In this document: piece after piece, positions 1 through 33,891 of the stretch
Position numbering within the stretch: the first letter of the stretch is position 1
Layout of the letters: each line of letters begins with the position of its first letter
IMG/VR virus record: IMGVR_UViG_3300013014_000079
Location: 1-33,891 of that record
Length of the DNA: 33,891 nt
Direction: 5' to 3' (one strand)
Source of the DNA: a virus
Position numbers and translations under genes: made by a program
Notes under the pieces: model-generated
Database searches by the model: none
What the model saw: the letters and a program-made list of their open reading frames with translations, nothing else
What the model was told of the DNA's origin: nothing

Positions 1-187
1 AGTAGCCAATGGCGGTACTGGATTGGGGGTTGGTTATCTTGTAGCAGGCCTTCCTACAGCAGGAACGGTTGGGCGTAGAACTTGGGTAACAGATGCGTTA
101 GCGCCTGTATTTCTGGCTGCGCCTACAGGCGGTGGCGCAGTAGTTTGCCCCGTGTTTGATAATGGCAGTGCTTGGGTAGTTGGTTAA
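1..187 (+). CDS. Tail-fibre-like protein, C-terminal fragment (truncated by window start)
   Basis: The reading frame is open from base 2 to a TAA at 185-187 and gives 61 residues. They are identical in protein sequence to the C-terminus of the complete 236-aa protein at 32782-33492. The five base differences between the two copies (118, 121, 127, 130, 184) are all third-position and synonymous. The fragment is therefore the other end of the same gene in a circular or terminally redundant genome, not a separate gene. See the complete copy for the functional call. Confidence 0.9.
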   Translation, partial: VANGGTGLGVGYLVAGLPTAGTVGRRTWVTDALAPVFLAAPTGGGAVVCPVFDNGSAWVVG

Positions 188-208
188 AACGATTACTATT
201 GGAATAAA

Positions 209-571
209 ATGAACTTTATTGAACCTGAGATCAAGCATCACTTTGGCGGAGGAATTTACGCCAAAGAGACTTTTATTCCAAAGGGAAAGTGGTTAGTTCA
301 GCACACGCACAAATTTGATCATTTGTCGGTGCTTGCCAAAGGTTCTATTGAATTGATTGTTGATGGACAAGTATCGGTGGTTCATGCGCCTGCTTGTCTG
401 ACAATTTCTGCTGGTAAACATCACGGCGTTAAATCGCTGACAGATGTTGTCTGGTACTGTATTCACGCAACGGATTGCACTGATGAAGATAATATCGACG
501 AAGTAATAATCGCTGATGTTGACAATCGTCAAGTGCAAGAAATTGCTAAATGTTTGACTGAAGGAGTTTAA
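209..571 (+). CDS. Cupin-fold small protein, allele 1
   Basis: A 120-aa protein with a single cupin-like (RmlC-like jelly roll) pattern. A His-rich first motif (H32, H34, H38, then GSIELIVDG at 45-53) is followed by a second motif around HHGVKSL (71-77). No signal peptide or membrane segment is visible. It sits between a tail-fibre gene and an ejection-protein gene, so it is probably a virion-associated or late protein. Its substrate is unknown. A second allele with the same first 20 residues but only about 70% overall identity lies at 33514-33876. The His positions of motif 1 are kept in both, which argues that both copies are functional. Metal binding is inferred from the motif only. Confidence 0.7.
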   Translation: MNFIEPEIKHHFGGGIYAKETFIPKGKWLVQHTHKFDHLSVLAKGSIELIVDGQVSVVHAPACLTISAGKHHGVKSLTDVVWYCIHATDCTDEDNIDEVIIADVDNRQVQEIAKCLTEGV

Positions 572-572
572 T

Positions 573-1328
573 ATGGCTTGGATGATGCCCGCAGCAATTA
601 TCGGTAGTTCTTTACTTGGTTCAAGTGCGGCTAGTAGCGCCGCCAATACGCAAGCTGACGCTGCAAACCGCGCGGCTGACTTGCAATATAAGATGTTTCA
701 AGAACAACAGGCTACTCAAAGGCCTTTTTTAGAGGCGGGTGGCAGAGCGCTTACAAAACTTGAAGGCGCTGTTGATTACAAGCCTTTTAGTTATAACGCC
801 ATGAGCGCAGACCCTGGCTATCAATTTCGATTGTCAGAAGGAATGAGAGCGCTTGGCCGTCAAGCTGGCGCGCGTGGTGGTGCAGTCTCTGGTCAATCGT
901 TTAAAGCATTGCAAGACTACGCACAGAACGCCGCGTCTGGTGAGTTTACAAACGCATTCAATCGTTATCAATTAGAACGTCAAGCTCGTCTAGGGCCTTT
1001 GCAATCATTGGCGGGTGTTGGTCAAACAGCGGCCAATACAATGGGCGGAAATGCAGGCGCTTACGGAACAAACGTAGGCAATCTAATGACTGGTGGTGCG
1101 GCAGCGCAAGCAGCGGGGCAAATGGGTCAGGTAAATGCTTTGACTGGTGGTTTGGGTACATATTTAAATTATGGCCAAAATCAATCGCGAAATTCTTTAT
1201 TGCAACAGGCATTAAGTCGTAATCAACCAAGTGCGGGTGGCGGTATTACAAGCCAAGCAATGTTAGCCCCGACTTATACCGACGTATACGGTGGTGGTGA
1301 GATACCTATGGGTTACGCAAACTTTTAA
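573..1328 (+). CDS. Probable DNA-ejection (injection) protein, P22 gp7-like position
   Basis: A 251-aa protein rich in Ala, Gly, Gln and Asn. The N-terminus has a hydrophobic Ala/Ser segment (about residues 5-25). It is followed by a helical Ala/Gln-rich stretch and a Gly-rich C-terminal half, without Cys. This composition and the position directly after the tail genes fit the small injection proteins of podoviruses, which leave the virion with the DNA and help build a conduit. An AAGGAG ribosome site at 561-566 supports this start, one base after the cupin stop. The start of a second copy, with an extra Ala codon, is cut off at the right end of the window (33878). Assignment rests on composition and context. 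Confidence 0.6.
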   Translation: MAWMMPAAIIGSSLLGSSAASSAANTQADAANRAADLQYKMFQEQQATQRPFLEAGGRALTKLEGAVDYKPFSYNAMSADPGYQFRLSEGMRALGRQAGARGGAVSGQSFKALQDYAQNAASGEFTNAFNRYQLERQARLGPLQSLAGVGQTAANTMGGNAGAYGTNVGNLMTGGAAAQAAGQMGQVNALTGGLGTYLNYGQNQSRNSLLQQALSRNQPSAGGGITSQAMLAPTYTDVYGGGEIPMGYANF

Positions 1329-1337
1329 GGAATAAAT

Positions 1338-2675
1338 ATGGCAATTGATCCATCAATCGCGCTTGGCTTTAAACCACTTCAAATTACTCAACGCGATCCT
1401 ATAGCGGATTACGCGCAGGTGCAGCAAATTCAAAGTGCGCAACGCCAAGACGAAGTTAGCCAAATGCAGCTTGACCAGATGCGTCGCGACGAAGAAACGA
1501 TGCGACAAATTCAAGCTAAATCTGTTGAACACGGTGGTCCGTCGGATATAAACGCGATTGCTGACGCTTATCTTAAATCTGGCAACCCCAAATTTGTTGA
1601 ATTTGGCGTTGGGCTAAGACAAAAATTAGATGAAAAAGCGCAGTTTGCAAAGATCATGTCGATGGGCCAGCCTACCGCCACGCCTGCTCCGACAAATATG
1701 CCAACCGCCGCGCCAAGTGGCGCGTTAGGTTCTGGCACGTTTGGAATTATGCCTACGGCTAACAATTTAGCGCCCGCTGTCGCCGCGCCCGCGCCCGCGC
1801 CGTCGGTTAATGCTTTAGCTAATCCTGCTGTTGGGCCTGATGTGGCTATGTTGCGTCAAAAACGCGACGCGCTGTTATCAATGGGTACGCCACAAGCTAT
1901 TGCGGCTGCCCGCGCGCTTGACAGCGACATCAATTTGGCGTCTAGAGAATCGCCTTCGGCCATACGTGAATTTGAATACGCAAAACGAAATGGCTATTCA
2001 GGAACGTTTGCGGATTTCAAAACACTCCATGCGCCGCGTACGACCGTTAATGTGCCCGTCAATGTCAGCACAGAGAAAAAATATGGCGAGCAGTTTGCGA
2101 GCAAAATGGCCGATACTGATATCGCCAAAATGACTACGGCTGAAAAAGCGCCTCAGTTGGCAGAGAGCGCTAACAGAATCATTGATTTGGTTAATCAAGG
2201 CAACGTATTTACAGGCCCTGTTGCAGACGTTAAATTAAACATTGCGCGGGCGTTAAATGTCGTAGGCGCAAGCAACAACGAAAAAATTGCCAATACTGAA
2301 TCGCTTATTGCCGCTACAGGGCAAAGCACTTTGGATGCAATTAAAGGTGCTGGCCTTGGAACTGGTCAAGGGTTTACAGATAAAGACCTTAAATTCTTGC
2401 AAGGTGTTGCGGGCGGCAAGATTGAACTTACCGCACAAACTCTTACGGAACTGGCCAGACTTCAACACCAAACTGCTACCCGCAGCGCAGAAGCATGGAA
2501 CACACGCGCCAAACAATTGCCTAAATCTTCAGTTGAAGGAACAGGCCTTTCTATTGAGCCGATTAAAGTCCCGCCGTTATCGCCTAGTGCAATGTTTGCG
2601 GTTAACCCAAAGACAGGCGAACGCAGACAGTCGCTTGATGGTGGCAACACTTGGACACCAGTAGGAGCTAAATAA
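1338..2675 (+). CDS. Probable ejection or internal virion protein
   Basis: A 445-aa protein with three visible parts: a Gln/Asp/Met-rich helical N-terminus (about 20-105), a Pro/Ala-rich flexible linker (about 112-165) and a helical C-terminal domain (about 240-400). It has no recognised enzymatic motif. Two flanking genes have similar composition, and together they occupy the place of the gp7/gp20/gp16 injection set of P22-like phages. The stop codon overlaps the next start as TAATG at 2673-2677, indicating translational coupling. An AAGGA site precedes the start. I infer a virion role and cannot assign it to gp20 or gp16 specifically. Confidence 0.55.
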   Translation: MAIDPSIALGFKPLQITQRDPIADYAQVQQIQSAQRQDEVSQMQLDQMRRDEETMRQIQAKSVEHGGPSDINAIADAYLKSGNPKFVEFGVGLRQKLDEKAQFAKIMSMGQPTATPAPTNMPTAAPSGALGSGTFGIMPTANNLAPAVAAPAPAPSVNALANPAVGPDVAMLRQKRDALLSMGTPQAIAAARALDSDINLASRESPSAIREFEYAKRNGYSGTFADFKTLHAPRTTVNVPVNVSTEKKYGEQFASKMADTDIAKMTTAEKAPQLAESANRIIDLVNQGNVFTGPVADVKLNIARALNVVGASNNEKIANTESLIAATGQSTLDAIKGAGLGTGQGFTDKDLKFLQGVAGGKIELTAQTLTELARLQHQTATRSAEAWNTRAKQLPKSSVEGTGLSIEPIKVPPLSPSAMFAVNPKTGERRQSLDGGNTWTPVGAK

Positions 2676-4492
2676 TGCCTTTACCACCTGGGTTTGAACT
2701 TGAACAAGCCGCGCCACTGCCACAAGCTGCAGGCGTAAAATTGCCGCCAGGCTTTGAAATGGAAACCAGCAGTGGTATTCCAAAAACACGTCGGTCATTT
2801 TCAGATGTGCCAGGTGAAGCCTTAGCAAATATTGGCCCAAGCGCGGTAAATTTTTACAAAGGTTTGGTAACCGCGATTACAAACCCCGCGCAAACGGCAA
2901 TGGGTGTGTTGGATGTTGGCGCAGGTGCATTGCAAAATTTGTTGCCTAAAGACCTTGTTGATTTGGTTAACCGAATTGACAACAATCCTGAGGCAGCCAA
3001 ACGCGCCGTTGACACAGCAAATGCTGTTGGCGGTATGTACAAGGATCGTTACGGTAGCGTAGAGGCGTTAAAAAACACTTTGGCGACCGATCCTGTCGGC
3101 GCGGCGTCTGATCTATCTACACTATTTACTGGCGGCGCAGCGGCGACGGCGCGCGTAGCGCCTACAGTGTCAAAAGTAATGGGTACGGCGGGTAAATACA
3201 CTAACCCCTTGTTACCAGTTACTACTGCCGCTAATTACGGGTTGGCGTTGGGCGCGAAAGGCGCAGGCAATGTGATTGACGCGATTACTGGTGAACGCGC
3301 AACAACCCGCGCGGGTACTATTGTGCGTAACGCGTTGACCGAAGAAGGCCGAGTGCCGCAAAATTTAGCCGCCGCACAAAATGCGTTGGCGGCTGCACAA
3401 CCAGGCATGACAGTGCGACAGGCTTTGGCCGATGTAACGTCACCTCAAGTGCAATATCTTGGCCAAACAGTCGAATCTAAGACCGCCCCAGGCCGCGCGT
3501 TGTCTACTCAGCAAGCGCAAGAAACGGAACGCATGGCGCGGTTGCAAGCGGTTACACCTGATTTGCAAGCCGCCGAAACAGCGCGGCGAAATGTGTCTAA
3601 GCCGTTTTATAACGCAGCCACGCTGCCGTTAACTCCAGTTAACACCGCGCCGTTGACGCAACAACTTGATACGATTTTGGCCGCAAATCTTGGCAACGCT
3701 AAACTTGTGTCTGCATTGAATCAAGTAAAAACAGGCTTACAAGCTAGCAGTAGCGCAGAACAAGTCTCCTCGGTATTGGATAACCTCAAAGATTTAATAT
3801 CTAGCAAAGACAATAAATTTATTGTTAGCAATTTGGTTGACGTCAAAAAGACAATTGAAAAAGCGTTGCCTGGGTACGAACAAGCCCAGCAAGTTTTTGC
3901 TATTGCATCGCCCCCTGTCAATCAAGCTAAAGTCTTGGGCGCAATGCAAGATGTTCTTACGCAGCCCCTTGGCGCAGGCGAACGCGCAGGGCCATTTATG
4001 ACCGCGCTAGGCCGTGGTGAAACAGCGTTGCTTAAAAAGGCTACTGGCGCGGCAAGATATGACGATCTAAGTCAAGTGCTGTCACCGCAACAAATGGGCG
4101 TTGTCAAAGGAATTGAGTCAGAATTAAAACGCAATGCTGAAGTGGTGCGTCAAACTCAAGCTGGCGCGGATGCCATGAAAATAATCTTGGAAGCTAACCA
4201 GTCCAAGTTTAGTTTGCCTAGTTTCTTAGACGTCAAAGTAACGGTGACAAACCAAATGCTTGATCTTCTTAAAGACAAAATGAGCGCAAACGTATTAAAA
4301 GAACTTGAAAAAGGTTTTCAATCCGCGCAAGACTTTCAGGAATTATTGAAAAAAGTCCCCGCATCTCAACGCATTGATGTGCTTAGAGCACTTGGCCAAG
4401 CTAATCTAAGCCCAACTAAATTAAACGTTATTGCCCAAACGCAAAACGCGCTTGCGCCTGCTCAATCATCTATAAACTCACTAGCACCATGA
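2675..4492 (+). CDS. Probable large ejection or internal virion protein
   Basis: A 605-aa, Ala/Gln/Leu-rich, mostly helical protein, the largest of the three candidate ejection proteins. Its N-terminus carries two copies of an LPPGFE motif (residues 3-8 and 24-29), reminiscent of the short motifs at the start of some phage internal proteins. A segment around 50-75 is moderately hydrophobic. No lytic transglycosylase motif is evident. The start overlaps the previous stop (TAATG) and its own stop overlaps the next gene start (ATGA at 4489-4492). It is the last structural gene before the lysis cassette. Function is inferred from order and composition. Confidence 0.55.
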   Translation: MPLPPGFELEQAAPLPQAAGVKLPPGFEMETSSGIPKTRRSFSDVPGEALANIGPSAVNFYKGLVTAITNPAQTAMGVLDVGAGALQNLLPKDLVDLVNRIDNNPEAAKRAVDTANAVGGMYKDRYGSVEALKNTLATDPVGAASDLSTLFTGGAAATARVAPTVSKVMGTAGKYTNPLLPVTTAANYGLALGAKGAGNVIDAITGERATTRAGTIVRNALTEEGRVPQNLAAAQNALAAAQPGMTVRQALADVTSPQVQYLGQTVESKTAPGRALSTQQAQETERMARLQAVTPDLQAAETARRNVSKPFYNAATLPLTPVNTAPLTQQLDTILAANLGNAKLVSALNQVKTGLQASSSAEQVSSVLDNLKDLISSKDNKFIVSNLVDVKKTIEKALPGYEQAQQVFAIASPPVNQAKVLGAMQDVLTQPLGAGERAGPFMTALGRGETALLKKATGAARYDDLSQVLSPQQMGVVKGIESELKRNAEVVRQTQAGADAMKIILEANQSKFSLPSFLDVKVTVTNQMLDLLKDKMSANVLKELEKGFQSAQDFQELLKKVPASQRIDVLRALGQANLSPTKLNVIAQTQNALAPAQSSINSLAP

Positions 4493-4665
4493 ACACCATA
4501 GACGCAACCGATGCCAAATTGTCGGCACATGAAGAAGTTTGTGCAATGCGTTACGAGCAAATCAATGCTCGGTTAAAACGCTTAGAACAAATAATTATCA
4601 ACGCTTGCGGTGTCTTATTGATGGGCATGGGTGGCGTGATATTTACTTTTATGACGCATAAATGA
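4489..4665 (+). CDS. Small coiled-coil plus single-TM protein, XhlA-like
   Basis: A 58-aa ORF starting in the ATGA overlap with the preceding stop and ending two bases before the GTG start of the next gene. Residues 11-34 form an amphipathic, charged helix. Residues 36-55 are a hydrophobic membrane segment followed by a short basic tail. This soluble-helix-then-TM layout is that of the haemolysin XhlA family, small phage membrane proteins that work with holins and endolysins. Its place at the head of the lysis cassette supports the idea. Sequence similarity to XhlA was not tested. Confidence 0.6.
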   Translation: MNTIDATDAKLSAHEEVCAMRYEQINARLKRLEQIIINACGVLLMGMGGVIFTFMTHK

Positions 4666-4666
4666 T

Positions 4667-5242
4667 GTGGAACCGATTACTCTTACCTTTGCGGCTTGCA
4701 AACTAGCCTATGAGGGAATTAAGACGGCCGTTGAGGTCTACAAAGATGTCAAGAGGACTGGCGGTGAGGTTACGGGTATTGCTGGCGAAGTCGGTGGGTT
4801 ACTCTCGAAATTCTTTCACGGTCAAGACCAGATAGAAGAAGCGCATAAACAAAAACTAGAAGAGACGCGAGAGTTAGCAAGCCAAGGAAAAGTAAAGAAT
4901 GTAACAATCCAAGCGATTGACAATGTAATGCACTTACGCCAAGTAAGACAGTATTACAAAGACTTGGAACACATGGTTCGCTACGAGCTAGGGATGCCAG
5001 ACTTGTGGGTAGAGATAAAAGCAGAACGCGAACGACTCATTGCTGAAGCATTAGAAGTCGAAATGCTACATAAACAAGCCACCCAACAAGCTGAGTCAAA
5101 GCGACAAGAAAAGATAAGAAGAATAAAAGACAAGATACATATATACATTGCAGGCGTTATTGCAGTCATTTATGTATACATATCTGTCTGGTGTTTAACT
5201 TGGCTGGTGGAATATGACAGGAAATGGCGATGGGGATACTGA
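4667..5242 (+). CDS. Coiled-coil membrane protein of the lysis region
   Basis: A 191-aa protein read from a GTG start. The ATG two bases earlier is in another frame that stops quickly. The N-terminal 50 residues are amphipathic. Residues 52-150 are highly charged and predicted coiled coil (many E, K, R, Q). Residues about 158-182 form one hydrophobic transmembrane segment near the C-terminus. It is therefore a tail-anchored membrane protein with a long cytoplasmic part. I do not recognise a named family. It lies between an XhlA-like protein and a holin, so a role in lysis or membrane stress is plausible but unproven. Confidence 0.6.
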   Translation: MEPITLTFAACKLAYEGIKTAVEVYKDVKRTGGEVTGIAGEVGGLLSKFFHGQDQIEEAHKQKLEETRELASQGKVKNVTIQAIDNVMHLRQVRQYYKDLEHMVRYELGMPDLWVEIKAERERLIAEALEVEMLHKQATQQAESKRQEKIRRIKDKIHIYIAGVIAVIYVYISVWCLTWLVEYDRKWRWGY

Positions 5243-5382
5243 TATGGGAAATTGCTGTTATGGTGGTTGTGACCATACTTATCATTGTGGTGGTAGGTGG
5301 TGCGACTTGGTTTGTCAGGGAACATGATAAACGCGCTAATTACTATAAAAAGCAAGCAGAAATTTGTTGGAGAGATAAATGA
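5230..5382 (+). CDS. Small N-anchored membrane protein
   Basis: A 50-aa protein overlapping the end of the previous gene. Residues about 3-24 are a strongly hydrophobic membrane helix, followed by a charged cytoplasmic or periplasmic tail rich in K, R and Y. An AGGA sequence at 5219-5222 is ideally spaced for the ATG at 5230. An in-frame ATG at 5224 would add two residues. The stop overlaps the holin start (ATGA at 5379-5382). Short N-anchored proteins in lysis cassettes include spanins and antiholins, but this one is short for an i-spanin, so the role stays open. Confidence 0.55.
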   Translation: MGILIWEIAVMVVVTILIIVVVGGATWFVREHDKRANYYKKQAEICWRDK

Positions 5383-5852
5383 ATGACTTACTTGGTTTAC
5401 TCAAAGGTATTGCGCCCACGCTGGCAACTGCTGTTGCTGGTCCTCTGGGTGGCATGGCGGTGTCCGCTTTGGCTTCTAAGTTTGGTGTCTCCGATACTGT
5501 CGAATCCGTTGCAAAAGCGATTGCTGGTGATCCGCAGGCGGCTCAAAAGATTGCTGAGATGGAATTAGAGTTTGCCAAGTTAGCTGCGGATGCAATGAAA
5601 AATGAAAATAACAATATCACAGAACGCTGGAACGCAGACATGGCTAGTGACTCTTGGTTGTCCAAAAACATACGCCCCATGAGCCTTATAGCCATCTTTG
5701 TGGGCTATTTCCTCTTTGCCATGATGTCAGCCTTTGGTTACAACGCAAACGAATCCTACGTAACTTTGCTAGGAAATTGGGGCCAATTAATTATGGGGGC
5801 TTATTTTGCAGGCAGAACGGTAGAGAAGCTAGCAGAGATGCGAAAGAAATAA
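5379..5852 (+). CDS. Holin, 3-TM (gene-transfer-agent holin type)
   Basis: A 157-aa protein resembling the 3-TM holin family first described for gene-transfer-agent release. It has a hydrophobic Ala/Gly-rich N-terminus (about 10-32), a charged middle with the hallmark stretch D-S-W-L-S-K-N-I-R-P (about 91-100), and two C-terminal membrane segments (about 101-120 and 128-147). Holins form the inner-membrane lesions that let the endolysin reach peptidoglycan. It directly precedes the endolysin gene, with one base between stop and start. Length fits the family. Confidence 0.85.
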   Translation: MNDLLGLLKGIAPTLATAVAGPLGGMAVSALASKFGVSDTVESVAKAIAGDPQAAQKIAEMELEFAKLAADAMKNENNNITERWNADMASDSWLSKNIRPMSLIAIFVGYFLFAMMSAFGYNANESYVTLLGNWGQLIMGAYFAGRTVEKLAEMRKK

Positions 5853-5853
5853 T

Positions 5854-6297
5854 ATGTTGCTATCACCACATTTCTCACTAGAAGAGTTAACACACACTGA
5901 TCACCGCACCATTGAGAACGTGCCAAACAGTAGCGAGATAAATAACCTTAAACGTGTTGCTGACTTGCTAGAAGAAGTTAAAACATTATTGGGTGGTAAG
6001 CCAATCATAGTTAACTCAGCATTTCGCTGTAAAGAATTGAATGATGCGGTGGGTTCAAAAGACACATCTCAACATCGGGTAGGGTGCGCGGCTGACATCC
6101 GCGTACCTAGTCTGTCTCCTGATGAAGTAGTCAAAGCTGTAATGGCATCAAACATTAAATATGATCAATTGATCAGAGAATTTTCTACGCCAGAAGGTGG
6201 TGGATGGACACATATATCTGTACCAAATAACCCATCGGGTACACCTCGCAAACAAGTATTAATTATTGATAAACAAGGTACTAGACCTTATTCATAA
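5854..6297 (+). CDS. Endolysin, M15-type peptidase
   Basis: A 147-aa protein of the peptidase M15A / D-Ala-D-Ala carboxypeptidase-like family, which cuts peptide cross-links of peptidoglycan. Zinc and catalytic residues are visible: SAFRC (55-59), SQHRVGCAADIR with H74 and D81, and WTHIS with H120. The N-terminus FSLEELTHTD is typical of the family. There is no signal peptide, so release depends on the holin encoded just upstream. The full domain is present and length is normal for phage members. Confidence 0.88.
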   Translation: MLLSPHFSLEELTHTDHRTIENVPNSSEINNLKRVADLLEEVKTLLGGKPIIVNSAFRCKELNDAVGSKDTSQHRVGCAADIRVPSLSPDEVVKAVMASNIKYDQLIREFSTPEGGGWTHISVPNNPSGTPRKQVLIIDKQGTRPYS

Positions 6298-6329
6298 ATA
6301 ATTCATATTGACAACATCTAATACGCACT

Positions 6330-6752
6330 ATGAAAATTCAGCGTGTGGATGTTCGGCAATCTTCTGTGCAGACTAGACTGTCGCTACTTCAAAAGAAGTG
6401 CCTACCTTACGACAAATCTTATGACACAAATCATGGATATTGGTGGATTGCTACTAAGAATGGCGTGGATTGTGGTTTCGCAGGTCTTGTTTATTCTTCT
6501 CGCTGGAGTGATTGCGGGTACCTTGTACGTTGTGGTGTTGTACCTGATTGTCGTGGATTCGGCTTACAGAAAAAGTTTATTCGGGTCAGGATTCGGCAAG
6601 CAAAAGCGTTAGGTTTAAATTGGTTAATCACTAGCACTTACGACAATCCTGCTTCTGCAAATTCTCTTATCTCTTGTGGCTTCAAAATGTTTGATCCAAC
6701 TAATCCTTGGATGACAAAACACACAAGTTACTGGCGATTAAAACTGGAGTGA
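6330..6752 (+). CDS. GNAT-family N-acetyltransferase
   Basis: A 140-aa protein with the GNAT core. A central beta region around GFAGLVYSS (49-57) is followed by the acetyl-CoA binding motif A, GVVPDCRGFGLQKKFI (69-84), in which C-R-G-F-G-L matches the Q/R-x-x-G-x-G/A pyrophosphate loop. The C-terminal NPASANSLISCGFKMF (106-121) is the usual GNAT motif B. Phage acetyltransferases modify host or phage proteins or small molecules, and the substrate here is unknown. It sits between the endolysin and a phosphoesterase. Its stop overlaps the next start. Confidence 0.8.
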   Translation: MKIQRVDVRQSSVQTRLSLLQKKCLPYDKSYDTNHGYWWIATKNGVDCGFAGLVYSSRWSDCGYLVRCGVVPDCRGFGLQKKFIRVRIRQAKALGLNWLITSTYDNPASANSLISCGFKMFDPTNPWMTKHTSYWRLKLE

Positions 6753-7717
6753 TGATGACAACCCCAAATATATCTGATGCTGAGTTTATGGAGTTGTGGA
6801 AAACACATAAATCTGCCGCCGCTATACATAAACTTATAGGGGGTAATATAAGAACTCTTCAGAGGCGTAGAGCCAATTTAGAGACAAAATATGGTCTGTT
6901 ATTAGAAGCCAAGAATCCTCATGGTAGACCTGAAAGACCACAATCAGCCTATGAGCGCAAGCAATTGGGTGTTCTTAATGGTGTGGGAATTGTGTTTAGT
7001 GATGCTCACTATTGGCCTGGCATCGTTACAACTGCTCATAAAGGTCTTTTATGGGCGATAAAGGAATTTAAGCCATCATTTGTGGTGTGTAACGGGGATG
7101 CGCTAGATGGGGCAAGTATTAGCCGCTTCTCACCATCTGGTGTGGCTGGTAAAGAACCTACCCTTATTGAGGAACTAAAGGCTTGCCAAGAACGCCTTTC
7201 AGAGGTCGAGGAAGCCGCCAAGGAAGCCCGTCACAATGTCAGATTGATATACACATGGGGAAACCACGATGCGAGGTTCAACGCCCGTTTAGCGACCAAT
7301 GCCCCCCAATTTGCCGAAACCTATGGGTTTAAATTAGAAGACCATTTCCCAACTTGGGAGTTTTGCATGACATGCTGGGCTACGGATGATGTCATCATTA
7401 AACATAGGTATAAGGGTGGAGTCCATGCTACCCACAACAACACCGCAACAGCAGGAAAAAGCATTATAACTGGGCATTTACACAGCCTAAAAGTAACACC
7501 TTATGCTGACTATAACGGCAACAGGTTCGGTGTAGATACGGGTACACTGGCAGAACCTTACGGTCCGCAGTTTAGTTATGGCGAAGACAATCCTCTAAAC
7601 CATAGGTCAGGTTTCGCAATTCTGACATTTATTGATGGGAAACTTCTTTGGCCTGAGCTGGTTCATAAATGGGCCGATGGGCAAGTCGAGTTCAGGGGAA
7701 GCATCATTAACGTTTAA
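6752..7717 (+). CDS. Metallophosphoesterase
   Basis: A 321-aa calcineurin-like metallophosphoesterase. The full metal-binding set is present in order: SDAH (83-86), NGDALDG (114-120), GNHD (170-173) and GHLH (241-244). The first 60 residues form a helical, basic extension (RTLQRRRAN) that may bind nucleic acid. The start at the ATGA overlap with the acetyltransferase stop is preferred over an upstream ATG at 6707. A second ATG follows immediately at 6755, better spaced from GGAG at 6746-6749. Candidate substrates are DNA ends, nucleotides or phosphoproteins, and none is fixed by the sequence. Confidence 0.85.
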   Translation: MMTTPNISDAEFMELWKTHKSAAAIHKLIGGNIRTLQRRRANLETKYGLLLEAKNPHGRPERPQSAYERKQLGVLNGVGIVFSDAHYWPGIVTTAHKGLLWAIKEFKPSFVVCNGDALDGASISRFSPSGVAGKEPTLIEELKACQERLSEVEEAAKEARHNVRLIYTWGNHDARFNARLATNAPQFAETYGFKLEDHFPTWEFCMTCWATDDVIIKHRYKGGVHATHNNTATAGKSIITGHLHSLKVTPYADYNGNRFGVDTGTLAEPYGPQFSYGEDNPLNHRSGFAILTFIDGKLLWPELVHKWADGQVEFRGSIINV

Positions 7718-7726
7718 AGGATTCTT

Positions 7727-7960
7727 ATGTATAAATTAGAAATTGATTTAGGTGGCTGGAATGAAACAATCACAATTGAGTCTAACGACTTTAATAAGAT
7801 TGCTTTGTTAGCTGAATTTGTTGAGTTTCAAGAAGAGTGCAGCTGGTGCGAAGAAGACGAAGAGTTGACATTTGTTGACGAAGAAGGCACTACTTGGGCT
7901 TATGACGCTGACCTAGATGAGTGGGTCGAAGTCGAAGAAGAAGACGAAGATCAAGAGTAA
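7727..7960 (+). CDS. Small highly acidic protein
   Basis: A 77-aa protein of unknown function with an extremely acidic C-terminus (residues 36-77 are mostly D and E, ending in a run of E and D). An AAGGA ribosome site precedes the ATG by a few bases. Two Cys-containing turns (C38, C41) are present. Strong negative charge can mimic DNA, as in several phage inhibitors of restriction or nucleoid proteins, but no family match is claimed. It is the last rightward gene before the convergent leftward operon and overlaps the terminal leftward gene by ten bases. No terminator hairpin separates the two. Confidence 0.55.
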   Translation: MYKLEIDLGGWNETITIESNDFNKIALLAEFVEFQEECSWCEEDEELTFVDEEGTTWAYDADLDEWVEVEEEDEDQE

Positions 7961-8142
7961 ATCAACGGCATAGTGTCAGCCACGATTTCTTGAATACAAG
8001 CCAAGGTTTGTTCTACAGGGACATCGTGCTTACGCTGTGAACGCAGTAACTCGCTAATCTCACTGAGGGCTATCCAAGCATCACTTGCATGGATGGCTCT
8101 TTTTGCGTCTTCTAGCTCTTCAAATTCTAGAGTGACTTTCAT
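7951..8142 (-). CDS. Small helical protein, end of leftward operon
   Basis: A 63-aa, acidic and helical protein with no recognised family. It begins MKVTLEFEELEDAKRAI, a beta strand followed by a long amphipathic helix. The start overlaps the stop of the small membrane protein upstream (8139-8142), so it is translated as part of the leftward early operon. Its 3' end overlaps the convergent acidic gene by ten bases. Confidence 0.55.
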   Translation of the reverse strand: MKVTLEFEELEDAKRAIHASDAWIALSEISELLRSQRKHDVPVEQTLACIQEIVADTMPLIYS

Positions 8143-8240
8143 TTATCCTCCGATAACATGAAGATTGCTACAAAGGTAGCAATAACGCCTACTGCGCCAA
8201 ACATAATCAAAAACACTACCCATAAAACTGTTTCTAACAT
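8139..8240 (-). CDS. Tiny single-TM protein (33 aa)
   Basis: A 33-aa ORF: a short N-terminal segment, one hydrophobic membrane helix (about residues 5-28) and the acidic end S-E-D-K. It is bracketed by overlapping genes on both sides: its start lies inside the end of the winged-helix gene (8234-8240) and its stop overlaps the next ATG (8139-8142). A GGGAG sequence precedes the ATG by eight bases. This compact fit supports translation. Function unknown; possibly membrane association during infection. Confidence 0.5.
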   Translation of the reverse strand: MLETVLWVVFLIMFGAVGVIATFVAIFMLSEDK

Positions 8241-8521
8241 ACCTTCCACTCCCTTTCTGATCTACCTGAGTTAGACCTAGCGGTTTTACCAGTTAATTCA
8301 ATTAACCCCATCTTTTGTAGCTCTGGCAGTCTGCGCCAAACTTGGTCATTTCTCAGACCAGAATACTTTGCTATACCATCTTTGCCCAATGGACCGTACT
8401 TTTTCAGGCAAGCACAGATAACTTCCATGTGACCTTTTGTTACGTCAGCAACGCTTTCTGCTGCCATGTGGCTAGTTATTGGATCAAGGACTCGCGCTCT
8501 AAAGAATTCCATAAATTTCAT
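8234..8521 (-). CDS. Winged-helix DNA-binding protein
   Basis: A 95-aa protein with a winged-helix-turn-helix pattern. There is a TSHMAAESV helix (16-24), then K-G-H-M-E-V-I helices, G-L-R-N-D-Q-V-W-R-R-L-P-E-L as the recognition helix (about 56-69), and a wing ending G-R-S-E-R-E-W. This is a common small phage regulator layout (MarR/ArsR-like fold). AAGGA on the leftward strand is well spaced from the ATG at 8521. It probably binds DNA, as a transcriptional regulator or replication accessory. Its target cannot be read from the sequence. Confidence 0.7.
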   Translation of the reverse strand: MKFMEFFRARVLDPITSHMAAESVADVTKGHMEVICACLKKYGPLGKDGIAKYSGLRNDQVWRRLPELQKMGLIELTGKTARSNSGRSEREWKVC

Positions 8522-8605
8522 TTTCTTTCCTTATCAGAACATTTTTTATCATCTAAGAGTGTTTTTGTGCATTTATATCTTTATCAGGATAATTTGCATG
8601 AAACT

Positions 8606-8788
8606 TCAATCAGGTTCTTTAGCAGGCCAGCACCGTACCGCCCATGATTCACCATACTCTTTAATTACTTCTATTGGATAACCCTTGTTGACTATCCATT
8701 CACTCATCTGGCCATCAGTTTCAGGGTCATATATGGCAGGGAAGCCATACCGCCAACCCTCTGGTGGGTCAACCCATATCTTGTTCAT
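8606..8788 (-). CDS. Conserved-looking small phage protein
   Basis: A 60-aa, Trp-rich protein with no signal or membrane segment. The pattern WVDPPEGWRYGFPAIYDP at the N-terminus is typical of small uncharacterised phage proteins. Its start overlaps the stop of the 210-aa gene (ATGA at 8785-8788) and an AGGA site lies nine bases upstream. The 84 bases after its stop, before the winged-helix gene, are A/T-rich and hold no ORF or clear hairpin. Confidence 0.55.
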   Translation of the reverse strand: MNKIWVDPPEGWRYGFPAIYDPETDGQMSEWIVNKGYPIEVIKEYGESWAVRCWPAKEPD

Positions 8789-9417
8789 GTGTTTTTTTCC
8801 TGTATATCGTAAAACCAGTCATCTCCTGCTGACCATTTCCGAGTGCCATCTACTGTCCAAAACCTTTGCGATGCTTGGAAGTCAGGGAACTTTGTCTCGG
8901 CAGGAATCAGGCTCTGGTCATACCACAAGCACCTATTGTTTGGCTGGCAAGCAAACTGCCCGTTTTCCAAAGCAATCCAATTAAAGCTCTTGTGTTCCTC
9001 GGCCTGTTCTGTAAAGCCAGTATCCAAGTCCATGCCATCAGCGCAGAAGTCCACAGTAAACAAGTAGCGACCGAAGTGCCACTGCTTGTCTTTGCCTAAG
9101 AACTTCACGCCTAGATTACGCAGCCCAATTTTTTCAATGATGGTGAACTTGTAGCCCATGCAATCCCACAACTGCAAAGTGTCAACGGGTAAGTTGCCAT
9201 GCTCTTTGTGCCACACATAAGCATGGATAGGTAGCTTGTCGTATAGCGCACCATAGTTAGGCAGTAGTGACTCAATGCGAAACACCTGACCTCGCAAGGC
9301 TTTAAGACTAACCCAGATGGCAGGCTCTAACTCTCCATGTCCCTTGTGGTCGTTATATAGAAACTCGCGTTTCACAAAGCATTTCATGGGGGGCAACGAT
9401 GCCACGATGTAACTCAT
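8785..9417 (-). CDS. Uncharacterised phage protein (210 aa)
   Basis: A soluble 210-aa protein rich in aromatic residues (W, Y, F), His and Cys. I do not recognise a family. The even spread of charged and aromatic residues suggests one globular domain of mixed alpha/beta type. The AAGGA site upstream and four-base overlaps with both neighbours (9414-9417 and 8785-8788) confirm that it is an expressed member of the leftward early operon. Possible roles range from nucleotide metabolism to host takeover; none is supported by a motif. Confidence 0.6.
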   Translation of the reverse strand: MSYIVASLPPMKCFVKREFLYNDHKGHGELEPAIWVSLKALRGQVFRIESLLPNYGALYDKLPIHAYVWHKEHGNLPVDTLQLWDCMGYKFTIIEKIGLRNLGVKFLGKDKQWHFGRYLFTVDFCADGMDLDTGFTEQAEEHKSFNWIALENGQFACQPNNRCLWYDQSLIPAETKFPDFQASQRFWTVDGTRKWSAGDDWFYDIQEKNT

Positions 9418-9683
9418 GCGTTGAGTTCCTTTAATCTGGCTTCTACTATCCTGACAACATATATGTAGTTACCAAGGTCAAATAACTTAATATCTTCTTC
9501 AGTTAACCCAACCCAAGGCTTTTTGTAGACTTGGATGTCATCATCTTCTTCTGTTTTTATTGACTTGATACTTAAATCGTCCGACTTGATACTTAAATCA
9601 TTGTTAGCCAAAGCGGTCATATTGAACCATTTAGATTGATTTTGTTCAGAATGGTGAACATTTCTCTTGCGCCACAGGCTCAT
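9414..9683 (-). CDS. Small protein with a tandem seven-residue duplication
   Basis: An 89-aa hydrophilic protein, coupled to the next gene upstream by ATGA (9680-9683). It contains DLSIKS twice in a row (residues about 29-41), encoded by a 21-base tandem repeat at 9562-9603. The C-terminal half is acidic then helical (D-L-G-N-Y-I-Y-V-V-R-I-V-E-A-R). No family is recognised. The in-frame duplication looks recent because the DNA of both copies is identical for 17 bases. Confidence 0.5.
   Translation of the reverse strand: MSLWRKRNVHHSEQNQSKWFNMTALANNDLSIKSDDLSIKSIKTEEDDDIQVYKKPWVGLTEEDIKLFDLGNYIYVVRIVEARLKELNA
9562..9603 (-). repeat. In-frame 21-base tandem repeat
   Basis: Two adjacent units share gacttgatacttaaatc (9562-9578 and 9583-9599), separated by four bases. 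They lie in frame within the 89-aa leftward gene and encode a duplicated DLSIKS. The perfect identity of the shared part suggests slippage or a recent duplication. Confidence 0.8.
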
Positions 9684-9880
9684 AGCATGGCCTCATGAAT
9701 TCTTGCTAATTGCTCGTTGCGTTTACGCAGCTGTATTTCGTACTCATACAGTAATCTATTTAACTCAGCAATTTCTTGGCGTAGATGGTTAGTCTCTAAT
9801 TGATATTTCACAACATTGACGGCTAATGCGTCATCAAATTCCATCTCATCGAATGCTGCATCCAACTTTTCTTGATTCAT
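9680..9880 (-). CDS. Small coiled-coil protein
   Basis: A 66-aa protein, almost wholly helical. Residues about 25-62 show a heptad-like coiled coil (L-R-Q-E-I-A-E-L-N-R-L-L) and the N-terminus is acidic. It probably dimerises. A purine-rich AAGG site precedes the ATG. It lies between the 73-aa possible SSB-like gene and the 89-aa gene in the leftward operon. No specific function is suggested. Confidence 0.55.
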   Translation of the reverse strand: MNQEKLDAAFDEMEFDDALAVNVVKYQLETNHLRQEIAELNRLLYEYEIQLRKRNEQLARIHEAML

Positions 9881-9896
9881 ATTAGCCGCCTTTTTG

Positions 9897-10118
9897 TTAG
9901 AAAGAGAAATCGTCTTTATCAGACTTTTCTTTGGGTGGATTCATGTACGCCCAGCCTGACCAACCGCCTTCTACGATAGGCATACAGTCAAACTTGAGCA
10001 TAGGCCCGTTCTTGGTGTCAATGACCGAACCGATACGCTGATAGCGGTTCTTTTCTTGGCCATCTTTGTTGGTGTATTTGCCAGAAATTACGCTGACTTC
10101 ATATTGTGTTTTACTCAT
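9897..10118 (-). CDS. Possible OB-fold ssDNA-binding protein
   Basis: A 73-aa protein that starts with alternating beta strands (TQYEVSVISGKYTNKDGQ, 4-21) and ends in an acidic tail, KSDKDDFSF. SSB proteins end in a similar acidic tip with a terminal aromatic (consensus DDDIPF), which binds recombination and replication partners. The gene overlaps the YqaJ exonuclease gene by eight bases and is two genes from neither-named proteins but in the same operon as the ERF annealing protein, a context where SSBs are frequent. At 73 aa it is short for SSB (about 110 or more). AAAGGA precedes the start. Inference only. Confidence 0.45.
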   Translation of the reverse strand: MSKTQYEVSVISGKYTNKDGQEKNRYQRIGSVIDTKNGPMLKFDCMPIVEGGWSGWAYMNPPKEKSDKDDFSF

Positions 10119-10737
10119 ATTTTTCCTTTAACTTTGCTACTTTATTATCTAATTCTGTAAGAAATAAGACAACTTCTTTCTCCAACATTGCACAGTACTC
10201 AGGGTCAAATTCGACCTCTTGCACAAACAACTGAAGATGCTCTGGTAGACGGGGGTCGTATGAAACGAAGTCCGCCCACTTTGCCCCTGTACACAGCATT
10301 TGAAACTGTATTTGGGGAATATATTTACTTGGCACTTTGCCTGCTAGTAATGTGTCCAAATGCGTGGCCGTCTGGGGCGCTTTTATCTCCAAGACACCCT
10401 CACCATCGCTAATCATTCCATCTGGGCTAGCGCCTGCCATTTCAATGCGTGGATGGTTTATAAAACCTACTTCTTTTACCATTAAGTTACGCAAATTCTC
10501 GTAAGCACTCCGCGCAAGTGGCTCAGTGTCAACACCGTGTTGCATGGCACTGTTTGTAAAAGATTCACCTTGTTGACCAGTCAATCTTTCACAGATCAAT
10601 TGCGCCATATAGTTATCACGACTGGCTGAGTAACCAGTCTTAGTCTTGGCGATCACATCTGCTACCCGTGAGGCGGTTACCTTGCCGAGTCTGCTTTGAA
10701 ACCATGCGTCAGTCCCTTGGATTATTTTTTCAGTCAT
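10111..10737 (-). CDS. YqaJ-family (lambda-exonuclease-like) recombination nuclease
   Basis: A 208-aa PD-(D/E)xK nuclease of the YqaJ/lambda Exo family. The signature QGTDAWFQSRLGKVTAS (7-23) opens the fold. The active site is SPDG (D106), EIK (117-119) and the QIQFQM helix (142-147). Such enzymes resect dsDNA ends 5'-3' to make ssDNA for an annealing protein, here the ERF gene three genes upstream. Together they form a phage recombination pair like Exo-Beta of lambda. Length is slightly shorter than lambda Exo (226 aa). The start overlaps the next gene (ATGA at 10734-10737). Confidence 0.9.
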   Translation of the reverse strand: MTEKIIQGTDAWFQSRLGKVTASRVADVIAKTKTGYSASRDNYMAQLICERLTGQQGESFTNSAMQHGVDTEPLARSAYENLRNLMVKEVGFINHPRIEMAGASPDGMISDGEGVLEIKAPQTATHLDTLLAGKVPSKYIPQIQFQMLCTGAKWADFVSYDPRLPEHLQLFVQEVEFDPEYCAMLEKEVVLFLTELDNKVAKLKEKYE

Positions 10738-10946
10738 TTTGTTCTCGCTTTCATCATTGCGTCTGCATGTTCATAAGCACAAAAAGCAATATCAATATTT
10801 ATTACATCTTTCATGTCTGGGTCTAATATAAAACTTTGCATAGCCTTTGCTGCAAAGTAATCACGCAAGGTCATGCCGTTATCAAAGCCTGATGGACGTA
10901 CTCCATCGGCATATTGAGCCGTAGGAAATGCTGGTATATCTGTCAT
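10734..10946 (-). CDS. Small phage protein with GMTLRDYFAAKAMQ motif
   Basis: A 70-aa protein of a type common in proteobacterial phages. It has an N-terminal PAFP segment, the motif GMTLRDYFAAKAMQ (24-37), and a C-terminal helix ending AYEHADAMMKAR. The function of these proteins is unknown. It overlaps its neighbours by ATGA at both ends (10734-10737 and 10943-10946), and GGAG lies upstream. The recurring motif makes it a true gene. Confidence 0.65.
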   Translation of the reverse strand: MTDIPAFPTAQYADGVRPSGFDNGMTLRDYFAAKAMQSFILDPDMKDVINIDIAFCAYEHADAMMKARTK

Positions 10947-11149
10947 TTTGTTTTAACTCCAAATTTATGTTTATTCCAAATATCAGGCTTGCATTTATCT
11001 TGAATTTTCATTGCGTATTGATATTTACCAGAGCAATCATCACAAATAGTGCAAGGTTCTTGTGCAATCCTTGCACATTCTTTCCACTCCACATAAAGTT
11101 TCATGGTAGAAAAGCACATGGGCTTTATGTACGTTGGGTAATCAATCAC
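10943..11149 (-). CDS. Small Cys-rich, possibly zinc-binding protein
   Basis: A 68-aa protein with six Cys residues. Four in the middle (C33, C36, C39 and C53 in order, around EPCTICDDCSGKY) could bind zinc. It is basic at the C-terminus (HKFGVKTK). Small Cys-rich proteins of early phage operons often bind nucleic acids or host proteins. No family is assigned. It overlaps both the ERF gene and the 70-aa gene by ATGA. Confidence 0.55.
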   Translation of the reverse strand: MIDYPTYIKPMCFSTMKLYVEWKECARIAQEPCTICDDCSGKYQYAMKIQDKCKPDIWNKHKFGVKTK

Positions 11150-11703
11150 CCAAGTTTCCTTTTCATTGCATCTTTAGCCGCTGTGACGGCAGTCAACCAT
11201 TCTTTGTCAGTGCCTGCGGTCTTGTAGGCATCTTTAAACGCTGTTTGCAGTTCCTCAACAGTCTTGCAATCTTGGATAGCTATAAGGTGGTCTTGCATCA
11301 GGTTATGGTTTGCCTTAACTTCTTTGACTGGTTTAGATGCAAGATTGCCATCGTCATCTTCTGGAGCTTGGCCAGTGGCCGCCATCAAAGATGCTCTGCG
11401 AATATAGGTTAAGCACGACATAAACCCTTGCGGATCTTGTTTTGGTGATGGAAAAAACAGTTTTCCGCAGTCCAATCGTTCGCCTGATTCGTGCAAAAAA
11501 CTTGTCTCGCAAACAATACCATCTGGGTGTTCAGATGTGGTCTGGAATAAGAATATGCCGTTGTCGTTTAAAGCGTCTATAACCGACTCAACGCAAGATG
11601 CTAGGTCAACATACTTGCTACGAAAATGAGGGTTTGTAGCGGTCTTTAAAGCGGGGGAAAATTGACGTTGTGCTTTGACCAGTGCGGTTGAAATATTCTT
11701 CAT
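11146..11703 (-). CDS. erf: ERF-family ssDNA annealing protein
   Basis: A 185-aa recombinase of the ERF superfamily (P22 Erf). Typical motifs are HFRSKYVDLASC (26-37), GIFLFQ (49-54), LTYIRRASLMAATG (98-111) and the following acidic EDDDGN (115-120). ERF proteins anneal complementary single strands during phage recombination and genome circularisation. With the YqaJ nuclease it forms a two-component system. An AGGA site precedes the ATG. The start is directly after the stop of a tiny membrane protein (11704). The C-terminal third is a variable, helical tail. Confidence 0.9.
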   Translation of the reverse strand: MKNISTALVKAQRQFSPALKTATNPHFRSKYVDLASCVESVIDALNDNGIFLFQTTSEHPDGIVCETSFLHESGERLDCGKLFFPSPKQDPQGFMSCLTYIRRASLMAATGQAPEDDDGNLASKPVKEVKANHNLMQDHLIAIQDCKTVEELQTAFKDAYKTAGTDKEWLTAVTAAKDAMKRKLG

Positions 11704-11817
11704 TTAGTTTCCTGTGATAAGTAAGGCAAAAATTAAACCGGCAACAAATCCAGATAACCAAAAGATTACCTTGTCTGCAAGTGTAGGAATTGTGGGGGTG
11801 TAAGGACCGTCAATCAT
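11704..11817 (-). CDS. Tiny single-TM protein (37 aa)
   Basis: A 37-aa ORF with a polar N-terminus (MIDGPYTPTIPTL) and one hydrophobic helix (about 17-35) ending TGN. Its ATG overlaps the stop of the upstream gene (ATGA at 11814-11817). An AAGGA site is seven bases upstream, and it ends one base before the erf start. The overlaps make it very likely translated. It is one of two tiny membrane proteins in the leftward operon; the role is unknown. Confidence 0.6.
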   Translation of the reverse strand: MIDGPYTPTIPTLADKVIFWLSGFVAGLIFALLITGN

Positions 11818-12077
11818 GCTAGTTCCTTCTTGGATTCGTAGCGGTCAATAGCAGCTGATAGTTTCTGCTCGTAAACTTCTTCTTTTACGGCTTTGGCATA
11901 TTGGCGTTCAAAGTCTTGGATAACTGTGTCGCGCAACATATCGCTAATCTCAACACCGCCTACATAAGCAAAATAAAGATTGCCAGAGTAGGGGTCAAAA
12001 AAACAATCTACGTCAGTAACGTAGTCGTAGTCACAGACCATGCGTTCGCAGTCTGTGTGTTCTTGTGCGTAATTCAT
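11814..12077 (-). CDS. First gene of leftward early operon, unknown
   Basis: An 87-aa acidic protein, the promoter-proximal gene of the leftward operon. The N-terminal half is Asp, Tyr and Cys-rich (DYDYVTDVDCFFDPYSG). The C-terminal half is a long charged helix (about 50-85). The ATG is preceded by TAGGAG at good spacing and lies about 45 bases from the proposed promoter. First genes of phage early operons often counter host functions, but nothing here identifies a target. Confidence 0.6.
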   Translation of the reverse strand: MNYAQEHTDCERMVCDYDYVTDVDCFFDPYSGNLYFAYVGGVEISDMLRDTVIQDFERQYAKAVKEEVYEQKLSAAIDRYESKKELA

Positions 12078-12122
12078 ACTAACTCCTAAAAGACCGCTTG
12101 CTATTTGCTACGGCATGGCGTA

Positions 12123-12152
12123 ACTATATTAGATTTCTAATGTCCTAGTCAA
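12123..12152 (-). promoter_or_regulatory. Leftward early promoter (PL-like)
   Basis: On the minus strand a -35 TTGACT (12147-12152) and a -10 TATAGT (12123-12128) are separated by 18 bases. This would start the leftward operon about 40 bases before its first ATG. Operator 1 lies in the spacer and touches the -10, so a bound repressor would block it. Confidence 0.65.
12128..12141. promoter_or_regulatory. Operator 1 (palindrome)
   Basis: The 14-base sequence ATTAGATTTCTAAT has perfect six-base inverted arms. It matches operator 2 in all but the centre and the sixth position. Located inside the leftward promoter, it is a likely Cro binding site. Confidence 0.65.
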
Positions 12153-12162
12153 GTGCGGGGTT

Positions 12163-12176
12163 ATTAGAGAACTAAT
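12163..12176. promoter_or_regulatory. Operator 2 (palindrome)
   Basis: ATTAGAGAACTAAT, with five-base inverted arms, lies 35 bases centre to centre from operator 1. It overlaps the proposed rightward -10 just before the Cro-like gene, so it fits autoregulation by Cro. Confidence 0.6.
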
Positions 12177-12183
12177 GTAGAAT
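12173..12183 (+). promoter_or_regulatory. Rightward early promoter -10 region
   Basis: Two overlapping -10-like hexamers precede cro: TAATGT (12173-12178) and TAGAAT (12178-12183). No good -35 is visible at 16-18 bases. Transcripts would begin about 12185-12190, leaving the Cro-like mRNA nearly or fully leaderless, consistent with the lack of a ribosome site before its ATG. Confidence 0.4.
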
Positions 12184-12190
12184 TTTCAGC

Positions 12191-12349
12191 ATGACAAAAC
12201 AAGAAATTATCAAATTGGCAGGCTCACAGGATGCGCTTGCCAAAATTCTGGGAATCACCCAAGGTGCGGTTTCGCAGTGGGGAGACAAGATTCCAGAAGG
12301 CCGTTACTGGCAGCTGATGGTTTTGAAACCTGAGTGGTTTAAGTCATAA
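12191..12349 (+). CDS. cro: Cro-like repressor (P22 Cro type)
   Basis: A 52-aa protein with a single helix-turn-helix. Helix 2 to helix 3 is QDALAKILGITQGAVSQWG (13-31), followed by IPEGRYWQLMVL (34-45). The pattern A-L-A-x-x-L-G-I-x-x-x-A-V-S-Q-W and the short length match the P22 Cro / DNA-binding Cro family. It directly follows the divergent operators and probably represses both early promoters. No CI partner, Cox or integrase gene is found, so Cro seems to act alone here. No ribosome site is evident and the mRNA may be leaderless. Confidence 0.82.
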   Translation: MTKQEIIKLAGSQDALAKILGITQGAVSQWGDKIPEGRYWQLMVLKPEWFKS

Positions 12350-12357
12350 TTGTTTTG

Positions 12358-12420
12358 AACACGGCTAGGTCTGAAGTCATGAGCAGACCGAAAAGGGTTA
12401 CGCCTTCCCCTGCCGCTGTT
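12358..12420 (+). other. Structured element B downstream of cro
   Basis: A folded RNA is likely. The outer stem is AACACGGC (12358-12365) with GCCGCTGTT (12412-12420, one bulged C). An inner hairpin is GGTCTG/CAGACC (12368-12373, 12384-12389). A second inner hairpin is AAGG/CCTT with loop GTTACG (12393-12406). There is no T-run, so it is not a terminator. Its core strongly resembles element A at 16530-16556. The place right after cro is where lambdoid phages carry nut or put antitermination sites. Function is inferred. Confidence 0.5.
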
Positions 12421-12449
12421 TCTTTCAAAGGTGCGTAAAAGGCATAAAA

Positions 12450-13151
12450 ATGCAAATTAAGAACTGGAAAAAGTTTCAACACTTTAAAGATAGAAAACCG
12501 CCTTGGGTAAAGTTGTATCGAGATTTACTTGATGACATAGAGTGGTTTGAACTTGACCCAAAAGCCGCAAAAGTCTTAGTAATGCTGTGGTTAATAGCCA
12601 GCGAAGACGATGGAAACATACCAACTGCAAAACAACTGGCTTTTCGATTAAGAATGTCAGAAAAGGAAACAGAAGTTTGCATTTTCAAGTTGTCTCATTG
12701 GCTGGAACAAGGTGATAGCGATGTGATATCAACACGATATCAAGATGATGCACCAGAGACAGAGAGAGAGACAGAGAAAGAGATAGAGACAGAATGTATT
12801 AGCCCACCTAGCGGTGGACTTCCAAACTGTGACCATGAAAAAGTAATTGCTCTATACCACCAGCATCTACCAACGTTACGCAAGGTGGAGGTATGGAACG
12901 ATGCCCGTAAAGGCTACCTACGGCAAAGATGGCGAGAAGTCGCTGAAGAACTAGCAAAAGAAAAAGATGTGCAAGTTACGGACATATTGACTTGGTTTGC
13001 TGAATTCTTTAGCCATATTAGCCAATCTAAATTCTTGACAGGCAGGGTAAACAGTAAAGATGGTCGCGCTTTTGTGGCTGACCTAGAGTGGATACTTAAA
13101 CCATCCAATTTTGCAAAAATTATCGAAGGAAAATACCATGGCACTCAGTAA
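12450..13151 (+). CDS. Phage replication protein (O-like, helix-turn-helix)
   Basis: A 233-aa protein with an N-terminal winged-helix domain (about 1-85: W-K-K-F-Q-H-F, K-L-Y-R-D-L, A-K-Q-L-A-F-R-L-R-M-S). A hydrophilic E/T/R-rich linker follows (about 98-115). The C-terminal domain contains LYHQHLPTLRKVEVWNDARK (131-150), then LRQRWRE and the ADLEWILKPSNFAKIIEGKY tail typical of phage replisome organisers and lambda O / DnaT-like proteins. These bind the origin and recruit host helicase. AAAAGG precedes the ATG. No helicase, loader, primase or polymerase gene is visible, so host replication factors are needed. Confidence 0.75.
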   Translation: MQIKNWKKFQHFKDRKPPWVKLYRDLLDDIEWFELDPKAAKVLVMLWLIASEDDGNIPTAKQLAFRLRMSEKETEVCIFKLSHWLEQGDSDVISTRYQDDAPETERETEKEIETECISPPSGGLPNCDHEKVIALYHQHLPTLRKVEVWNDARKGYLRQRWREVAEELAKEKDVQVTDILTWFAEFFSHISQSKFLTGRVNSKDGRAFVADLEWILKPSNFAKIIEGKYHGTQ

Positions 13152-13371
13152 TTTTCGTAACAATGTAAAACAAGAATCTGGCTTTGATGACGAGCAAAGA
13201 TTGATGTGTTCTGTGTCTGGATGTGGCAAGCGTTGGACGGTGCATATTAGTGGTGATAAGCCCAAATGTTCTAAACATCAATGGGAAGAAAAAACAGATT
13301 ATTCAATTCCTAGCATTGCCAAGCCTGTTAGCCAGACCGTACAACAGTGGTACGAGAAGGAGGACTTTTGA
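13138..13371 (+). CDS. Small zinc-finger-like protein
   Basis: A 77-aa protein with MCSVSGCGKRW (23-33) followed by KCSKHQW about 17 residues later. This C-x4-C...C-x2-H set could bind one zinc. The start at 13138 is chosen because AAGGA lies seven bases upstream (13126-13130). An upstream ATG at 13111 has no such site. It overlaps the end of the replication gene by 14 bases, and its TGA overlaps the TTG start of the methyltransferase. It is probably a DNA or RNA binding accessory to replication, by context only. Confidence 0.6.
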   Translation: MALSNFRNNVKQESGFDDEQRLMCSVSGCGKRWTVHISGDKPKCSKHQWEEKTDYSIPSIAKPVSQTVQQWYEKEDF

Positions 13372-14453
13372 AATTTATCGAACTATTTGCAGGGATAGGT
13401 GGCTTTCGCTTGGGATTAGAGAAAGCTGGTCACGAATGTGTATGGGCTAACGAATTTATGCCAAAGGCAGGAAGTATTTATGAACACAACTTTAAACACA
13501 AACCCGATGGAAGAGACATCAGAACAATTCAGCCTGATGAAATCCCCGATTGTGACCTCCTCGTTGGAGGATTTCCGTGTGCAACTTTTTCAGTTGCTGG
13601 AAGAAGAACAGGATTCGGTACAGAAGACACACGCGGTACTCTCTTTTTTGAAATATGCAGAATCCTCAGTAGTAAAAGAATCCCATATTTATTCCTTGAA
13701 AATGTTAAGGGACTCCTCAACCATGACGGAGGACGAACCTTTGGAGTTATCGTCGCAAGCTTGGATGAACTGGGGTATGACCTCCAATGGGAGTGTCTTA
13801 ACAGCAAGAATTTTGGAGTCCCACAGAATCGGGAACGAGTATTTATTGTCGGAAATCTTAGAGGAAAGCCCAGACCAAAAGTATTTCCTATCGGAAGGTG
13901 CTTTGGAGAGGATGACCAACAGAGCGAACAAGCACAAGGAGAAGGGAAACGGGTTCGGACAAGTTATTTACCAACGCTTGACGGACACTATTACAAAGGC
14001 GGGGGAACAAGAGCAGTCATTGACGAAGGAATCTCCACAGATGGACATGTTCGGGCAACTCATTGGAGAAGAACCCATTTCAGAGATGTAAAAGGTGACT
14101 ACACGCCTACATTGACCGCAAACATGGGAACTGGTGGTAACAACGTCCCATACATTGTTAAAGCTGTGCTAACACCTGATCGAACAGAAAAGCGCCAAAA
14201 CGGCAGGCGAATTAAAGAACACAACGAACCATCTTTTACCGTAACCGCGCAAGACAGACACGGTGTATTGGTTGGAACTACTTTGAGAAAGTTAACTCCA
14301 CTTGAATGTGAAAGGTTGCAATCCATTCCTGATAACTGGACAAAATGGTATGCGGATGGTTCTTTAGTCGGTGACGCACAACGCTACGAAAGATGTGGAC
14401 GCGCTGTCACTGTCAATGTTATATATGAAATTGCAAAAAGGTTGCCATTATGA
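13368..14453 (+). CDS. DNA (cytosine-5-)-methyltransferase
   Basis: A 361-aa C5 DNA methyltransferase. Motif I is FAGIGGFRLGLEKAG (7-21), motif IV GGFPCATFSVAG (67-78) holds catalytic C71, motif VI is ENVKG (111-115) and motif VIII is QNRERVF (153-159). After a variable target-recognition region (about 170-300), LTPLECERLQSIPDNWT and GRAVTVNV form motifs IX-X. It probably protects phage DNA from host restriction. The start is TTG at 13368, chosen because AAGGAGG (13357-13363) lies just upstream and homologues begin KFIELFAG. It overlaps the previous stop. A long ORF in another frame is nested inside (13480-14091). Confidence 0.93.
   Translation: MKFIELFAGIGGFRLGLEKAGHECVWANEFMPKAGSIYEHNFKHKPDGRDIRTIQPDEIPDCDLLVGGFPCATFSVAGRRTGFGTEDTRGTLFFEICRILSSKRIPYLFLENVKGLLNHDGGRTFGVIVASLDELGYDLQWECLNSKNFGVPQNRERVFIVGNLRGKPRPKVFPIGRCFGEDDQQSEQAQGEGKRVRTSYLPTLDGHYYKGGGTRAVIDEGISTDGHVRATHWRRTHFRDVKGDYTPTLTANMGTGGNNVPYIVKAVLTPDRTEKRQNGRRIKEHNEPSFTVTAQDRHGVLVGTTLRKLTPLECERLQSIPDNWTKWYADGSLVGDAQRYERCGRAVTVNVIYEIAKRLPL
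13480..14091 (+). CDS. Nested overlapping ORF inside the C5 methyltransferase gene
   Basis: A 203-aa ORF, wholly inside the methyltransferase gene in the +1 frame. AGGAAG (13469-13474) is well spaced from its ATG. The N-terminal half is acidic and Ser/Glu-rich. Residues 95-112 (WMNWGMTSNGSVLTARIL) and 120-141 (YLLSEILEES, then PDQKYFLSEGA) look like a conserved motif I recall from small proteins in phages and mobile elements near DNA methyltransferases, where similar sequences read L-S-x-I-L-x-x-x-x-x-x-K-Y-x-L-S. It could be a real overprinted gene, or a frame that stays open because the methyltransferase is conserved. Identity from memory, not searched. Confidence 0.45.
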   Translation: MNTTLNTNPMEETSEQFSLMKSPIVTSSLEDFRVQLFQLLEEEQDSVQKTHAVLSFLKYAESSVVKESHIYSLKMLRDSSTMTEDEPLELSSQAWMNWGMTSNGSVLTARILESHRIGNEYLLSEILEESPDQKYFLSEGALERMTNRANKHKEKGNGFGQVIYQRLTDTITKAGEQEQSLTKESPQMDMFGQLIGEEPISEM

Positions 14454-15103
14454 AATCGTGGACATTTGAAACCCAAGAAATAGCAAACACATTTGACAAC
14501 CATGTTAGGGAACAGCTTCCTTGGTATGACATGGTGACTGAGTCAGTTGCTTATATTATTAAAAACTATTTATCTGAAAACGATACGGTTGTTGATATTG
14601 GCGCATCTACTGGAAACATGATTGAAAAGATTCTTCCTTTGGTGGAAGAGCGTTCTTGTTACATAACAGCTATAGAAAAAAGCGAATCAATGTTTGAGAA
14701 ATTGAAAAACAAATATGCTAATGAATCTTGCATCGAGCTTGTTGATTCTGATGTTATGGATATTGAATTACCAAAAGCAAAGGTATATATATTGTTTTTA
14801 ACACTAATGTTTATACCCGTCCAACAACGAAAAAAACTGATGCAAACAATTAAAAACAAATGTGAAAATGGTGGCGTAATTATTATTGTTGATAAAGTTT
14901 GTGACCATTGTGGATATTTTTCAACAGTTCTTAAAAGACTAACCATGCACTTTAAATTGTTGCAAGGTGCCAAACCAGAAGATGTATTGACAAAAGAAAT
15001 GTCGCTTGCTGGTATACAAATTCCTATTGATATATCTTTGCTAGAAGATGCAAAAGAGTTTTTTAGAATGGGTGAGTTTGCTGGATGGGTGATTGAGCTA
15101 TGA
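14450..15103 (+). CDS. SAM-dependent methyltransferase, CmoA-like
   Basis: A 217-aa class I Rossmann-fold methyltransferase. Motif I is VVDIGASTGNM (47-57), with a post-I acidic residue in ITAIEKSESMF (72-82). The Asp of VDSDVMDIELP follows at about 97-107. The N-terminus (FDNHVREQLPWYDMVTESV) resembles tRNA wobble-uridine enzymes of the CmoA type. CmoA makes carboxy-SAM for tRNA modification; a small-molecule or protein target is equally possible. It starts in ATGA overlap with the C5 methyltransferase, so the two are coupled. This is a local modification module. Confidence 0.7.
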   Translation: MKSWTFETQEIANTFDNHVREQLPWYDMVTESVAYIIKNYLSENDTVVDIGASTGNMIEKILPLVEERSCYITAIEKSESMFEKLKNKYANESCIELVDSDVMDIELPKAKVYILFLTLMFIPVQQRKKLMQTIKNKCENGGVIIIVDKVCDHCGYFSTVLKRLTMHFKLLQGAKPEDVLTKEMSLAGIQIPIDISLLEDAKEFFRMGEFAGWVIEL

Positions 15104-15387
15104 CCAAGACTGAAGCCCATGAACTACTTACGGCAAGACGGGGAGGGCTTGCAGTCCTACCTAGCACGATTAATTACGCACTATGGCTCACAGGAGACCT
15201 TAGAGCAGATGCGTTGGAGTTTGGCAAGGGAATGGCTGAAGAGGCATCAGGAGAAGGTCAAGGCGGTGGGCAAAGTAAAAGCAATGACATGGTGGCACAG
15301 TCAGGCAGATATTATGGAAGCCAAGCGTGGTTTGACGTTCATTACGGAGTTAAAGAACCGCATGAACCAAATAAGGAACAACAATGA
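15100..15387 (+). CDS. Small phage protein, frame A of an overlapping pair
   Basis: A 95-aa ORF with ATGA overlaps at both ends (15100-15103 with the methyltransferase stop, 15384-15387 with the next start), the usual arrangement of real genes here. Residues 1-34 (MTKTEAHELLTARRG then INYALWLTGDL) look like the N-terminus of known small phage proteins. Residues 45-95 are Gly/Ser/Gln-rich and less protein-like. It overlaps a second plausible ORF (15119-15397) over nearly its whole length. Either both are translated or one is a shadow. Coupling favours this frame. Confidence 0.45.
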   Translation: MTKTEAHELLTARRGGLAVLPSTINYALWLTGDLRADALEFGKGMAEEASGEGQGGGQSKSNDMVAQSGRYYGSQAWFDVHYGVKEPHEPNKEQQ

Positions 15388-15397
15388 CCCAATTTAA
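15119..15397 (+). CDS. Small helical protein, frame B of an overlapping pair
   Basis: A 92-aa ORF in the +1 frame relative to 15100-15387. It is basic and well-formed helical (LARLITHYGS, WSLAREWLKRHQEKVKAV, TWWHSQADIMEAKRGL), with aromatic and charged residues spaced like a folded protein. This pattern resembles small phage proteins ending in R-M-N. It lacks a good ribosome site and overlaps the next gene by 14 bases. On protein appearance it is the better candidate; on gene spacing the other frame is. Both are listed because sequence alone does not decide. Confidence 0.45.
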   Translation: MNYLRQDGEGLQSYLARLITHYGSQETLEQMRWSLAREWLKRHQEKVKAVGKVKAMTWWHSQADIMEAKRGLTFITELKNRMNQIRNNNDPI

Positions 15398-15545
15398 CCA
15401 AGCAGAGATGGAATCAAAGATTAAACAAGAATATCTGCGTGAGATGAAATACCCATCTAGAGAGCAGTTGATCGCTGAAGTTACGGTGCTGACCGAACTA
15501 GTGCGTGTTCTGTCAGACAGAATTACTGAACTGGAAAAGAAATGA
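15384..15545 (+). CDS. Small helical protein (53 aa)
   Basis: A 53-aa charged protein. The N-terminus is acidic and basic mixed, and residues 26-52 are a long amphipathic helix (REQLIAEVTVLTELVRVL) compatible with a short coiled coil. AAGGA (15372-15377) lies about eight bases before the ATG. The stop overlaps the VRR-NUC start (15542-15545). Similar small coiled-coil proteins occur between phage nuclease genes; function unknown. Confidence 0.6.
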   Translation: MTQFNQAEMESKIKQEYLREMKYPSREQLIAEVTVLTELVRVLSDRITELEKK

Positions 15546-15826
15546 GATACGCCAAAAGGGTTGACGCAAACCAAGACCAGATAGTCTCAGCCCTACGAGC
15601 GGCTGGCGCTTATGTTTGGATTATTGGGCTACCAGTAGACCTTTTGGTTGGCTACAAAGGGCATACCTTTCTTGTTGAAGTCAAAGATGGCTCTAAAAAG
15701 CGTTTAACAGCCCTACAAGACGATTTCTTTCAGAATTGGACTGGTAGTACCTTGGCAAGGATAGACAGCCCAGAAGCCGCGTTAAGAATGATAGGAGTTT
15801 TGCGTGAAATACCAACTAACGAGTGA
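15542..15826 (+). CDS. VRR-NUC domain nuclease
   Basis: A 94-aa stand-alone VRR-NUC (PD-(D/E)xK) nuclease. The N-terminus RVDANQDQIVSALRAAGAYV (6-25) is followed by the core LPVDLLVG with D33 and VEVKDG with E46 and K48, then the Q59 helix. Such small phage enzymes process branched or structured DNA, for example Holliday junctions, and are common next to NinB. It overlaps the NinB gene by 23 bases. The length is normal for the stand-alone type. Confidence 0.88.
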   Translation: MRYAKRVDANQDQIVSALRAAGAYVWIIGLPVDLLVGYKGHTFLVEVKDGSKKRLTALQDDFFQNWTGSTLARIDSPEAALRMIGVLREIPTNE

Positions 15827-16214
15827 AGATCAGGCAAGGGCGTTGATGACCACACTGTGGCCAAAGGTGTTGACCGCGTTAAATGCAGGTAAGGAATTGG
15901 TGCTAGAGGTCAAGGCTGCGGACAAGACCAGAGAGCAAGAGCTTAAATATCACGCCATGATTGACGAAATAGCCAAACAAGCAAGCCACATGGGTGCCAA
16001 GTGGTCATCTGAGGATTGGAAAAGGTTATTGGTAAACCAGTTTTGCAAGGAAAACGGGATAAAAACGGGCGTAGTTATCCCTAATTTGAGTGGCGATGGG
16101 ATTGTGCAATTAGAAATGCAAACACGCAAGTTCACTAAAGAGCAGGCAAGTGACTTTGTAGAGTTCCTATACGCTTGGGGCGCAGATCATGGTATTACCA
16201 ATTCAAAAGTTTAA
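15804..16214 (+). CDS. ninB: NinB-like recombination protein
   Basis: A 136-aa protein of the NinB (lambda Orf) family, which binds ssDNA and helps load recombination proteins. The family pattern is visible: an N-terminal L-T-S-E-D-Q-A-R-A, LVLEVKAADKTREQELKYHAMIDEIA split over residues 33-58, then WSSEDWKRLLVNQF (67-80) and a C-terminal F-V-E-F-L-Y-A-W-G helix. Length (lambda Orf 146 aa) fits. It overlaps the nuclease genes on both sides and so forms a recombination/repair block with ERF and YqaJ expressed from the other arm. Confidence 0.85.
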   Translation: MKYQLTSEDQARALMTTLWPKVLTALNAGKELVLEVKAADKTREQELKYHAMIDEIAKQASHMGAKWSSEDWKRLLVNQFCKENGIKTGVVIPNLSGDGIVQLEMQTRKFTKEQASDFVEFLYAWGADHGITNSKV

Positions 16215-16503
16215 ATATTTGAGGAGTAGAAAGCATTTACAGAATGTTGCAGAACTGCCTTGCCAGTACTGTGGAACGGAAGGACAGACACAAGCTGCTC
16301 ACAGTAACTGGGCAGAACATGGCAAGGGAAGGGGAATAAAGGCAAGCGATGAGTTCACGGCAGCTCTTTGCTATACATGCCATGCAGAACTAGATCAGGG
16401 AATGAGCTTGTCAAGGGAAGAGAGAAGGGTAATGTGGGATATCGCATACGCCAAAACTTTGGTAGAGTTAGAAAAGAGAGAGATAAAATGCCAAGACAAA
16501 TAG
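16189..16503 (+). CDS. HNH-like nuclease, YbcO/DUF1364 type
   Basis: A 104-aa protein with CQYCGTEGQTQAAHSNW (25-41), then HGKGRGIKASDE (45-56) and ALCYTCHAELDQG (59-71). This C-x2-C...H...C-x2-C-H array is the zinc and His-Asn catalytic layout of the DUF1364 (YbcO) family, a small His-Me-finger nuclease found in lambdoid phages beside nin genes. It starts within the last codons of NinB and is the last gene before the late leader region. Confidence 0.75.
   Translation: MVLPIQKFKYLRSRKHLQNVAELPCQYCGTEGQTQAAHSNWAEHGKGRGIKASDEFTAALCYTCHAELDQGMSLSREERRVMWDIAYAKTLVELEKREIKCQDK
16459..16489 (+). promoter_or_regulatory. Candidate late promoter
   Basis: TTGGTA (16459-16464) and GATAAA (16482-16487) are 17 bases apart, a fair sigma70 fit, and TAAAAT overlaps at 16484-16489. 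It lies inside the end of the YbcO-like gene and would begin RNA near 16495, just before structured element A and the terminator. The place is analogous to PR' of lambda. Match is moderate. Confidence 0.4.
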
Positions 16504-16522
16504 GGATAAGGTCTCTATCTGT

Positions 16523-16613
16523 GTTGGTAACCGAGTAAGGGTTAGCGCCTTACCCTTTCATGTTGTGCAAATACAGAAAGACGGAAACTCTGCTTTATGA
16601 GGCGGTTACCAAC
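16523..16613 (+). other. Structured element A with perfect 11-bp closing stem
   Basis: GTTGGTAACCG (16523-16533) is the exact reverse complement of CGGTTACCAAC (16603-16613). Inside are hairpins GTAAGG/CCTTAC with loop GTTAGCG (16535-16553) and CTTTC/GAAAG (16555-16580). The RNA would be a closed multi-branched fold of 91 bases. Bases 16530-16556 closely resemble element B after cro. It does not fit a tRNA (no T-loop consensus). It sits in the untranslated late leader ahead of a terminator. Confidence 0.6.
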
Positions 16614-16714
16614 TCCTAATTAGTGTAGTAAAAAAGCATTAGTAAGGCAGAACGGTATTGAGATCATGTAGGGGATGATAGTAAAGAGATTGGTAATGCA
16701 GTTGCCAAGTTTAG

Positions 16715-16756
16715 GTAGGAGTAATCAAGACAGGATTGATGCTCCTACTCTTTTTT
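16715..16756 (+). terminator. Intrinsic terminator in late leader
   Basis: GTAGGAG (16715-16721) pairs with CTCCTAC (16742-16748). Internal AATC/GATT (16723-16726, 16734-16737) extends the stem, and TCTTTTTT follows. It stands upstream of TerS and would stop transcripts entering the late genes unless antiterminated. Confidence 0.8.
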
Positions 16757-16841
16757 GACAAACACAGAAAAAATGAGAATAGACAACCAAAGCGCTTTTC
16801 GTTGACAATTTGACATAAATACGCACGCGCACGAAGGAAAT

Positions 16842-17348
16842 ATGGGAAAAACAGCACAAAATGCCGTGAAACGCTCGGTTGGCAGGCCAGTTATATGGGA
16901 AGAGGACAATCCTGTGTGGGAAGAGGTTGTCTCGCAGATGGCTACGGGTAAGAGTCTGTCATCGGTGCTGAGAGCGCCTGGTATGCCTCCTTGGGCTACC
17001 TTTAACCGAATGCTGAGAAGCAATGAGCAGTTGCGTGTTGCTTACGACAAGGCGGTGCAAGACAGGGCTGATAAGCTGGCAGACGAGATCATTGAGCTAT
17101 CAGACGCGGTAATGCCAGAAGGCTTACGAGGACCAGAGGCAAGCGCTTGGGTGCAACAGAAGAGGCTACAGGTAGACGCTAGGAAGTGGGTAGCCAGTAA
17201 GCTCAAGCCCAGAACCTATGGTGACCGCATCGATGTCAGCGTGGTAGACCAGCGTATCAGCGTGATAGACGCTATCAACGAGGCGCAGGCTAGGGTAAGT
17301 TACGACAGAAGCAATGTGACTGACATTGAGGTTAAAGACGAGAACTAA
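16842..17348 (+). CDS. Terminase small subunit
   Basis: A 168-aa basic/acidic mixed protein. The N-terminus has G-R-P (KRSVGRPVIW, 10-19), then helices with G-K-S-L-S-S-V and PPWATFNRMLRSN (49-61), which resemble the helix-turn-helix DNA-binding part of small terminases. ELSDAVMPEG and QQKRLQVDARKWVASKLKP (105-123) are typical of the family's oligomerisation region. It recognises the packaging site and regulates the large subunit. AAGGA precedes the ATG. The large subunit gene follows after a 267-base gap, unusual because most terminase pairs are adjacent. Confidence 0.85.
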   Translation: MGKTAQNAVKRSVGRPVIWEEDNPVWEEVVSQMATGKSLSSVLRAPGMPPWATFNRMLRSNEQLRVAYDKAVQDRADKLADEIIELSDAVMPEGLRGPEASAWVQQKRLQVDARKWVASKLKPRTYGDRIDVSVVDQRISVIDAINEAQARVSYDRSNVTDIEVKDEN

Positions 17349-17615
17349 AGCGTATGGCTACTTCACACTATGTTCATTATGTAAAGTTCTTTAGCGGTTA
17401 TGCACAGGTTTGTAAGCAAGATTGTGAATAAGGTGAGGGAAATCCTACCGATTGTGGACAACTAGGCGCTGGCTCTGTGGATAAATGACCCAAGCGCCCT
17501 ATGCCCATCCACCATCCAGACCGAAGGGGGGGGGGAGGACCGACGAGGAAAGGTCACAGGAACGGTGCACCCGCACACAATTTTTTATTATTTTTTTTTA
17601 AATTAAGATCGCCTC
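17349..17615. other. Candidate replication origin (DnaA boxes, A/T tract)
   Basis: A gene-free 267 bases between terS and terL. Four DnaA boxes occur in 87 bases: TTATGCACA (plus strand, 17398-17406), TTATTCACA (minus, 17423-17431), TTGTCCACA (minus, 17453-17461, one mismatch) and TTATCCACA (minus, 17476-17484). Downstream lie a run of ten G (17526-17535) and an A/T-only tract of 28 bases (17579-17606) ending in GATC (17607-17610), like a duplex-unwinding element. This is the layout of a small bacterial oriC. A packaging site may share the region. Confidence 0.65.
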
Positions 17616-19139
17616 ATGCAACTGCCCATTTACAAGTCTGAAGAAGAACAAAAACTGATGGTGGAGCTTTGGTCTCCTACCATCTCAGATGATCCAGAAG
17701 CCTTTGTCTTGTTTGCATTCCCTTGGGGGCAGAAGAATACGCCTTTGGCTAAGTTCACTGGTCCAAGGAAATGGCAACGAGAAGTATTGCGAGATATAAC
17801 CGCCCACATTAAAAAGCAAAAAGGCTTAGTTGATTACGACACCATCCGTATGGCTGTCTCCTCTGGGCGCGGTATCGGCAAGTCTGCCCTAGTATCTTGG
17901 CTTATTCTGTGGATGCTGACTACCCGTATCGGTGGATCGGTGGTGGTGTCGGCTAACTCTGAGAATCAGTTAAGGTCGGTCACATGGGCTGAATTGACTA
18001 AATGGGCTGCTATGCTGATCAATAGTCATTGGTGGGAGATTTCAGCGACAAAGTTAATCCCTGCACAGTGGTTAACAGAACTGGTTGAGCGCGATCTTAA
18101 AAAAGGCACTCGTTATTGGTCTTGTGAGGGCAAACTCTGGTCAGCAGAAAACCCTGACTCTTACGCTGGTGTCCACAACCAAGACGGCATGATGCTGATT
18201 TTTGACGAATCTAGCGGTATCCCTAACCCAATCTGGGAGGTGGGTGCAGGCTTCTTTACCGAGAACACTCCTGACAGATACTGGTTTGCCTTCTCCAATC
18301 CGCGTAGGAATGAGGGCTACTTTTTTGAGTGCTTCCATGCCAAACGAGACTTTTGGACATCTAAGATTGTGGACGCTAGGACGGTGGAAGATACCGACAA
18401 GTCTGTCTATCAACAAATCATTGCCGAATATGGCGAAGATTCAAGCCAAGCCAAAGTCGAGGTTTATGGGGAATTCCCATCCGCAGGCGAAGACCAGTTC
18501 ATTAGCCCAATGATTGTGGATGACGCAATGAAAAGGGAAAAGTGGAAAGACTTAACCGCACCTACGATTGTGGGAGTCGACCCTGCCCGTGGTGGCGCAG
18601 ACTCTACAGTCATTGCTGTCAGACAAGGGCGAGATATTGTGGCGATTAAGCGATATAAGGGCGAAGACACAATGGAAATTGTTGGCAGAGTCATTGACGC
18701 AATAGAGGAATACAAGCCTGCACTTACCGTTATTGACGAAGGTGGTCTTGGATATGGAATTCTTGATCGACTGACAGAGCAGAGATACAAAGTGCGTGGT
18801 GTTAACTTTGGAAACAAGGCAAAACACTCGCAAGCATTTGGAAATAAACGCGCAGAAATGTGGAACGACATGCGAAACTGGTTAAAATCTGCTAGTATTC
18901 CGTCTGATAGACAACTAAAAGCTGATTTAACTGGGCCAACAAAGAAGCCCAATTCATCTGGCACGATATTTTTAGAGGGAAAGAAAGAAATGAAAGCACG
19001 AGGGTTGGCTTCACCAGACGCTGCCGATGCTATCGCTGTCACTTTTGCTTTTCCTGTAGCGCACAGAGAGTACACTGAACCTACTCACCGCATTAATGCA
19101 CAAGGCAGTTCAGTATCAACAAGTTGGATGGGTGCTTAG
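17616..19139 (+). CDS. Terminase large subunit
   Basis: A 507-aa DNA packaging motor. The ATPase has Walker A SSGRGIGKS (82-90) and Walker B LIFDE (194-198). The C-terminal RNase-H-like nuclease has VGVDPARGGADST (319-331, D322), VIDEGG (372-377, D374/E375) and a terminal PDAADAIA. It cuts concatemers and drives DNA into procapsids through the portal. No strong ribosome site precedes the ATG, which is in the A/T-rich candidate origin flank. Length is normal for P22-like and related headful terminases. Confidence 0.95.
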   Translation: MQLPIYKSEEEQKLMVELWSPTISDDPEAFVLFAFPWGQKNTPLAKFTGPRKWQREVLRDITAHIKKQKGLVDYDTIRMAVSSGRGIGKSALVSWLILWMLTTRIGGSVVVSANSENQLRSVTWAELTKWAAMLINSHWWEISATKLIPAQWLTELVERDLKKGTRYWSCEGKLWSAENPDSYAGVHNQDGMMLIFDESSGIPNPIWEVGAGFFTENTPDRYWFAFSNPRRNEGYFFECFHAKRDFWTSKIVDARTVEDTDKSVYQQIIAEYGEDSSQAKVEVYGEFPSAGEDQFISPMIVDDAMKREKWKDLTAPTIVGVDPARGGADSTVIAVRQGRDIVAIKRYKGEDTMEIVGRVIDAIEEYKPALTVIDEGGLGYGILDRLTEQRYKVRGVNFGNKAKHSQAFGNKRAEMWNDMRNWLKSASIPSDRQLKADLTGPTKKPNSSGTIFLEGKKEMKARGLASPDAADAIAVTFAFPVAHREYTEPTHRINAQGSSVSTSWMGA

Positions 19140-19141
19140 AT

Positions 19142-19399
19142 ATGGCAAAAAAAAGCGTTTCTTTGTCAGTAGGTAGAGGCGAAAAACTCCCAGTGTCCAA
19201 GGGCGCAGGGCTGACCGCCAAAGGGCGTGAGAAATACAACCGTGAAACTGGTAGCAATCTAAAAGCGCCAGCACCAAACCCAAAGACCAAGGCAGACCAA
19301 GGTCGCAAGGATTCATTTTGTGCAAGAATGGGCGCAGTAGCCGCTAACGCCAAAGATGGCGAACGCGCCAAGGCAGCCCTTAAACGATGGAAGTGTTGA
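19142..19399 (+). CDS. Small basic phage protein (DUF6321-like)
   Basis: An 85-aa Lys/Arg-rich protein. The pattern KGAGLTAKGREKYNRETGSN (21-40), then LKAP and SFCARMGAV and a final A-L-K-R-W-K-C recurs in small proteins encoded near phage terminase or portal genes; I recall it as DUF6321. The ATG at 19142 follows the TerL stop by two bases. An upstream ATG at 19124 lies inside TerL. It probably binds DNA or a packaging component, but the function is unknown. Confidence 0.65.
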   Translation: MAKKSVSLSVGRGEKLPVSKGAGLTAKGREKYNRETGSNLKAPAPNPKTKADQGRKDSFCARMGAVAANAKDGERAKAALKRWKC

Positions 19400-19401
19400 T
19401 C

Positions 19402-19554
19402 ATGGCAACAAAACTTGGACTCTACGCAAATATTCATGCAAAACAAGCTCGTATCGCAGCTGGTAGCAAAGAGAAAATGCGTCCTGTAGGCGCTAAAGGC
19501 GCTCCAACTGCCAAGGCATTTAAAGAATCTGCTAAAACAGCAAAGAAGAAATAA
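19402..19554 (+). CDS. Small Lys/Ala-rich protein (50 aa)
   Basis: A 50-aa very basic protein: an N-terminal G-L-Y-A-N-I-H-A-K-Q-A-R-I-A helix, then P-V-G-A-K-G-A-P-T and an Ala/Lys tail. It is coupled to the next gene by TAATG (19552-19556). The first of a run of short basic proteins between terminase and portal. Functions are unknown; nucleic-acid binding is plausible from the charge. Confidence 0.6.
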   Translation: MATKLGLYANIHAKQARIAAGSKEKMRPVGAKGAPTAKAFKESAKTAKKK

Positions 19555-19703
19555 TGCCATTAGTCAAATCCGCAAGCAAAGAAGCATTCCGCAAGAATGT
19601 GAAGGCTGAGATTGCCTCTGGCAAACCAGTTAAACAGGCTGTGGCGATTGCTTACAGCACAAAACGTGAAGCCCAAAAACCCATGTCGAAAGGTAAAAAA
19701 TGA
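19554..19703 (+). CDS. Small basic protein (DUF6496-like)
   Basis: A 49-aa protein with the pattern MPLVKSASKEAFRKNVKAE (1-19) and GKPVKQAVAIAYSTKR (23-38). This matches a widespread family of tiny phage proteins I recall as DUF6496. Its role is unknown. It starts in a TAATG overlap and its stop overlaps the next ATG (19700-19703), so the series is translated as a unit. Confidence 0.7.
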   Translation: MPLVKSASKEAFRKNVKAEIASGKPVKQAVAIAYSTKREAQKPMSKGKK

Positions 19704-19879
19704 AATCTACTACCCAACAAATCAACAAAATTGTGTCTCGTGAACCAAAAGTTCAAAATGGCGGAATGCCTGATCGCAATAAAGAGACATCTTCACCTAC
19801 GGTTAATTTAAATGCCACTATTCCTAGTGGTAACAATGTCAAAGCAACTGTAGACAGCGTATTAAACAAGATTAAATAA
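19700..19879 (+). CDS. Small polar protein upstream of portal
   Basis: A 59-aa, Asn/Thr/Lys-rich protein with no recognised motif. It is bracketed by ATGA (19700-19703) and TAATG (19877-19881) overlaps. The polar, low-hydrophobic composition suggests a disordered protein. It may assist head assembly by location only. Confidence 0.55.
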   Translation: MKSTTQQINKIVSREPKVQNGGMPDRNKETSSPTVNLNATIPSGNNVKATVDSVLNKIK

Positions 19880-22083
19880 TGGCTGATTACACAGGCATCG
19901 CGGCTGCGGGGGCAGTCTCCGAAGGCGGTAAGCCTAAGAAAAGCGCGTCCGACATCTTAGCTACCGCAAGATCGCGGTTAGATATGGCCATGTCTGCGCT
20001 ATCTGAGTCGCGTGAAGACGAGACAGATGATTTAAGGTTTTATGCTGGCTCACCTGACAACCATTGGCAATGGCCTGCTGACGTATTGGCCACCCGTGGT
20101 GCTGTACAAGGTCAAACCATCAACGCTCGTCCTTGCCTGACAATCAATAAACTGCCACAACATGTGCGCCAAGTCACAAATGATCAGCGCCAAAACAGAC
20201 CAGGCGCAAAGGTCATACCTGTAGATGACAACGCTGATATAGAAGTCGCTGAAATCTTCAATGGCATGATTCGCCACATTGAATACATCTCTGATGCTGA
20301 TGTTGCCTATGACACAGCCTGTGAAAACCAAGTCTCTTATGGCGAAGGCTATATCCGTCTATTAACCGAGTATTGCGAAGACAACACCTTTGATCAAGAC
20401 ATCAAGATTGGGCGTATCCGTAACAGTTTCTCGGTCTACATGGACCCAACAATCCAAGACCCAACAGGCGCAGACGCTAAGTATTGTTTTATTACTGAAG
20501 ACATCACAAAAGACGAATTTGAGCGCATGTATCCAGACGCAGCGCCCATTACAACCTTGCAATCATTGGGCGTTGGCGATCAATCCATAAGTAATTGGCT
20601 AAATGAAGACACAATCCGTGTTGCCGATTATTACTACATTGACTATGACCGCGCTACGCTGAACCTCTACCCTGGCAATGCAACCGCATTCCAAGGCACA
20701 CCAGAAGACAAAGAATTAAGGGCTTATTACGGCAAACCAATGAAGTCACGCGAGTCTGACCGTCCAAAGGTCAAGTATTGCAAAATCAACGGTTACGAAA
20801 TCCTTGAAGAGCGCGAGTGGGCAGGCAAATACATTCCTGTGATCCGCATTGTCGGCAACGAGTTTGAAGTAGATGGGCGTTTGTATGTGTCTGGTTTGGT
20901 AAGAAACGCCAAAGACGCACAACGGATGTACAACTACTGGGTTAGCCAAGAAGCAGAGATGCTTGCGCTAGCTCCCAAAGCGCCTTTTATTGGATATGGT
21001 GGTCAGTTTGAAGGTTATGAGAATCAGTGGAAGACAGCAAACACAACTAACTGGCCATATCTAGAGGTAAACCCTGATGTAACTGATGGTCAAGGCGCTG
21101 TCTTGCCATTACCTCAGAGAGCGCAACCTCCAATGGCTTCAAGTGGTTTGTTGCAAGCGAAGGCTGGCGCATCTGAAGACATAAAGTCCACAACTGGTCA
21201 ATACAACGCTTCTCTAGGAATGGGAAGCAATGAGCGATCAGGACGAGCGATTCTTGCGCGTCAGCGTGAGGGTGATGTGGGAACTTACCATTATGGTGAC
21301 AACCTTGCCCGTGGTGTAAAACACATTGCGCGTCAATTGATTGACCTGATTCCTAAGATTTACGATACCCAACGGATCGCTCGAATCATTGGTGAAGATG
21401 GCGAGACTAAGATGGTCAAGATTAACCCTGATCAGCCACAGCCAGTCAATAAAATTGTGAACCAAGAAGGTATTGTGATCGAGAAGATTTACAACCCTGG
21501 CGTTGGCAAGTACGATGTGGTTGCGACAACAGGACCAGGCTACGCCACCAAGCGCCAAGAGGCTTTGGAAGCTATGGCTCAACTTCTGCAAGGCAACCCC
21601 CAACTGTGGGCGGTTGCTGGTGACTTGTTTGTCAAGAACATGGATTGGCCAGGCGCTCAAGAGATGTCCAAACGCTTTGCCAAGACCATTGATCCCAAGC
21701 TCATGTCTGACGGTGATGATGACCCAATGTTGCAAGCCGCCCAACAGCAGATTCAAGCAATGGGCGCTGAGATGGAACAGATGCACGGCATGTTGGTCAA
21801 TGTTGGCAAGTCTATTGAGGCACAAGACCAAGAGCGCAAAGACTTTGAAGCCCAAGTCAAGATGTACGAGGCAGAGACTAAACGCATCGCAGCGGTACAA
21901 GCGGGCATGTCTGAACAACAAATCCAAGACATTGCTATGGGCGTAGTCGCTGCGGCGATGGAGTCTCAGAACATGATCTACGAGATGCCTGGTCGGGAAC
22001 AAAACGAAATGATGCCTGAGTCTGCTGAATACCAACAGCCTCCAGAAATGCCACCACAAGGAATGCCAAATGAAATGCGCTGA
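19879..22083 (+). CDS. Portal protein, P22 gp1-like
   Basis: A 734-aa protein of the P22-like portal family (P22 gp1 is 725 aa). The N-terminal region has DDLRFYAGSPDNHWQWPADV (51-70), then ARPCLTINKLPQHVRQVTND (82-101) and DPTIQDPTGADAKYCF (about 200-215), family landmarks. The C-terminal 100 residues are Gln/Met/Glu-rich coiled coil and tail, as in the P22 barrel. Twelve copies form the vertex through which TerL packages DNA and to which gp4 and gp10 bind. Start is the TAATG overlap. Confidence 0.93.
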   Translation: MADYTGIAAAGAVSEGGKPKKSASDILATARSRLDMAMSALSESREDETDDLRFYAGSPDNHWQWPADVLATRGAVQGQTINARPCLTINKLPQHVRQVTNDQRQNRPGAKVIPVDDNADIEVAEIFNGMIRHIEYISDADVAYDTACENQVSYGEGYIRLLTEYCEDNTFDQDIKIGRIRNSFSVYMDPTIQDPTGADAKYCFITEDITKDEFERMYPDAAPITTLQSLGVGDQSISNWLNEDTIRVADYYYIDYDRATLNLYPGNATAFQGTPEDKELRAYYGKPMKSRESDRPKVKYCKINGYEILEEREWAGKYIPVIRIVGNEFEVDGRLYVSGLVRNAKDAQRMYNYWVSQEAEMLALAPKAPFIGYGGQFEGYENQWKTANTTNWPYLEVNPDVTDGQGAVLPLPQRAQPPMASSGLLQAKAGASEDIKSTTGQYNASLGMGSNERSGRAILARQREGDVGTYHYGDNLARGVKHIARQLIDLIPKIYDTQRIARIIGEDGETKMVKINPDQPQPVNKIVNQEGIVIEKIYNPGVGKYDVVATTGPGYATKRQEALEAMAQLLQGNPQLWAVAGDLFVKNMDWPGAQEMSKRFAKTIDPKLMSDGDDDPMLQAAQQQIQAMGAEMEQMHGMLVNVGKSIEAQDQERKDFEAQVKMYEAETKRIAAVQAGMSEQQIQDIAMGVVAAAMESQNMIYEMPGREQNEMMPESAEYQQPPEMPPQGMPNEMR

Positions 22084-22432
22084 TTTTTTAGGAATCTTAT
22101 TTTTAGCCCGTGATGTTGCACATTCGGTGCATTTGAACACTCGCAGTTTCAGCAAACACACAGCGCTAAACATCTTTTATGACCGCATTATTGGCGCGGC
22201 GGATGATTTTGCTGAAGCCTACCAAGGGCGTCACGGATTGATTGGCCCAATCACCTTGCATTCGGCAAAGAAAACAGCCAACATCATTGAGTTTTTAGAA
22301 GACTCATTGGCGGAAATTGAAAACGCTAGATATAGCGTAGTTGACAAAAGTGATTCATCTTTACAGCAACTTATTGACAACATTGTTGAGATTTATCTTC
22401 GCACCCTATACAAATTAAGGTTCTTAGCATGA
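22070..22432 (+). CDS. DUF5856-like small helical protein
   Basis: A 120-aa helical protein overlapping the portal end by 14 bases. The pattern HLNTRSFSKHTALNIFYDRI (21-40), then DDFAEAYQGRHG is that of a small phage family (I recall DUF5856) with a ferritin/Dps-like four-helix look. Conserved His, Glu and Asp could bind metal. It overlaps the tailspike start by four bases (22429-22432). The function in phage is unknown. Confidence 0.6.
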   Translation: MKCADFLGILFLARDVAHSVHLNTRSFSKHTALNIFYDRIIGAADDFAEAYQGRHGLIGPITLHSAKKTANIIEFLEDSLAEIENARYSVVDKSDSSLQQLIDNIVEIYLRTLYKLRFLA

Positions 22433-24300
22433 CCGTATATCTTTCAGCCCTTGCTGGCGCAGGAGCGCAATTTCTTGACAATAGTGGCGTAATCTTGTCG
22501 GGCGGTAAGCTGTACTCATACGCAGCAGGCACTACCACCCCACAAGCCACTTACACTAGCGCGTCAGGCTCTATCGCACACACAAACCCAATCATCCTCA
22601 ATTCTGCTGGGCGTGTTGCCACAGGTGAAATTTGGTTGACTGCCACTCAAAATTACAAATTTGTACTGTACACATCTACCAATGTGTTGATTGCCTCATG
22701 GGACAACATTTCAGGTATCAATGATTTAAATGATTTTGTTGCCAATTTAGCCAATACGTCTAACCCTGCATTGGGCGATGCGCTTGTTGGGTTTAGACAA
22801 TCTAACTCAAGCGGAAATTTAACGGGTTCTGTTGGACGCACAGTCCATCAAAAACTTCAAGAATCTGTTAGTGTCTTGGATTTTGGCGCTACTGGTGACG
22901 GTTTAACTGATGACACGGCTGCAATCAATGCTGCAATTACGGCCATCAATGCCCTTGGTGGGGGAACTGTTTTATTTCCTGAAGGCACATATCTAGTTGG
23001 TGATGTGGGAGGTAACACTGCCATTTCTTTGTTAAGTAACGTTACATTGAACGGTAGTGGAATCAACGCAACAATTATTAAGTTAAAGAACAACGGAAAT
23101 GCACACGTTATAAGTGCCTCAAGCGTAAGTAATGTCGCTATCACCAATCTGACAGTAGACGGAAACAGAGCAAATCAGTCTCTTGGTGTTCACTGTATAC
23201 GCGGCGGTGATGTTGATGGCTACTTTATTGAAAACGTAGAAGCTAAACAGGCATACGCTTATGGCATCGGATTTCAAACTGGAACCTTTAAGCGCATCAA
23301 GTTAAACAATATCTATGTCCATGACACAGGTCTAGACGGTATTGACTTAAAAAATAAAAATAGCGATAACGAAGATGTGCAATATTCCAACATTACTGTG
23401 CGTCAATGGGGGCTAGACACCACAGCAACCGTTCAAACGTCAATGGACATTCGTGGAGTAGCTGAGTTAGTCAACATTGATGCTCGAAACCCTGGCAACA
23501 ACACTTGTGTTGGAATTCGTTTCCGTCAAGGCGAAGTTGGCGATGTCAATGGTCTTGGCGGTCACAAATCTAGCCTGACAAATTTCTTTGTTGACATGGG
23601 CGCGACCACCACCTCGGTGGGATTGAACATTGTTGCAAGGGATATAACTGTTAGCAACGGTCATATTCAAGGCGGCTTGTTTGGTGTCTCTGTTCAAGAT
23701 TCTGGCGCAAGAATATCCCAAGTAACTGTAACAGGCACTAGCGGTAGAGCGTGGATTCTTGATAATCAAGGTAGTGGATTAGATGCTGATGATTGCGTGC
23801 TAACTGCTTGTCATGCACATGATTGTGCGGCTCAGGGGTTTACTATTAGAACGGATAGATGTCAACTGATTGGTTGTTATTCATACAGTAACGACCGAGG
23901 TATGGTTATTGAATCAACCGCTGATAACACAAGAATTATTGGTGGTGACGTTACGCGTAACACTACATCTGGATTGACTACTTCAGGTACAAACGATTCA
24001 ATTAGAAACGTCAATGGGTTTGTCAATGAAGTTACTCTCATATCTTCTAATTTGGCTATTGACGCAACAGGAAGCAAGGCATTTACGATTGCTCACGGAA
24101 TGAGCGTTACCCCGTTATTGCAGGATGTGTCGGTATCGCTTTTGCGGAACACCAATGTTAATGACTATGAATTGGCGTTTTTTCAGGTAGGCGCTGTTGA
24201 CTCAAACAATGTGTCTGGTCGTGTACTTGTTTCAACAGCAAGTGCAACAGGAGGCGCTGTTATCAACGTAGGCGTAAAAATCAGCACAAAGGCGTATTGA
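22429..24300 (+). CDS. Tailspike with pectate-lyase-like beta-helix
   Basis: A 623-aa receptor-binding or polysaccharide-degrading spike. Residues 1-115 form a phage tail-attachment domain (GGKLYSYAAGTTTPQATYTS, 25-44; NSAGRVATGEIWL). VSVLDFGATGDGLTDDTAAI (about 147-166) opens a right-handed parallel beta-helix of the pectate lyase 3 type that runs to about 530. The C-terminal 90 residues (FTIAHGMSVTP) look like a capping trimerisation domain. Such spikes cleave or bind host capsule or O-antigen. It lies after the portal, not at the end of the structural cluster as in P22. Confidence 0.85.
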   Translation: MTVYLSALAGAGAQFLDNSGVILSGGKLYSYAAGTTTPQATYTSASGSIAHTNPIILNSAGRVATGEIWLTATQNYKFVLYTSTNVLIASWDNISGINDLNDFVANLANTSNPALGDALVGFRQSNSSGNLTGSVGRTVHQKLQESVSVLDFGATGDGLTDDTAAINAAITAINALGGGTVLFPEGTYLVGDVGGNTAISLLSNVTLNGSGINATIIKLKNNGNAHVISASSVSNVAITNLTVDGNRANQSLGVHCIRGGDVDGYFIENVEAKQAYAYGIGFQTGTFKRIKLNNIYVHDTGLDGIDLKNKNSDNEDVQYSNITVRQWGLDTTATVQTSMDIRGVAELVNIDARNPGNNTCVGIRFRQGEVGDVNGLGGHKSSLTNFFVDMGATTTSVGLNIVARDITVSNGHIQGGLFGVSVQDSGARISQVTVTGTSGRAWILDNQGSGLDADDCVLTACHAHDCAAQGFTIRTDRCQLIGCYSYSNDRGMVIESTADNTRIIGGDVTRNTTSGLTTSGTNDSIRNVNGFVNEVTLISSNLAIDATGSKAFTIAHGMSVTPLLQDVSVSLLRNTNVNDYELAFFQVGAVDSNNVSGRVLVSTASATGGAVINVGVKISTKAY

Positions 24301-24301
24301 T

Positions 24302-26011
24302 ATGGCAACATACTTTTGGGTTGGTGGAACAGGCACTTGGAACAATTCAAGCACAACGAATTGGTCTTTACTTTCTGGTGGCATTGGCGGTGCTGGCCCA
24401 CCTTTATCAACTGACATTGTAAATTTTGATACCAATTCAGGAACTGGAACTTGCACAACTGCGGCTGGGTCTGCTTGTGCTACGGCTACATTGAACAGTG
24501 CAACATTGGGCTTGACGCTAGGTGCAGCCCATTCAATGAGTGGCACTTTTACCCTGACCCAAGGAACTTTGAGCTTGGGTAGTTTTAAGTTGACTTGTAA
24601 TATCTTTAGCTCGTCCAACGCCAATACGCGATCTATTGCGTTTGGGACAGGGGATATTACGTTAACAGGCAATGCCGCGACTATTTTTACAACTGCAACG
24701 GCTACTAACTTTAGCGTTTCAGGAACGCCAGTTATTAACGCAACTTACAGCGGATCAACAAGTACACGAACTATATCTTTGGGCAACATGGGCGAAGCTA
24801 ACGCCATAAGCGTTAACGTAACCGCTGGCGCTGATATTGTGTCTTTGGCGACAACTTCTGGTTCGTATAAAAACGTAAACTTTACGGGCTTTAGCGGTTC
24901 AATGACGTTTAACAACTCGTTAAGTATTTTTGGCAATTTAACCATTTCAACTGGTATGACGTTAAATGCTGCAACAGCAACAGTTACTTTTGCGGCTACA
25001 TCAGGTATTCAAAATATAACCAGTAACAATAAATCATTTGACAACCCATTTATCGTAAACGCTGTCGGTGCGACTGTACAACTGGTAGACAATTTCACCA
25101 CTGGCCCAACTCGTACAGTCACGTTCACTGCTGGTGATTTACACATAAACAATCAGACGTTAAGCACAGGATTGTTTAGCTCATCTAATAGCAATACTAG
25201 AACTATTGATTTTAAAAGTGGAAATATTACCGTCACAGGAAACAGCGCAACTGTTTGGACAACTTCTACTTCTACAGGACTATCTATTTTAGGAACGCCA
25301 ACAGTTAACGCTACTTACTCAGGCTCAACAGGTACGAGAACAATTACAACGTCTAACAGCACAACAGATGCCAACGCTATTAACTTTAATATTTCAGCAG
25401 GGACAGATACCGTAGCTTTGGGTCAGCGTTATGGCACATTAAACTTTACTGGTTTTAGTGGAACTTTAACCAATACCGCAAGGTTTATCTATAGAAATTT
25501 AATTATTTCTTCTGGCATGACTTGCACAGCAGGCACAAATGCAACAACTTTTGCAGGCACGTCAGTTACACAGCAAATTACCACCAATAATAAAACGCTA
25601 GATTTTCCATTGTCCTTCAATGGCGCTGGTAGCACGTTTGCTTTTCAAGATACGCTTACTCAAGGTTCAACACGGGCCTTCACAATTTTTGAAGGAACGG
25701 TTCAACTTAAAGCTAGTGTGACTAGCACAGTCGGTTCTTTTGTTGCAAATACCGCAAACACAAAAACACTTCGTTCAACAACGCCTGGCACTCAAGCCAC
25801 AATATCACAGGCTAGTGGCACAGTAACTGTGTCTGACCTAACCATCCAAGACTCAAATGCTACAGGAGGCGCGTCTTGGACAGCTTATGCTGACTATGAA
25901 AATATTGATGCTGGCAACAATGATGGATGGGATTTCAGCTTATCACCACCCTATGCAACTTATGAACCTCCAATTATCATAAGATCGTTTACACAACCTC
26001 GGAGATTTTGA
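24302..26011 (+). CDS. Repeat-rich Ser/Thr surface protein
   Basis: A 569-aa beta-rich protein, about a third Ser, Thr and Asn. It opens with WVGGTGTWN (6-14), a motif typical of beta-helical surface proteins. Two long internal repeats have a period of exactly 190 residues: FSSSNANTR at 102-110 and FSSSNSNTR at 292-300, with GTPxxNATYSGSTxTRTI and NFTGFSG following at matching places. A weaker third copy ends near 490. It starts one base after the tailspike stop and is probably a virion fibre or adhesin. No catalytic motif is seen. Confidence 0.65.
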   Translation: MATYFWVGGTGTWNNSSTTNWSLLSGGIGGAGPPLSTDIVNFDTNSGTGTCTTAAGSACATATLNSATLGLTLGAAHSMSGTFTLTQGTLSLGSFKLTCNIFSSSNANTRSIAFGTGDITLTGNAATIFTTATATNFSVSGTPVINATYSGSTSTRTISLGNMGEANAISVNVTAGADIVSLATTSGSYKNVNFTGFSGSMTFNNSLSIFGNLTISTGMTLNAATATVTFAATSGIQNITSNNKSFDNPFIVNAVGATVQLVDNFTTGPTRTVTFTAGDLHINNQTLSTGLFSSSNSNTRTIDFKSGNITVTGNSATVWTTSTSTGLSILGTPTVNATYSGSTGTRTITTSNSTTDANAINFNISAGTDTVALGQRYGTLNFTGFSGTLTNTARFIYRNLIISSGMTCTAGTNATTFAGTSVTQQITTNNKTLDFPLSFNGAGSTFAFQDTLTQGSTRAFTIFEGTVQLKASVTSTVGSFVANTANTKTLRSTTPGTQATISQASGTVTVSDLTIQDSNATGGASWTAYADYENIDAGNNDGWDFSLSPPYATYEPPIIIRSFTQPRRF

Positions 26012-26012
26012 C

Positions 26013-26318
26013 ATGACTATGAACCTTAAAGCCGTTACAACTTGTTTCGGCTATCAACAGATCACAACCTTGACTGCATCTACTGCTTTGACAGTCCCCG
26101 TCAATTCACCAGATGGCTTAAACGCTAAACCCGTGTTGGCTTTGATTGTGGCCGAAGGCGCTCCAGTGCGTTGGCGTGATGACGGAACAGCCCCTAGCGC
26201 CACTGTTGGTATGCCAATTGCGGTTGGAGTGCCGTTTCAATACGATGGCGATTTGACAAAGATTCGGTTTATTCAACAATCCTCAAGTGGGATTTTGAAC
26301 ATAAGTTATTACTCATAA
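26013..26318 (+). CDS. Small virion-type protein
   Basis: A 101-aa, beta-rich protein with Thr/Val strands and a PVRWRDDGTAPSATVGMPI (51-69) segment. Similar short proteins in podoviruses lie among head and tail genes and are called structural without a defined role. It starts one base after the repeat protein and its stop abuts the next ATG. No Cys except C11, no membrane segment. Confidence 0.55.
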   Translation: MTMNLKAVTTCFGYQQITTLTASTALTVPVNSPDGLNAKPVLALIVAEGAPVRWRDDGTAPSATVGMPIAVGVPFQYDGDLTKIRFIQQSSSGILNISYYS

Positions 26319-26594
26319 ATGTTTAACCTAATCCATCCCGTCATGGCGTTAGTGATTGTTCTGGTCTTTGACCAGTTCGGGCTAAGTCTTGTCGGTGCTG
26401 TGCTTGTTTCTGCTTTCTTTGCTGGTCGTGAACACGCCCAAGCAGAATACAAGTGGATTGAGCATTACGGCAACGGCAAACGTGCCAACATGAAGTGGTG
26501 GAATGCTTTTGAGCCAAGGGTTTGGGATTTCCATTCTTGGTTTTGGAATTTGGTTGCGCCTATCGGTGTAGCATTTAGTTTCGTTTTGTTGTAA
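26319..26594 (+). CDS. Membrane protein of the late operon
   Basis: A 91-aa protein with a hydrophobic segment at about 5-35 and another at about 76-91. Between them is a soluble stretch with GREHAQAEYKWIEHYGNGKR (37-56) followed by ANMKWWNAF. This motif recurs in small membrane proteins of podoviruses and other marine or freshwater phages. The role is unknown; lysis timing or superinfection exclusion are possible. It begins immediately after the preceding stop. Confidence 0.65.
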   Translation: MFNLIHPVMALVIVLVFDQFGLSLVGAVLVSAFFAGREHAQAEYKWIEHYGNGKRANMKWWNAFEPRVWDFHSWFWNLVAPIGVAFSFVLL

Positions 26595-26629
26595 GATAAC
26601 AAAAACCTGTATCGGCCCAGTAGACCGAG

Positions 26630-26643
26630 GAATCTTAGGATTC
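26630..26643 (+). promoter_or_regulatory. Hairpin at the scaffold ribosome site
   Basis: GAATC (26630-26634) pairs with GATTC (26639-26643) around TTAG. The loop and 3' arm include AGGA (26637-26640), the likely ribosome site of the scaffold ATG at 26651. Folding would hide this site, so scaffold translation could be tuned. Confidence 0.45.
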
Positions 26644-26650
26644 AGAAAAC

Positions 26651-27427
26651 ATGACTGAAGAAGTCCAACAAAACCTAGCGGAAGTTGACTCCGCGCCAGC
26701 TCCTGAAGTGACGGCCACTCCCGAGACTGAAGTTCAAACGTCGGAAACGCCAGAAGTAGTATCTAAGACATTTTCGCAAGAGGAACTAGACGCTGCGATA
26801 GGCAAACGCCTCGCAAGAGAGCAACGTAAGTGGGAAAGAGAACAAGCAAATCGCCAGTCTGAACAACAGGTGATGAAAGCTGCTCCAACTGCGTCCGTTG
26901 ATCAGTATGAAAGCCCAGAAGCCTATGCGGAAGCATTGGCCTATCAAAAGGCTGAAGAATTGATCGCCAAACGTGAATCAGCCAAACAGCAATCTGCCGT
27001 TCTTGAGAGCTACCATGACCGTGAGGAAGAGGCTCGGAGTAAGTACGATGACTTTGAACAAGTTGCGTATAACCCGAAACTTCCAATTACGAACGTGATG
27101 GCAGAAACGATCCAGTCTTCAGACATTGGACCTGAGTTAGCATACTACTTAGGTTCTAATCCCAAAGAAGCAGATCGCATCTCACGCATGACGCCACTTG
27201 TACAGGCAAAAGAAATTGGGAAGATTGAGGCTAAATTAGCATCTGATCCACCAGTTAAAAGAACTACGTCAGCGCCAGCGCCTATTTCGCCTGTCACAGC
27301 CCGATCCACTGGATCGCCTGCTTATGACACTACTGATCCTCGGTCTACCAAGGCTATGACGGATTCGCAGTGGATTGAAGCAGAACGGCTAAGACAACGA
27401 AAGAAGTGGGAAGCGCAGAACCGCTAA
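26651..27427 (+). CDS. Head scaffolding protein
   Basis: A 258-aa acidic, helical protein without Cys. The N-terminus is Glu/Pro/Thr-rich and disordered (1-45). A charged coiled coil with K-R-L-A-R-E-Q-R-K-W-E-R-E follows (50-75), and the C-terminus is basic (R-L-R-Q-R-K-K-W). It lies directly before the coat gene, the standard scaffold place. Scaffold directs coat assembly around the portal and then leaves. P22 scaffold (303 aa) autoregulates its own synthesis after transcription, which may relate to the hairpin at its ribosome site. Confidence 0.85.
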   Translation: MTEEVQQNLAEVDSAPAPEVTATPETEVQTSETPEVVSKTFSQEELDAAIGKRLAREQRKWEREQANRQSEQQVMKAAPTASVDQYESPEAYAEALAYQKAEELIAKRESAKQQSAVLESYHDREEEARSKYDDFEQVAYNPKLPITNVMAETIQSSDIGPELAYYLGSNPKEADRISRMTPLVQAKEIGKIEAKLASDPPVKRTTSAPAPISPVTARSTGSPAYDTTDPRSTKAMTDSQWIEAERLRQRKKWEAQNR

Positions 27428-27451
27428 ATCAACATTTAAAGGACTTTTTCC

Positions 27452-28651
27452 ATGTCTAACAGTATTCTGACCATTGACATGATTACTAGAAAAGCTCTCG
27501 AAATCCTCGAGAACAACCTAGTACTCACCCGTAACGTGAACCGCCAGTACGACGATAGCTTTGCTGTCGAAGGTGCGAAGATCGGTTCAACCCTCCGTAT
27601 CCGTTTACCTGACCGCGCTTTGGTGACTGACGGTGCAGCCTTGCAAGTGCAAGATGACAACGAGCAGTTCACCACTTTGTCTGTAGCCAGCCAAAAGCAC
27701 ATTGGTGTCAACTTCACATCTGCTGAATTGACCATGCAATTGGATGACTTCGCAGAGCGTGTGTTGAAGCCCCGTATTAGCCAATTAGCATCTTCCATTG
27801 ATGCTGACGTTGCTAATGCTTACAAAACCATCGGTAACACTGTTGGCACACCTGGCACTACTCCTTCTACTTCTTTGGTCTTGTTGCAAGCCCAACAGAA
27901 ACTGAACGAAAACGCTGCTGTGATGTCACCACGTTACGCTACCGTTAACCCTGCCGCTAACGCTGGTTTGGTTGAAGGCATGAAAGGTTTGTTCAATCCT
28001 ACCGACACTATCAGCAAGCAGTTCAAGAACGGCATGATGGGTACTGGCGTGTTGGGCTTTGAAGAAGTCAACATGTCTCAGTCAATCAAGCAACATTCAA
28101 CTGGCACTCGCGCCGCTACGGGTAACACCACTGGCGCTGCTGTGACCACTGAAGGTGCATCTACTCTGACATTGACTGTCGGCTCTAGTGAGACCATCGC
28201 TGTTGGTGACGTGTTTACGATTGCTGATTGCTACGCTGTGAACCCACAAACCCGTGAATCCACTGGTTCGTTGTTCCAGTTCGTGGCTTTGGCTTCTTCA
28301 ACAAGCAGCACAACTGCTACTGTTACCGTTGCTCCTATGTACTCAGCATCAAGCGCTTTGGCAACCATGTTGACATTGCCTGCTAATGCCAAAGCTGTTG
28401 TGTTTGTTGGAACTGCTTCTACCCAGTACCCACAGAACTTGGTCTATCACAAAGATGCGATCACTTTTGCTACTGCTGACTTGTTGCTCCCACAAGGTGT
28501 TGACATGGCTGCTCGTGCGGTTCATAACGGTATCAGCTTGCGCGTTGTTCGCCAGTACGATATCAACAATGACCGTATGCCTTGCCGTATTGACGTACTG
28601 TATGGCTTCAGCACCATCCGTCCACAAATGGCTTGCCGCATTTGGGGCTAA
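27452..28651 (+). CDS. Major coat protein, P22 gp5-like
   Basis: A 399-aa HK97-fold major capsid protein of the P22 gp5 type (430 aa in P22). Family landmarks are TRKALEILENNLVLTRNVNR (11-30), then GSTLRIRLPDR and GVNFTSAELTMQLDDFAERV (about 84-103), and the C-terminal LRVVRQYDINNDRMPCRIDV. An Ig-like insertion of Thr/Ser-rich sequence spans about 222-300, as in P22. AAAGGA precedes the ATG. A hairpin directly after the stop would end or process the message. This is likely the most highly expressed late gene. Confidence 0.93.
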   Translation: MSNSILTIDMITRKALEILENNLVLTRNVNRQYDDSFAVEGAKIGSTLRIRLPDRALVTDGAALQVQDDNEQFTTLSVASQKHIGVNFTSAELTMQLDDFAERVLKPRISQLASSIDADVANAYKTIGNTVGTPGTTPSTSLVLLQAQQKLNENAAVMSPRYATVNPAANAGLVEGMKGLFNPTDTISKQFKNGMMGTGVLGFEEVNMSQSIKQHSTGTRAATGNTTGAAVTTEGASTLTLTVGSSETIAVGDVFTIADCYAVNPQTRESTGSLFQFVALASSTSSTTATVTVAPMYSASSALATMLTLPANAKAVVFVGTASTQYPQNLVYHKDAITFATADLLLPQGVDMAARAVHNGISLRVVRQYDINNDRMPCRIDVLYGFSTIRPQMACRIWG

Positions 28652-28654
28652 ATT

Positions 28655-28679
28655 GAATGCCCCTTCGGGGGCTTCATTC
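28655..28679 (+). terminator. Hairpin after coat gene
   Basis: GCCCC TTCG GGGGC (28659-28672), a very stable tetraloop hairpin, is flanked by GAATG/CATTC arms. CTTTTT comes 10 bases later, so it is a weak or partial terminator, or an mRNA stabiliser, after the coat gene. Confidence 0.6.
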
Positions 28680-28705
28680 CGTAACTCTTTTTAAGGATAT
28701 ATATC

Positions 28706-29128
28706 ATGGCATTACCTAATGGCGCAGGCGGTTACCAAATTGGTGACGGCAATCTGACTGAAATTCAAATGAACACCCAAGCTACCCCAGCAACGGCAAC
28801 TGTCACGGCAACGTTGACAACTACCCAATTGCTGAACGGTATCATTTTGGGAACTCCTACTACAACCGCAGCCGCATACACACTGCCTTTGGCTACTGAT
28901 CTAGACGCTGTTGTGTCTAGCGCCAAAGTTGGTAGCAGCTTTGAGTTTGTAGTAGTTAACACCAACGGTTCTGGTGCTGGCGTGATTACCATCACTACCA
29001 ACACTGGATGGTCAATTGGAACATCAGGCTCACAAGGCTTGATGACCGTTACCACTGCTGGTACTGCTCAAAACTATCGCGCAGTGAAAACTGGCGATGG
29101 CGCTTGGTCTTTGTACCGCGTTGGCTAA
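28706..29128 (+). CDS. Possible capsid decoration protein
   Basis: A 140-aa Thr/Ala/Gly-rich, beta-strand protein without Cys. It follows the coat and lies between two terminator-like hairpins, so it could be expressed at high level. Composition, small size and place suit head decoration or fibre-anchoring proteins. AAGGA precedes the ATG. No named family is claimed. Confidence 0.55.
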   Translation: MALPNGAGGYQIGDGNLTEIQMNTQATPATATVTATLTTTQLLNGIILGTPTTTAAAYTLPLATDLDAVVSSAKVGSSFEFVVVNTNGSGAGVITITTNTGWSIGTSGSQGLMTVTTAGTAQNYRAVKTGDGAWSLYRVG

Positions 29129-29134
29129 AACTTA

Positions 29135-29158
29135 ATGGGGGCTTCGGCCTCCATTTTT
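29135..29158 (+). terminator. Intrinsic terminator
   Basis: ATGGGGGC (29135-29142), TTCG tetraloop and GCCTCCAT (29147-29154), one G-T pair, followed by a T-run to 29158. A strong, classical terminator just after the 140-aa gene. Confidence 0.8.
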
Positions 29159-29171
29159 AAAGGACTAAATC

Positions 29172-29492
29172 ATGCCAAATACTATTGCTGTGGGCGTTGC
29201 GTTTGAAGACGCACAACTTAATGGCGCAATTATGGGTAAAACTGGAGGAACTGCAGGTTTCTTCGGTGCTAATCCAACAACTAAGCCTGCGGCCAACACC
29301 GCTGCCTTAACTACAATCACGTCTACTGCACCTGGTACGCCAGACTTTGCAATTCAAGATTTGACTCAAACAACCCCATTTGGTTTTGTTACCAAAGATG
29401 AGGGTAATTCAGTGTTGTCGGTGATTGCAAATTTGCAAGCGCGAGTAACGCAATTAGAAACTAAACTTCAAACTCTTGGTTTGTTGTCTTAA
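29172..29492 (+). CDS. Possible head fibre protein
   Basis: A 106-aa protein with a beta-rich, Thr/Ala/Gly-rich N-terminal half and a C-terminal amphipathic helix (NLQARVTQLETKLQTLGL, about 87-104) suited to trimer formation. Such N-globular, C-coiled small proteins after the coat gene are head fibres in several phages. It has its own AAAGGA site and lies between two terminators. The role is inferred. Confidence 0.55.
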   Translation: MPNTIAVGVAFEDAQLNGAIMGKTGGTAGFFGANPTTKPAANTAALTTITSTAPGTPDFAIQDLTQTTPFGFVTKDEGNSVLSVIANLQARVTQLETKLQTLGLLS

Positions 29493-29496
29493 ACCA

Positions 29497-29520
29497 AAGG
29501 GGGCTAATCACCCCCTTCTT
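29497..29520 (+). terminator. Hairpin after head-fibre gene
   Basis: AAGGGGG (29497-29503) and CCCCCTT (29511-29517) with a seven-base loop CTAATCA, then CTT. The stem is strong but the T-run is short, so it could be a partial terminator. Confidence 0.6.
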
Positions 29521-29526
29521 TAACTT

Positions 29527-29736
29527 ATGGCTATTATTTACATGTCTCACCCAGTTCACGGTGCAAAGGTTGCCACTATGGAACTTGAGGCTGTATATGA
29601 TGAAGAAAATGGTTGGACAAGGTATACTTTGGATACGCCTGTAATTGAAGAAGAGGCGGCTCCTGTTGTGAATACATTGGAAGTTAAGCGTAGGCGTGGC
29701 CGCCCTGCTGTAGAGGTGGTCGAACAAGGAGCGTAA
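29527..29736 (+). CDS. Small protein with basic tail
   Basis: A 69-aa protein: MAIIYMSHPVHGAKVAT (1-17), an acidic middle, and K-R-R-R-G-R-P near the C-terminus, a minor-groove (AT-hook-like) sequence. Small proteins of this kind occur in many phages between head and tail genes. A DNA contact at the portal or in the head is possible. It starts just after the third hairpin. Confidence 0.55.
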   Translation: MAIIYMSHPVHGAKVATMELEAVYDEENGWTRYTLDTPVIEEEAAPVVNTLEVKRRRGRPAVEVVEQGA

Positions 29737-29738
29737 TA

Positions 29739-30455
29739 ATGGCCACATACACGGCTGGCGATCAAATCAATAGGGCATTGCGATTGCTCGGCGTATTGGC
29801 TGAAGGTGAAACCCCATCGGCATCGGTTTCGCAAGACTCGCTCATGGCTTTAAACCAGATGATCGACTCGTGGAATACCGAGCGATTGGCTGTTTTTAGC
29901 ACTCAAGATCAGATATTTACTTGGCCTGCTGGGTTTATTAACCGCACTCTTGGCCCAACTGGTGACTTTGTTGGCAATCGTCCTATCTTGTTGGACGATG
30001 CTACTTACTACCGTGACGCAGGCACTAATGTGTCATTCGGTATAAAAATGATTAACCAACAGCAGTACGATGGTATTGCTGTTAAGACGGTAACGTCTAC
30101 TTACCCACAAGTGTTGTTTACCAACATGACATATCCTAATATTGATATGTACATCTATCCCAAGCCTACAAGGGACTTGGAGTGGCACTTTATTTCGGTG
30201 GAAGAACTAACTCAGCCTGCTACCCTAGCAACTGATATTTTGTTCCCACCAGGCTATCTAAGGGCGTTTACCTACAACTTGGCTATGGAAATAGCGCCTG
30301 AGTTTGGTGTTGAACCAAGCCCACAAGTGCAACGCATAGCCATGACATCTAAGCGCAATCTCAAGCGCATCAACAACCCAGATGACGTAATGTCCATGCC
30401 TTACGCCATTGTCGCTTCTCGTCAACGATTTAACATTTACGCAGGAAACTACTAA
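29739..30455 (+). CDS. Tail accessory factor, P22 gp4-like
   Basis: A 238-aa protein with the pattern INRALRLLGVLAEGETPS (10-27) followed by LMALNQMIDSWNTERLAVF (about 35-53), the recognised signature of P22 gp4-like head-closure/adaptor proteins. In P22 (166 aa) twelve gp4 bind below the portal and start tail assembly. This copy is longer, with a C-terminal part containing F-P-P-G-Y-L-R-A-F. It shares the operon with the gp10-like protein, its next partner. Confidence 0.85.
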   Translation: MATYTAGDQINRALRLLGVLAEGETPSASVSQDSLMALNQMIDSWNTERLAVFSTQDQIFTWPAGFINRTLGPTGDFVGNRPILLDDATYYRDAGTNVSFGIKMINQQQYDGIAVKTVTSTYPQVLFTNMTYPNIDMYIYPKPTRDLEWHFISVEELTQPATLATDILFPPGYLRAFTYNLAMEIAPEFGVEPSPQVQRIAMTSKRNLKRINNPDDVMSMPYAIVASRQRFNIYAGNY

Positions 30456-30456
30456 T

Positions 30457-31110
30457 ATGGCCACCATTGCAATTTCAGCCCTCCCTGTAGCGACCGCTGC
30501 CGCTACCACTGACGTTTTGCCTATTGTCCAAGGCGGAACAACCAAACAAGTCACCAACGCGCTGTTGTTTACCAACTCAACATTGGTAGCGCCTGCGCTT
30601 GGAACGCCTGCTAGTGGCACTTTGACCAACTGTACAGGCTTGCCTGTTGCAACGGGCATAAGTGGATTGGGGTCAGGTATAGCCACATTTTTGGCTACAC
30701 CAACTAGCGCCAATTTAGACGCTGCGGTTACTGACGATACAGGAGCTGGCGTATTAGTATTTTCAAATACACCAACTTTAGTTACGCCTGTCCTTGGCGC
30801 GGCTACAGGTACAAGTCTTGTATTGAGCAGCTTTAATGCGGTAAGCGCCGCCGCCCCAACGATTGCAAGCGCGACAACAATTGCCCCAACAACTCCAATT
30901 TCTTTTGTTTCAGGAACAACAGCAGTTGTAACCATCACAGCACCAAGCCCAATTTCTGCTGGCGGTGGTGCTGTTGTATTGATTCCAACTGGCGCGTTTA
31001 CTTGGACAACCGCAGGAAATATTGCTGTGGCGGGTACAGCAGTAGTGAGTAGGACATTGACAATGACCTATGACGCTACGACAACCAAGTGGTATCCAAG
31101 TTACGTCTAA
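30457..31110 (+). CDS. Tail-fibre-like repeat protein
   Basis: A 217-aa Thr/Ala/Val-rich protein. NCTGLPVATGISGLGSG (about 56-72) and FSNTPTLVTPVLGAATGTS (about 106-124) are sequences common to phage tail fibres and baseplate fibres. ATG at 30457 with an AGGAA upstream is preferred over the ATG at 30409, which lies inside the gp4-like gene. It sits between two head-tail connector genes, so it may decorate the tail or be a short fibre. Confidence 0.65.
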   Translation: MATIAISALPVATAAATTDVLPIVQGGTTKQVTNALLFTNSTLVAPALGTPASGTLTNCTGLPVATGISGLGSGIATFLATPTSANLDAAVTDDTGAGVLVFSNTPTLVTPVLGAATGTSLVLSSFNAVSAAAPTIASATTIAPTTPISFVSGTTAVVTITAPSPISAGGGAVVLIPTGAFTWTTAGNIAVAGTAVVSRTLTMTYDATTTKWYPSYV

Positions 31111-31111
31111 C

Positions 31112-32782
31112 ATGAAAACACCGATTCTTGGAAGCGCCTATGTTGCTCGCAGTATCAACGCTGCGGATAACCGCATGGTTAATTTGTTTCCAGAAATCAT
31201 TCCTGAAGGCGGAAAAGAACCAGCGTTTTTGAATCGTGCGCCAGGCCTAAACTTTCTGCAAACCGTAGGCACTGGACCTATTCGTGGGTTATGGGCACAC
31301 CAAACAAACGGTACAGATTTCTTTGTTGTGTCTGGTACTGAAGTTTATAAATTAAGTGGCTTAACGAGTACACCCGTCAAAATTGGTAATGTGTCTGGCA
31401 CTGGTCCTGTAAGCATTGCTGACAATGGCGCAGTAATCTTCTTTGCTTGTGATGGTCCAAGCTACACATATTACGAACCGACAGGCGCGTTTGACCAGAT
31501 CACAGACGTTAACTTCCCTGGCGCAAAGACGGTTAGTTACTTAGACACCTTGTTTGTGTTTAACGAACCCTACAGCCAACGCATTTGGAGCGTAGACACC
31601 ATCAATCCTGCCAATGGTAACTACATCTATCCTTTGGTTTTTAATGCCTTAGACTTCTCATCTGCTGATGGATCGCCTGACGGTGTGGTGGCGGTCAACG
31701 CTGACCACCGACAGTTATGGGTATTTGGAACTGATTCGACTGAAGTTTGGTACAACGCAGGGCTTGCCAACTTCCCATTAACGCCCATCCAAGGCGCGTT
31801 TAATGAGATTGGATGTGTGGCTGCCTTCTCGGTTGCAAAGCTCGATAACACCCTATTCTGGCTAGGCACAGATGCCCGTGGTCAAGGTATTGTTTATCGC
31901 GCTAATGGATACGCTGCAACTCGTGTCTCAACACATGCGATAGAGTACGCAATCGCCCAATACGGCAATATTGCAGATGCTTTGGCCTACACTTACCAAG
32001 AAGAAGGTCATTCTTTTTACATGCTGACATTTCCAAGCGCTAACGCGACTTGGTGCTATGACGTATCGACACAGGCTTGGCATGAACGTGCGGGTTGGGT
32101 CAATGGTGACTTTACGCGCCACCGTAGCAATTGCCAATGTAACTTTGGTGGCAACATCATTGTTGGTGACTTTGAGAATGGCAACATCTACACGCTAGAC
32201 CTTGATGTATATGCTGACAACGGTCAGATACAAAAATGGTTGCGCTCTTGGAGAGCGTTGCCAACAGGCACAAATACTCTTAAACGCACTTCCCAACACA
32301 GCTTACAACTTGATTGTGAGACAGGCGTTGGATTGGATTTATACCCTGCGTATGACGGTAATGAAAACATAGATACCGAATCAGGGTTAGACCTTGTGGC
32401 TGAATATGTGCAAACGTATTTGGTTACGCAATCTGGGGTTACATTGACCACTGAAGCAGGGGACGGGTTTGAACCTCTAGGTCAGTATGACTTACCAGAT
32501 ACCGACATTAGTGGGTACAACTTGGTTACTACGGGCTATCCAGCAGCGCCAGGCTACAACCCAGAGGTCATGTTGCGTTGGTCTGATGACGCTGGCCACA
32601 CTTGGTCAAACGAGCATTGGTCACAGATGGGCAAGATTGGCGCTTATGGCCACCGAACATTTTGGAGACGTTTGGGCATGACTTTGAAGTTGCGTGATCG
32701 GGTCTATGAGATTTCTGGAACTGATCCCGTCAAGATTGCCATTGTTGGCGCAGAACTCCTAATTTCACCGACTAATGCGTAA
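31112..32782 (+). CDS. Packaged DNA stabilisation / tail hub protein, P22 gp10-like
   Basis: A 556-aa protein resembling P22 gp10 (472 aa), which forms the hexameric tail hub below gp4 and keeps DNA in the head. Landmarks are the N-terminus SAYVARSINAADNRMVNLFPE (7-27 over two strands), PGLNFLQTVGTGPIRGLW and repeated beta-propeller-like blades with W and F (for example DGSPDGVVAV, HRQLWVFGTDSTEVWYN). The ATG at 31112 is preferred to one at 31070 inside the previous gene. Its stop overlaps the next start as TAATG (32780-32784). Confidence 0.85.
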   Translation: MKTPILGSAYVARSINAADNRMVNLFPEIIPEGGKEPAFLNRAPGLNFLQTVGTGPIRGLWAHQTNGTDFFVVSGTEVYKLSGLTSTPVKIGNVSGTGPVSIADNGAVIFFACDGPSYTYYEPTGAFDQITDVNFPGAKTVSYLDTLFVFNEPYSQRIWSVDTINPANGNYIYPLVFNALDFSSADGSPDGVVAVNADHRQLWVFGTDSTEVWYNAGLANFPLTPIQGAFNEIGCVAAFSVAKLDNTLFWLGTDARGQGIVYRANGYAATRVSTHAIEYAIAQYGNIADALAYTYQEEGHSFYMLTFPSANATWCYDVSTQAWHERAGWVNGDFTRHRSNCQCNFGGNIIVGDFENGNIYTLDLDVYADNGQIQKWLRSWRALPTGTNTLKRTSQHSLQLDCETGVGLDLYPAYDGNENIDTESGLDLVAEYVQTYLVTQSGVTLTTEAGDGFEPLGQYDLPDTDISGYNLVTTGYPAAPGYNPEVMLRWSDDAGHTWSNEHWSQMGKIGAYGHRTFWRRLGMTLKLRDRVYEISGTDPVKIAIVGAELLISPTNA

Positions 32783-33492
32783 TGGCTACAAGCATTAACC
32801 AAATTACCGCGCCCCGTGTTGATTTTCTTGATCCAAACACAGGAAAAATCTCGCGTGAATGGTATATGTTTTTGTATAACCTGTACACCATTACGGGCGC
32901 AGGCATAGGGATTACCCCAATCATCAATGGTGGCACAGGGCTAGGCACAGTTCCTACAAATGGCCAACTGCTAATCGGCAACGCAGGCACATATACCTTA
33001 AACACACTAGGCTTTGGCACTGGTATCTCAGTTACCAACGGTCTAGGAACAATAACCGTTACCAATACCTTGCCAGACCGCACAGTGGTATTAACAGGTG
33101 CTGGCACGACAACCGTTACGGGTACTTACCCAAACTTTACGATTACTTCAAATGATGCGTTTGTTGGCACTGTTACTAGCGTAAGCGGTACTGGAACGGT
33201 CAACGGCATCACATTAAGCGGTACGGTTACAAGTTCAGGCAGTTTGACACTTGGTGGCACTTTAAGTGGCGTTAGTCTGACCAGTCAGGTAAGTGGGATT
33301 TTGCCAGTAGCCAATGGCGGTACTGGATTGGGGGTTGGTTATCTTGTAGCAGGCCTTCCTACAGCAGGAACGGTTGGGCGTAGAACTTGGGTAACAGATG
33401 CGTTAGCGCCTGTATTTCTGGCAGCACCTACGGGTGGTGGCGCAGTAGTTTGCCCCGTGTTTGATAATGGCAGTGCTTGGGTAGTTGGCTAA
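32782..33492 (+). CDS. Tail fibre or needle-like protein (complete copy)
   Basis: A 236-aa Thr/Gly/Val-rich protein. The N-terminal TAPRVDFLDPNTGKISREWY (9-28) is a virion-attachment motif common to phage tail fibres. Then come TGxGTxxV repeats of a beta-structured shaft and a C-terminal tip (GRRTWVTDALAPVF). It follows the gp10-like gene where P22 carries its needle gp26, but no coiled-coil needle is seen, so a short fibre is more likely. The last 61 residues are duplicated at the left edge of the window. Confidence 0.7.
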   Translation: MATSINQITAPRVDFLDPNTGKISREWYMFLYNLYTITGAGIGITPIINGGTGLGTVPTNGQLLIGNAGTYTLNTLGFGTGISVTNGLGTITVTNTLPDRTVVLTGAGTTTVTGTYPNFTITSNDAFVGTVTSVSGTGTVNGITLSGTVTSSGSLTLGGTLSGVSLTSQVSGILPVANGGTGLGVGYLVAGLPTAGTVGRRTWVTDALAPVFLAAPTGGGAVVCPVFDNGSAWVVG

Positions 33493-33513
33493 AACGATTA
33501 CTATTGGAATAAA

Positions 33514-33876
33514 ATGAACTTTATTGAACCTGAGATCAAGCATCACTTTGGCGGAGGAATTTACGCCAAAGAAATGCGAATGCCAGCAGATTATTTGTTG
33601 TTACACCATAAACATACATTTTCTCATTTGTCAGTTTTGGCTAGTGGATCAATAGAATTGATTGTTGATGGCAAAAAAAAAGTTATACATGCGCCTGCTT
33701 GTTTAACTATTGAAGCAAATGTCCATCACGGTGTAAAGTCACTTACGGATGTTGTTTGGTATTGCATTCATGCTACTGACTGTACAAATGAAGATAAGAT
33801 TGATGAAGTTTTGACAGAACCGCACGACATGGCGCAAGTATTGTCAATTGCACAAAATTTAGTTAAGGAGAATTGA
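33514..33876 (+). CDS. Cupin-fold small protein, allele 2
   Basis: A 120-aa homologue of the cupin at 209-571. Residues 1-20 and the stretch HHGVKSLTDVVWYCIHATD (71-89) are identical. Residues 21-36, 54-57 and 93-120 differ, giving about 70% identity overall. Metal-motif His residues (32, 34, 38) and GSIELIVDG are kept. It looks like the same gene from another strain, with variation concentrated in exposed parts. A Lys-rich run replaces Q-V-S at 54-56. Confidence 0.7.
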   Translation: MNFIEPEIKHHFGGGIYAKEMRMPADYLLLHHKHTFSHLSVLASGSIELIVDGKKKVIHAPACLTIEANVHHGVKSLTDVVWYCIHATDCTNEDKIDEVLTEPHDMAQVLSIAQNLVKEN

Positions 33877-33877
33877 T

Positions 33878-33891
33878 ATGGCCGCATGGAT
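33878..33891 (+). CDS. Start of a second ejection-protein copy (cut by window end)
   Basis: Fourteen bases beginning ATG GCC GCA TGG AT, colinear with the start of the gene at 573 (ATG GCT TGG ATG) except for one added Ala codon. AAGGAG precedes it. It shows that the right-hand variant continues into its own version of the ejection gene. Confidence 0.6.

Follow-up and report, generated by a model that had tools for sequence, protein, structure and literature searches.

Most of the tailed phages that have been studied closely bring an initiator and origin sites of their own, and the plasmid-prophage origin of P1, oriR, is one that has DnaA boxes. Published accounts name oriR for phage P1 (PMC9948254), report that an origin with DnaA boxes is predicted in Pseudomonas phage PseuGes_254 (PMC11512268), and describe host DnaA in lambda as thought to act in the switch to rolling-circle replication (PMC5499656). 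Origins built on DnaA boxes are familiar as a kind; a phage version that is conserved, invertible and tied to a primase-helicase was not found in the open-access papers searched, where we met no description of the element analyzed here.

The DNA under study, which we call the window, is the whole 33,891-base stretch of an IMG/VR virus record (IMGVR_UViG_3300013014_000079). A sequence-only reading had proposed a minimal oriC between its terminase subunit genes, with DnaA boxes followed by an A/T-only unwinding element. We find it fairly probable that this gap holds a compact DnaA-box replication origin of a family that normally encodes a Toprim/AAA_25 primase-helicase, with host DnaA as initiator. 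This part of the proposal is the best supported of the readings considered, owing to box conservation, a fixed architecture that includes a companion motif (M), and coupling to the primase-helicase, while the part assigned to the A/T tract probably does not hold. The features concerned are as follows.

12450..13151, plus strand: O-like/DnaD-like replication initiation protein (phrog_5810, E 9e-22), which takes the place of the primase-helicase of most relatives
16842..17348, plus strand: terS, small terminase (phrog_1482, E 2.7e-33), by profile match
17362..17388, plus strand: motif M, TTCACACTATGTTCATTATGTAAAGTT (family consensus TTTATACARTGNCCATTATGTTAAGTT), AT-rich, 27 nt, a candidate unwinding or initiator-specific site, from alignments
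17398..17406, plus strand: DnaA box 1, TTATGCACA, starting 9 nt past M, the spacing that the family shows most often
17423..17431, minus strand: DnaA box 2, TTATTCACA, an exact match
17453..17461, minus strand: weak DnaA box 3, TTGTCCACA, the same variant standing at fixed places in relatives
17476..17484, minus strand: DnaA box 4, TTATCCACA, an exact match
17527..17569, plus strand: G-run and GC block (AGGxCC...AAAGG.C.C.GGAACGG), conserved in the window's terS family, box-less relatives included
17579..17606, plus strand: A/T-only tract of 28 bases that immediately precedes the next gene and travels with the GC block
17616..19139, plus strand: terL, large terminase

Gene coordinates (17348 and 17616) bear out the 267-base separation of terS and terL, and the gap (17349-17615) contains three exact TTATNCACA sites and one TTGTCCACA, a single-mismatch box, all inside 87 bases and at the positions first described (17398, 17423, 17476 and 17453). 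The three sites, 17398(+), 17423(-) and 17476(-), are the only exact ones in the window. Their total is unremarkable (3 against 1.9 expected), and the clustering is the unusual part; the gap thereby has the three or more clustered consensus DnaA boxes that mark an oriC-type origin. No tandem array was found there, no sigma-70 promoter or intrinsic terminator was called, and an Rfam comparison returned no structured-RNA match. We rejected a structured RNA in the gap on this last result and because inversion of the whole block, described below, speaks against a transcript. Elsewhere in the window, near both ends of the record, positions 209-571 and 33514-33876 hold homologous genes whose first 20 residues are identical (MNFIEPEIKHHFGGGIYAKE).

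Conservation of the boxes in relatives had been named beforehand as a test that could refute the origin proposal, and the proposal passed it. TerL and TerS scans of IMG/VR, from each of which 80 loci were taken (389 terS relatives lay in viral contigs), provided gaps that were delimited by homology. Exact boxes occur within 250 nt downstream of terS in 80/91 loci; over these 91 distinct regions the first 250 nt after terS contain 178 exact boxes, against 29 in 971 kb elsewhere, an enrichment of ~262-fold, although the loci share ancestry and neither box nor locus counts are independent. In the same regions, 300 letter-shuffled patterns gave a mean of 0.5 and a maximum of 9. Box columns were better conserved than the remaining alignment columns in every group tested, and among relatives whose TerS identity falls as low as 47% the box letters are retained while the spacers have diverged. 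In these alignments the most variable of the nine box positions is the N position (0.255 vs 0.04-0.14), as DnaA binding predicts. Two loci deserve separate mention. In one (L060 6805-7028), a box cluster lies beside CTGACCGG tandem repeats upstream of terL, with a different terS and without motif M. In the other (L158 6201-6289), a contig of the same viral family whose element is intact has been assigned to an Acidimicrobium MAG, a placement that is probably a binning error. Besides this viral contig, a search for the host through prophages returned only an orphan terS from Candidatus Nitrotoga.

The boxes occur in a fixed arrangement with motif M. A spacing of M, 9 nt, box, 32 nt, box recurs in 82 family loci and 99 scanned M loci, with diverged sequence in between; counted from the end of M, box starts fall at offset +9 in 40 family and 34 scanned loci and at offset +50 in 36 and 37, respectively. 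The window has the +9 box, and its M, which differs from the family consensus at 6 positions, has a sequence kept in the window's own subgroup. M is inverted in 13/91 loci, and in one group (L124/L126) the entire block of M and boxes is inverted with its spacing unchanged, which favors a DNA element that works in either orientation over a leader RNA or a promoter. When viral sequences were scanned with an exact M 15-mer (CCATTATGTTAAGTT), 117 loci were recovered, 81 of them with boxes inside 150 nt, and 43 of these 81 have no homologous terS nearby.

The element formed by M and the boxes measures about 125 bp. Like a bacterial oriC, it has several TTATNCACA boxes in both orientations within a short intergenic stretch, and the first box is separated by 9 nt from an AT-rich segment. 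Unlike one, it is phage-borne, small, linked to a phage primase-helicase, and equipped with a specific 27-nt M. In 399 sampled Burkholderiales genomes M was absent from beside boxes save for one chance match, inside an alcohol dehydrogenase-like gene; M was thus not copied from a chromosomal origin of that sample, and a captured host oriC was rejected. The resemblance to P1 oriR is that of a phage origin, here a predicted one, with host DnaA boxes. Unlike oriR, the element lies beside helicase or terminase genes in small podovirus-like genomes, and neither RepA-type iterons nor repA was found: the scanned ORFs include no initiator of RepA type, and the gap has no array of tandem repeats.

Downstream of the boxes, the GC block and A/T tract behave differently, and judged from alignments the conserved region is composed of two separable parts, M with the boxes and the GC block with the A/T tract. 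The latter pair sits directly before the next gene, which is either terL or a cassette. In many relatives (e.g. L090 3730-5828) this cassette, 1.5-2.7 kb long, separates the A/T tract from terL, and it is absent from the window; it contains large ORFs of no known function, up to about 770 aa. The 28-base A/T-only tract was confirmed at 17579-17606, but the GATC described at its end is not conserved (L089 and L001 read GATT). By nearest-neighbor energy the tract provides the window's least stable 27-mer (rank 1 of 33,865), and M ranks only 1197. However, a group of relatives that lacks M and has lost every box (L007, L010/L102, L014, L093, L094, L097, L098, L100 and L101) keeps the GC block and A/T tract, and the tract is often absent from other lineages that do have M and boxes, several having no conserved A/T run beside the boxes. 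For both reasons the tract is probably not the boxes' unwinding element, contrary to what had been proposed. A better candidate for that role, we infer, is the AT-rich M next to box 1. The GC block and A/T tract (17527-17606) may represent a pac site or a promoter.

Across the family, the element follows the replication genes. Most boxed phages represented by whole records encode a protein of 660-720 aa with Toprim and AAA_25 domains, a primase-helicase, although they differ among themselves in replication modules. Where a primase-helicase locus offered enough sequence, M and a box lay ≤2.5 kb downstream in 73/74 cases, and the primase-helicase is present in 54/81 loci with M and boxes vs 0/36 box-less M matches (p 3e-13). 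Within the terS family, exact boxes occur in 53/55 loci carrying the primase-helicase and in 0/3 having only the other O-type initiator (cluster c63). The linkage to replication genes typical of oriC-type origins is thereby found in the family, the helicase itself being absent from the window. The element of M and boxes was found in at least three unrelated terminase lineages and in scores of unrelated lake phages. In the second lineage (L236/L278), with a TerL about 30% identical, it is inverted and lies between terS and terL; in the third (L530/L541/L546/L562), with unrelated terS and terL, the order is helicase, RusA, small ORF, element, terS, terL. As far as gene content and order indicate, the element is coupled to the replicative primase-helicase and not to the terminase, and because it precedes terS in the third lineage its position between terS and terL is incidental.

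These observations bear on the idea that the element is a pac or cos site recognized by TerS, at which DnaA would be an accessory protein of architectural function. In two of the terminase lineages the element does lie between terS and terL, as would suit such a site. A packaging site should be present with, and adjoin, its cognate terS, and the element is not so distributed: box-less relatives whose TerS is 66-68% identical to that of the window have neither M nor boxes, presence of the element tracks the helicase, and the GC block common to the terS family is a better pac candidate. The third lineage, in which the element stands before an unrelated terS, once with a methyltransferase gene in between (L530), indicates that it is not a pac site. 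We regard a packaging role as highly improbable.

The window departs from most of its family in lacking the Toprim/AAA_25 primase-helicase. The statement that it encodes no phage helicase or loader was nonetheless mistaken, as ORF 12450-13151 matches O-like and DnaD-like replication proteins. The relatives of this protein are mainly in other phages without box clusters; such a cluster occurs in 0/14 whole records of other phages with the same initiator family, so O-type phages can manage without the DnaA-box element. A locus with a close TerS and a similar element layout (G019, locus L091) does have the helicase. On these comparisons the window is best read as a recombinant in which the early region was exchanged and the element, with three exact boxes, was kept. 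There the element may serve as the main origin or as a second working one, or may be a retained relic, and its role may be auxiliary.

An O-like initiator also raises the question of a lambda-like origin inside ORF 12450-13151, with a CAGAGA array as the initiator sites and the 17.4-kb element as a relic or as a modulator of the switch to rolling-circle replication. The gene does show lambda-O-type modularity, with a conserved C-terminal part and N-terminal parts exchanged within the family; CAGAGA is repeated 6.7 times at 12754-12793 between the halves of the gene, with more copies in G018 (L195 4135-4851); boxes have been lost in relatives with other O-type initiators, and the 14 O-type records have no clusters. 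However, this microsatellite is all that was seen in the gene by way of the spaced iterons of a lambda-type origin, and it is a hexamer repeat encoding a Thr/Glu linker, not spaced iterons; the initiator genes of G001 and G003 have no repeats. The window's boxes are undecayed, with three exact copies and the fixed TTGTCCACA, and, unlike lambda ori, the element lies outside the O-like gene and occurs also in phages without that gene. We consider a lambda-like origin, the chief rival reading, possible but doubtful; the microsatellite itself may be a linker or a set of initiator sites. GC skew shows the same shift at terL in boxed and box-less genomes and favors neither side.

Named phages offer a comparison at the level of the helicase. 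The nearest by primase-helicase are about 32-40% identical, and two of them, both cultured and marine, have arrays in the intergenic DNA directly downstream of the helicase: in Alteromonas phage PB15 (L582 19500-20010), 13/27 of the genome's GGTTCA words fall in 510 nt, and in Idiomarinaceae phage 1N2-2 (L583 34190-34480), 11/22 of the genome's GGTACA words fall in 290 nt. These iteron-like clusters, each unique in its genome, are probably the origins of the two phages. Salicola phage CGphi29 and Roseobacter phage CRP-406 have no clear array of that sort, named phages with related terL or terS have no box clusters, and blastn against named phages and plasmids detected no similar element. The arrays of PB15 and 1N2-2 share with the element the helicase family, the position, and repeated sites ending in NCACA. 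Unlike the element, they have sites that read GGTTCACA or GGTACACA, which is not the DnaA consensus, and they are without motif M. Going by position, DnaA boxes in the freshwater family appear to occupy the place of the phage-type iterons of PB15 and 1N2-2.

The shared place and NCACA half could also mean that DnaA has no part and that the phage encodes an initiator of its own, possibly the primase-helicase or a protein associated with it, which has come to bind TTATNCACA by convergence. Against this, the box is the full DnaA consensus, degenerate mainly at the consensus's own degenerate position; the window retains boxes without a primase-helicase; and no recognizable DnaA DNA-binding domain was detected in boxed phage genomes by a search that did match MW202483. 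We think convergence unlikely. The MW202483 match is a DnaA DNA-binding domain gene (L083 7083-7379; PF08299, E 3e-19) in a terL relative without the element.

High-quality boxes in a multi-copy genome might, finally, serve as a DnaA decoy, titrating the protein and stopping host replication, or as a transcription switch through which DnaA regulates late genes. Titration needs no rigid 9/32-nt spacing, motif M, orientation independence or helicase linkage, and no promoter was found in the gap; we judge both quite unlikely. For the DnaA-box origin, we propose that host DnaA would bind the TTATNCACA boxes, as their exact agreement with the DnaA consensus suggests, and that the DnaA complex would be anchored at a fixed spacing, positioned by M. 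The AT-rich M segment beside box 1 could then open, and the opened single strands would give entry to the phage helicase. In the window, loading would be the task of the O-like/DnaD-like protein, with recruitment of host DnaB.

The broader proposal, for which we see about even chances, is that of a mobile, orientation-independent DnaA-box origin with a 27-nt companion motif, common to several unrelated lake-phage lineages, that would replace phage-specific iterons downstream of the primase-helicase and hand initiation to host DnaA. If this is true, replication of these phages would be tied to the host's initiation control, and M with the boxes would provide a sequence handle for origins in uncultured phages. 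It would also offer a natural comparison of phage-specific iterons and host-type boxes beside one helicase family.
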